Positions 1 through 64,000 of a DNA stretch of 64,000 nucleotides are shown here, one piece after another. The DNA lies in NCBI RefSeq assembly GCF_008831285.2, contig NC_045139.1, forward strand, positions 33,577,706 through 33,641,705, read 5' to 3'. The notes beneath the pieces are model-generated. The model saw only the letters and a list, made by a program, of their open reading frames with translations. It had not been told where the DNA came from and did no database searches. This stretch comes from Nymphaea colorata. Lineage: Eukaryota > Streptophyta > Magnoliopsida > Nymphaeales > Nymphaeaceae. Every line of letters starts with the position of its first letter. The first letter of the stretch is position 1. The position numbers were made by a program, and so were the translations under genes.

Positions 1-992
1 TTGCAAATTTACCTATTTTTTTATGTCTGCGTTACTAGTTTCTCATTTATTTTATTTTTACCTCATTTTTAGTTTTTTTTTAGTTTTTTAAAAATTTACT
101 GTATTTTTCCCTTTCTTCAAGCTCGATACCTGAGAAAAACCTCGCCATTTAAAATGTAAGAAAGTTTTTTGTGACTATGATATAAATATTTTCTTTGAAA
201 AGCTATGAGAAAAAATAAAATACAATATACAATAGTTCACTTTTGCATTTTTTTTGCCAGTTATCTTGATTTTCCTCATTTTTTAAACCTTTTTTGGCCC
301 ATTTTTTCATATTTTCTTGAACAAACCAGTGACATCTTTGACAGTGATATATTTGTAAAGCAAAATTAGTTGACTGACCAATGATTAGGCTGTGTAGTTT
401 ACTAGTTTGGCCAATTAGTTACTAGCTTGAAACACAGGTTGGTCCATCACCGATTTAAGTCACTCAGCTGACCAGTTGCGCAGGTCTGTTGACTAGTCAG
501 GTTTTTTGGTAAATGCATTTATTGAACTTTTAGCACATGCTCATTTCTCAAATCGAAATTATTTATTGTGACACACTGAAATAACATGCAATTGATATAA
601 ATGTTAAAGTCAAAAATTTACTTGGTGTGTGATTGCCCATAATTTAAAGACTCTCCTGTGATGCCTCATGGATGCGCAAGCCAACCTGTGTGACATAGCT
701 TTTGGTAGTGCACAATAACTTTGCTGGATATCAACTTGCCATATGTTGCTATTTATGGTACAGGATATCGTATGCAGCTGTAGTGAAACTCTTGAAGTAT
801 TAGCTGCAATTGCACTTATAGGTATAAGCGCACACAGTGGTTCTTGAGCGTGATATACACAATTTTATGGGCATTAAGAAGTTGACGTGTAAATTTTGTT
901 ATTCAGTGTAAATGTTTGATGTTTTTGCTGCTTTTCTCTTACTATCTTTGTATGAACTTGTCTAGGTTTAGCTGACTGATAGTTTACTGCAG
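1..992. other. Presumed intron of the sterol dehydrogenase gene
   Basis: AT-rich sequence with T-rich runs and no open frame that fits the dehydrogenase. The first recognisable exon starts after the acceptor AG at 991-992. Because the protein needs several hundred more N-terminal residues, this stretch is most simply an intron. This is inference; an upstream exon too diverged for me to recognise could be hidden here. Confidence 0.55.
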
Positions 993-1877
993 GCCCACTA
1001 TACATCTTCCTGTTAAACCTGTTTTGCTGATGACCATGTTGGCTGAACATTTGGATAGAATGTCAACTACATACCGGAGGGGGTCTTCCTATCTTTCTCT
1101 TTCAGCTGCTTGTCAACTGTCCTGCACAAAAACTTATGACTGTTCTGAAGCAAAAAGGCTTTTGGGGTACTCACCAATAGTCACTGTGGAGGTACAACTA
1201 TTTTAATCATTACTAGTATTTTAAATTTTTATGATGAACTTCTAAGAAAGAGAAAAGCATATGACAATAAAGTTTCACAAATTTCTAAAAAATGCTTAGT
1301 TGGACAATAATAAAAGGATATACTGATGACTTTCGACACTTAGTCAAATGTTTCACCAAATAGAATGGCTCTCAGTTCTTTCCTTCATTCTATGATATCA
1401 TTATTTTCTTCTTTTTTCAGGAAGGGATCACATTGACCATTGATTCATGCTCCCATTTGGTATCAGTTTTTCCTCAGTTAAAACGTCGAGATTTCTCTGT
1501 TCCATCAAAATCATTCAAACTACTTGGTGGTGGTGAAGGTTGGGTGCTGTCCATGTCTTCTTTGGTTGTAATTTTCTCCCTTTTTTTATTGGCTTATTAG
1601 TCTCTTTTTCTTTTTCCTCATGTTGCAGTTGCAGACATTATATTATGGCGGGATGAGCAGAAAACCTTTGTGCACATTCTTGCATTGTTTTTCACCTTTT
1701 ACTGGTTTTTTCTTTCTGAGAGAACTCTTATATCATCTACGGCTAAGCTCTTCCAATTGGCTTTCATTGGCCTTTTTATCCATGGCTATCTTCCTTCATC
1801 GATGTAGGTACTCTTATAGCCATCCACTGCCCATGCTTTAGTTTTCTCCATGTTTTTGTGTCTCTCTCTCTGTGTGT

Positions 1878-1950
<73 letters not shown>

Positions 1951-4276
1951 GTATTTCAAACAGGTAAAAGATAAGTTGAATCAGAGTCCCATATCTGCTG
2001 GGAGTGGACCCCAACAGGCTTGACACAGTTCTTGGCTGCCAAAGCCAGACTGAGCTCTTGTCAGGTTTGGTCTATGAGCTGCATTCTACCTGTTAGATAG
2101 ATAGAATTTGACGCTTTAAACCTGAGGAGTAATCTAGTCAACCTTGATAGACTATTGTTTGTCACTACTCAGGCTGGTTTAACTCTTGAGTTTTTTCTAT
2201 TGGGCAGCTATATCAGCCCACACCACCAGCCTATCTCAGCCTAGTTACCTGATCACCCCTTGGTGTGTTTATCCATGATGATGCCAAGAAATTGGCATCT
2301 TCATCTTTAAATTTCATCTTGCAATAATGCATTTGTTAGACATGACCGTAAGCATGCCTTCAAGAATACATTTGCTGGACATGATTGTACACATGTCAAT
2401 GAACCAGTGTTTCTAATGATGAATTTACTGCAACAGATTTGGCATCAAAGTTCAGAAGATATCACCTTCTTGCTTTGAGGTATCACTCACATCAATCCGT
2501 CCATTATTTGTTCTGCTAGCAAGCAAGTGGAACAGAGGAATCGACTTATTGCGGTACCTGGCCCAGGGAGATGACTGGGTTACTTGTATGAAGGTGATCA
2601 TCAACTAAAGCCTTTGATAAACTTTACAGCTCTCAAATGGCATGGAAGTGGTTTATCTTTCTTTTTGGCCTTTATTCTGGTGACTGAAACCCAAATTCCC
2701 GTAATTACATTGTTCATGTGCAATTCTACAAATCCTACTTTGTTATGAAAAATGTGGAGGCTTTGTCTTCTCAAATGTGTAAATTAGCAGACGGAAAGGC
2801 TGGGTTTGTCTTTCCTGTTTCTGGGATGCTAGGAGCACGACTTGTTTCTGGCATCATCCAGATGGGAAATCATGTCCTCTAAGTTAACGGTTATATGCAG
2901 GGATGGAAGTCAAGGGGAGTCTGACAGGGGCGATGGCCACCTAGAGTTTGGAAAAAACAGTTATAATTTTATACATACATACATTCTACAACTGGGTGTG
3001 GACATAGAAATCCTCCAGCCTCTTACAACTCACTGTCCAATGCAATGCATCTGGCGGCCGTGATTGAATGGAGGTCCGGATGGTGCCATATGAACATTCA
3101 ATCAAGTTGATCAGACAGGCCATAAATCAGCTTACATAATCTTCATATTTACTTACTCCACATATTCCAGAAACCTATTTTTATGTTTGTGCATATCTTT
3201 CTGTATAATGTCATTGATAGTAACATGTGCACATGTACATAATATTAATAATATATAATAACATAAAATATACAACATGTATTTTTTTTCTGTAAATACC
3301 TCTTTGGATTGGTGGAAGTTCAGCATTGGTTGAATGGCCAAATTATCCATTTGGACTATTCCCAGCAGTTAGATTTCTAGCCGCAGGGATCAGCCCATAG
3401 GGGTTGAAGCCTTTTTTCTTGTATGTTTATTTAAACTTGAAGCATGTCTTGCAGAAGATTATTCATTTCTTGGTGGTTCTCTAGCACGTGTTTATTTATT
3501 TCTTGGTGTGTTCTCTATTATATGTATATTTTTGAGCCATTTTGTACGTCTTCTTTTGATAAACTTAGTGCTTTGCACCTCGTTTGCTTTTTTACACCAA
3601 CAGCCTAGATGATCCAACTTAGACAAAGTAAAGCTGATTATGGTATTTCTAATCAAAAGACCCAGCCAATTTGTCTACAATCTAATGATGATATGATATG
3701 TGTGTGTGTGTGTGTGTGTGTTATGTAGGTATGGGTATGGGTGCCAGTATGGGTACCAGTGCGGGTACGGGTACCTTCTTGGAGGAAACTTTGAATATGC
3801 TCCTGGTGAAATTTAAAATGTTTTTTTGGTGTTTAGATGTTTGCTGGCAATACATCCCAAGGGATTTAGACTTCCAGAGACAGAAAACTTTTGTCTCAAT
3901 TGGATGGTCATTAGCTTGAACACTTCCATTTTAATAACATTCTTTTTCTAATTGATAACAGGTCATGGGCGCTCTTTTCTTAATGAAAGTGCTTCTCTCG
4001 TTGTCATCTTTGACTTTGATTGGAGCAGGTATGCATTGACATGTACTATTGCATACACGACATAAAATTGTAAGTGTTGTCCAAGATACTGACTTGCAAA
4101 AAAATGGCTCAGGTCTGGTCTTCGTCTTTACTGCTTTCTACATATATGAACAAATGGAAGAAGAAATCGATGGCTTAGTGCTAGCCCTTGCTACATTTCT
4201 CACTACAGACTTGCCTGTCCACGTAAGAGAATATATCAACAGGATAATTCAGTGGAAAAACAAGAGAGCTCTTTGA
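993..4276 (+). CDS. 3BETAHSD/D: 3beta-hydroxysteroid dehydrogenase/C4-decarboxylase with reticulon domain, 3' part
   Basis: C-terminal 292 residues of the plant sterol-4alpha-carboxylate 3-dehydrogenase (decarboxylating) that carries a reticulon domain. It acts in removal of the sterol C4 methyl groups at the ER. Exons read by hand: 993-1191, 1421-1538, 1629-1803, 2437-2593, 3962-4028, 4113-4276 (TGA). All joints are GT/AG and the phase closes. The first exon ends the dehydrogenase part (SCTKTYDCSEAKRLLGYSPI, the family's C-terminal signature). The rest is a reticulon domain: ADIILWRDEQKT, two long hydrophobic hairpins, then FYIYEQMEEEIDGL. Reticulon hairpins wedge into and curve ER membrane (family knowledge). 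The NAD-binding Rossmann fold and the catalytic YxxxK lie upstream and are not in the window; I saw no exon in 1-990. The intron at 2594-3961 is long and holds a GT microsatellite and a dispersed repeat. The window opens inside the gene, so its start is unknown. Confidence 0.88.
1862..1948. repeat. Compound (CT)(GT)n(GA)n microsatellite
   Basis: A short CT run is followed by a GT/TG run and about 20 GA units. It lies in the intron after the exon ending at 1803. It is likely length-polymorphic. Confidence 0.95.
3698..3815 (+). repeat. (GT)n microsatellite joined to a dispersed repeat, copy A
   Basis: A GT run (about 3698-3721) is followed by short GGTACGGGTA-like units and a roughly 45-bp stretch ending near 3815, centred on AACTTTGAATATGCTCCTGG. 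The same arrangement, GT run included, recurs at about 19685-19790, so both are pieces of one dispersed repeat family. Copy A lies inside the long intron of the sterol dehydrogenase gene. Confidence 0.75.
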
Positions 4277-5039
4277 AAGTTCAGTGACTACCCATGCCGC
4301 TCCATGGATGAGTTTACTTTTAATTTTTTGATTGGCATGGTCCTTCCAACGACTTAACAAGCTATAGAGATGCAATACTAAGGTACGATCATTGTCCTTG
4401 CTTGTCAGCTATTATGCTGAATGCTTCTTGAACTGATATGTCAAATTTTTTCCATCCCTAAGCCGTTCGAAGCTGTTTGATCTAGCTTCCTTGTAGTTGA
4501 TGATGGAAATAGTGTCAAAGCGAAGATAAGCTGTCAGAACATGTTTGTGAACATCTTCTATTGTTTATATGTTCATCTCACATACGAGGTTTTGTATTTC
4601 CCTAAAAAACCGAACATGAACTGGTGTGCTTTATTTGTCTACATCTATAAGGGTGTGTTGGGGTGCATCGAACTTTTCCAACCAAGGTGCAGAAAATCCT
4701 TCTCTTGAGTGTTTCCCTGCCAAGTTCCATTCAATCACGATGCTTTTTTCACTGGGATGAGATGTCGCGTTATCCAGAATACAGGTTTTGACAGAAGTCG
4801 AGGGTTCCTGCTTCTCATCCTTAAAATCGGGACCTTCCCTGATTATATACAGGTATCCAGTTTGACTTTGGATCCATGTCTATTTTGGATCTGATGACAT
4901 AAAGGCTTTAATAGCACCACCTTGTACATTTTGACATTTGTTTTGTCAGCTGCAACTGATTTAATTTCAAGCACTCATCCAAACCACAATCAAAGTACAT
5001 TTTGGCTTGTCCTGCTATTTTGGTGGGGAAGCAGTTTAT
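4277..5039. other. 3' flank of the sterol dehydrogenase gene
   Basis: Non-coding, AT-rich. It probably begins with the 3' untranslated region of the upstream gene. No conserved open frame, RNA gene or repeat recognised. Confidence 0.6.
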
Positions 5040-5173
5040 ATGTTATGGCCTGCAGGGACAAGCGTGAAAGTCAGCCCCTACTGACAGCGGACCCATTGTC
5101 AGAGCCCATTGTGTTTGTTTGCCAACAAAGAGGGGGCCGGCTTTCACTTCGGTCTCTCTTGCGGCCATAACAT
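5040..5173. mobile_element. Fold-back MITE-like element, 134 bp
   Basis: Long terminal inverted repeats. The left end reads ATGTTATGGCC at 5040-5050 and the right end GGCCATAACAT at 5163-5173. The match continues inward, with small gaps, for about 40 bases per arm (GTGAAAGTCAGCCCC on the left against GTGAAAGCCGGCCCC on the complement of the right). The 55-base centre is unpaired and no coding sequence is present. I did not find a clear target duplication, so the superfamily is unknown. Confidence 0.75.
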
Positions 5174-6036
5174 GGAATTTGACCTCAACGGGCAGTAGCG
5201 CTGAGAACAATAAATTCATTTTTGGATATGATATCATAGTAAAATGGGTGGCCTATTCCTTCTCCTCATCTATTTAGTGCATGAATAATGCCCAAGGCAA
5301 ATGATATGTAACATTTCTTTGTTCTCCGTAGAAAGTTGGTGCATTTCCTTATACAAGGCAACCCTTTCTTCTTCATGGACTGTGAGAAACAAAAGAGCGG
5401 CTGCTTCTTTCTGGAGACAATAAGTTAACTTTTTGCTATTGAGGAAAACTATGAGCGTGACTTGGGTGTTGTGTCCTTTCCCGTGCAATGTTGAAAGGGC
5501 TTAACCACCTGATGACATGCAGTATAGTTTGCCATGTGTCATCAAGTGGTGTGGGCTCTTAAGCATTATAGGTAAAAGGTCATAACAAACAACCTGCTTT
5601 CCAGTATTAAAATTTTGAAAATGTGAGGATTGTCTTACTGATTATTCAGTAATAACTTGGGTCTGAAAAAGATTTTGCCTTCTAGAGCCTGTCAAGAGGG
5701 TGAGTACCACAAGAAATGAGTTTTGATTTATTTGATGGAAAAAGAGGATGGTTTTCCCAAGGGGACATTTGATGGCAAGGAAGAAGTTTCGCTGGGACTT
5801 TAATCCAAGAAGATTTTACCTGGAATAAACTGAGAATGAGAAAGCATTTCAATAGAATTTTTTTTTCCATGTTTGGAAAGGACATGAAATTATTCTAGAA
5901 GCATGTTATCGTGGACAATGAACATGAAAAAGAAGGTGATCGAATGCATTAAAACTAGATTGTGGAATATAAGTGCACTAGGGAGAGGAAGGAATTGAGC
6001 AATTCAACGAAAGACTAGAAAAAATGTTGGAATCTT
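5174..6036. other. Intergenic spacer
   Basis: AT-rich sequence without a recognisable gene. Short open frames on both strands show no domain signature or codon bias. Confidence 0.6.
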
Positions 6037-6810
6037 CTTATTCAAAAAACTTACCAACATAAACTTGATTCTCATAGGTACACCATATAATACCCAAATT
6101 GGATTTGGAGTTTGTCATTGACATGCTTTTTTATAAAAAAAATTAAAACTAGTTGCAGTTGAACATGTATATTCAATTCAATCATAGCAAGTTATTGGGT
6201 GTTTTGTAGTTTTTCTTGTTCTTTTTTGTGGCATTGCATTCATGGGATGAGTCTTAAGGTTTGAGAATGAGGTTGGTAAGTTCCAAAGGCAATCGATTTG
6301 TTATTTTAGCATAATCTCCTTATTCAAAAAAATTTACCAGCATGGACCTGATTCTCAAAAGTATACCATATAATTCCCAAACTGAATATGCACAAAATCT
6401 TGAAATATCCTACTTGAAGGTCTGGAGTTTGTCAATGAGATGCTCTTTTCAAACAATTTGAACCTAGCTACAATTGAACATGTATATTCAATTCAATCAC
6501 AAAAAGTTATTGGGTGTTTTGTAGTTTTTCTTCTTCTCTTTTGTGACAATGCATTTATGGGATGAGTCTTAAGGGTTTGAGAATGAAGTTGGTGGGTTCC
6601 AAAAGCAATTGATTTGTTATTTTAGGATATTCGAAAAACTTACCAACATAGACCTCACAGGTACACCATATAATTCCCAAATTGGATATGCACAAAATAT
6701 TGAAATACGCTGCATGAAGGTTTGGAGTTTGTCAACGAGATGCTCTTTTCAAAAAATTTGAAACTAGCTGCAGTTGAATATGTATATTCAATTCAATCAC
6801 AACAATTGTT
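6037..6810 (+). repeat. Three-copy tandem repeat with a unit of about 280-310 bp
   Basis: Copies start near 6037, 6317 and 6628. Each begins TTCAAAAAACTTACCAACAT or a close variant. Each then carries a GTACACCATATAAT block, a GGAGTTTGTCAA block, a GCTCTTTTCAAA block (altered in copy 1) and ATGTATATTCAATTCAATCA. Copy 1 lacks the short GATATGCACAAAATATTGAA segment of copies 2 and 3. Copy 3 is cut short near 6810, where retrotransposon-like sequence begins. The copies are clearly diverged, so the array is not very recent. Confidence 0.85.
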
Positions 6811-6818
6811 TCATTATT

Positions 6819-8443
6819 TCAGCTAGCTGTTGATTTGGAAACATCAAGCCAAAAACATAATGACAAACTTGCATGAATAAGCATGCTTAACTCCAGCTCC
6901 ACCAAATGGTGACATTTTTTCTCTACATTCCTGTTTTGTTGGGAATGTATGAGGATAAAAGAGCCAACATCGAACTTCATTAGCATTAAGAAAATCTGAG
7001 AATTGTTTGCTCGTGAACTTGCCTCCACTACCATTATAAAAGAATTTAACTTTGCGTTGCATCTATCATTAAAAAATATTATAAAACATTTGAAAACAAG
7101 CAAACATGTTTTATTTCTTTATCAGCAAAACAAAATCTAGGTAAACAATGAGTATTGATCCACAATGAGCAAATAATAAACTTGACTATCATATGACAAG
7201 CACTAGTTAGTTTAGTTCTAGTGTTCAAACTTACAAAGCATATAAAAGTGAGAATGACCAAAACAATAATGTCATAAATTAGCCGAAGGACTATACATTT
7301 TGAAGACATTATAATGTTGTTTATTTGATATTGGTGTGTTTCTGTTAACATTTATTGATGGCTAGTAAGAAACACACCCACCACACACAACTCCATTCTC
7401 CATTACTCGACTTGAAGTGGAAGACCAGACATATAGTCCATCTTTATTTGATCTAAAGAGTAAGAGCTTCCCCATCTACAAGTTCTAAATAGATAAATCA
7501 CTGGGTGAATTTGAGCTTGCCAACATTGTATCGAGTGAACTTGGAAACTTATAATAGTTTTCTTTTTGGCATTAAGGCATGCTTTGGAAAAAGCAGGGAT
7601 GAATACCTCACCAATACGATGAAGAAGTTTAGTCTAATCATCATTAACAAATCAAGGAGTAGTAGAAGTGGAACTGTCAACATACATCATGAGCTTGTTG
7701 ATCATTACACATTCGGTTTGTGATTGCCACAACATGCCTCATATTCAATAAGACTATTTTATTGGTGTGACGACAAGTAATGTGGCGTTCAATTTCATGC
7801 AACTCAGAAAAGTAGAACACTTCAATAATCACCCCCTAATCACCTTGGAAGCCTTTGATTTGTCCTCCTAATTACTGCTTGATCAACTTATGAAAGACTT
7901 CAGAAATAGGCAATACATCAAAATTAATATGCATATTAATAAATGCCCATGAAAAAAAAGAAATTTCATCAACAAAATTAATATAATAAAAATGCCAACC
8001 CATCATAGGAATTGGATCGGCCTGGTCCACATACATTTGCAAAAATCACATTGAATGATCCATGGATTTCTTGAGATGAAGAAGCAAATATTAATAATGA
8101 CTTTTTCCTGCCTGGCTAGCTTCACAAAAAATAATCAGCAGCATTTTCAAAGTACCCAGTTAACCCATCTTTATTTATGACATGTTAAAAACTTTTGAAT
8201 AAAAGACAACCCATCCAATCATGCCATTGTTGAATCACAATATGTTTTCTAATGAATGCATTGGCTTTACTCTGTTCTTCTACTTCCAAGCTTGACCTTG
8301 TAGAGCTCATGTTCATGCCCGCTAGTAAGAAGCACCTTCCTTGTCTTGAGGTCCTTTACATGACAAAGGTTTGGGTAAGATTACGAAGAAACTCCATTTT
8401 CCATATTAAATTTATTCAAGACCATTCATCTTTTACTTCATAG
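6819..8443 (-). mobile_element. Degenerate Ty1-copia retrotransposon remnant(s)
   Basis: Read on the minus strand, 8443 to about 8250 contains a GAG-pre-integrase motif (KDLKTRKVLLTSGHEHELYK). Around 8230-7990 follow a decayed integrase zinc-binding region and a GPG-N-Y(D)-G stretch matching the usual start of the copia integrase core. Around 7990-7870 there is a VDEISFFSWAFI-like block. An integrase-core segment (GGKFTSKQFSDFLNANEV, then HLVELELSMLIHASLSLCFW in another frame) lies at about 7060-6819. A second, more decayed integrase-like stretch lies near 7800-7660, so two elements or a duplication may be nested. There are many stops and frameshifts. No LTRs, reverse transcriptase or RNase H are recognisable here. 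It is dead. Confidence 0.72.
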
Positions 8444-8933
8444 AAGACAAAAATATCAAAAACTACCAAATCTAGTTCATAATTATCATCAATTAAAGAA
8501 TGAGAAACACATACGTTCAATTTTCAACAAAAAAAAACACTTAGTTAATAACACTTTTTTGAGTAGACAGAAGGACGTAGCTACTTAAGTGCATTCAAAT
8601 GAGAGATAAGTATAGGTCTATGGTATCTACACCATATGAGTAGTTAGGTATCATGTCTGAAAACAAAGTTCATTAGAAGAAAGAGGATTAGCCACTCAGT
8701 GCCTCCTTTCCTACCTTCATCCTTCACATCAGCTATCATTGACCGGAACAAAACCTGTAGGGAAAATAAGCCGCAACCACTGCATGCCCCATTCTTTCTT
8801 GTGCTCGTCTCTCACAAGAACCGCCCATTCTTGATTCTCCACTGGATCTTAAAATGGCCATATACTTCCTCACAACTTGTGAATTCCAGTCTCCGACATT
8901 CTTGTGAATTGTGAGAATGCCAACTCTTTGATG
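8444..8933. other. Spacer between copia debris and the NBS-LRR pseudogene
   Basis: No confident gene. The minus strand from about 8930 to 8690 has some open frame directly 3' of the LRR region and could be a decayed C-terminal tail of that gene, but no family signature is visible. Confidence 0.4.
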
Positions 8934-11900
8934 TCATGCTTTCAGGTACTTCAAAGCATTCATCAACTTTGTATTCCTCTTCGCCTCCCTGATAGATGCC
9001 AATGAATCAAGAAGTAACTCAATGCTGGTGTGAGCTAGAAGAATCTCAGTGAGGCTTTTCATATTTCCAATGGAATCAGGTAGTTTTCTAAATGATGAAC
9101 AGCCTCTTAGGTCCAGCTTCTCAAGATTGGTCAAGTTGTCAAATCCATCTGGTAATACTACCAACTTGTTGCATCCTTGCAAGGATAACTTCTGTAGGAA
9201 ACCAAGTGATCCCATTGATTTAGGGAGCTCTTTAATATCAACAAAGTTGAAGTAAAGTTCAACTAGATTTTTCATACTACCAACTGAAGGAGGTAACGTT
9301 TTTAAGGACTTACAATAGCTCAGGTCCAACTTCTCAAGTTTCATCAAGTGGCCAAGAGTATCTGGCAAGCTTTTCAGCTTGTTGTACCCAAACATCCATA
9401 ATCCCTTTAGCTCCACAAGAGAGCCTATTGAAGAGGGAAGTTGTACAAGAGCAACATTAGTTAGGTAAAGCTCAGATAGTCTTTTCTTATCTCCAATGGA
9501 GTCAGGCAATGTCTTCAATGATTGACAGTATCTCAAGTTTAGCTTTTCAAGTCTAGGCATTACTCCCAATGAATCAGGCAGCTCTTGCAGATTGCTACAC
9601 CTAAACAAAGATAATTGATGAAGATTTCTGAAAGAACCCATTACACCCCACTGCATTGGCAACATCTGCAGAGATCAGTGCATCTGGAGAGGTCAAGGTT
9701 CTTAAGAGAACTTAAGCTGCATATGACATTAGGCAGCCTCTTTAGTTTAGATCATCAAGACAAGTCTAGCACTGCCAACCTATCAAGCTTCCCAATGGAT
9801 TCATCCACTTGGACCAGCTCATGACAACCCTTAAGACTCAATTTTTCTAATCTGGGTGAGCTTGAAAAGTCAGGTGTCTTCTTGAGATGTAAGCAGCCAC
9901 TAAGAATAAGAACTTTCAACTCATTGAAGACGAGCAAAAAAAGCAGAGGAAGACAATCACAAAGAAGCATGTTTCAAAACGATTCAGCAAATGGACCAAA
10001 TTGTATTGAATTGAATTGCTTTTAAATCAGAAAGTCAGAAGTTTGAATACCTTCAATGCAACCAATATAAAAACGATAAAAGTTTTCATCAAAACTGAAA
10101 ATAAAATAAAATAAATAATAACATGCAAGCCTCAAGCAACTGAAAAGGACTAATTAAATAATATAAAATAAACAAAATTTATCTTTAAACAAAAAATGAC
10201 CTTAATCATGGACACTTTATTCATAGGTTCAATTTTGGTAGGCCTATATATGCTGATTCAAACTGATTTTAACAACGCTGAATATAGAAAAAGGAAGAAA
10301 GAGAGAGAATGAAAGAGAGAGATTTAAACTTAATAATATGAGGAAGTGGACCAATATAGTCATGCAATTTTTTTATTTCTAACATTGTTTTTAGAATTTG
10401 ATCTCATGGAAGTGATCTGGATAATTGAATGAGAAGGAATCCATTATTAAATCATCTTGTTTCAACACATAATATGGAGTTGAGAAATTATAAACAACCA
10501 ATTTTCATCTTAGAAGGCTACTCTTTTTGTCCCAGAGAAAATGAGTAAAGGGTTTATTCATGACAAATGATTATGTTTTAGCGGTTGGGTATATACATAC
10601 ATATGCACACACATACACACACGCCAAGACACCCTGATATCAAGATAAACAGAATATTCAACATGATGATGAAGTAAAAGGTAGCCTAACTTTCTTTCTG
10701 CAATAGCATCTTGAGCTCCAAAGCTGAACAACCCTGCTAAGTGACAGTTCAAGAACTGCAACCTTTTCAAGACTGAAGTCATTGGGGAGTGATTTTAGTG
10801 GACAGCCATGCCACTCTAACCATCTCAACCCTGTAGACATATGTTTGAAATTGCCTTTGAATTCTGCAAAGATGGCACGAAGCAGCCTCAGGTTCATCAT
10901 TCTGGCAAAGGATTTAGTTCTCACACGTCTCTTGCTAAGTAATCCTCTAAGGTCAACTACAATGCCTTCAACATTTCCTGTTCCCTGTGCTTGAAAAAAA
11001 GTTTATCAACATAAGAAAAGTGAAAGACCAAGTTAACTGTGTTTTTCTGATCCCTTACCTTTTGATTATCCAATACATCAAGCACTTCATCTGTAATCCA
11101 TAGCCTGCTACACAAGCCTGGATTGAAAGAGCTATTTTCTCGAACAATAACTTCCCCCAGTTCTTGAAGTTGGTCATGCATTTCCAACCTGTTCTTATCA
11201 ATTTTGACAAGTGACCTGTGCTGCAATACTGTTATTGCTAGAGATGCGTAGAAACCACAACTCTTCAATATATCACTTACCTGATCCTTAGTCGGGCTAA
11301 TGAAAAAACAAGCAAGATCAAGAAATATTTTTTTCTCTTCAGGATCAAGGCTATCATAACTTAGTTTTAGGCTTAGCCTCCTCTGTACGTCATCAATGGG
11401 ATATGCTGTAATCCCTCCAACAGATCTTCCCACTCTTTTACATCCTTCTTACCAAATAGAAATGAACCAAGGACTTCAAGTGCCAAGGGAAGTCCACCAG
11501 CAGCTTTTATAATTTTATCAGAGTTATATGTAATCATTTGCCGGTTGACTCTTTTCAAAGGTATGCAAGGAAAACAGTTCAAGCAATTCAACGCGATTCA
11601 ATTCGCCTGGCTGGTAAAACTCATCCTTGTTCAATTTCTGTACATTTAGAACATGTTTATATCTGGTTGTAATGATGATTCTACTTCCCCCACAAAACCA
11701 ATCTCGAGAACCAACCAAGGCATCAAGTTCATTGTTATGGTCAACATCGTCCAGAACTTTGAGAAGACGCTTAATGTGGAGCCTACTCTTGATTGTTGCA
11801 ATCCCTTGACTGACATCAGTTATCTCAAATTTCTCAAAGTTTAGTATCTAAGAAATAAGTTTCTCCTGCGACAAGATCAATCCCTTGTATTGCTTTGATG

Positions 11901-12166
11901 TCTCTCTAATATCTGAAAGGAAGCAACTGGCATCAAAGCTTTTAAATATTTGGTTAAACACTACTTTTGCCAGCGTGGTCTTGCCGATCCCTCCCATGCC
12001 ATGGATCCCAATCATTTTAACGTCGTCTGTTTCAAGAGATAATAATTTCTTGATATCTTCCACTCGTGACTGAATTCCAACAAGGTGTTCAACAACATCC
12101 ATGGCGGCATGCTTCACTGCCCTTAAATCCCTCTTAACGATTAACTGGATCAACTTGGCCTTATCC
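8934..12166 (-). pseudogene. TIR-type NBS-LRR resistance gene, TIR exon missing, several disruptions
   Basis: Plant intracellular immune receptor relic. The NB-ARC exon begins after an acceptor at 12166: P-loop GMGGIGKTT, kinase-2 VLDDVD (the final D is typical of the TIR class), RNBS-B GSRIIITTR, GLPLAL, then an MHD-like motif (RLEMHD) before the donor at 11059. The second exon starts near 10984 (VEGIVVDLRG). Leucine-rich repeats follow at 9970-9755 and 9665-8934 (repeated LPDSIG and LEKLDL units). Breaks: an in-frame TAG near 11850 where the family has an aspartate; frameshifts near 11520, near 11405, inside the second exon near 10710, and between 9755 and 9665. The post-TIR linker (KAKLIQLIVKRDLR) is present, but no TIR sequence was found upstream, where a CACTA terminus and palindromes lie instead. 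Could it be a sequencing artefact? Five separate breaks make that unlikely. Confidence 0.85.
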
Positions 12167-12627
12167 CTGCAAAGGAAATCAAGAATTCAGTGTGGAAGAA
12201 CTGACAAAAAGGTAGTCTTCTCTTTTGTGTGTCTGTGTGCTCCTATCCTTAAATGGTTGATCACGCCAAGAGTAATAAAATGAAGTTCATCTCCCAGTTC
12301 ATAAACTTGGTCGGCGATTCAACTGAACTCCAAGCTTGAAAAACGAAGAAAAAAATATGCAATGCACTGCAGAAGACCATTAGAAATGTTGGTTGATTAT
12401 TGTCCAAACAAGCTCAGTGAATTGCGACTCTGATATTTGAAATGGGATTCAAATTTTCTTCTTGATAAGTTTCTAGCTTTTTTTTTTCAATATTACAATA
12501 AATTATAACAGTAGAATGACGAAGGCCAGACTTAATTCAGTCTGTTTTCAAGAGTGTGTCCAAATTTCCGCAGATCAACATGAAACATACACTTTTAAGT
12601 TTTCAAAATTTCAGCAGAACTGCATTT
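12167..12627. other. Upstream flank of the NBS-LRR pseudogene
   Basis: A TIR-domain exon would be expected within a short intron distance here on the minus strand. None is recognisable. The sequence is AT-rich with no open frame of note. Confidence 0.55.
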
Positions 12628-13045
12628 CACTACAAAAAATTACTACTTTATCCACGACCGAAAAACGTCGATAAAGGAGGGAAGAACATAGGTAAAACTT
12701 TTACTGACGTCTACAATGGACTTCAGTGAACAAGGTGAAAACCATCACCGACATTTTCACTACTTGCAGATATCTTTACCTACACGTGGCTAACATAGTC
12801 AAATAAAGTTTTTAACAATGTCGTCAGAACGTCGTTAATAGTTTTAACGAAGCGTATGCCAATGTGGGTGATAATTATGACTGACGTTGGATGGACGTCG
12901 GTAAGGATTTTTATCGACACTCGTCTGGATGTCGATAAAAATTATATAGACGTTTGCTTTTAGCGTCGGTAAATCTTTGACCGATGTTCAGGTTAATGTC
13001 GGCAATAATCTTCATCACACATTTCCACATGTCGGTAAAGATTTG
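12628..13045 (+). mobile_element. CACTA (CMC/EnSpm-like) transposon terminus with subterminal repeats
   Basis: Begins CACTACAAAAAATTA, the terminal signature of many plant CACTA elements. It is followed by many short units related to GACGTCGGTAAA in both orientations (for example TTTACTGACGTC, ACGTCGGTAAGG, GTCGATAAAAAT, GTCGGTAAATCT), which is typical of subterminal transposase-binding arrays. The units stop near 13045. I found no matching terminus ending in TAGTG at a plausible distance and no transposase. It is read as a truncated end or a non-autonomous relic. Confidence 0.7.
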
Positions 13046-13118
13046 TAACATTTTTCTAAGTTCTGAAAATCAGAAATACATCTGCAAATATATACCTACT
13101 TACAATAAAGACATCTAG

Positions 13119-13350
13119 GGCCCGTTTGATTGTCGGGTGAAATTTAACGTGGTAAATTTACCATGGTAAATTTTTCTGGTAAATTTAACCCTGTTTGATG
13201 CACAAGAAGAAATTAACATGGTAAATTTAACCATGTTTGATGCACAGAAAGAATTTAACGTATTTAACGTGGTAAATGTTGTTTTTTTGTGTCATATCCT
13301 TTTCAAATTTGACGTTGGAATTTAACGTGATAAAACAGTACATTGAAAGG
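13119..13350. repeat. Repeats of AAATTT-centred motifs, left side of a possible element
   Basis: Starts GGGCCCGTTTGATTGTCGGG and contains repeated short blocks GGTAAATTTACC, GGTAAATTTAACC and CCTGTTTGATGCACA. The CCTGTTTGATGC block and the GGGTGAAATTT core both recur in the palindrome cluster at 14949-15160. The two regions may therefore be the ends of one element of about 2 kb. That link is inference. Confidence 0.5.
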
Positions 13351-14500
13351 ACAAGAGCTAAAGGCTTGAATTAAAAACATGAGGGAACGCAATTTTAACT
13401 GTTCATAAGCATAACATAGACAAAGCATAACATAAGATGAAGGCTACACAAGAAACTTGTAAGAAAGACACACACCAGTAAGAAGTAAATGCATTTGTTT
13501 TGCTGCTGCTCAAGTCCCCTCACATAAGCGATGGCACTTAGAGGAAAAAAGGTCTGGCCTCACATTTTCAGAATTTCTATACAAGACCTTGAGCAAGGTG
13601 ATGAAGACCTTCTGGTATCTTTTAAAAGAGGAAAAGACTAATCTATACCCCACACAGTCTGCAAACCATAACCAAATGGTTAACTGAACATGCAATGGAT
13701 TATCTAAGCTAACGTGCTACACAAACGATTGGGTGAGATAGGCTAGTATTCATGTAACCATGTAATCTTTTTGCTTATTTTCAGTCTCTTTTCTGCTTTT
13801 TTCTATTGAACCATGTATTGAACAAAGTGGTATTCTTTCACATGCTACATCCCCAAAGAAATTCATTTAACTGTATAAGTGACTACAATACAGTGCTGGA
13901 CCATCTAAACAGCGGTTTGTAAAGAAGCAGATTAATCCGTCCAACGCTCCCTTTCTCTCCCTCCTGTAGGGGCATCACCATCCGCTTCCAACAATCCCAA
14001 CAAATCTACAGCAACCATTCATATCAATTCTACTGGTGCCTCCAAAAACCAAGCAAGAGAGACAAATTGTGTGAACTCCACAGACAATCCCACCAAATTC
14101 ATACTAAAGAGCGGCCTTCAACATACAGTAGACGACATCCTAACAATATTTTCAGAAGTCAGATTGTGTGAACTCCACAGACATCCTAACTGAACCTGCA
14201 AATCTACAACGAACATGATAGCTTCCGAAAGAAGCCTGCCTGAATATAATTTTGCTGAGGAGAAGACTTGCTGCCGGGCAGTGGGATTTGATGGCAAAGG
14301 GCGATGATCTGCTCTTGGTGAAAGAGGGGACGAATTGTCCGTCACTTGACACTGAAAAAAAAAATCCCCGCGGTGAATAGGAATACTTAAGCAGGTGATC
14401 TTGGAACTATCCAGTAATTTCAAGTAACTATTGCCGCAGATCATGACAATCAAATTAAAAACGAAGGAATTCAAAGACTATGATGAATGAGAAAAATTTA
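13351..14500. other. Non-coding interior of the possible 2-kb element
   Basis: No gene recognised. Short open frames on the minus strand (about 13510-13695 and 14118-14474) have no family signature. A direct repeat of GATTGTGTGAACTCCACAGA-like sequence occurs near 14063-14185. Confidence 0.45.
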
Positions 14501-14524
14501 AAACAAAGAGGAATGCCCTAATCG

Positions 14525-14940
14525 GTGGTTCAGAAGTTTGCCCTGACGCACGAGAGAGAGGAATTTACCTCACAGATGTCCCTACTGCTCGGCCCTGGCA
14601 ATGAAGGAAGGTTGGAGATATGGCTGGCTTGCTCGATCGTGGCAGAGATAGAAGGCCACAGAACGATGGCGAAGGCATCAGCAAGAGGGAAAGGGAGAAA
14701 GCGAATGCATCGGCAAGAGCAAGAGAGAAAGGGAGAAAGCAAACCGGCGGAGGAGCGGAGCGGCGACGGCAGAGTGGCGATGGTGAGAGAGGCGATGCCT
14801 CTGGTGCGACGGTGAGAAGGCGGGAAGGCGAGGGAGACGAGGCTGCAGAGGGAGAAGGTTGGGACGGTGAGAAGGCAGGAATGTGAGGGAGACGAGGCTG
14901 CAGAGGGAGGAGGTTTGGGGTGAAATGAGCGTCTGAAGAA
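14525..14940. other. GC-rich purine-biased island
   Basis: A sharply GC-rich, G/A-rich block on the plus strand, open in several frames on both strands. All the translations are low-complexity (Arg/Glu/Gly-rich on plus, Ser/Pro/Leu-rich on minus), so the open frames reflect composition, not coding. It contains a direct duplication of about 40 bp (GAGGGAGACGAGGCTGCAGA at about 14829 and 14885). It ends at the palindromes at 14949. It could be a captured 5' gene fragment or a CpG-rich promoter-like piece; I cannot decide. Confidence 0.5.
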
Positions 14941-14948
14941 GCATTGTC

Positions 14949-15101
14949 GAGCGGGTGAAATTTCACCCGCTCGAAAGTCCGAGCTGCGAGCTCGGACTTT
15001 TGAGCGGGTGAAATTTCACCCGCTCTCTTTTACATTAAACAGGTCAAATTTGACCCTGTTTGATGCTTGTTTAGTCGGGCGGGTGAAATTTCACCCGCCC
15101 G
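14949..15101. repeat. Cluster of near-perfect palindromes sharing a GGGTGAAATTTCACCC core
   Basis: A perfect 24-bp palindrome at 14949-14972 (GAGCGGGTGAAA followed by its reverse complement) recurs exactly at 15002-15025. The two are joined by AAGTCCGAGCT, a 3-base GCG loop and the reverse complement AGCTCGGACTT. The whole 14949-15025 is therefore one hairpin with 37-base arms and one mismatch. A near-palindrome centred on TCAAATTTGA follows at about 15037-15062. A perfect 26-bp palindrome (CGGGCGGGTGAAA plus reverse complement) lies at 15076-15101. Such density is typical of fold-back or MITE termini. Confidence 0.9.
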
Positions 15102-15159
15102 TACATTTTTCACCTTCCTTCAATGATTTATCTTGGCCATCAAACAGGACACAAATTTG

Positions 15160-16955
15160 ACCTTATTTTATGTAAAGTAAGTAAATAATTAACATACCTT
15201 ATGCTAAAGACACAAATTTCTTTCATCAATTGGTTTAACATCATCAATTTGTTTAAAATCAAGATCTTTTAAAACACACTTTTTTATGCAACCTTGGATC
15301 TTAGATCCAAAGGCAACAAAAAAGCTACAAGAGTGAGACAAACATAACACAATAAAAAAAAAATCAGTCTCTCACTAAGCCAATTTCCCGATCTTCCTAA
15401 TAAAGTTAGCGCACCCAACAAATATGCACCAGAGGGTGGAAGTATTCTTGAATTTTTTATGAAAAAAGTGGATATTTTAAACGTTTTCATTTTCTTTATG
15501 AAAAAAGTGGATCTGTTTGTTCATATAGACCTTCTTGTTACTTTTTTAGACCAAAGTGCACCATCTTTCTGGTTTCTGGAACTGATTCTGGTTCTGAAAG
15601 TTTAAGTGGCTATTATATTAATTTGCTGCAGCTATTTCCTGTCAGATCTCTAACTATATTTTATTTTTTAGTTCCCTACTGTAACAAATGTCTTTGGGCA
15701 AAGGCGCGTCCCTTCTTATCCCCAGAAACATCTCATATTTTCATGTGCCTCTTTCATTATCCCTTATATTCAAAATCTGTTTTTACTTTTTCCCTGTTCT
15801 AAAGGGATGATGTACTGCTTTAGAGGTGGCATTTTGTTTTTCCTATCCTCTCTTGTTACCTAATTCCTTGTAGTGAATACTGCATCAGGCTATCAGCTGA
15901 ATAGAACTGAAAAAAAGCATTGGTTTGGTGGCTGTGGTTTTTTATCCTGCTGCTCGGGAGTTGTAGTTTCTAGTTCTCTCTCATTTGCTCCTTTTCATTA
16001 TATCTATTCTGTGAAGTCCACTACTGTTGTGTCACAACTACCCTTGTTTGTTTTCCAATCCACTGCAACTGATAGATGCCATAACTTAATATGATTCTGT
16101 CTGAGAAAATTATTAATTTCTCCAATGAGATTCCAATTCCATGATATGTAAGTTGAAGCACCATCTGATTTCATTTACATTCAAGTTTATCTAATTTCAA
16201 GGGAAACATGTTCATTCCACATACTTATCCATCAAATTCTCTTGAGATTTTTAATGTGGTTCTGATAATTCATTTTCTTTTGTTTCAAGGTGATATTCTA
16301 GGCAGAACAATGATAAAAGCCTCTCGATGTGTCTCTCTGCATGAGGACAGAAGTCACAAAAGAACTGCTTGAAGTGTCATTTTAATGTAAGGGAATCCTG
16401 TTACTGTTGTTTCTAACTTGTTACTTCTTTCCTTTTAGTTGTCAATTGTTGTGTCCAGGTTGATGCTACTGCACTCGAACTTCAACCTCCTGCAGTTAGA
16501 CGCTTGAAAGGTTTAGTTTTCTTTGCTCAAGAATAAATTCAGCTGAAGGTGAAACAACAGGATCTTGAGCGTACTGAGGATATAGTAAGCACGCTAAGAG
16601 TGGGGGTGGAGAGAGAATTGTCACAAAAGTTTCAGGTTTAATTTACTATTAGTGACTTCAATTAGTTACTCTCTCAATTGCTCTTATTTATTTCACGTAA
16701 GCCATAAATTCTTCCATAACCGCTTATTCTTATTTATTTTCTTTTATACAACAGTTTCTAAGACATTTGGTAATTAAAAAGATAAAGACACACCATGAAG
16801 AATTGAGATTGAACTGAAGGGATACAGGTTGGACTATTGTGGTGGATGAATGGACCGATACATAGAACATTTATAAGTTTTTTTGTTTGACTATCCTAAA
16901 GGTATTATGTTTCTAAAATCCATTGATTTGCCAGAACTTGTTCAACTCTTGAATT
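15160..16955. other. Intergenic region, one exon-like scrap
   Basis: Mostly AT-rich and non-coding. Around 16459-16636 on the plus strand there is exon-like sequence. A short block after an AG (VDATALELQPPAVRRLK) is followed by a donor-like GT, then a coiled-coil-like stretch (QQDLERTEDIVSTLRVGVER, continuing to a CAG|GT junction) with an in-frame TAA just before it. I do not recognise the family. It reads as a fragment of a decayed gene or retrocopy. Confidence 0.35.
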
Positions 16956-17617
16956 TCAAGACTGTCGTTCCACCCAAATGAGGATGGTGGCGATGACAAA
17001 AGAGCATCGATCGATGGCGATAGCGGTAGAGGCAGGCAAGCAGACGCTCGAGTCCACCAGTCCTTGTTCTTCTACCATTGGTTGGCCAAGAACCGAGTCT
17101 AGAAAAGCAGTCTCTTCCTCATCCATGTTTTGCATCTGATCCAGAAAACTCACCCCAGGTTCATCTTCTACCACACAACCTGAGGATGACCCAAAATCGA
17201 AGCTGTTGGGATCAAAGGCTATAGCACCACCACCATGCTCGAGCGATGCTCCAAAGTTGTCATTGCTGCTGCTGGTTGTGGAAGGTCTCTGCTGATTATC
17301 TCCTCTGAAAAGGATTTGGATTCTTCCACGGCCACGGGTGGTAGTTTCCTCCCGGAATGACCGTGGTGCTGCTTCATGATGGAGAGGAGTCGTTGGTGCA
17401 CATTCTCTCCGTCATTACCATTGGCATTCGCTAGAGGAGGGTAGACGAAGGTAAAAGGATTCCCTACCTCGTTGAAGCAGACGATGCCGACGGTGGCACC
17501 AGTGAGACGGCAAAGCTGCTGCGCTTTTTTGAAGAGGCCCTTCCTTCTCTTGGAGAAGGTGATGTGCCTCATCCGCCGATCTGGAATCCATCCCATGTTG
17601 GTCCTCCGCTTTCTCAT
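16956..17617 (-). pseudogene. Type I (M-alpha-like) MADS-box gene, frameshifted, shortened MADS domain
   Basis: From the ATG at 17615-17617 the minus strand reads MRKRRTNMGW, then a MADS core HITFSKRRKGLFKKAQQLC followed by VGIVCFNEVGNPFTFVYPP. This resembles plant type I MADS proteins that act in gametophyte or endosperm (family knowledge). The N-terminal arm is short: after TNMG about eight residues of the usual DNA-contacting helix start seem to be missing. The frame stops at 17219. A second frame, open from about 17290 to 16956 (FDPNSFDFGSSSG, then an acidic tail), looks like the true C-terminus, so a single frameshift near 17280-17310 splits the gene. The open frame also extends upstream to 17797 through a short tandem repeat, which is probably not coding. 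It is likely a pseudogene; RNA evidence would decide. Confidence 0.68.
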
Positions 17618-17629
17618 ATCCGTAGCAGC

Positions 17630-17720
17630 GTCACCGGAGCCACACAAGGGAAGCGACGACACAGGGGAAGCGACGACACCGGAGCCACACAGGGGAAGCG
17701 ACGACACCTCCCCTCTGCAA
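17630..17720. repeat. Short tandem repeat upstream of the MADS-box relic
   Basis: About three copies of a unit containing GGAGCCACACAGGGGAAGCG and CGACGACAC, imperfect, just 5' of the MADS start codon on the minus strand. Confidence 0.7.
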
Positions 17721-17770
17721 CTCGACACATATCGTGCAGCCTGTGAACGTGCATGTCTCGGCGTGTAGTG

Positions 17771-17800
17771 AGCTTGACTTGTTTTGAAACAAGTCAAGCT
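17771..17800. repeat. Perfect 14-bp-arm hairpin
   Basis: AGCTTGACTTGTTT, a TG loop, then AAACAAGTCAAGCT. It lies next to AAGCTCGAG-rich sequence that resembles common plant repeat termini. Function unknown. Confidence 0.8.
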
Positions 17801-19001
17801 TAACTAAAACGAAAACGAGTTTGAATCAAGCTCGAGTTGGCTAGACTCATTTTACATTAACCCGATATTCACCGTTAATAGATTCGATGGTTTTCTTGTA
17901 AAGCTTGGTTTTGGCATTGTTGTATTCATGTTGGAAACCAGGCTACTGCGCAAGTTTGATTGTCTCTTTTGGTAAATAGATTGAGTCGTTCGGTGCAACC
18001 CGCTTTTTTTTTTTTTTTTTTCTTTTCGTTTTTCTATCATCTTAGGTAAGCAAACTATGAAGCTTATTTAGATGAATAAATCATAATTCATAACAACAAA
18101 CTATTGCATATATATAACTAATGCTATTGCAAATATTTTTTAATCTTCAGAATTTTGAGAGGGAAATTTTTCCTCTCACTCCTTATAAACCGAACAAAGT
18201 TCAACAAGATATTCTCTTATACTTAAATTGATGAGTTAGGGCGCTAGGAGTATTACAACAATACCATTTAGATCAATCTTTCTTTTCTTTTAACCAAAAG
18301 TAGTCTCATCATACTATCTTTTTTTCATGGAAGTCTCTTTCTCTCTCTTGGCACCTTCTCTTCATCAGATGTGGCTCGTTTTGTGCAAGGGAATGTCCAG
18401 TTTGCCATTCGGTTAAAGCGCCGCTGTCCGTTTGAGGCTGGGTGACTGTGCCGCTCCGTCTTTCCTCTCTCACATCGCCTCTCTTCTTTTTCTGAACATT
18501 GTATTGTATATTTCTTTTTCTTGCTTCTGTTTTTATGGTTTGTTTGCGGTTTGTTTTTGTATGTAGGAGACCTCTTGTTCCCAAATTTTGTTATGTATTC
18601 CCATTTTATCGGCTCTCTCTCTCTTTTTCGTGTATGTGTGTGTGTATATATATATACTTGCAATTGAAGACGTTGTACAATCTTGCCAACTTCTTGTTAT
18701 TTTTTTTTAAATGATATTATGGGGTAAGCCTTGGTAGTTCTGGCTAGCTTAATTACTTTCAAGAAAAAACAACTTTATGTTGAGACCTCATCGATTTGAC
18801 TAGAGCGAGGGGCGGAGGCAGGTGTGGGCAATTGCCCATATAAAGCTACACAAAATTCTTATTTTTATATCGATATTTTCAAAAAAATTTCTTCATTGAC
18901 ATATTGCCATCCCTTGAAAATTAAAAAAAAAAATATAACTAGTGTCCTTCAGCCATAATTTTCTGGCTCTACCAAGCTACACCATAGTTTGTCAAATAGA
19001 T
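17801..19001. other. Intergenic, T-rich, with a dispersed repeat
   Basis: Holds a run of about 20 T at 18005-18025 and a CT/GT/TA microsatellite near 18618-18656. A dispersed repeat lies at about 18800-18990 (GGGGCGGAGGCAGGTGTGGG, then GGGCAATTGCCCATA), with a diverged relative at about 56276-56450. No gene seen. Confidence 0.5.
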
Positions 19002-19224
19002 AATGAAACCAGGGGTGGGCATTGGGCCGGCTCGGCCGGGCCCGTTTAAAAATAAAAAATATTTTTAATCATAAAATAATGTTTTTAAATATAAAATATA
19101 TTTATTAATAATAATATATATTATTAAAACAAAAAAATTAAAAAAATATATATATATTTTTTAAACTTAAACGGGCTGAACCGGGCCAGACTGGGCCGGC
19201 CCGACGCCCACCCTTAAATGAAAC
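19002..19224. mobile_element. hAT-like MITE with 8-bp target duplication, copy 1
   Basis: The element at 19010-19216 (207 bp) is bounded by the perfect direct repeat AATGAAAC at 19002-19009 and 19217-19224. Its left end is CAGGGGTGGGCATTGGGCC. The complement of its right end is TAAGGGTGGGCGTCGGGCC. The inverted repeats extend about 45 bases. The GC-rich arms flank an A/T-only centre. An 8-bp duplication and a YA(G/A)GGGTGGG terminus are hallmarks of hAT elements (family knowledge). It has no coding capacity. Confidence 0.88.
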
Positions 19225-20790
19225 TGCATGCAGAATATGAATTATAATCCTACTTGATGTGTAACGAATAGTTTGTCAGAACTTAATTCTAATTTTGTAA
19301 ATTTCCAACTGGCCCAATATTATCTAGTTTTATCAAGCAGTGCTTTTGCCTTGGACTGAATGGGACTAAACACAATCTCTTGAACCAGTTTTACTTTCTT
19401 TTTTCAATAATTTTCACCTTCATTTCAAACATCTCTGGCAACTTGCTCCATTGATTTTCTCTTTTGCTTGATATTCTTCTATTTTTTCAAACATATATGA
19501 TAAATTCCTAGAAAGAGGTATCCACAAGATGAAAATTTTATGTCTCTCTAAGTATTCTTTTCAAAAGATTTAAGTGTGGATTTGAATGAATGCAATGACT
19601 TAAAATCTCAGGGGAACCTAATTTTTTTTTTAAAAAAAAATAGATTCTCCATGCGGATTCATGCTAGTCCTTGATGCTTCTTGAGTGTGTGTATCTTGAG
19701 TGTGTGTATGTGTGTGTGTTATATAGGTACGGATACCTTTGTGGAGAAAACTTTGAATATGCTCCTGGTGAATTTTAAAATGTTTTTTTTTTTGTTTTTA
19801 AAATGTGACAGAGGAAAATGTAAGCGACCAAGCTTGACTTTACCAAGAAAAAGCGATGAGGCTTGAAACAGAAACAAGTTGGTCGTGGCTTGAAATGTAA
19901 AAGTTGATTTTTTTTTTTTTTGCTTCCATGTATTTTTTAAGTGTGGGTTGAGTTTGGCCCTACTCAAATCCAACCCACAAATCCCAGCCCCCATTTGGTT
20001 CGCCCTTGAAGAAAATCCTGACTCTGCCCCTGTGCTTATATAAATCTTAGTACTCACAACTGCAACCTCTCGTGCCTGCGTTGAGTTTAAGCATAGTTAT
20101 CGGATCCATCGTGCAGTTCATTCTCGAGCAAGATAAGTTCATGATTGAAAGACTCGACGCGCGCTATGCAAACAATCTGTGCCAACTTCAAGCATTCAAA
20201 CAAATTCATCCAATGAAGTGAGCTTGAAGACGTTCTTTCTCAATTTGTTGGGCTACATTAGCTCATACTTTGCATGCTTACGGCTCACTTAGAAAGAAAG
20301 CTGCCATTTTCCTTTTTTTGCAAAAAAAACCTTCATATTCCTCTTAAAATTGATCAAGAATATCACTAGGCCTCTATCAAAATTTGTAAAATTGTTAATG
20401 TCCTCCTCCCATGGTTTTTTTCTTCTTCTTTTGCTCTGTCACTGCAATGAAGTCTGCAGTCTGGACTCTTGATCATATTGCATGTGTTTCTTTTCATGAT
20501 CCTTTTCATGATCCTATCAGTAAATATCATAACCCCACCAAAAAATAGATACAAAATAATATAAGAAATAACTTGAGGGTAGAACCTACTGACATTCACC
20601 CGTCAAAAGAAAGACAGGTTCAATTGGTCCTCGTCATATTATGATATCGAATCCAATCTGATATTTGAATATCTTAATGCTGTAGACTAAATCGCCGACG
20701 GAGCATACGATATGGGTTCATGAATCGGATGGCACGAAGTAGATCCATGTGAACAACAAGAAAGCATTTTGTACAGCCATAAGTGCTCCT
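19225..20790. other. Intergenic region with repeat copy B
   Basis: Contains the second copy of the GT-run dispersed repeat at about 19685-19790 (AACTTTGAATATGCTCCTGG shared with 3790-3815). A copy of the common plant repeat motif (TTGAAGAAAATCCTGACTCT) lies near 20008. No gene recognised. Confidence 0.5.
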
Positions 20791-21110
20791 ACCACTGGAG
20801 CAACGACATGAATGGACATAGTATAGTCGTTTCAAGAGAGGGATAGAAGCAACAAGGAAAAAGACAAAGATTTACGTGGTTCGGAGCAATAATCTCCTAC
20901 GTCCACGGTCGCACAGATCTTTCACTATTCACACTCAGATAAATACAGATACTCTCAGAGAGAATACCAAAGAAGAAAACTGCGGCCCCCTCATAACATA
21001 AGGATTAAGGCAAACCCGCATTTGTACAAAATGACATAACTGCCCTTCACCAACATGTCTAACTGTCGCACTGACGATATTTCTTCAGTTTGATTTTTGT
21101 GGGTGCTACT
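20790..21110. repeat. LTR-like retrotransposon fragment
   Basis: Carries TTTACGTGGTTCGGAGCAAT followed by CTCCTACGTCCACGG, a pair that recurs in LTRs of plant copia elements. It is followed by a purine-rich AGAGAGAATACCAAAGAAG stretch. No internal coding region lies beside it, so it may be a solo LTR. The ends are not defined. Confidence 0.45.
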
Positions 21111-21768
21111 TCTTTATATTACAAACAATAACATACACGATAAGTCGAAAGGTGTATTGTATGACTACCGACTGATCTTAGCTCTAGGAATAAAGTAAAG
21201 GAGGGGTGGCTGCGCCTCACATTAAATGGCTAAGAAATAGCGCTCCTAAGAATCAAAAACTTTGATTGCCCAACAGCTCAATTTGGTCCCAATATGCCAT
21301 TCCTTTTTGGTCTACTAAAGTTTAGTATCATTCTTGCAAGCTACTCATTGTCACTTAAAATCTTTTTTGGGGACTTTCTCAAGCACAATACAAGATGTTT
21401 TTATCTTCCCAATTAGTTGTAATTAAATCTATTTGCAAATATGACAAAAAACTAGCTTAGCTTAGTACACATAAAGAGAAAATAAATATGAGTAAGTAAA
21501 TAAATAAAATCAAACTTAGGCAAGTTTTTGTTACATCACCAAAATTTGGGCATGTTCTCATAAAATTTTAAACTCGCATTTTATTTTGACATTGATAGAC
21601 AGAAAGAGGGATATAGATTGAGATATCATTAGGATGAATCAAGTAAAATGGCCTATTGATTAGGACATTGAAATTATCGTATACTTTTTTTTATGAAAGT
21701 TACTAAAGCGTCCCTGTAATGTTTTAAAATCTCTTACCAATGTCGTGTTGGTCCGGGTGACGGAAAGG

Positions 21769-22026
21769 TTAATAATTAAGGGTGGGTCTCGTTCCGGGCT
21801 AGGCCAGGGCCGGCCCATTTAAATTAAAAAAAGATATTTTTTAATTATAAAATAATATTTTTAATATAAAATGTATTTATTAAGAATAAAAAAAATATTA
21901 TTAAAACAAAAAATTAAAAAAATGTTTTTTTTTTAATTTATCGGGCCAAAACGTGCCGGGCCGGGCCGGGCCGGGCCGACCCGGGCCCGGCGGCGGCCCG
22001 GCCCGATGCCTAGCCCTATTAATAAT
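21769..22026. mobile_element. hAT-like MITE with 8-bp target duplication, copy 2
   Basis: The element at 21777-22018 (242 bp) lies between perfect TTAATAAT repeats (21769-21776 and 22019-22026). Its left end TAAGGGTGGGTCTCG and the complement of its right end TAGGGCTAGGCATCG are diverged inverted ends. The AT-only centre is closely similar to copy 1 at 19010-19216, and the GC arms are expanded by repeated GGGCC units. Same family as copy 1. Confidence 0.85.
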
Positions 22027-22087
22027 CCACCGTCCGGGCCCGGCGGCGGCCCGGCCCGACGCCTAGCCCTATTAATAATCCACCGTC
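21982..22087 (+). repeat. 53-bp tandem duplication across the right end of the MITE
   Basis: The 53-base unit (21982-22034) is repeated at 22035-22087 with one T/C difference. It covers the last 37 bases of the MITE, the TTAATAAT target duplication and the flanking CCACCGTC. The duplication therefore happened after the insertion and left a second, orphan right end ending at 22071. Confidence 0.9.
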
Positions 22088-23480
22088 CAGATTCAAAGGA
22101 GTAAGATCTGGCTTTTATCTCTAATCATTTGAATCCTTATCTCGATTCTAGACTTGAATTCAGATTCAAACATTTAATTTGCATACTAAATCCAAGTTTG
22201 ATTATAATTCAAACTTTTTGACATTACCAAATACAAAGGAATTTGGTTTTGAGTTGATAATTACATCTTACGAAATTTCATGTAAAGTTAGTAACAAGTT
22301 GCTGCCGTTGCTGAATTTTTCTGAAAGTGAAACTTTCAATGACGACCATAGTTTTTATGAAGTGAAAATGAGATGCATAGTCATTGGGTCTTACAGAGGA
22401 TGATGAGAAAAGAGTGTCATCAAAATCAGCCTTAATCAGTAGAAAACAGATTCTTTTTTGTAGCCAATTCAATTTTCACTAATTTTAAAGATGTTTTAAA
22501 ACATCTGTTCTTTTATTATTTATTTGCGTACAAATGCCTTCAAATATTTGTTTATTTATACATGCTAGTGTTCCAGGAATGAAAATTCCTCTGCATTTCA
22601 ATAAAAAAAAGGCTTTCCGTTGTTACAAAGAGTCACAAATATCGTTCATACTTACAAATTTGTTAACAGGTTTCAAAAGGTGAGATATTTCTCTGGTATT
22701 TTTCAGCAAAGCTAAAAGTATCTAATTTAAAAAAAAATCATAAGGTTTAGAAAAAATAAAATAAATGAAAAACAAAATAGACGAAAAATAATAAAACATC
22801 AAAAATATATTGCTGAAATGATAAAGATGAAGTTTTAGTAATCATACAAATGAATATAAATATTTTAACTTAAGTTTTAGACTTAAAGTAAGAACAATAT
22901 AAAAATAATGAGAAAAACACGAAAAAAAAAGATAAAATTTCATTTTTGAGTAAACAAGCTTTTCAGATTTCATTGTTTTGAAGTTTTTATCAAGTTTTTT
23001 TTTTTTTCTTGAAAAGCGGATTTTCTTTGGCTATGTTGCCAACATGCCCTGCATAAGTGTTAAAATAAGAAAAAAATGTCAACTGAGTGGCAGCATCAAT
23101 ACCGGGAAGATAAGAAACATGAATCCAATTGAGTGCCTATTAATCTAACAATTTCTTCGTTCATATAAATTAAAAAAAAAGTTAGAGCTAGTGGCGTAGT
23201 CAGAAATTTTTTGGTTGAAAGGTGCTCGAGTCACAAGCCCAAGTCTGATGTGAGCATCCCATATCATTTTTTTAAGTTATCATAATATAATTTTGGATTA
23301 TTTTAATAAAACTTTTGATGTAGCTAATTGAAATGCGCCTGTTTTAGGGGCCGTTTGATGGATTGGAAACCTGAAATGGAAAAGAAGTAAGTTACGAATA
23401 GGAAATATCATCTCCCCGTTTAAATGATTATTTTTTTTCTTTTTTGGTCGGGAAAATCCTTCCAACAAACGCGGTTAAGA
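22088..23480. other. Intergenic, AT-rich
   Basis: No gene recognised. A repeat-like segment near 23190-23300 (AGTGGCGTAGTCAGAAATTT) and a GGGGCCGTTTGATGG motif near 23348 resemble common plant transposon ends. Confidence 0.5.
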
Positions 23481-23573
23481 AAGATTGCCAGAGTGGAGCG
23501 GATTTACAGAATTTGCATCAGACCGATCCATACCCGGGATAGGTCTTGGGGCTGAGAAAGGGACACCCCATGC

Positions 23574-23580
23574 TATAAAA
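23574..23580 (+). promoter_or_regulatory. Probable TATA box of the FPA-type gene
   Basis: TATAAAA within GCTATAAAAGGGAG, about 370 bases upstream of the ATG. It is followed by a CT-rich leader (CTTCTCTCTCTCTC), as is common in plant core promoters. Confidence 0.6.
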
Positions 23581-23946
23581 GGGAGAGATGGACGGGCGGG
23601 GGCTCATCCGCCTCTCGCAGACGCGAACCAATCCCTTCTCTCTCTCTCTATATCGGTTGCAGTCCTAAGATCCCAACCCTAGAACACCCTGCCCTCGATT
23701 TCTATCCACGAATCTCCCATTCCTTCTCCGATACCTTCTTCGTCTTCCTCTGTAGGAGCGCTTCAGCCCATTGGACGATTTCGAGACCTAACTCCATTCA
23801 CCCGCTTCTGAAACTTACCTTTGTCCTTCTTTCTCTTTGGGTCCAAAGCCTAACCCAAGAATCTCCAACCTTCTTCTCCCTGCGCTTCTCGGGGTTCCTC
23901 TTCGGCTCAGGTGCACCTTATCTTGTTCCCGTCCTGTCTGAAGAAG

Positions 23947-25866
23947 ATGCCGCCTCCTCCAAATAAGTCGGATTCCAATCCCAACAACAGAAATTTTGGT
24001 AAAAATGCGTCCGATGATGCTGCGGAAAAAGAAGAGATCTCCATGAACAACCTATGGGTCGGGAACTTGTCCCCGGATACCACGGATGCAGATCTCAACG
24101 AGGTTTTTGGCAAATTTGGCACGCTTGACAGCGTGTGCTCATATGCTTCTAGAAATTTCGCGTTCATTTACTTCAAGCGCCCGGAGGATGCCAAGAAAGC
24201 CAAGGATACGCTACAGGGCACCACGATTCGTGGGAATCCGATTAAGATTGAGTTTGCACGACCGGTTGGTTATTTCTGTTGCTTTTCAGTTAGATTTTCT
24301 TCTTGGTCGATGGTTGTGGTGGTATCGTTGTACGTCAGGGTGCCAAAACTGTTGTTTATTTTATTTCATTTGTGTGATTCCTTATTTCCCTTTCTCTTGG
24401 TTCCTTATCGATCATTTCGTGCGCGATGAGATTGGCGGCAGAGCACCTGCCTTGCGGTGAGATCCGATTATATAACGTTTTCTTTCAGCAGCACCCACGA
24501 TAATATTGAACTGAACATAGCGTTCGAAGCTTTATATGCAGATTATTCCACAAGCAATGCCATGAGAACAACTTTTTATCCTACTCTGCAATGCTGCAAG
24601 CTTATGGTAGGATAATGGGGTGCTTTAGCATCAAATATGCAACTACAAGACTGAGAAGGTTTACAGACATGCTAGTTGTTGCCTTCATCACTCTTCTTTT
24701 CTTTAAAACTAAGTTTCTCATAAACCGGGAGTTTGGGTTCAGGCTGAATGTGCCGCCTAAGACAAGTTGGTCAATTTGCTTTTGGCTCGATTATTTTAGT
24801 TGATTCATCAGGATTTTGGCTTCTAACGTGTTAAATTTCCCATCCTCTGATCTTACTTGATGAATGAAAAACACAGCAAAATAATGCCCCAAAAATGGGT
24901 TAGGATCTCTCCAAAGTTAATTTCCCGGTGTGGTTTCTATCTAGGTTTGCTGTATGCAATCATGTATCAACATGTAGCACATGAGTGACGTCCAAATGCA
25001 TATGCACGCCCTTATTAGATTGCATCCGACAAAATAAAAGAGCTGACACCACTTGTGATGATACGTTGCCATCTTTTACGTAGTTTCCTTTGTAAAGGTT
25101 TTGAGAATGCTAAACTCTAATTTCCGTAGGATTAGCAGTTGTCAACCTTGGTTACCAATGTCAATAAGTGATATAGAGTCGCACTTAATCCACATCTGAG
25201 CCCTAAATCCTCACCAGACAACGTTGAATTTAACCACCGTCGCCAGCCTATTTCATATAATTCTTCTAGGGTATGAGTGAGCCAGTGACCCCTTTTCTTC
25301 ACCAATTTCATATGACTATAGTTTGAAAAGTATGGATTGACATGTGATTGATGATAGAACATTACGATCTTTGAGTTAAACAAATTTCTACTTTGTATTT
25401 CTGATGTAATTATATATGAGTCTTTTATGTTTTGACCAAAACATCATGCTTTTGTTATATCGTCAAAAGAAGGAAATGAAAAATTTAATTAAGAGCTCTC
25501 TTCTCATGAAGAAGCAAGATAAGCGTTATCCATTCTCATCTTGAATCTTCATGATTGACCTGTATTATATATGTGGTATGAAGTTTAAATCTAGTCGATT
25601 GATTGAATGTGTGCATGAGTGGGTGGATGAACATTCCATCACGTAACGTGAGACTGTCCTTATCACAACCCTCTTTATTTGACCCACCCGAGGGGAAAAG
25701 GTCCCTGAGACACCCCATTTCATCTCGTGATTGAATGTCTGAAACGTTTGCCATCCCTTCATACCAAATCATTTATTCTTGTAAATAAATTTTAACTTTT
25801 TTTTTGGTTGGTTGGATTTACTTGTCATCTAAAGAAAGCAAAAATTCAAAGTAAAGGACTCTCTCT

Positions 25867-25915
<49 letters not shown>

Positions 25916-28900
25916 ACTCACTCACTCTTACACACACACACACACACACGTGCACACATGGAATAGGGTGAAAAAATTAATCAAATCAAAAAGTTGGTAG
26001 TAAACATTTATGAGACATGCATGTTACCCAAAAGTTTTAACACTGAAATTCAATTTCTTGTATCCAAATGTGAGAGATTCCTTTTGCTGATCAAGCCTTA
26101 TATTTCATCCCCAAACAGTTCGTTAATTTTCGTTTATTAGCTAATATCAATTCCATATCTTGCGCAGCTCACACATAGATGCACACACACTAAGCATACA
26201 CTTATTCTAAGTGGATCCAACCGCATAGGAATTTTGGACTGTGTATAAGCTTCATTTTGGGACAGGATATGCAAGTGGTCGTAGGGAGATGAGGATGAGA
26301 TTGGAAGTTTGCAATGAGATGTTTGGCTGGTTGGGAGTGGACACGAGAATGGAGATGAGCTTTGGGTCTTCCATATTCTATTGTTTCATCATGAATATTT
26401 ATCTGATAAATCCACTCTAACATTTCCAGCCTCATATTCAGTCCCATTCCACGTGTGCCTTATCCCTGTCTCCTAGATAAAGGATCATCTGAAAGCTTGC
26501 ATTAAGAATAACAATTGTTTCTCTATGTTGTGGAGAAATTTTACAATTTTTTCTTCTGTTTCTGTATAAGTAGCATATACAAATGCGTAAAATAACTTCT
26601 ATACATAGGTTAGCCATCTTCGTAATAACTAAGAATTACATTACAGGCTTTTGGATGTTAGGGCATCTTGTGTCAATTGGCATTTCAAAATTCAAAGTGC
26701 TAATTTTCCTTTAATGATATGTAAACCTTGCCTTCATTTATATTGCTATAGGTTCCAATTTTTTCTCTACCAATTAGATGCTTCTGCCCAACTGGGAAGA
26801 TTAGGACCGTGTCTTAGTGGTGTCTTAGGTAACCTTCAGTTTACGGGATGCTATAAAAAGACGTGGCAGGATGAAGAAATTTTTTAACTTATTATTTTTC
26901 CTTTAAGGCTGTATTTGAGAATTTTGAAGGCACACAAAACTTATCTAAGATCAGTACATGCTTATCCTAGGTGAAACTTATCTAGGAGAATTTGTCTTTG
27001 AGCAATTTCTTTCTCGGTGGCAACCTGATGAGCGGCAAGGAGTATGACTAAACTGGCTTAGAGTCCACCCAATGGATTTGGAAGTTGATGACTATAGGAG
27101 TCTTTGATTGAATGCAATATCTGAGTTGACGTTTACATGTCCAAGCCAATGAAGCCTCCCAAGTCACAACTGCTCCTTTTCTATGTAAAAGGAATATCCT
27201 GAATCCAATGAAAAAGAGAAACATAACTAAAATGAACAAATGCAATGTCACAGGACTAAATTCAGTGGTTGAAGAATGGTGATGGTGCCTGCAGGGCGAA
27301 CAATAACTTGAAGATGAGCTTCAAAGCCCAGATGCAATTGAGGTGCAAATGCAACAGCAGGGATGGGTTACTATGGTTGTGAGTCACTTGATTTGCCGGA
27401 GTTGGTTGACAGGGGATTGGAAGGTGAAGTTGCTAAGAGGGATAAGTTATATTGGGAACATAATTAGGGTACAGTTTTACTATTTGAATTTCTAAAGTAA
27501 ATTACAATTCAAATCGACTAAAATGTTCTTAGTATCTTCATCCTTATTACGTTACTGGTCTAAAAGATTGATAGCGCTAACTATTAAAACAAATACCCAT
27601 ACTTCAGATATTTTAATTTCCAAAAATCCATAAACCAATGTGTAGGACTGTAGGTTACGATTTTTTTTTTCATAAAATGGGTTGCTTAAGGATTTAAAAG
27701 AAAACATAATGAACTTTTCATATAATTCATATTTATGTGTAGTTCTTCTTTTCAATTTAAGAAAACTTATTGACAGCTGTACTACTGCTGTTTTTAATCA
27801 TTTATATTATCTAGTATTTCATTAAACAACTAAGATAATATAATTGTTATATGATAGACAAGTACTGAGTGTGAATTTTATGTGTTATATTATTGTCAAA
27901 TGTTCACATAGGTGGTTATATGTTGTTTTTATATTGACATTTGTTTATACTTTACATATATTAGGACTTTGGTGTTTCTATTTCTTTTTACTATTTTTAT
28001 GAAATTATTTGGTTGGGAAGCTGATGCTTCAATGCCTCACTTCATGCCAGTTAAAACACTCATCTTGTGTCTGCTCATCACATCTAGCAATTTTGAAACC
28101 CAGTTTAAAAGGCGTGCACGTCTATGGATGCAATTTCTTCCCTCAATCAGACATGGCTTGAGGTGAAAAACACCAATAGTTGTTGGAAGCAGTACGTTTG
28201 GGGACATAAATTAGTATATAAGAATGGTCAACATCACATCCTTTTGTTCCTACTTTTGAATTCTGCAACCTTCTTTTGCAATTTGGAGCTAGAGCTTGGC
28301 TTCTGTGATAAGCAATTGGGGCATTGTCTTTCACTAATTCCTGTTTTTGTTAATTGCTTATTTATCTGTAGACATACGTGGGTGGAGAAAATCTTGCATA
28401 CTGTAGGGTCCATCCTCTGGATTTGAAGTCAGTATAGGGGAACTGGACGGTTAAACGATGCTTATAAAAAAACTATGATTTGTGATAGCTACCAAGGCCA
28501 GTGTGGAACAACTATTTTATGTTCTGTGGATTGATTGGGTCATTTAGCAATTGCATAGTATGCCGTGCCTATCTGTATTATATATAAAAAAAATTCCAAG
28601 TAATTCATTTGATATTTCATGCATGCTATGCTGACTTTGATGTGGCATGTAAACACTGATTGGATTGTCTTACAGTCGTCTGTTTGTTTCACTGGATTGA
28701 TCATCTTATATCTAACCTCTATAATAATGTTGTTATTTCTACTAGTAATTATTGCTATTATTATCAATTTCATGAGGTGGTAGGTTTTTTATTTTCCTAA
28801 TGAGCATCAGGAATGTCTTGCTTATATATGAGCTGGAGGTAGTAGTATCGTCTTTTTTGTGGATATTGACGGAAGAAGTGAATATCTGACAGCAGAAATT

Positions 28901-31900
28901 TAATGGTTCGGGGTTGCTTCTAGCAGCATTGGTTTGATTGTATTCTTATTAGTCTTATTTAAATGTGTAGTTCACTACTATTTTGTGAAATAGCTGTCCC
29001 ATAAAGCATCTGATTCCGGTTTATCTGTTTCATATCTTTAGTTCTGAAGCTTCTGAATGCAATATGCCCTGTAGCTTTCCGAGATGTGAATTCTGTTGCC
29101 ATCTATTCCTGATGCAGATCTATTTAGCTTTCAAGTGCTTTTCGTTACTGACTTTATGACATTGATTAGCTTTTTCCTCCCCTAATTTTCTTTCATTTGT
29201 TTCTTTTCCAGGCTAAGCCAGGGAAGCAACTGTGGATAGGAGGGATAAGCTCTTCTGTTACAAAGGAGCAGCTGGAGAATGAATTTTTGAAGTTTGGAAA
29301 AATTGAAGAATTCAAATTTCTCAGGGATAGAAATTCAGCTCTTGTTGGGTACATTCGGTTGGAAGATGCTGCTGCTGCTTTGAAAAATTTGAATGGAAAA
29401 CGTATTGGTGGTGAAGCCATAAGAGTGGATTTTCTAAGATCTCACCCTTCAAAACGAGTATGCTGTATTTATCCTACTGGGTTCATCTTCTTGCTTACAA
29501 CCAATCATTCAATCCACCAACACCTTTTGTTTTTAATAGCATTTCTGCTGTCCTGACAGGATAGTTGGAGTGATTTTCATGACTCAAGAGATGGCTCCTA
29601 CAGTAACAGGAGAAGTGGGGGCCATCCAGATCCATTATGGATGCCGCCAGAACAGAACTTTCCAGATTCATCTGGCTTCGGGCACAAGAGGTATCAGGTA
29701 AATTTCTTAATGCCCTTATCTCATTAGGGCAATGCCTTAGAAAGTAAGTAAAAAGGAGTGCCGCACCTAGTCGGCCGACAATGTTTGAGCTACTTTAATG
29801 CTTGATGATCCTGCAACAAAATCTTGCTTGTGTGCGGTTTGGACACTTCAATTCTTTAATGAAAACCTGAAAATATAGTTTTTAAGATTCATTGCCATGC
29901 TAATCTTGATCACATCTAACAAGGGTTTTATGTGTGGTATCTGATGTTTGGCTAATATATCTATCAAAAGTCAAACCATGTCTATGCTGGGGCTTTTTTT
30001 GTCTATTGTGTGTTTTTTCATGCTTATGCATGTAGTTTATGAATATGTTTTTCCTGTTAAAATGTTTTAGATCCTTCTGGCACAATTCTGGCTTGTTAGG
30101 GATGGATAGCTAATCGGTTTAGTATTTGTTTCAAATAATTTTGGTGCTGGCTGTCTACCTTTTTTGCATCTACGACTAGGCATATGTGTGAAAGGTTCAA
30201 ATATTAAATGCTATTCTTACATCACTGGATTTGACTCATAAAATGATCAAACTACTCCTTTTCAATTTTTTTTTACATTGACTGCTAGTTAGTTCATTTG
30301 CAGCTTTCCTATATAATTGGACTTTTTAGTATACATTGATCACATTTATTTTTGAGAGTAACTAGCTTTTTGTTATTTTTTTTAGCAATCCCAGGCATTT
30401 GGTGGGGGGCGTAAAGAAGGTCCCCCAAGTAATGTTCTGTGGATAGGATATCCACCATCTGTCCAGATTGATGAACATATGTTGCACAATGCTATGATTC
30501 TGTTCGGTGAAATTGAGCGAATTAAATGCTTTCCAGCCAGACATTACTCCTTTGTTGAATTCAGAAGTGTTGATGAAGCCAGGCGTGCGAAAGAAGGCTT
30601 GCAAGGTCGCCTTTTTAATGATCCCAGGATTCAGATATTGTTCTCTAGCAGTGAAGGGGGTCACGGTGATAGAGATAATCCACCATTTTTTCCAGGCATG
30701 AGGGGTCCTAGGTCAGACATGCTTTACAATGATCCACCATTTGGAGGACCCATGGAAATGTTTGGTCATCCTCGCCCTCCTATTCCAAATAATTTCAGTG
30801 GACCTTTAGGTCCAAATGCTATCCCTGGTGCAAACATGTTGATGCGTCCTTTTCCACCTCAGATTGATCCACTCCTAGCGAACCCTGAGGTTCTTCATTT
30901 AGCAGGCCTTCTCCAGAATCTTCCAGAGGCCAATCTTAACAGTCCAATGGGAACTAACTGGAGAAGGGGATCTCCACCATCAGCTTTAGGAATGCGGCCA
31001 CAGGTTGGTCCTCCTGGTGCTTGGGACAGGGATTCTAGTCCTTTTCAAAGAGAAGCAAAGAGATCTCGCATTGGCAGCCCTTTGCCAATTGACGATGGAT
31101 CATTTCGAGCAAGAGAGGCTAGCGAGCATCACCCTGGGGGTTTTGGGCCACAAAATGAGAGAGGTTTGTTGGGTCCTCCTGTAAATGTTCATAGTCAAGG
31201 TCAGAGTGGTCTTTTACCTGGTCGAGCATCTTCTGTTGATCATCTTGGCCGCAAAGATCACCATTCTTCTGTAGATGATGATTGTTGCTGGCGTGGTGTT
31301 ATTGCTAAAGGTGGGACTCCTGTTTGTAGTGCACGGTGTGTGCCTGTGGGGAAGGGTATAGATGCAACGCTGTAAGTTTTATCTTATTTACTTTTAGTAA
31401 ATGGTCTTTAAAGTTGCTATGATAGATGTTGGCTCAGCATATACACTTTTTTCTCTTACATTTTGCAGTCCTGAAACTGTCAATTAAAGTTTCTATGGTA
31501 GATGTTGGCTCAGCATATACACTTTTTTCTCTTATATTTTGCAGTCCTGAAACTGTCAATTGCTCTGCAAGAACGGGGTTGGATATGCTGACAAAGCACT
31601 ACTCAGAAGCCAGTAGCTTTGATATTGTTTTCTTCTTACCAGATAGTGAAGAAGATTTTGCATCCTACACGGAGTTTCTGAGATATCTGAGTGGAAAAAG
31701 TCGTGCTGGAGTGGCCAAGTTTGATGATGGCACAACATTGTTTCTTGTTCCTCCTTCAGAGTTTTTAACACAGGTTTTGAAGGTGTCTGGTCCTGAACGT
31801 CTTTATGGAGTAGTTTTAAAATTCCCTCAGCAATCTTCCAATTTGCACGTTCAACAGCCACAACACCTTTCTCATATCTCAGGCTCCTCACTACCACCCC

Positions 31901-32973
31901 CACCCCCACCACTGCTTCCACCACAAACCCACTATGTTGATAAGCAGCGAATCCCTTCTGTTCAAGCTGATCATGTCAGGATACCTGGTAAAGAGGATGT
32001 TTCACAAATGAACTACACAAGGGGTTTGAATGAGGAATCTATTGGTGTTCCTGGTGCTGCAAACCCTTCACCTGGTGATCCTCGTACAGCACAGTCAGGT
32101 GCAGTAGATTATGGCAGCAACACAACTGCCTCTCAGGTTTCATTGACACCAGAGCTTATTGCCACATTGACTGCTCTTCTACCTGGGACTGTGCAGTCAT
32201 CAGCTTCAGGTGCTGCGCAGTTGCCCTTGAGCTCAGCATCAAAGCTTCCTTCTTTCTCACCAAGCATGGCATCTGAGAAATCAGTGCCATCTCATGGATG
32301 GCAACATGAACAGTCCATTCTTGGTGGTTCTGTTCCACAATCTAGGGAAGAGCAAGCAAGCCATCCATCTCAGCAGTTAGGACTTCCATATAACAATCAT
32401 TCATCACTTCTCTCACAATATGGAAACCTTGGAAGTGTTGGAAATGGTCCAGAACATTCACAGATAATCAACAGTGCACAAGTTGTGAACCCTAACTTCA
32501 TGCACTCACAAACCAGCATATCAAGTGGGTCTGCTGCTGGCTTTGTAACTCCTTCACAAGGTGGACAGTATGTGGTTCCTCCTGGTCAGCAGTATCAATT
32601 TGAAGCTTCAAATGCTGTCCAGAACTATGGCCTCGTAGGTGCTCAAGATGGCAGTGGAGTCTACCAGTCTTCAGTTCTTCCACAGGCCACCTCTGTCTCA
32701 GCTTCTATTCAGTCACAAATTGGAAGTATGGCTCAATCGCAGGCACAATTAGGAGCTGGTAAACTTAGCACGGAATTATCCGGTCAAATTCAGCAGCTTC
32801 AGTCTATGTCAGCAGGAACAAGTCAGGCTACTTCTGAGAGTGAGGCTGAAAAAAATTTGCGCTACCAGTCAACGCTGCAGTTTGCTGCCAACCTTCTCTT
32901 TCAGATTCAGCAGCAGCAACAGCAGCAGCAACCAAATGCCCCAGTCTTCCAAGGCTCCGGAGAGCAACAATAG
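23947..32973 (+). CDS. FPA: Flowering-time regulator FPA (SPEN family, three RRMs plus SPOC)
   Basis: Nuclear RNA-binding protein of the autonomous flowering pathway. In Arabidopsis FPA promotes proximal poly(A) site choice and silencing of FLC (family knowledge). Exons by hand: 23947-24264, 29212-29457, 29560-29697, 30386-31371, 31545-32973; total 3117 nt, 1038 residues, phase closes. RRM1 lies in exon 1 ([23 protein letters not shown]), RRM2 in exon 2 ([15 protein letters not shown]), RRM3 at the start of exon 4 ([15 protein letters not shown]). The SPOC domain spans the exon 4/5 joint ([20 protein letters not shown], then [14 protein letters not shown]). The tail is Gln/Ser/Pro-rich with a QQQ run near the end. 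The start is the first ATG (MPPPPNKSD); the frame upstream has no ATG. The Arabidopsis protein is about 900 residues, so this one is longer, mainly in the low-complexity tail. Intron 1 is 4.9 kb. The exon 5 acceptor is duplicated; only the second copy keeps the frame open. Confidence 0.93.
24265..29211 (+). other. 4.9-kb first intron of the FPA-type gene
   Basis: Bounded by GT at 24265 and AG at 29211, between the RRM1 and RRM2 exons. It contains a (CT)n(CACT)n(CA)n microsatellite at about 25860-25950 and no recognisable coding sequence. In Arabidopsis, FPA limits its own expression through a poly(A) site in intron 1. An AATAAA hexamer occurs here at 25033-25038, but such motifs are frequent in AT-rich DNA, so equivalence is only a suggestion. 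Confidence 0.75.
25860..25950. repeat. Compound CT/CACT/CA microsatellite
   Basis: A long CT run, several CACT units and a CA run, inside FPA intron 1. Confidence 0.95.
31408..31559 (+). repeat. 76-bp tandem duplication spanning the FPA exon 5 splice acceptor
   Basis: Copies 31408-31483 and 31484-31559 differ at three positions. Each contains the polypyrimidine tract, the acceptor TTTTGCAG and the start of exon 5 (TCCTGAAACTGTCAA). Splicing to the first acceptor (exon start 31469) gives L-P-E-T-V-N then TAA. Splicing to the second (31545) gives the open SPOC-coding exon. Confidence 0.93.
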
Positions 32974-34470
32974 TGGACATCTTCTATCAGGTGTGTATTT
33001 CTATTTTGCTTTTTATTCTTGTAAATATTCTGGGGTATCTATTTCTTCTTAAGATTGCATGCATTAGATTCATTCTCCCTGCTCTGCATGATATTCGATT
33101 CTTGTTATCTTTGAACTGTTACACTGGCTTAACTCTGTTCGTGCTTTTAGGCAAGCGTTTTCTAAATTATATATCCCTATTTTTGTCATCATGATCTTCT
33201 CCCATTCGGTACTCCGAGAGCTTCAGAGTTCAGATTATGCATGATATCACTGTGTCTTAAAGGAGAGGAGGGAATAAAAAAATAAGTAGGAGTTATCTGT
33301 GATGCCATGGTTATTATACAATAAGTATGAATTTTGTATTTTGTATTTTGAGTTGAAGGATGTCTAAAGACTCTAAACTCTAAACCTTCATTATTACATG
33401 CTTGTTAGCATTTTTTATTTAGTTTTATATTTTGTTTAGTTTTTGCAGTGATACAAGTTGAAACAACTAAATTTTTTATAATTTTGCAATGCAGTAGATG
33501 CACTGGAAAATTCAGGATTTTCCTTCGTATATTTTGCATCTTGTCCTATATAATGTTATCCATGGTTCAACAATAAACAAAGCCATTGGTTTCTTGCCAC
33601 ACCCGCACCCGAGTCATGTCGACTCGTCAACCTTTGTGAAGGTTTTGTGTTACTTAGCAAACATGCTACCATCTGTACCTCACATATTCTTTTAACAGGG
33701 AGAAGTCAGAAGAAAATATGTGAGTTTTAAATTTTTAATTGATTAAAGTTGGATAATGTTATGCTACTAACCCTAACTCTATTTTTATGATAAATAAATT
33801 AATTATACTAGTAACTTGTTGCCTGTTAAAAGTGGGGTTAATCTATCATTCAAGATCCATTGTCTCTTCACGATTGATTTGCAAAACTCATTGTCATCAA
33901 AAGGTAATTTGAGCAAAATCTCGCGATATTTACAAGATGAACAAGTAAAATAAAAATATGGGGAAAATCTTTCCAGATTTTGACAATCTCTGAAAAAAAT
34001 GAAGATCTCGTGATTTTTTTATGTTTTTTCACTTTTTAGTTTCTAGTCTCATTTATTTTATTTTTTGTAATTTCGAGGGTTTTTGAAAAATTTCCCAGAT
34101 TTTTTGCTATATTTTCGAAAAAAACTTTACCGATATTTTTTTGAGAATGATAGTTATGAGTTTGAAACAAAATATAGACTTTATTCATAACAATGAATTT
34201 TTCCGTGTGCATATATGCTCCAGCATGCAGGTGTAGGTCTGCAAGTGCATGTACCAGGTATATGTGAGCATGCATACCTTTGAATATGTAAGGTCAATAT
34301 TCTACAAGTACGCTGTGTTCCATTGAAATTCTCTTTGAAAGACATGGACAAGTTTATAGTAATGAATGCACTTGCAATCTTTTTGCATGTTACTTGTCTT
34401 AAACAAAAAGTGTTCATGCATAAAGCTTGTCATCCAGCTAGATCAATCAACTCATTTTCTTGACCCAAAT
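32974..34470. other. 3' flank of the FPA-type gene
   Basis: Likely begins with the 3' untranslated region. A CAG|GTGTGT at about 32989 could be a donor of an untranslated-region intron. No other gene seen. Confidence 0.5.
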
Positions 34471-34477
34471 TGGTATG

Positions 34478-34750
34478 AATAAGAACATATGTATGTGTGC
34501 ATGTATGCTATGTTTGTACTATGTCTTTTTCCTTGACTTCAAGTTAAATTGGGTTAGACGAATGGCTTATCTTGTGTATTTGCCTGTTGTTACTTGAGTT
34601 TGGTATTTGGATAAAATAAGAACATATGTATGTGTGCATGTATGCTATGTTTGTACTATGTCTTTTTCCTTGACTTCAAGTTAAATTGGGTTAGACGAAT
34701 GGCTTATCTTGTGTATTTGCCTGTTGTTACTTGAGTTTGGTATTTGGATA
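34478..34750 (+). repeat. Perfect 137-bp tandem duplication
   Basis: The unit beginning AATAAGAACATATGTATGTG at 34478 is repeated from 34615 with no difference that I can see by eye. The identity points to a very recent event or an assembly duplicate. Confidence 0.9.
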
Positions 34751-35159
34751 ATCATGTGTTCTTGCATGCATTGCCTCATTATTTTATGTTCCTGTTATTT
34801 CTTCTTTCTTTTTGTGTTACCATGTGATATATTCAACAGAAGTTATTCATTTTATGTGGCACAAACATCACCAAGCATGACCAAGGATCTTGGTTTTAAT
34901 GGCTTTGTAACTAAGTTTAGGATAAATTGTAGCTGTAATAGAATGTATCGAATAGAAATTCTGTTAGGCAGGTGACTGTTGTTTACTTGTCAACTTGATC
35001 AGAAGTTATAACTCATTTCAGTGCCCAAACTTTTTCCATGAATGAGATTGTAATTGGGTCTACTTCAACCCATTCGACTTGCAAATTTAGCTTGGAGAAA
35101 AACCACGGGTCTGTTTTAAGATCAAAATTTTGCAAGGAGATGTTCAGTTTGGTTACACT

Positions 35160-35690
35160 TCAAAATTATCACACAACTCCGTTTGGGCACATCCTAGAAC
35201 AACTCCGTTTCGGCACATCCTATAAATCTAAACATGCTTAGGCACGTGTCAAATCATGCTGGCAGTTGATAAAATGAACATGGTTCATTAGCCTCAAGAA
35301 AGGTCATGATAAGGATCTTTGCTCGGCATATGATATGTGCTGCTACCAAAGCGAGTCTTTGGTTTAAGAGACGAATCTTGAACTGGCTTGAGTAAATAAC
35401 ATGCTGAACTCAATTTTACAGAGCGTAATATAGTGGCGCCACTGCATGAAATGGCCTATAAAATATGTTTACTAACTGTTGGACCGTGGATCACCAGAAT
35501 TAACGGATTATTGCAAGACGGAAGACAATATTCAAGTGTAAAATGATTTAAGGAGTGCGGCCTGATTGGATCTATTGGGGTCTAATATGGACAAACGAGT
35601 AAGAGGTAAGACATTATCCAAATATAAATGACTTTAAGGGATGCAGCCTGGTGATCTGTTGGGGTCGAATATGGACAAACGAGTGGATCT
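35160..35690 (+). repeat. Small imperfect tandem repeats
   Basis: Two copies of ACAACTCCGTTTSGGCACAT lie near 35172-35220. Two diverged copies of a block of about 90-100 bp, holding TTAAGGAGTGCGGCCTG (or GGATGCAGCCTG), TGTTGGGGTCTAATATGG and ACAAACGAGT, lie at about 35519-35605 and 35606-35685. Confidence 0.7.
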
Positions 35691-35699
35691 CCCTTAGTA

Positions 35700-38600
35700 T
35701 ATTTTAGCCACAAAAATTTAAAATTCACCTGGTCAACCTGGGGGTTTAATTGTGTTTAGTTCTATGTTAAACAATTTAGGGAGTGTTAGAATGATAATAA
35801 AAATTCTAGCACCTGGAGGATACCAATTTAGATGCATTCTTTCCAATTCGTACAGCTGCAAGCACAAGTTGTGGATGGATTACTTTGTTGTAGTGCTTCA
35901 GAGTAATCATGAATTCACATTTCCTAGTCAAAACATATTTACTGTATTCGCCCAACAGATATTCACAGCAAAATAAATCTTCATTAAACCTTTTTAGAAG
36001 CTTGTCGTATCTGCTCTGGAATTTTTATTCAAATTCCTTTGCATAAAATACAAAAAAAGTTGATAGAACGTAAATGCATGTTGCTATGGTGGATTTCTTA
36101 AGTGTGGGAAGGACAACTGTATAATATATAAACATAAACCTGAGGAGTACTCTGAGCAGGAAACATGGTGCCATAGATATGTTTTACACTGTGACTAGGG
36201 ACTCGTGATCTATAGGAATTGAATTGAAGTCATCATTCAGAAAGCTCGGACATCCTAATTTCTGTGTATGGGTATCTCTTCCCATGAGACAGAATACCAA
36301 TTCCTAGTTATTAGAATCTCAATGTTCGTGTTTGGGATCCTAACTCCTTTCCAGAACATGATTGTCTTGCATGAAATATCAATTACTAGAACTTAATCAC
36401 AGTCTCCTCATGAGTCTCCATTTCTGCAAGACTCCCCAATTATTATTATTTGTCGGATGTGTAAAAAAAAGTGTACTATTTACTGTAAATGCAACTTGGA
36501 ACTTCTGGTAAAACCAAAAAACGTTACTACGTTCAAATTTTAGAAATGGTGCGTCAAATTTTTGTGTGGTGACAAGGAAATGGGTTTTATTATCTATCCA
36601 ACTTTTCATTGTGAAATAATGGGACTAAGTTTTTCTTCGGTTGTGAAATCGTTTATGATTGTTTCCTTTGTTTAGTTTTAGTGAAAACATATTTCGAGTT
36701 TGTAGGGAGATGCCTTATTGAGAATCTTGCTTTTCTTATACAAACAATCTTGCTCTTATTGTTTCTGAGTTTTTTGGCCCTCCAAGACAGTTCTGTTATG
36801 CATTGCAGTTATTATCTTATAAAAGCAGTCATTGTTCCAATATTTGCCAACATGGACATAGGATCTGCTTGCCCTGTCGTTGTGTTCTATTCCAAGAGTA
36901 TATCTGGTCATTCGTTCGTATCTTTACCCTGTCCAAGCTTTAATCCAATTAGGTTTGCCATTGAACAAAACACTAGTAAAAAAGAAAAAAGATATTTACA
37001 TCTGTTTTGGTTCTTAAGGCGAAGCGAAGTGTACAGATGCGCTTTATTCAGATTTCCCTGCCATCATCATCACATGAGGTATATTGAATCTGCCGCTAAT
37101 ATGCCCCATCTTTGTTATCAAATAATATAGCAAATCCTCCACCCTTATATCATTTTATCAAGTATTGTTCCCGTTTAGTTCTCAAATGAGTATATAAAAA
37201 AAAAAACTGGCAGTGGAATTCACTGCTGATGCATGGGCTAAATTATTGATCGAATTAGTATTCCATAAATGCTCAGCTTCTCGTGACGGCTGAGGATTTT
37301 AGCTGAAAGTAAATGTGGGTCTTGATATCCAAAAAGCATGTGAAGGTTGCAATTATAATACATGACAAGTGATGAGTAAATGTCTACTGCTTGATATGTG
37401 TGTGTCTAAAATGCTTTGCCGATAAAATTGGTTGTTTAAAGTTTATATAGGCATGTCATTGTCTAAGACGATCGATGTGAACGTAGGTTGTTCGGTTTTC
37501 CTTGTCTGCCTTTTGAGAATCATAGCTATGGTCTATGGGAGTTGATATTTAAAGTGTACTCCTCCCTCAGCTAAGGCACCTGCGGAAACCCGGCTCTGGA
37601 GTTGAGTGGTTTCGAGTGCTAGAAGACTTTTAGACGCCTCTTTATCGTTGAAATTGTTCGATCTGGACAGGATTTCAGGATTTCTAAATACTTGCGATAT
37701 AGGAAGAAGAGTGATATTAGGAAACGGCGAGACTGAGATTCACAATAATTTCTTATCAGTCCGTTCGGATTTTTGCTTATTTATCTTGTTGCAATGATCA
37801 AAAGACAGCAAGCTTCCTGAATTAACAGGGACAACGTGAAAGTTCTTAGACAGTTGATTTTCATCAAAATCTATACTCGTGGTGGTATTTGCTATCGTTC
37901 CAACTCTATTATATGTCTCGGCCATGCAACTACGAAAGTTCTGGTTTGCCAAACCTGATTGGTGTCGGTTGGGTTCTGATTTGAGTTAAATGACCGTGCA
38001 CACGAGATTTGGGATGTTGGTTCCGAGCTGCACCTTACGCAAGTGTCGCTGTTATGACTAACCGGTTCGACGTCGAAGGTGACGATGGCGACCTTTTAAT
38101 GAAATATTGGCAAATTGTGAGGTCAATACTGCTCTTTCGTTTGTCGATGTGAATGACTTGACTTTGTTGTTTGAGATTTCACGTCAGTATTTCCATTTTA
38201 TCTTTTCCCCCTCGAAGGGAAAGTTTCACTTTACGGTAGTCCTACATGCATTGTGCTCAACTCATTTTATTGCCAGGTACGTAACTTCAAAGTTGGAATT
38301 CGCAGACGCCCGGATCGTTTTGTTGTCGAGGTTCAAAATGGAAACCTGCAGTTGCGATCCTCCGTCGTGTGTGCCTCGTTTTTCTCCCATTGGACGTTAG
38401 GCTGCTTAGTTTCCTTGCTCACTTGATTAGTGAAGGATTTGTGGCGATTGTCGTGAAAGGGGAAAGAAGGAAAATAAATTACTAGTGGTTGATATGAGTA
38501 GATTCGCCCTGCTTTTTCAAGAACGTACTTGTGATCAAATTTGTCATTCCATGTAGGCTGGATTTCGGGTTTTATTTTTGTCCAAAGCCGTTGCTCCATG

Positions 38601-40287
38601 GTTTTGGTGTTGCTTATTTCCTTGACTCCTACTTGATCTTCCTCAAATCTTGTGGTCCCTGGAAGAGAATCTACAATGTTCTTGTTTCTTTTTGTCGTCG
38701 TTGTTACTTTAATACTAATATTATTGGCCTCTAGTTTCTCATAGCACCTGTACCTTTTTTTTATTCGCCAAATTATGCAATTCTTTTAGCTGCCAATTTA
38801 CCCGCAGAGGGTCAAAATCCGGTCTGTGTGCCAAAATGGTGGATGGGAACCGCATTGACTCCTGTAATATCCGTATAACCATGAACCCATTGCGTACTGA
38901 ACAATAAGCTTCGGTTTTTAATTCTGCATATTTAAGCCGCCTGAATGGGAGCTAAGTTAATATTTTTTTTTGTCTTAATGTGGTACCCATTTGGATCTGA
39001 TAAATAAGCTGTTGATTGTTCTTTATTGTAATTGGCAAATCGTGCCGTAACATCTTCATTTATGGGCGGAACCTAACAAACTTTCGGTTGCACATGCTAC
39101 TTGGTCTGGTTCCTCATCTGTTCCATTAACAGCGTGGACTGTTCTTTCATGGTTGTTCGGTAGTGCCTGTTACCGTCGTTTTAGTGGCTAATCGTTTTAG
39201 TGGCTAATAAAATACACCCCGTGCGATTTTGCAGGTTCGGAAAGTGGCCCGTCGGTTGCAGCTGAGTGCGTTTTGGGTGGCTGATGCGTGGAGTTTCTGT
39301 GTTTGGAGGAGGGACAATGGGTCTTGTATAGTGCCTTTGGTCCCTAAATAGTGATCCACTTTCCCTTGCCTGTCTTTTTTTTTTGTTGTTTTAGCCTAAA
39401 ATGAAATCTTAAATCTGGTGTAGCACTCTAGTAAATTTTAAATTATTCCCCCAACTTAACAGTGCTCAATTTCTTGCTTACTTGGTCAAGCATCTCTACT
39501 GTTTTCGGATCGTGGCTTTGGGTGAGATCTGATCCAGGTACATGCGTGGTTTTTAAGCAGAAGGGCATCCCATATTCCGGTTTTTGTGTGCGATGGTGTC
39601 GCTATCTTGAGCTTTCGAGGTTCCTACCAGCCGAGAAACTGTTTCTTGATTGACCAGTTCAGAACTCATTGTTCATAAATTTTGCTCGTCCGGCAAGTTG
39701 TCACTCTGTTTTTGTAGAAACATTCGTCTAAAGAACCTTTTAGATTAATGGATCCGATTTTCCGACTGTCATTTTGTGTCAACATCTTGTACAAGCCAAA
39801 GCAAAGTGTACTTCAAGAGGCACCGGAGATATATCCAAAGGGTTTTACCACTGCTCGCATAAGGGTTCATGATCATGTTCCTTTCTACTGCTGTCTAAAC
39901 GTTGATTCAACTATGGTTAGTTACAGTAAGTTAAGAGTGAGAAAGATGAGTCACAATCAAAGGGAGGAAAGAGGTCTTGATAATTGTGGTCAATGCCTGA
40001 CCGGTCGGTCAATAATTGAAGTCAAGCTGACTGCTCAAAGAGCACGGTCACCTTTGCTGAAAGAGAAAGAGAAATTGCATCCATATCAGATTGATCAATT
40101 ATAGGCCTTTCTTTCTGGATTTGTTTTGATATCACATGGGCATGCAGCTATTGAGACGTCAAATCAACAATTTTGCGCGCCACGATGATGCTTAATAATT
40201 GTTAAAAATAATTCTTTATAGTGTCTTCATCTTTGAGACTGGATTCCTTTAATGACAATCAATCACTTTGTTCTTTGTAAAACAATA
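35700..40287. other. Long stretch without a supported gene
   Basis: The longest open frames (36681-37130 and 39748-40104, plus strand, 149 and 118 codons) show no domain, no homology that I recognise and no codon bias. From about 37440 to 39700 the plus strand is T-rich yet keeps more CG dinucleotides than its surroundings (GTTCGG, TCGTGACGG, CGTCGTT). This is compatible with an unmethylated or transcribed segment, perhaps a non-coding RNA or a missed gene's introns. That reading is inference. Confidence 0.4.
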
Positions 40288-41512
40288 CTTTAAGGGTCGT
40301 TTGACAATAGTAATATGCTATTATTGTCTCAGGAATGTATTCGAAAAAAATGAGTTACTTGTTACAGTATTTTATGAATCTGACCTGTTTAGTCTTCTCC
40401 GATGTCTTTGGTAACTTTGTTGCTGTTTTGAGAATTCTCTCCCTTTTCCACGTCGATTGGGACCTCCAAACTTCACAAATAACACGCCAATAGACAATTT
40501 CATGTTCAGGAATGTCTCTGTATTACACCACAAGATTTATGTAATGAAAGTTTTTACAAGGTAATAACAGCCGAATACATAAATTTTCCCAGTTGCACCA
40601 CTGTCTGTACCAGTTTACTAACAACTCGTTCCATTCAATCATTGCAATGTCAAGCCTTAATTAATCATTGTCTTGCTTTGTCGGCAACCTCTTTAGCCGA
40701 AAAGAAAATTAAAAAAGTTGTGATAGCGAGGATGAGTGGTTGCATTAGCAAAACAGGAACTTGCTCGTCATTTTTGGAACAGACAAAAGCATTGATGGGC
40801 AGGTGAATCTATGGTCTCTTTTGCCGGAAAAGTTGTGAATGCTAGCGTACCAAAATTGAACACATTTATATCATATTACTACTTATTAAAGTTTCATTGG
40901 GAGCACTCCTTTACAAGTCTTTGTTAATGTCTTCAAGTTGGTATAGATTTTCATGACTCGCGACATTTAGTAGATCGTTTGAGTCATGTTGTTTACCAGG
41001 CATGGAATTTATAAGAAATACCTGAAAAGTGAAGGGATATTTTAGCATAGATATTTGAAAATAGCAACAACAGATTGGCCTCTATTAACAATTTTATAAA
41101 AGTTTTTTTTATCAAGAGTAGCTCATTCACATGGATGAGATGATTTTTTTGAGTACAAAATGATTGCATGACCAAATTATATGGTCGGTTAGACCGAATG
41201 GAGTTGGTGTAATGACAGAAGACTTGGTTGTCAGATGGACAGTAAAGAGTTTCATTTCTATAGGCACAAAATTGGGTGCATCTTTTAGGCGCCATTTGGC
41301 AATGAGAACATCATACTACAGCGTTTTTTTTTTTATAGAATAATAACCAACCCTTACTGTTGTCAAACAGTCCTTTATAAGTTGTTTGACAACGAGAACA
41401 GTAGTAAATTATTCCATATCCAAATTCATGGAAAGTATGTAGCAATATTCCATGCATCTGCCATACTTTCGAGGGCAGGTTCATAGATTTTCATTGTCAA
41501 ACGACCCCCCTA
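40288..41512. mobile_element. Possible transposon with GGGTCGTTTGACAAT inverted ends
   Basis: GGGTCGTTTGACAATAGTAA near 40295 on the plus strand has its inverse at about 41490-41508 (ATTGTCAAACGACCCCCCTA). Related motifs (TTGTCAAACAGTCCT and AGTTGTTTGACAACGAGAAC) lie at 41362-41405. Either one element of about 1.2 kb or two or three small related elements sit here. No transposase frame was seen and no target duplication was established. Confidence 0.45.
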
Positions 41513-42980
41513 AATGGTTTTCAATTAAAGAGAAAAAAAGTTCTATAATGAGATGGGCCTTAGAATGAGCAGTCAAAGTTTGATTCTCATGGGTGCCACT
41601 CAGTAGTGGGCCAGAGTGGCTCGTGCCGCGGAGGGCGGGGTCAAACTCAATACACCCTCAAGCATCTAATCTGCTCAGATTGAAATGGGGAGCATTTCCT
41701 GTTTAGGATTAAGTTATCCGTAGACCTTTCTAAAAGAAAAAAGGGGGAAAAGGAAGTTCAGTATATGCTTGATAAAGGTTCGAACTGAAAAACCTTCAAA
41801 TTGGAAAAACTCCAGGAATCAAAACCCCACTCAAATTAAACCACTGGTTCATATATTTTGTGATACGAAATACTGGATAAATGAGGTTAACAAATGAGAG
41901 TTTACTCTCTATTGTCCCTTTTTGCTGAAAGATGGCAACTGGCAAATGAACAGTTGCACCATCAAACAGGTCCGTTTCTTCTCACTGTTCCGAAAGATGG
42001 AAACACATAGGCTTCTTTCTTTCCTTCACTTTCTTCCTCTCTTCCGAGTGCTAGTGTATGGCATGATCACTAGCCTGAGATTTGCATATTTACAGTATTA
42101 AGACGTATGGACCATCAATGCATTATTACCCACAAGAGTAAGAATTTCGACTACGCCATGATAAGAACATGACTGTGATTAGCATACTGGTTCTGTTTCA
42201 GGACAGGGAGTTATAGGCAAAGTGTTATCAAAGTATGTTTCAGGATCCAGTGTTATCAAAATATGGGTTAACAGTTGAAGTTGGTAGTGCAATTTCATCT
42301 AGAAAAACAAATATTCCAGAGTATCTGGAACAGGTAGCCACCCGCAGAATGCTGTTGGTGCTGCTCTATTGTTTTTTCAGCAGAAGATGTAAAGGGTCAT
42401 CGAGCTTGCTTTGGCAAGTCCATTCAAAACCACCTGAGACCAAGAAAGAGCTCTCGAAAAGATTGTGCCATTTCTCAAAAATTTCAAAAATTTGAAATTT
42501 ATGCTTTGCTGATATAGACGAAAACCATATGTTCATCTCAATTCAGACCTCCCAAAAGGAAATCCGTTCTCATCCACATTGAGCAGTACAGAATTCTACT
42601 CCATACACTTGGTCCACTTTTTCGTTCAATTCATGGCCGACCTTCCAATATTGAGACCACTAGCTCTTCAACTTTCTTACGTGCTATGATGTTGCCCAGA
42701 ACTTTGGCCAAAATGGCAGGCACCATTTTCTTCCTCAAGCCAAGAAAAGACAGTTGATTCCCCCGTTGAGGAGCCACCGTGCAGGTTCACCCATAAGAAA
42801 CACAGTTTTTAAATGTAGCCAACCTCCCCAAATGCTGAAAACTGATGGAAACAGGGAAAAGTGCTAAAATCTACAGTCCTCAATTATTTGGAAAAGTTCA
42901 CCACTGTTCTTCCTTGACCACCAAAAGCTAATCTATATCTACAGAGTCACGTCCCCACACACTCTACTTCCGGATCCTCA
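41513..42980. other. Intergenic, upstream of serine acetyltransferase
   Basis: No gene supported. An open frame at 42235-42495 lacks any signature. The last few hundred bases are presumably the promoter region of the downstream gene. Confidence 0.5.
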
Positions 42981-42985
42981 GACTC

Positions 42986-42996
42986 CTCTATATTAA
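42986..42996 (+). promoter_or_regulatory. Probable TATA box of the serine acetyltransferase gene
   Basis: CTCTATATTAAGC, about 50 bases upstream of the ATG at 43040. It implies a very short leader if used. Confidence 0.5.
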
Positions 42997-43039
42997 GCTT
43001 CCACATACAAGTTCCTTCACAAGACCTTTGCATCCCTCC

Positions 43040-44086
43040 ATGACTTCTCTTACCCTTTCCCCCTCCATCCCAGAGTCATCATCCTTCCGCAGCAAACTCT
43101 CTAATAACAAGAAATTTCACAGACGAATGACAGCATGCATAGAGGGCTCGACTTTGAAAGTTGGCACCAGACGACTATCATTCAACATGGATCGATTTTC
43201 GACTACCAATCAAACAGCGGTTTACCAGCTTGTTGAGCTCTCAAAGCCCTTGCAACACCCAAGAATCTGTGAGAGGGATGAGCTATGGCTGAAGATGAGG
43301 GAGGAGGCGATGAGGGATGTGGAGCAAGAGCCGGTGCTGGAGACGTACTACAGAAATGCTATACTCTCACATGACTCACTAGAAGCAGCCCTGGCCGGCC
43401 ATCTGGGAAACAAGCTCTCCATGACTTGTCTGCCGGGTTCCAGCCTAGCCAGGGTCTTCTTATGGGCGTTCCTTGAAGAGAGCACCATCCGGTCTGCGGT
43501 CCGGGAGGACCTGAAGGCAGTCAAGGAGAGGGACCCAGCCTGTGTAAGTTATGTTCAGTGCCTGCTCAACTTCAAGGGCTTCCTAGCAGTTCAGGCTCAC
43601 CGGGTGGCTCACAGTCTATGGACCAAGGGCCGGGCACCGCTGGCCTTGGTGATACAGAACCGGGTTTCGGAGGCCTTCGCCGTGGACATACATCCTGGTG
43701 CAAGGGTAGGCAAGGGAGTACTGCTGGACCATGCTACCGGGGTCGTGATCGGAGAGACTGCCGTCATTGGCGACAACGTGTCCATCTTGCACAATGTGAC
43801 GTTAGGAGGCACCGGCAAGGCCGGCGGCGACCGGCACCCGAAGATCGGAGATGGGGTGCTGGTGGGTGCTGGTACGCATATCCTTGGTAATGTACAGGTA
43901 GGTGCGGGGGCCAAGGTCGGGGCTGGCTCAGTGGTGCTGAAAGAGGTCCCGGCCAGGACCACTGCAGTGGGGAACCCGGCGAGGTTGGTTGGTGGAAGGG
44001 ACAACCCCGTTAAGTTGACCAACATTCCTAGCTTGACTATGGACCATACCTCCTTCGTATCCGACTGCTCGGATGATGTAATCTGA
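43040..44086 (+). CDS. SERAT: Serine O-acetyltransferase (SERAT), intronless, probably organellar
   Basis: Transfers acetyl from acetyl-CoA to L-serine, giving O-acetylserine, the committed step of cysteine synthesis. It binds O-acetylserine(thiol)lyase in the cysteine synthase complex. 348 residues in a single exon. Residues about 1-50 are Ser/Arg-rich with few acids (MTSLTLSPSIPESSSFRSK), like a plastid or mitochondrial transit peptide. An internal MTACIEG could serve as a shorter cytosolic start. The alpha-helical N-domain follows (LWLKMREEA, DPACVSYVQCLLNFKGF), then the left-handed beta-helix with VDIHPGARVGKG, LLDHATGVVIGETAVIGDN, HNVTLGGTGK and GDRHPKIGDG. The His in LDHATG and the Asp-Pro-Ala stretch match the catalytic region. 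The C-terminus ends in Ile, needed for docking to the lyase. The penultimate segment is CSDDVI, where the Arabidopsis mitochondrial enzyme has WSDYVI. No operon-like context applies. The stop is TGA at 44084-44086. Confidence 0.95.
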   Translation: MTSLTLSPSIPESSSFRSKLSNNKKFHRRMTACIEGSTLKVGTRRLSFNMDRFSTTNQTAVYQLVELSKPLQHPRICERDELWLKMREEAMRDVEQEPVLETYYRNAILSHDSLEAALAGHLGNKLSMTCLPGSSLARVFLWAFLEESTIRSAVREDLKAVKERDPACVSYVQCLLNFKGFLAVQAHRVAHSLWTKGRAPLALVIQNRVSEAFAVDIHPGARVGKGVLLDHATGVVIGETAVIGDNVSILHNVTLGGTGKAGGDRHPKIGDGVLVGAGTHILGNVQVGAGAKVGAGSVVLKEVPARTTAVGNPARLVGGRDNPVKLTNIPSLTMDHTSFVSDCSDDVI

Positions 44087-46369
44087 CGTAATCTGACTAC
44101 TCATGTTCTCAGTGGTTGATCTTCATTATGCACTAATTTCCACAAGAGTTCCTAGTAAAATAAATACAAGTCACGTTAGTATATCTTATGTTTGATGACT
44201 CAATCTCCATATATATATATATGTTGGCGAGCCATTAAAACATGAATCAGTTAGATTTGGGGGAAGTTGAATGGAATTTGGATTTGGAAAAAACACCCAA
44301 TTGGATCTGGATTCAGATTCATATTTGAATTTGGTTTCAGATAAACATCTCAGCAAATAATGGATATCACCTTGAATGCAATAGGCTTTATCTCATCAAA
44401 TGAATGGATTCACCTTGAATGCAATATGCTTAGTTAACTTTTGCAATTTGTATCCAATTCAATTTGGAAAATGAGATCTTAACTTCATTCTTCATTTGGG
44501 CTCGAACCTGAATATGAAATTATCCAATTAACCACTCTTGGTAGAGGGTAGAGCCGATCTGAATCCTACCAGATTGATATCCCTAGTTTTCCTTGAATGA
44601 TGGTGTTAAGGAATCAATTAGCGCCGGATTGAAGGAACCGCTGAATAACAGATTGAAACGATAAGAAGAGTCAGAAGAGACTACCCAACAAGCGGTATGC
44701 TTATCATATGTTCATTCCGCAGCCAATGGCCTTTATTTTCCCAAATTTCCGTTCAACCGAGTTGTATTAGAACTATCAGAACTGGCCTGAATTGCCCGAT
44801 TCAATTCAACTTGGTGGCAAACTGATTTGATTCGGTGGCCGATTCAAGAGTGCCATGTGCCACTTTTTAAGTATTTAAAGATTTTAGGAGTTTTCTTCTT
44901 GTTTATCAATTTCTATAGATTGTTTTCCGTTGTCCCCAAATTTTTTTTTTGCCGATTCAGCTGAATCTCTGAATCAACCGATTCACTGAATTGGTAGCTT
45001 GGCTGATTCAATTCAAGGAGTGATTTTGAGACTACTGCTACTCAGCAGTGGTCCGTGGAGGAAAAAGAGGACAACGAAACACTTCGATTCTTGGCCTTAC
45101 AGCATTTAGTTAACAATTTACTAAAACGTGGTTATACCCGTATATGTGGCTCATATTGCTTTTAATCTCAGGTTTTCTTAGAGGTGGGTTGGACGTATAC
45201 TGAAGTTCTCGCTTCTATTGGGTGTTTGCTCCAATTTGGGTCAGTGAATTCACCTGCCTTTCCAGCTGAGAAAGGACCTTTCTGCTACTTCAATGGATCA
45301 TGGGTAGGAGTGATTCTCAAAGAAGAAATTTTCGGAATTATTAAGATATAATGGAGTCTTCTAAATAATGATTCATATCAGATCTGGATGCTGTTCGAAT
45401 ACTCTTGAAAACTAACCAGAGAATTGGTATCTAAACCCTATTTAGTTCCTACTGCCAATGCTGCTTCCCCTGCTCTCAAGTAATCAACAGAGTCCATTAT
45501 ATTGCATCTTGTCCAAATTGAAACGGACGATTAAGCTCCCCAGGATCATCTCTGATCTGATGGCTTTTCATGAGGAAGAGGGAGAAAGCCTTTACCTAGA
45601 CGGATGGCAGCTAGCTGCACCCAGGAAACTTGAGAAAGGGAGTTGGACGAGAAAAAGGGTGCCTAATTGTTAACAAGAGTTCAGATATAACTCTTAAAAC
45701 AAATTGTGCAGGTGCCTGTAATATTATCAACGGCTAACAAAAAATATGTTACTTTCTTTTGAACACAAACACAACCTACAAAACCCAGTTGAAAATTAAC
45801 TTAGCTAGCTAAGGATTTGGTGAACAAAAGATGTCAATTGCAAATGTGATCTGCCTGAAATACGTGAGAAAACCTTGCTTGCCTTACAAAGCGACCTACT
45901 GCAACATCAGTCTAAATCTCCCTGCAGTACCTCCACACATTCTGCACACATCTGTTAAAACTAACTGGAAATGAGGACCTGTTTAAGTATCACCAAGCTC
46001 ATAAAATTAATCTGAAACGGACTGCTTAAATAGGTCAGTAATGCAAAAATCATGTCATAAAAGACGTGCTTACACAAACAAAAAAGCAGTCGCCACGTAT
46101 GTCATCTAAGCTACAACAGAGCTTCGCTCAAGTACAAATAGGAAATGAAATCTAACCTCTTCTGGACATAATGAAGATGGTAACTCGTCAAGAATTTGAC
46201 CGTCATACAGTGTTTATTAGCATGTCCAAACCTATGCAAGGATAAAAAATGAACTTTGGCTCTAGTGTGACACAATCAAGATGGCATGATTATAAACTTG
46301 ATTGTGCTGCCAGATGCAAGGAAATCAGAACTGAAGCTACAAATCTGTTCTCCCACAAGGTGACTGCCT
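44087..46369. other. Intergenic between convergent genes
   Basis: Contains AT-rich repeats of GAATTTGGATT and GATTCAATTC type (44270-44560 and 44800-45020) and no recognised gene. The open frame at 45458-45673 lacks signatures. The right end should include the 3' untranslated region of the minus-strand E2 gene. Confidence 0.5.
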
Positions 46370-49300
46370 TCAAAGGTCCAGAAGAAGTCTGCGAGGGTCT
46401 TCCACCACATCCTTGATACGCCGCAAAAAATAGACTGCCTCTCTTCCATCAATGAGGCGATGATCATATGTTAGAGCAATGTACATCATAGGCCTAGAAA
46501 CAATATTACCAGCCACAACCATTGGACGATTCACAATGCTGTGCATTCCGAGTATAGCAGACTGCACACAAGATTACAATTAGTTAAGAACGTATGTTAG
46601 CAGCCATTGATTGGAGGAAGTAGGACTTAACAGAAAAAAAAAGAGCTAAAAATGCCAATATCCCTACCTGTGGAGGATTAATTATAGGTGTACTTAAAAG
46701 GCTTCCATAAACACCACCATTTGATATAGTGAATGTTCCACCAGCCATCTCATCAATTGAAATTGAGCCATCATTGGCTTTCTTAGCAAGAGAACTAATT
46801 TCCTTTTCTATCTCTGCAAAATTCATCCTATCTGCTTTTCGAATCACAGGAACAACAAGGCCCTACAACATCCAAGCAAGCCATATTTGAAAGTCCTTAA
46901 ATCAGCAATGAGAAGGCCAAACCATGTCATGTCAAAAAAAATGAGAAGGATGAGCCAAATTTGTAATATGTTGTTAAAGAGGATTCATGATACACAAAAA
47001 ACTAATCATATATGTGTCCTACTTGGTTGACATATTGAATTAATACATGCACCTTCACATCTTCAAGCTCAATATAAAATAAAATGCGACAAAAAGTTGT
47101 TGCTGAGGATACACCTTAAAAAATAAACAGAGACAGGTGGAGCCCTTAGATGAGTAAATTTAAACACTTGACATGGATGTGTACGTGGATACAAGAGTTG
47201 ATGTGGATGCACTTGGTAAATACATATCTCTTCATAATTTGGATCCACGAACTTGGCTATATGCTTACAGACATACATATAAATGAATAATATGTGTGTG
47301 TGCACAAGCTGAAGCAACAAATGAATACCATCTCAAGTGCATGTTCATGAATAATTCTAATTTTTAAATCATGATATACAAAACTAGTCAACAACATTTA
47401 AAGGTATATGAAAATTAACTAGGCTTGGTGCAGTGACCATAGTTCCTAAAGAAGACATTCAATTATGTAGTGTTGCACCATAAACCAATAAATTGGCAAA
47501 CATTTAGTGGGAATGTTTGTAAACGTTTGGATTACAAATTAATTGACTTCCACTTTAATGATTACATGTGCAAAGTATGTAATTCCAGGGAGACATTTAG
47601 GTTAGAGGGAAAGCTGAATATGAAACAAGTAGAGATTGGTGTCAATAGGAATGATAGCTCAACATAAGGGAAGGATGGGGTGAGGATTATGAAGCCCTGC
47701 ACTGATGTGACCATAGTTTTTTAAGTAGCGCTCAAAGGAAATGTCGGAGAAGTGGGACAAATGGGGATGATTAAGAGCCTCAATTTCTATTTCAAGGAGA
47801 CAGGCATATCCGATAAACATCTATCACAGCTATTCACAGAGAAAGATAAAACATGGTTAGAAAGTAAAAGATGCTTAATAGATGATCTAATTTAAATTCC
47901 ACAATCATGCACAAACTAGCAGGATAGTCCAGTCAGGCAGTTGGTTTAAACAGGAAGTTACCTAGGAAAATGCATGCCACTATCATTAGCAGCAATCCAT
48001 TTAATTTTTCATATTGAATGGTAAGACGTAAGATGAAGCCAGAGTAATAAGAAAACTGGAAAAGATGATAAAACTAACAATTTCAACAAGCAAACCTCAA
48101 GAAAATCACCGTGGGCAAGGACCTATGATGCATATCATATCAGATTCTATGTCAGGCACAGGTATGAATAAGTAGCTCAACTCAGTCAATTTTAATTAGA
48201 TGTTATATTTACAAACCTTAGGAGTACCAACAGCGATACTTATATCGACATCGTCACGATAAATAATATCTTCACCATCAATAACAGCATTAATTATGGG
48301 TTGATGCTGGAGTCCACTCACAACAGCCTGAATCACAATGGGCACAAACGAGATACAACTGGAAATAAATTCCTTGAGATAGGATGGACAAATACTTAAA
48401 ATGCATAGGCCACTCATACCTTGACAAATCCTGACATAAATCCAAGTTTGAGACCGTGTTTTTCTAAAAATGCATCCTTGTAGTCTGAACGCAATTGCAT
48501 CAAATTTGTCCTAAAAATAAAAAGCCACATTAAAAGAAGAAAAAGTATGAAATTATTGTACAAGAAAGGAAGTGGTTCATCCAAGCAGAAGCCTTTGAAA
48601 TGGGATACAAGCATCTCATGAAATTTTCATTTTACTGACTGCATTTGCTACAGGGAGAATGCCAGGATAGGTAGTCAAAATTGGAAACCAGGGGCAGGTC
48701 GACCAACCCCTAAATGGGTCAGTCAATCTGAATCAGGTCCAAGACAGTCTCCAAAATTATAAAAGAAAATTATACACATTGATTTTATGCCTATGGACTA
48801 GTCTAGTGACTGCCGACTTGATCTACTGGTCTGTTCACTAGTCCACGGGTTGGCAACCAAGACTGGATCTGGCAATCCTAGTCATTGAAGTCCTAATGGA
48901 CCAAACCAATAATTTGAAGAACTAGGTGCATGATCCTTCAAAGTTGTGAATGGTCATAAAATTTTGGAAACACAATATATCAGAGCCATTTGAGACATTT
49001 GCACAGGATCATTACGCAGTCAGAAGAATGGCAAAAGTAGCACGTTGTTCCAGATCCTGAATTCATTTTCAGAAGAAACATCTTGCTTGACTGTGAATTC
49101 ATTTTCTGAAGAATCGTCTTTGCTACATATCCAAGAAAAGTAAAAGGTGGAAAAGTCAACAATTTGAGAAAAGTGGTGATTGATATAGAACTCAGATACC
49201 AACATGTCAACTTCATTAATGGTGGACAGCATGGCATAAGTGTTCTGAGAATCTTTCAGTCGAGTTGCAACTCTCTTCCTCAATCTTGTCATAGGAACCT

Positions 49301-51929
49301 AAAACCATTGAGAGGCGAGAATTTAACTGAACTGTACTCAAAGTCAAATAAGTTTTGCCAGTTACATTAACACAAGTTATACAAACTATCTCATACTTAT
49401 TCAAGAAACATGAGTCTTGAGGAAATTAAATATTACCCGTCTTTCTCTCTCCTTTGGTGGAAGCTGAGGTTCAGTTGGTGAGGCCATGGAAGGTGGAGGG
49501 GAAGGAGAAGAAGGCTTGTCTCTAACAACTGCTTCCACAGGTTTTGACTTTTCTACATTCTGCCCATCTGTAGAGGAGGATGGCAAACGAACCTCTTCAA
49601 TGGACTTCTCTTTACTTGTTGGAGTATCTGAATCAGCAGTACCAGATTTTGAAATAATAGCAACCTTGGTTCCTGGAACCACGGTATCTCCTTCCTTGGC
49701 TACAAACTGTGACAAGTTATGGGCATACATGGAAAAGAAACAATTGGTGACATGGCAGAGAAGTAAGAAATGCATTTTAAATTCTCCAAAAAAGAAAAAA
49801 TTACCCTCTGGATGATCCCAGCTTCAGGACTGGCAACATCAATGGTAACCTGGAAACAGGAACACTCTATATTTTAGAAGCAAAACTCATCCAGACATAG
49901 TTTAACCAAAAATTTATTGGGAAACTAAAAATACCTTGTCTGTTTCAATTTGTGCTATTGTTTCATCGACCTCAACCTTGTCACCAGGTTCTGTGGTCAG
50001 GTGTCAAAGTCTGACAGTCAGCAGACTACCAGGGTAACATGTGAAAGGTAACACATAAAATGCAACAAGTTACAAGACTAGCATACTTTTCAGAAATGTA
50101 GCAAGCGTTCCATCGGTGATAGATTCACCCATAAATGGGACAACCGCATCAACCAAGTCACCTTCATTTTAAACAGTTTGCAGATGTTTATCACATTAAA
50201 TGGTCACTACAATGAAATGCAAGGACAAAGCACAGAAAGTATGTGAACAATCTTGCACCTGTTTCTGAAGCAAATGGTCTCCTCCAAATAGTGCACGTAG
50301 AATTTCTTAAAGGAAAAATATCAAATTTTCTGTACGTATCATGCAAAAGTATAAAAGAAACATACTGAAGATTGACCCAAAAAAAAAAAAAAAATCCAAA
50401 TGACTAAGATGGAAACCACGAAAATTAATGCAATGAAAGAAGAAACTTCGCACTAACCTTGCATTATAACTACCAGCCTGAGTATCTGAAACACATCAGA
50501 ACGGGAAACAAAGAAAAACAGCTTCAATATATGATAGTAAAGACAATCTTGCCATCATGCAAACACAACTTTGTATTAATTACTTTACCTGATAAAACAT
50601 GGCAACTGAAATGCCTGACACAATCACGTCCTCTTACGAGAAGCAACTACCAAAAGTTTTCAAGGTTTCAAGATGGTGAAATGTGAGAATAACAGTATAT
50701 AAATAAAACATTAAAGATATTGGTTGCTTTGAACAAGGCTCTGACCAAAAGAAGCCAGCAGAAGCAAGAAGTGACTGGAAGTGCTTGAGATGTGATTGAG
50801 GTAGTTTTTCAGCAAGATCAACATCCAAGACCAATTTCCCAAATTTTCATCCAGAAAAGAAATGGACCACAAGAAAATGCTATGTTTTTATGAGTAGCAA
50901 CAAGAACTTTTTATTGCTCCAAGCCTCCAACAATATAATTATACAGTAGCCTTGCACGAACATCCCAAACCCAAGAAAAATTGTCAATAACTTGCAAATC
51001 GACCTAAAATTTTCCTGTTTTTACAATCTTGCAGTTAGGGTGAATTTGATGCGAGTTAACTTGAACCCGAGGTTCCTGATATGTGCCTCAGAATAGAAAG
51101 CTGGAGAACTCTGTGAACTGATGGCTTGAGGGGTGGGGTGCTGGTTCTTTGACAAGACATCGATGCGGAAACAGCATGTTACAACACAGGCCCAACACCA
51201 CATTTAAAAAACCAAACTAAAGCATGAAACAACTAGCAAGTTCATCATGTTAGACATGTTATTTTAATGCTTCAGTATATTGAGTTTGGATCTGATCCGA
51301 ACTCAGATCCAATCATGCTTTATAAAGGGCCCCTGGACTTTTGGTGCCTAAGGAGCTCATAAGCCTTACTAAGCCAGAGCACTGTCCGAGGAAAAGAGGC
51401 GTGTCAGAGACTTCGGTTCCCCCACTCTGTTCCAGAATATCCAGGTCAGTTAAGCTCTCTTTCTTACACAACAAACACCAGAAATGAGATTCTGTTACCA
51501 AAATTTGATTGACATCAAGTACTCTTCCTAAAGGACAATTGGGATCCAGGATCTATCCTATGATATGACTGAGTCTTGGCATATTGACATATTATTCTTC
51601 AATGTCCAATATCTTCATCCTTTTGCAGATACATTGCAGATCATGGTAACTATAACAGTTAACTAAATATTGATTGCCATCAATTAACATCATTGTGCTC
51701 TCTCTCTTACACTCACGTGAGTTTCTGCATCTACTGCATCTTACAGGTAATCAGGCGGCACTGCTAGGTGCTCCTACTGCCTTTTGCTAAACATGCTGAT
51801 AAGGATGAAGTGCTTTGATGTCATAAAAATATCTGAAGAACGAGAGAAAAGGAGCTGTACCTCAGCACCAGTACTCTCTTGTAGTGCAGGCCATTCAGCA
51901 ACAGTCCTATGCAAGTATTTCCCATGGAC
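46370..51929 (-). CDS. E2-OGDH: Dihydrolipoyllysine succinyltransferase, E2 of 2-oxoglutarate dehydrogenase
   Basis: Core subunit of the mitochondrial TCA-cycle 2-oxoglutarate dehydrogenase complex. It passes the succinyl group from its lipoyl arm to CoA. Exons, 5' to 3' on minus: 51929-51861 (tentative), 50477-50458, 50281-50259, 50161-50087, 49990-49935, 49849-49805, 49706-49437, 49298-49204, 48510-48420, 48327-48217, 46862-46668, 46561-46370 (TGA). Phase closes throughout. Lipoyl domain: [18 protein letters not shown], then [14 protein letters not shown] with the lipoyl Lys in ETDK. Next come a Ser/Pro-rich linker, [20 protein letters not shown] and the catalytic domain, ending in the HxxxDG motif ([11 protein letters not shown]). 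As in other plant E2o proteins, the linker has no obvious E3-binding domain. The mitochondrial presequence exon(s), about 50 residues, are not identified and should lie between 51.9 and 54.3 kb. Confidence 0.93.
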
Positions 51930-54245
51930 CTGGTAAAACAATCAATGATTAATCATACACATTATAGCTGCCATAATCACAAAACTACTTAAACACTCTT
52001 TAGTTTCTCAAAAATCATAAAGAAAATATAGGAAAAATTTTCATGCTAAAAAATGAGGAGATCATAAGAACATGAAAAAAAAAAAAAACTATTTGAAATA
52101 CTTAAAAAATAATAATATAAAGAATAAAAGGATATCCTTAAAATTCAAAATAATAATAATAATATAGTTATGGCAATAAGATACTTTTAGATAAAACATG
52201 TTTTGTAAAATCTGGAACTTTTTCTTTTCAAATAAGTCCTTCCCTTGAATTGGTGGCATGGAATTATATTTTCTTATATTGCTGATATCTTTCGCGAGAT
52301 CTTATGATATCAAACACTCGTTAAAAGAATGTGAAACATGGACCAAAAGACAACCTTAAGAAAAATATATTTTTCCTTCATCTAAAGAAAAGTGAAAGGC
52401 TAGGTTGGAAGCTATACCACGACAGAAACCACAGCAAAGGAAAGCGGGAGAGGAGGGGGGTGGGGAGATAATACCAAGGTAGAAATGGTAGAAAAGGATC
52501 CAGAACGGCCAACTTTTCGCACAAGATGCTCCAACATTTCTTCTTCTTTCTAGTCACTGTTTGACAAAACGAAAAGCAAGGAACCATGGTGGTGATCTTT
52601 ATTTGGACCTCGATGAAAAAGAAAATCAAGCAGGCAACAGAATAGCTGCCTCAACAGAATGCTATCTCTTGACTACCTGTATAGCAAATAAACGGACATG
52701 TCCAAGCTCGTGATTCACCGACATCATACAAGAACTTTTATGAAACGGCATATCTTAGTCACATAAATAATTTTTTTCTAAACTCTAACTCTGTCTTGAA
52801 GTCATATTAGCTTGGTTTCTCATAGTCAATTGGCATTTCATTTCATCTCACTCTCATTGCAAACACCCAAAATGACATATGTCTATTACTAAAAAATGAA
52901 ACATCAAAACCTAGTTAGATTTGGGCTCTGCAAAAAATTACACGACAAAGAAAAGAAGCATACAGCAGAACCAATCAATAAGGAGTAAAAAGATCAATAG
53001 AAGGAGAAGGAGAAGACGATCAAGGTTTTGTGAGTGACTTTATCCATCAGCAGTTTATCACCCCAAACAACTGGAACAAGTCCGAATAAGTAAACACTAA
53101 ATTTCTAGGCAATGAAAAGTAGAATCCATTTTGTATCCTGATAATCAAGATAACCATTATTCATGTGTCACCTTACTTTTAAACTAGCCGTAGGTACTAC
53201 TCCTTTACCTGGTCTTCCTGTGACAATTTTTTTTCTACTTGATCTAAGTTATGAATGTTTTCCACGATTTCACATATCACTTCCGAAACTCACTGCTTCT
53301 TACTTCGATTCCAAACCCCAAATGAACTTAAAGTGAGTGCTTCCCATTTTGGAAGGCTATACTGCTTCCTGTTCTCCAAATTCCGTTCCGGCTACTATGG
53401 TTTATCCACAATTTCAAGCCACCAGGGGTTCATGATTCGATCAGAAAAAAGAATTGAAGTCCGCCGGCTGCCGAGTGTTGCCGGATGGATTTTTTAGAAA
53501 TCCCTTGATAAAAGCAACCTTGACTATGGTTTTGCACCGCTGTTAGCACTTAGCAGCGGTTTCTGGGATTTTTAGCGTCAGGCAACACTCAGCAGCCGGC
53601 AGATTTCAATTTTCCCAATGAGAAAATATAAACACAAATTCAATTTAATAATAAATCGTATCGTCAATGACAGCTATAGCAATGGCAAAAACAATCTCCA
53701 AGAACATGCAATTCAATTCAAACTTCAAAAAAGAAAGCCAGCGATAGACACGTCCTAGGAAAAGAATAGCAGAACCACGGCATTAGATCTTTTGTCTGTG
53801 ATCTCAACTACAATCGGAGCACCAAAAACTCAATGTACTAATTAGTGAAGAAACCCAACTCCTCAAACACTGCTCAGCAGAATCCACCAATTCAGAGACA
53901 AAAAGGCTCAGTCATTAGCCTCTATATCTACAGATTCCTGTTTCTAAGAATTGCCAATGAGAAATGGAAATTAGGAAGCACACGACGCAAAAAAATGGAA
54001 AAAAATAACAATAACGTAATCGAATACGACAAAATATACTCGATAATTAAAACACTGCTATGGTGAACACCAAACTACTGTATATCTACGCTCCAGGCTT
54101 AAGTCACGAGAATCACAAACCCAACCATCAAATGGAACATAGACAAAAAAAACCAAACCAAACAAGAACTGGACGATGAAAAATTAGAAGGAAAAGGAAA
54201 ACATAAAAGCTCTTAGAAACTCCTCTTTTATGGTTTGCCTTTACC
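51930..54245 (-). other. 5' introns of the E2 gene, presequence exon not found
   Basis: No exon with a convincing Arg-rich mitochondrial presequence was found. AAG|GTAAAG near 54243 on the minus strand could be the donor of an untranslated first exon. The stretch holds AT-rich sequence and a fold-back element at 53452-53611. Confidence 0.45.
53452..53611. mobile_element. Fold-back MITE-like element in a 5' intron of the E2 gene
   Basis: Inverted arms at 53453-53486 and 53577-53610 match at about 29 of 34 bases (shared core GCCGGCTGCYGAGTGTTGCC). A second small hairpin lies inside (CCGCTGTTAGC against its near complement GCTTAGCAGCGG region, about 53538-53562). No coding sequence. The superfamily is not determined. 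Confidence 0.75.
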
Positions 54246-54330
54246 TTCACGGGGAGAGAGAGAGAGAGAGCACTGGTTCACCCTCCCCACTCTCCAATTA
54301 AAGTAGTTCTTTTCGTCCTTCCCAACGCTT
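54246..54330 (-). promoter_or_regulatory. Probable 5' untranslated first exon of the E2 gene
   Basis: On the minus strand a CT-rich leader (CTCTCTCTCTCTCTCCCC) is followed by GTGAAG|GTAAAGG, a good donor. The (GA)n run at 54251-54270 on plus is that leader. The promoter would lie at about 54330-54600. Inferred from composition and splice signal only. Confidence 0.4.
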
Positions 54331-55150
54331 TTTCCTGGGAAGGGTCTTGCTTTTTTCCTGTTCGTTTTTCCTTTTCCTTCTTAGGAAGGAGGATGGTGGT
54401 GGGCAGGCGGGGTGTTCAAGTAGAATTTTGATATTTGCAGGTCTACCAGGGAACTGCTCTTGTCAGGGCCCGCAAATTGGTATATTTTAGAGAGAGAGAG
54501 AGAGAGAGATTAGGAGGGCGTTGGCCTTGACAAGCCTGTGGCTTTGACCAACATGGGTAGATTGAAACGGGTACGGCTCCTGCTCCCTTCTTGTTCAACG
54601 CTAGCTCGAGAGAATGGGCCTCAACAAATTTCTCAAAATTAGTTACGAGAAATTTTAGATTTTCAATCGGACCTTTTCAAAGGGGACAAAAAATCTTGAA
54701 CATTCGAACGTTTATATAATTATATATAATAAAGACATTCCTCCTAGAGTTAGAGTAGATTAAATTAGAAGCTCCATTGCATAATTCAGATTTGGAGAGC
54801 GCGCATGCGAGAAGGAAGTTTGAGCTTCATGCAAATGGCTAAAATATTCGAAAACAAATATCTTTCTTATTGGTCCCAGTCTTAGTAGTTTTCTCTGGAA
54901 TTTGAGACTCATCCGAGGGAGAAAAAACTTTTTTCGACCACATCGAGGATAAGAGATCCTTTGTCTACTTTCTTCTCATCCAGCTCCTCGCGAATGGAAC
55001 GATAAATAAACAATTCCTTTGCTGGCTCCGATGAGCAGGTTCTTTTGGAAAACTCTATTTTTTTAGAAAACTCTATCTATTCTGGTGTGGATGGCAGGCA
55101 AACCTAAAAATGAACGAAATAGTAGAAAAATATGAGAAGTTCATGGTTCT
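54331..55150. other. Intergenic, left flank of plastid-like insert
   Basis: Contains a GA microsatellite at about 54490-54509. No gene recognised. The plastid-derived sequence may start before 55150, but I could not identify it. Confidence 0.45.
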
Positions 55151-55805
55151 TACATCACTGGCAATTTTATATACGGATACACCCCCATGAGCTTTGGCAA
55201 TGTTGTTGATTAATTCCATGGTGAGTACTGTTTTAAACCCATTCCGGGGAATCCCATATGACCAAATATGTCCGGCAAGTCGCACTATATGTCAACCCAA
55301 ACTAATGAACTTTTATGGATTGGAAAAATCTCTTCTCTCTCTTCTTTTCGATTATCATATCTCTTATACGGAATCAAAAGAAATGCGACGATTTCTTATT
55401 CCATTATATCATATATAGTGATAGTGTAGTGATATCGTGATAGTGTAGTGAGTGCAACAGGCTCTGGAAGGAATTCCGGGGGAACCTTATGAAAATTTAG
55501 AATTTCGACGCTCGGCAACAAGAACCATGCAGCGGAAATGATGCTTGCTTTATTTATTTAGATTAGATTTTTGTATATGCACATACTACTCCTCCACTCT
55601 TTCGCAATAGTTAAAAAGTATTTCTATAGTATATAAAAATAGATCTTTCATAACCCGAGTTCTTAGAAGTAAGAGATAAGAGGGACCTATAGAAAATGTG
55701 GTTACAAATAGATTAGAAATGACATCTCTTATGCCAATGATACATCTTCTTATATTGAATGACATAAATTCTGTTAAGCAATTAAAAATGAAATATGATG
55801 GCACG
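55150..55805. pseudogene. Plastid DNA insert with scrambled atpB, ndhH and ycf1 fragments
   Basis: Three short pieces match plastid genes. Minus strand, about 55238-55165: VLTMELINNIAKAHGGVSV, the P-loop-following segment of ATP synthase beta (atpB). Plus strand, about 55458-55545: QALEGIPGEPYENLEFRR, the C-terminal part of NADH dehydrogenase subunit H (ndhH), then a frameshift. Minus strand, about 55705-55640: TTFSIGPSYLLLLRTRVM, near the start of ycf1. In plastomes ndhH and ycf1 lie close together on one strand, while atpB is far away. Here ndhH and ycf1 are on opposite strands, so the insert is rearranged. Unassigned plastid-like sequence may continue to about 56100. None of it can function. 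Confidence 0.78.
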
Positions 55806-58800
55806 GTTACAGGAGTCTATCCATCGATTGAAGAAGAGGAGAAGAAGAATCTAACCAAGCTTTTTATGACAATTTAGATTCTCTTGTACAATGCAAACCA
55901 ATTCTTTTTACAGACGACTTATCCGAGCAATCGAACTTACCCTACAAACACACCATTCGACTCGAGTTCTTTTCCTTGTTCATACACAACAGAATACAGA
56001 TATCCAACCCATCAAACACCTCTTAGTCTTTACACTGCTTGCTTATTTTAAGCTTTAAAAGTAAAACGAGCGTAGCGTAAATTCAAAGGGGCCTTAAGAT
56101 GAAGATCCACCGACCAAATCCTTACGCTGTGATTTTGAAGACCAATAATTTTTCCTGTTTTATTGAATGTCCGGGCTTTTACTGAAACAGCATCCTTTCC
56201 AAGAAAAAAACAGACTCATTTGCTGCGTTATGTGAGGTTCCAATCTTGATTAATCTTATTTCGAATCCCTCTGTAGGTTAGGTGTAGGCACTGTGTGGGC
56301 AACTGCCATACATATTCATAAAACTTCTTATTTTCACATTGATCTTTGAGGAAAATATTTCCTCAGTTACTGATTGGTACTCCTTAAAAATTTTAAATTT
56401 TACAACTAGTGCAGCTTAGCGACAATTATCTGGTTCCACCTTTTGATCAGTAGAAGAAGCTGCAGCTTTATCAGCTACTATTTCGCTACGCTGCAATGAT
56501 CATCAAGGTTTACCAAAAAACTTAGATTTATTGCAAGTAGATCCGTCTTCCCCCAAGGTATCTGAATCCCATGTCATAATTGAATCTTCACCTGACAAGG
56601 CGTCCTGTAGCGAAAGACCATGAAACAGTGGCGGAGCCAAAAATTTGTGATTGAGGAGCACCACTATATATATAGTGGCTCAATTTTAAATACGTTAAAC
56701 AAAATTATATTGAAGGGGCACGAATAATATAATAAACTAAATCTTGTGGAAGCACCAAAAGTATATAAATAAGGTTACAAACTTACCTTATGTGGGTCTG
56801 TGTGCTTTGCCCGATCTGTTTCCACATAAACACTGAATATTTCAGTACCTCATTAGTTTTCTCAAGAAGAAGATTTTTATCAGAATCATAAGGGACCTGA
56901 ATTGACCTGCTAAGCAAATTAGTCTTTCTGAAAAACTGGATTTGAACTGAAACAACCAGATATACTGCGCAGATTCATCTGTCTGCAAATTCACTCAACT
57001 TGGAGGAGGTGTTCTTCAGGTTGGCGGCATGAATCATACTGTTGCGGGGGATTTTAATTGCTTACTTATCAGACACCAACTTGGACCAAATCCATCTGTT
57101 CATTGGAGTTGCAGGAAATTTGCAGATCACCAATGGCAGGAGATCGGTTCTCCTCCAGTAAAAGGACTGGACGTCGATAAGCTCCCCACCATTTCAGTAT
57201 CACTCTCGATCAGAATGGTATCAACCATGTAAGCAGCATTATGAACTCATTTGTACAAGTTCACAAGCCAAGCAAATTAAGGTAATTGGAAATTAAGGAC
57301 TCGTCTTTGTAGATTTGAACAAATAAAAGTGATGCTCAGAAAAATTCAGAGACATCTCTCTAGCCTCTTTGAGGTTTAGATAGCTCGGAGGGGTGTAACG
57401 TCCATGGTCGGATTAGCGGAGCCAGAATTTTTTTCTGGTGGGGAACATTCATTCAATACCTTTAATTTCTTTTGAGTACTTAGATGTATAACAATCAAAT
57501 ATGTCAAAACATTAACATACATATTAAACTAATTTTGTGAGCTACGCTACTGCGACGCGAAGTGTCGGTCATCAGTTTGATTCCGTGAGCGCTACTCTCT
57601 TAGGCTGCAAACAGCGATGCTTAGTTGATGTGGGATTTTGTTCTTATACTTCACTTGATCTAATACAAATTAACTTTTATATGTGATCTTACTCGCAAAA
57701 ACCTAGCCACTTTGTTTCCCTAATCTGATTAGAGGGCAGAAGAGAAAATGTAATTTATAATAAAATTACAATATAAATGGGGCAAATGAGGTGGAATGTA
57801 AACGGTACAAAAGAAATTAGTGTGGGTTAGAACATGGGATGGTTATAAAGATTGCCACGTGATGGGAATGAGAATAAAGTGAAAGAAGTGTGAATAAAGC
57901 TCGATTGAATCAAACAAGTTTATCATTGTTTCTTTGGGTGTGTGATTTGGATTAACGAGAGATTTAGGGGGCGATTGGTAAGAGGAACACCAACACAGTG
58001 TTTCATGATTTTGTTTCTTAAATTGGGACAATTTTATTGAATACTAAAATGTAATGTTTAGTGAATCTGCTTTAATTTTTAGGGTGTTGGACTTGATAAA
58101 CAATTGAAACACCCATTAATATAATAAAACATCTCTTGATTTACTAAAAAATTGTGGTGCTTTTTCACCGCAAAAAAAAAAAGGGCATATAATGGACCCT
58201 CTGGTTGCTATTAGGAAGATTTCCTAAATAATAGCAAAAGAAAAAGGAGTCAGCTCACACAAAACTCTCATAGCTACATGAAAATTGTAAACCAACATGA
58301 AAATTGCCTGAACAGGTTTTTGAGTTAATGATGATTAAATCTATCCACTAATTTATTTTATGTTAATTTAAAAATGTCAAAAGAAATGTGTCATTATACT
58401 TTGTTTTTGCGTTAAATGGAGCGCCAGTTTTTTTTGTAAAGAGTAATTTGCATGTTTCTCTTATATCAGTTGATCATTGCAGAAACTTAGATATGTTAAT
58501 GGCTTGACTTTTTACAATTATTATATAAGTTTTTAATTTACTATTGTCTTTTTCTAATCTTTATATTTCGTTTTGTTGACTTTTAGTTTTTCTTTAATAG
58601 GATACTTGTTTTTTTTTATCAGGTCGCAAGGAAAAGTCATGACAAAGAAAATGTCTTGCGACATTATTTTTATTATATAAAGAAAAAGTGAAAGCACGTT
58701 GCTGACTATTTAAAGTTTAAAAAAATTATGAACCTACATTTTTTTTGCTTTATTTTGAATCTTGTTTTATTTAATTATGTGTTTTGTTTTACCCTCTTTT

Positions 58801-60840
58801 TTTTTTGGGCTCAACTCAGGCACCAATATATCGTTAATTTGTCGTGACGAAGAGGGGGAGAGATTAAGCGATTTGTGTGCTTTTATATATATAATAAAAT
58901 AGCAAACCCAAATGTCTATTTAAAAGGTTTTTGTGTGTTTTGAGTCTTTTGACTAATATAGGCATCAGTTAATGGATTTAATAAATAAAAATATGTTAAA
59001 ATTGTCCATTTCATGCATAAATTCCTTCGTTAAGTGTACATATAAACGATAAAAAAATCAAGTTTCTTGTATAATATTTTCGAGCAAACGCGTGATTTAT
59101 AAGAAGAGATAATAAAGACATGCATGTGTTTAAGTCACAATGCAGGATCACTTATTGAGTATACTTTTTTGTTGGGCAAAACCCAATACAATAAGGGTGT
59201 TTGATTACTCTATAATTTAGACATGAGGTGATCTAAAATCTTAAAGATTTAAATAATAGGGTGTGTTCAGGCAACACTCTTTTTAAGTGTTGTTTTGGAA
59301 GCAAAAGCGTTGTTTTGCCTGACATTTGCCTTTAAAATAATGTTTTAAGACTTTATTAAGTGAAAGTCAAAACTGGATTTATGAAAATCCTAAATGAAGT
59401 GAATAATTTCGCGCCAAAACTACTTGAAAAAACCAAGTTGTCACAAATTCTAGCCTTGATAGAATGTCTCTTTGAGGGGTGTTGTGTTTGATTACCTTTT
59501 ATCTAAAATGTTTGTGATTTGATAATCATGGATTTAAGATTCCCACTTTTTCTCAACGCAGAAAAGCAAAATAAGGATTTCTTAGTGTGATCCTTATTTT
59601 GATGGGCCATAAATTTTATTTACTATAGATTTTTTGTCATATCAGTAAAAACACGCTACACGAGATCTATTTCAAACAGGAACGGAACCAGGATTTTCTT
59701 CAAGAGCGGAGTTAGGATTTTCTTCAAGAGCGGGCCGACAATTCGACTTCTGGATCTGGGTAGGGCCAAACTGAATTCTAATACAAAAAATATATTATAC
59801 AATTAAAAAATATTATTTTTTTTAATGTAAAAAAAAAAATTCATTGGCTGGGGTGGGGCCATGGCCTAGGCGGCCCCCCCTTCCCTTCCATGAATTTCAA
59901 ATATGAAGTATGAGACACTTTCTTTCAACCAAACACAAGTCTCGAATTTTATATTTTTTATTTCAACAAAGATTTAAAATCATTTCATTGAAGACGCAAA
60001 ATTACACCATGAATTTGCAAACCTTATATTTTGAAATTTAAGGCCGTTTTTTGTTCAATTTTCATGAGTGTTTTAGCAAGCTAACTCAGCTCTAAACCCA
60101 ATGGTCAAGAAGGAGGAGCTTTTGACAAACTCATCAATTTGATTATTGAGAAAATCTTAGATTCATGATTCCCAAATCCTCTGTTGATTAGAACTGTGGA
60201 TTTAACTTGAAACAAATTTTTAATCAACCTTATGATTAACTTTTCCCATTTCATATAACATTTAGTTAAGATTTTTGTTTGTTTAATATATCTCTAGTTT
60301 TATTTGTGTTATAATAGAATTATTTTACAATGCATTGAAAATGAATAAATAATTTTTTTTTTAATTTTACTGCCAAAAAAGTCGTGGCGAACCACTTGCA
60401 CGACAATTTTATGAGAAAAATTTTAAGAACAGAACGTTGACAAGCATTTAAGAACACAGAATAAGAAAATCCAGCGAAGTATTTAAAATTTAAACAAAAG
60501 TCATAAGTTTTCTAGGCCGTATTAGATCATTGAAACATACGAAACAAACGTTTGAATTTTCATATTTTGCATAAAATTATTTATTTAATTCTTGATAAGC
60601 TTTACACCCTTTTGGCAAAAGAAGTTGTACGACACCTTCCAATAAAAATTAGCAGCGGATTAATAAGCATTTAAAAACACAAAAAAGTTAAAAATTAAAG
60701 TAAAATATTTAAAATCTGAAAACTAATCAAAAGTTACAACTTATCTGGTTCGTATTAGATTGCAATATATCATATAATAAATACTATTCATTTAGCTTTG
60801 GGCAAACTTACTAAATTCGAATCTTATTTTATTCCAATCA
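55806..60840. other. AT-rich intergenic region with transposon scraps
   Basis: Holds a diverged copy (about 56276-56450) of the repeat at 18800-18990. GCGGAGCCA-type repeat motifs lie at about 56630-56760 and 57415-57530. A related GGGGCCATGGCCTAGG fragment lies at about 59690-59880, with a short direct duplication (AGGATTTTCTTCAAGAGCGG at 59691 and 59711). No gene recognised; the plus-strand frame at 57029-57232 has no signature. Confidence 0.5.
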
Positions 60841-60942
60841 AAATCTTCCGTTCTGTGGCACCCATGTAAACGCGACATTTTCATGGGCAGTTATCATACG
60901 CTGTTCTGAGGAGAGCCTTTGCAGAGTTGCTGTGACTGTGGC

Positions 60943-60985
60943 GAGAGAGAGAGAGACAGAGAGAGAGAGGCGGTGGCGAGAGAGA
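60943..60985 (+). repeat. GA-rich leader of the SKIP16-type gene
   Basis: GAGA runs interrupted by CAGA and GGCGGTGGCG directly precede the ATG at 60986. This is a common composition for plant 5' untranslated regions. Confidence 0.7.
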
Positions 60986-62548
60986 ATGGTTTTCTTGCAG
61001 GATTGCGAAGAACTGGTGTTGCACAACGTCCTGTCGAAGGTGGGAGGTAGGCATGCCGCCCAGCTCTCCTGCCTCTCAAAGTCCCTGAGGAATGCCGCCT
61101 TGGATGACAGCATCTGGGCGTCCTTCTGCCTCGCCGATTTCGGCATCTCCGCTCCTCTGGACCATCATGGCAACCCATCCCCTTCTTTCAAGGCATCTCT
61201 CTCTCTCTCTCTCTCTCTCCCCCTCTGTGTGTGTGTGTGTGTGTGTGTGTGCAAGAGATGCCTCACTTTCTTTGCTTTATATGGCGGGTGGTTTGATTTC
61301 CCATCTTCATTTGGTTATAGGCAAGCACGTAATTTTAGTTATCTATTTATCTTTTCCCTCGTGAAATGGTGTCATTGGGAGGTGTTTCTTTTGTTTTGGG
61401 TTGCTTGTTTACTGTGTTTCTTTTCATTAAAACGTTTTCTAATTATTGTAAATTTGCAAACTTAGAATATCATTCCTTCAATTTGCATGTTTTAGCCATG
61501 CTTGTGGATGTTCAATTTTTTTTTTTGTAATGCATATGTAGTCTTGATGTTTTGGTCCAGTCAATTGTATCCCATATCCTTCTTTTGCTTGTTTATATGA
61601 TCAATTTTTCCTCTTTCTATCGAATCTATTAAATTTCTAGGTGTTATTTCCAACAGATCGATGTTCCAGGCTATTCTAACATGAGTTCTAGTATCACTCT
61701 TCTGTGTAATTGACCACATTTATATTCCAAACTTAATTTCTACATATGGTACTGCTTTTTGGCATTGAAAAGTATACGTAATGCTTCAAATTCAAGTTCC
61801 TGTATGAATATATCTCATGTATGTTTGTCCTGGAGACTGTGGTATGCAGGCAGCATATAAAACTTGGCAGGAGTCTTTTCACATGTATCCGCTGCCACTT
61901 GTGAGAAGAGTTAAATCCTGTTGGGATGCTATTAAGAGCTGGGCATCAGAAAATTTTCCAGAACTATTATCTACACTGCAAAGAGGTGCATCTGAATCCG
62001 AAATTAATGAGATGGAACAAAGAATGGAAGTAAAATTTCCTCTTGCAACAAGAATCATCTACCGATTTGTCAATGGCCAAGAAATCAAGGACTTCGATTT
62101 TTTTGAAAATGAGCAATTGGCTTCCTTGGGCCTTATTGGTGGATACTCCTTCTATGATCATTCAGTGAATGTGCATCTGCTGCCTTTAAGTGAAATATTT
62201 AGGAAAACTATGCAATTAGCTTTCTTGTTTCCTTCTAATAAGCAAAAATGTGTTGTTATGGCAGCTTCCTGTCACTTGAACAAGTTCTTTTTCCTGGATT
62301 GTTCTAATAGTCAGTTGTATGTTGGTACTGGAAACCTTGCCAGTGGAGAAATGATGCCTTGTGTACCTAAGGAATTGGTTCAAGCAGTCCCTAATCAACA
62401 AGATGCTTTGCTTCTGTGGCTAGAGGAATATGGTAGGCATTTGCACAAGGGGATGTATAGAGTACGCAAAGAGCAGAATATCAAAAGAATTAGCTTATAT
62501 CCAGAAACTTCACCACTTTGTACAACTGCTATAACTAATGGCGTTCAG
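60986..62548 (+). CDS. SKIP16: F-box protein SKIP16-like, 5' part (F-box plus SUKH-like domain)
   Basis: Substrate-receptor-type F-box protein of SCF ubiquitin ligases; SKIP proteins bind the SKP1 homologue ASK (family knowledge). Exon 1 60986-61192 (69 codons) and exon 2 61850-62548 (233 codons), both phase 0. Residues about 5-45 form the F-box (ELVLHNVLSKVGGRHAAQLS, CLSKSLRNAA), then SIWASFC and PLDHHGNPSPSFK. Exon 2 continues AAYKTWQESFHMYP and a SMI1/KNR4 (SUKH)-like domain (RIIYRFVNGQE, LGLIGGYSFYDHSVN, DALLLWLEEYGRHL), ending TNGVQ before a canonical GTAAGC donor. The ApaG domain of the Arabidopsis protein should follow, but I saw no such exon before 64000. The intron 1 donor is AAG|GCATCT, a GC-AG intron. 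A CT/GT microsatellite starts a few bases inside it. Confidence 0.9.
61200..61251. repeat. (CT)n(GT)n microsatellite at the start of SKIP16 intron 1
   Basis: The CT run starts at about position +6 of the intron and is followed by a GT run of about 13 units. The GT units provide many alternative GT dinucleotides downstream of the GC donor. Confidence 0.95.
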
Positions 62549-64000
62549 GTAAGCACAGTAACGCTGTCAATTTGCCTTTTTTTATTTATTTCATACAAAT
62601 ATGGGTTCCGAAAATGACTAACTTTCACCATCTATGTCACATGGATGCTCCTGTTTGGGTGTTCTAGCTACTATGACACGTGTTTGTTTCTATTCATGAT
62701 TGTATTTGATGAAATTTGTCCATGCCAAAATTTCTCTGGAAAATGATAACTAAAAATCCTCTAAGCCATTTTATATGCATTTAGACATGATGGTTAGCTT
62801 AGTTGCGAAAAGTTTCGTCATATAGATGTATTTTGCTTCTGATTTTTTGTTGTTTCATTATTAATGTTCGTAGAAAGTTTTCTCTTATGAATAAATAAGT
62901 TTCTCATTCCATCTAATGCACTGGTTTAGTTACTTTTGTTGTTCTGCTGAGGCCAAACTCGCAGTTGCTTTTGTTTATGAGGTTATTCTTTGATAGTTAT
63001 TTCTATATTCTTGCTATATGCATATTATATGGGTAATGAGTTCAATAACCCACTTTTGGACTGGTTTTCCACATTCCCCTTTTTCCTTTTGCTCTCTCTT
63101 GTAGCTTTTTTCCTCTCCCCCATCTTTTTCTTTTCTTTTCTTTCATTTCATTTCCACACATCTCCATCCCTAGGGTTGGTGGATCATTAGTGGGAGAGAA
63201 TATTTGAAAAACCAGTCACTAAGGGAACTAGTTTAATTCATTTCTCCTCTGTGTGTGTGTGCACACGTGTGAAGATAAAAATATAGAGTTTTCAGGATTG
63301 AGTTACGTATATATGTTCCCTGGACCCAAGTTTTCTAATGTCACTTTGGAGTTACATATGTAATGCAACATAAAAATCACAAGTTGAACTTTTTAATTAT
63401 TTAAAAATGGCAAAAAATTAAACAAGAAAGATAAGAAAGTATGGAAAATGCTCTTTATGAAATGCATGAATTGCATATCTTCGACAGGCATTTCTTCATT
63501 AGAAATAATTAAAATTTGGAATTGACCATTGCAATTGCTCTCAATAGTTAAATGGGTATCAGTAAGTTTTATTATGCACGACGTACTCCTGAGTGAAATA
63601 GTTTGATGGTCCGTAAGTTTTAATTAGTAATTTTTTTTTAGAGTATAAAACATGGGCTCTTATTCAAAGAACAATGTAGCCATAATTTTGCTGCATGAGA
63701 AGTCCTAAATTTTTTCTTTGTAAGGTATAAGAATGTCCTTTTATGCAATCTTAGTATGCAGCCTTAACAAAATTTTTAACTTTAAAATAAAGAAACAATA
63801 GTTTTTTGTCATCTCTCATTGGAAGTGCAACTTTCGGTACACTTTTACATGTCATGTTGTATGGTATGGGTGTATTTTGTAATTTATACTCGGCAAGGGT
63901 GTAATGTATTGGTTTTCTTAAAAATTACATTCATACGCTATGTTATGCACAACATTGGTTTTAAGACCTGAAAACTGGTGTTTTCAGCTGTAGTGATACA
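62549..64000 (+). other. Second intron of the SKIP16-type gene, running out of the window
   Basis: Starts with GTAAGC. No ApaG-domain exon was recognised. Includes a GT microsatellite near 63251-63261 and AT-rich sequence. Confidence 0.6.

Follow-up and report, generated by a model that had tools for sequence, protein, structure and literature searches.

Two near-identical splice acceptors in the SPOC intron of a Nymphaea colorata FPA gene: a tandem duplication with a probable decoy site

Tandem duplication of an acceptor region has a described counterpart in the potato RdRp gene PGSC0003DMG402000361, where a duplication across an intron-exon boundary is reported to have given rise to a new intron, documented by 106 RNA-Seq reads (PMC4974935). 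Membership of the intron-gain class, as presented in that study, calls for a spliced new intron and does not require that the protein be kept. Choice between acceptors is itself a familiar event in plants: in one Arabidopsis RT-PCR panel, alternative 3' sites outnumber every other class, at 135 of 288 events (PMC3526319), and in NAGNAG tandem acceptors two sites compete at a spacing of 3 nt (PMC3250501). The FPA gene of Arabidopsis is reported to regulate its own expression by premature polyadenylation within intron 1 (PMC8116057).

The locus described here lies in a 64,000-nt stretch of the N. colorata genome (hereafter, the window). As in the potato gene, the duplication copies the branch site, the pyrimidine tract, the CAG and the first exon bases. 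In potato, however, a GTAAG donor derived from the upstream exon segment allowed a new intron to be spliced (PMC4974935), whereas in the window gene the two acceptors of a single intron are expected to be alternatives. Like plant alternative 3' splice site events, the locus combines one donor with two acceptors, one of which leads to an early stop, but the extra site is putative and duplication-born rather than a pre-existing cryptic site. As at NAGNAG sites, two acceptors would compete; here they are 76 nt apart and each has upstream signals of its own. The parallel with Arabidopsis FPA is one of gene family and of RNA processing as a potential limit on full-length FPA, the intron and the mechanism being different. 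No literature on this FPA duplication was found among the matches listed from open-licence papers.

Table. Features of the FPA gene model and of its duplicated acceptor region (positions within the window)
Feature	Position	Strand	Remarks
FPA coding exon 1	23947..24264	+	ATG at 23947; RRM residues 36-100
FPA coding exon 2	29212..29457	+	RRM around residues 117-178
FPA coding exon 3	29560..29697	+	spliced translation
FPA coding exon 4	30386..31371	+	RRM around residues 261-322; SPOC start
SPOC intron donor GTAAGT	31372..31377	+	shared by the 97-nt and 173-nt introns
Copy 1 of 76-bp unit	31408..31483	+	branch-point-like CTCAG, pyrimidine tract, GCAG, 15 nt of exon
Acceptor 1 (CAG)	31466..31468	+	exon start 31469; 97-nt intron; exon 76 nt longer, out of frame
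Copy 2 of 76-bp unit	31484..31559	+	runs on into the real exon; TRF, repeat finder
TAA stop after acceptor 1	31485..31487	+	568-aa product, spliced translation
Acceptor 2 (CAG)	31542..31544	+	exon start 31545; 173-nt intron; 1038 aa
FPA coding exon 5	31545..32973	+	remaining SPOC, C-terminal tail; stop 32971-32973

The gene model is conceptual and was predicted from the DNA alone; it comprises five coding exons, joined across GT-AG introns, and a protein of 1038 aa (Table). Pfam RRM_1 matches the N-terminal part in three stretches (E 5e-39) and Pfam SPOC matches residues 531-655 (E 3.3e-26). Alignment of the SPOC domain with that of Arabidopsis FPA (5KXF; E 4e-62) runs ungapped over the exon junction and has 95 identical residues out of 125 (76.0%); 5KXF is the only PDB sequence matching it at E up to 0.001. 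A genome search for SPOC domains gave four matches (6 candidates scored), among which the window gene is the best. A second FPA-like gene (L023, C3:26504601-26507873) combines SPOC with an RRM-like stretch recognised by eye; its SPOC is 56.3% identical to that of Arabidopsis FPA and 60.3% to that of the window gene. Since the two genes stand at 76.0% and 56.3% to the Arabidopsis domain, the window gene is, by this measure, the FPA orthologue and the better one of the two, L023 being by the same comparison a more distant paralogue. The matches on C4 and C6 are short and were judged, by eye on their translations, to be other SPOC proteins. No intronless FPA retrocopy was apparent among the four SPOC profile matches, which start at profile positions 25, 28, 31 and 40 (6 candidates scored); the spliced protein matches from about position 6, and a retrocopy would be expected to do likewise.

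The duplication spans the SPOC-intron acceptor. Tandem Repeats Finder (TRF) reports a two-copy array at 31408-31561 (period 76, 2.0 copies, 96% match) devoid of indels, and a repeat finder delimits two adjoining head-to-tail units, likewise 96% identical. Identity at 73 of 76 bases between adjacent copies is far beyond chance. Each unit is made up of 61 nt of intron end followed by 15 nt of exon, which places the duplication across an intron-exon boundary, a feature by which tandem-duplication intron gain is recognised. The three differences between the copies (31416/31492, G/T; 31422/31498, A/G; 31459/31535, C/T) all fall within the intronic part. TRF extends the array by TT, two further matching bases past copy 2, possibly a 2-bp microhomology. 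The 152-bp stretch has a single match in the assembly (one candidate found and scored, in a search that skips very common words); with this one match, the idea that the unit came from a dispersed or mobile element was rejected.

The two acceptors lead to very different products. Splicing to acceptor 2 yields the 1038-aa protein, open throughout, with its three RRM stretches and SPOC. Splicing to acceptor 1 adds L-P-E-T-V-N before the TAA, and the product breaks off after 38 residues of the Pfam SPOC match; this stop lies 1486 nt ahead of the normal one and is premature and distant from the regular 3' end. When nine AG acceptors (exon starts 31422-31599) were tried with the donor at 31372, only two kept the frame, with exon starts at 31545 (1038 aa) and 31572 (1029 aa). 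A putative donor in the 3' UTR (CAG/GTGTGT, donor at 32991) would, if real, possibly add a second feature favouring nonsense-mediated decay (NMD) of the acceptor-1 message; in Arabidopsis FPA, distal poly(A) sites are described in the terminal intron and exon (PMC8116057). Mutation of two SPOC surface residues is reported not to disrupt FPA function (PMC4981400), so that damage to SPOC may leave a product with some activity, but truncation by acceptor 1 is far more severe than such a change. Much of this anatomy had been proposed in the first-pass annotation, which saw in FPA a 76-bp tandem duplication (three differences) copying the pyrimidine tract, the CAG and the first exon bases. Both repeat programs place that duplication exactly to the base, and the domain matches bear out the gene's identity. 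Spliced translations likewise agree with its statements that the first acceptor leads to TAA after six codons and that the second keeps the frame, and the truncated, NMD-prone layout ascribed to the first acceptor is present, the stop within SPOC being followed by a long former coding sequence.

What distinguishes the acceptors lies mostly outside their own signals. Within the 25 nt ending at AG they differ at one base (C in acceptor 1 and T in acceptor 2, at -10), and both are preceded by CTCAG, the A of which is 32 nt ahead of the G of AG. The 76 nt upstream of each have a GC content of 0.32-0.33; in the 76 nt downstream, GC is 0.33 for acceptor 1 and 0.46 for acceptor 2. Plant acceptors are favoured at a step from AU-rich to GC-richer sequence. 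A direct paper testing this rule for plant acceptors was not found in the open-licence literature searched, while composition differences between introns and exons are held to matter for splicing (PMC4974935). On concealment of one acceptor by RNA structure, folds computed in three contexts pointed in opposite directions, with no consistent difference in accessibility. In classical tests with duplicated sites, carried out in animal systems, the donor-proximal site is favoured. Scanning for AG is described as proceeding 5' to 3' from the branch point (PMC10946897); with the upstream branch point selected, it would favour acceptor 1. As the gene is otherwise intact, we place most weight on acceptor 2 as the site that is presumably used.

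Altogether, we think it likely that the array is a tandem duplication left by break repair, that acceptor 2 is the productive site and that acceptor 1 is a tolerated decoy, with no regulatory role needed. Error-prone repair of a DNA break would have produced the two-copy array at the SPOC intron; PMC8355091 ascribes small tandem duplications, mainly in mammalian cells, to break repair. Both copies have a branch-point-like CTCAG, a pyrimidine tract and a GCAG of their own, and the choice of acceptor is therefore probably made at recognition of branch point and pyrimidine tract, not during later AG scanning. The spliceosome would settle mostly on acceptor 2, which, of the two, is the sole FPA-making site and lies where AU-rich intron gives way to GC-richer exon; in support, its product runs gapless through SPOC against both 5KXF and the second FPA-like gene. 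Any use of acceptor 1 would give the 568-aa product, its message, with a stop about 1.5 kb early, being likely cleared by NMD; this NMD-prone fraction is probably minor. Against the decoy interpretation weigh the near identity of the acceptors and the nearness of acceptor 1 to the donor, from which use of the first site could be predicted.

How far the arrangement calls for selection was judged from the frequency of such events. The sample amounted to 264 kb, all from one of the 783 contigs: the window itself together with 20 pieces of 10 kb, of which two flank the window. It contains 17 tandem duplications in two copies with unit lengths of 40-200 bp, 9 of them at a match of at least 90%. Seven of the 17 lie in the window, which is richer in them than the other 200 kb, and 0.26-0.49% of positions in the sample fall inside such a duplicated unit. 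A gene carries about four introns. The N. colorata genome is reported to hold 31,580 genes (PMC7015852). From these figures and the share of duplicated positions, several hundred acceptors would be hit genome-wide without any selection. A simple simulation of acceptor-spanning duplications, in which unit sizes were random and letters came from the SPOC intron, left acceptor 1 productive in 8.6% of cases, the full protein being lost through it in about 91%; by default, then, acceptor 1 is followed by a stop, which is no sign of design. We conclude that the duplication is real and of a common mutational kind, and that its anatomy is explained without selection.

These data bear directly on the suggestion, made in the first-pass annotation, that the duplication is a new regulatory or dosage switch. 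In the form weighed here, the acceptors would compete and set a fixed or regulated fraction of FPA message to be truncated and degraded, the arrangement having been kept by selection. Intact signals at both acceptors and the truncated, NMD-prone first product agree with such a role, as does autoregulation of Arabidopsis FPA, albeit by intron-1 polyadenylation. But a random acceptor-spanning duplication would produce just this anatomy, the duplication is absent from the second FPA-like gene, and selection would have to be judged from one genome and three substitutions. With base rate and default outcome accounting for the anatomy, the switch is not supported, and we regard it as unlikely. The self-control of FPA through RNA processing on which the suggestion drew is indeed published for Arabidopsis; it operates through intron-1 polyadenylation, not at the SPOC intron (PMC8116057). 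In Arabidopsis the autoregulatory poly(A) site lies in intron 1, so that any dosage control in the window gene would best be sought first in the corresponding intron (4947 nt, 24265-29211), which ends 2.2 kb upstream of the duplication.

It is equally doubtful that the gene is a weakened allele, in which acceptor 1, being nearer the donor, serves as the main site and little full-length FPA is made, the gene drifting to loss or being covered for by the second gene. The proximity of acceptor 1, the near-identical signals and the existence of a second FPA-like gene speak for it. An FPA frame open over 1038 aa and a SPOC 76% identical to that of Arabidopsis argue, however, against long relaxation, although the duplication may be too young for relaxation to show; moreover, the potential substitute is the more distant paralogue (56.3% to the Arabidopsis SPOC). 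We give little credence to the proposal that the duplication is recent and supplied FPA with an additional 3' splice module complete in itself, so that the ratio of the near-identical acceptors sets the fraction lost to NMD and adds dosage control at the SPOC intron beside autoregulation in intron 1; if it were true, and if FPA or a splicing factor biased acceptor choice, the locus would be a newly born feedback loop. An assembly artefact, with one copy in the real genome, seems very improbable: assemblers can create short false duplications, but the copies differ at three bases and occupy a single place in the assembly; the reading frame is neutral here, as a one-copy state would code equally well. 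Intron gain in the manner of potato RdRp, with a mini-exon from acceptor 1 and a second intron running from a donor in or just past the copy-1 exon end to acceptor 2, has the same boundary-spanning geometry (PMC4974935) yet is hardly credible because no in-frame GT donor joins acceptors 1 and 2 (0 of 3 such joins, and 1 of 27 mini-exon combinations overall, GT donors only), the sole in-frame case pairing a weak-looking GTCAAT donor with a third AG (exon from 31597) rather than acceptor 2, and a potato-like GTAAG donor being absent.

The second FPA-like gene also helps to polarise the change. Its SPOC intron is phase-2, like that of the window gene, measures 296 nt and has one GCAG acceptor at the equivalent place; no tandem repeat was found across the 3273 bases of this gene examined. 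The unduplicated state of L023 and the 4% divergence between the copies both point to the branch of the window gene as the most likely place of origin of the duplication, which would be a derived state. At assumed substitution rates between 1.5e-9 and 7e-9 per site per year, the Jukes-Cantor distance between copies (0.041) translates into 2.9-13.5 My; as the intervals span 0.6 to 38 My, it is of little use for dating.

The surroundings of the gene present further features. A perfect two-copy tandem duplication of 137 bp (TRF) occupies 34478-34751, 1.5 kb past the FPA stop, and four duplications cluster within about 4.3 kb, with units at 31408 (76 bp), 34478 (137 bp), 35173 (26 bp) and 35515 (86 bp). 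An ORF with a MADS-box (SRF-TF) domain lies at 17219-17803 on the minus strand, and a single open frame with serine acetyltransferase domains at 42932-44086 on the plus strand. Pieces of an NLR-type resistance gene (LRR, NB-ARC) are found on the minus strand at 8934-12186, about 12 kb from FPA. Arabidopsis FPA is reported to control NLR transcripts (PMC8116057); the presence of NLR pieces near FPA is probably a coincidence.

The locus offers a natural test of acceptor choice in plants, where near-identical signals differ mainly in their distance from the donor and in the sequence downstream. If acceptor 1 is used at all, a common small mutation would impose a constant tax on a flowering-time regulator, one that the gene tolerates.
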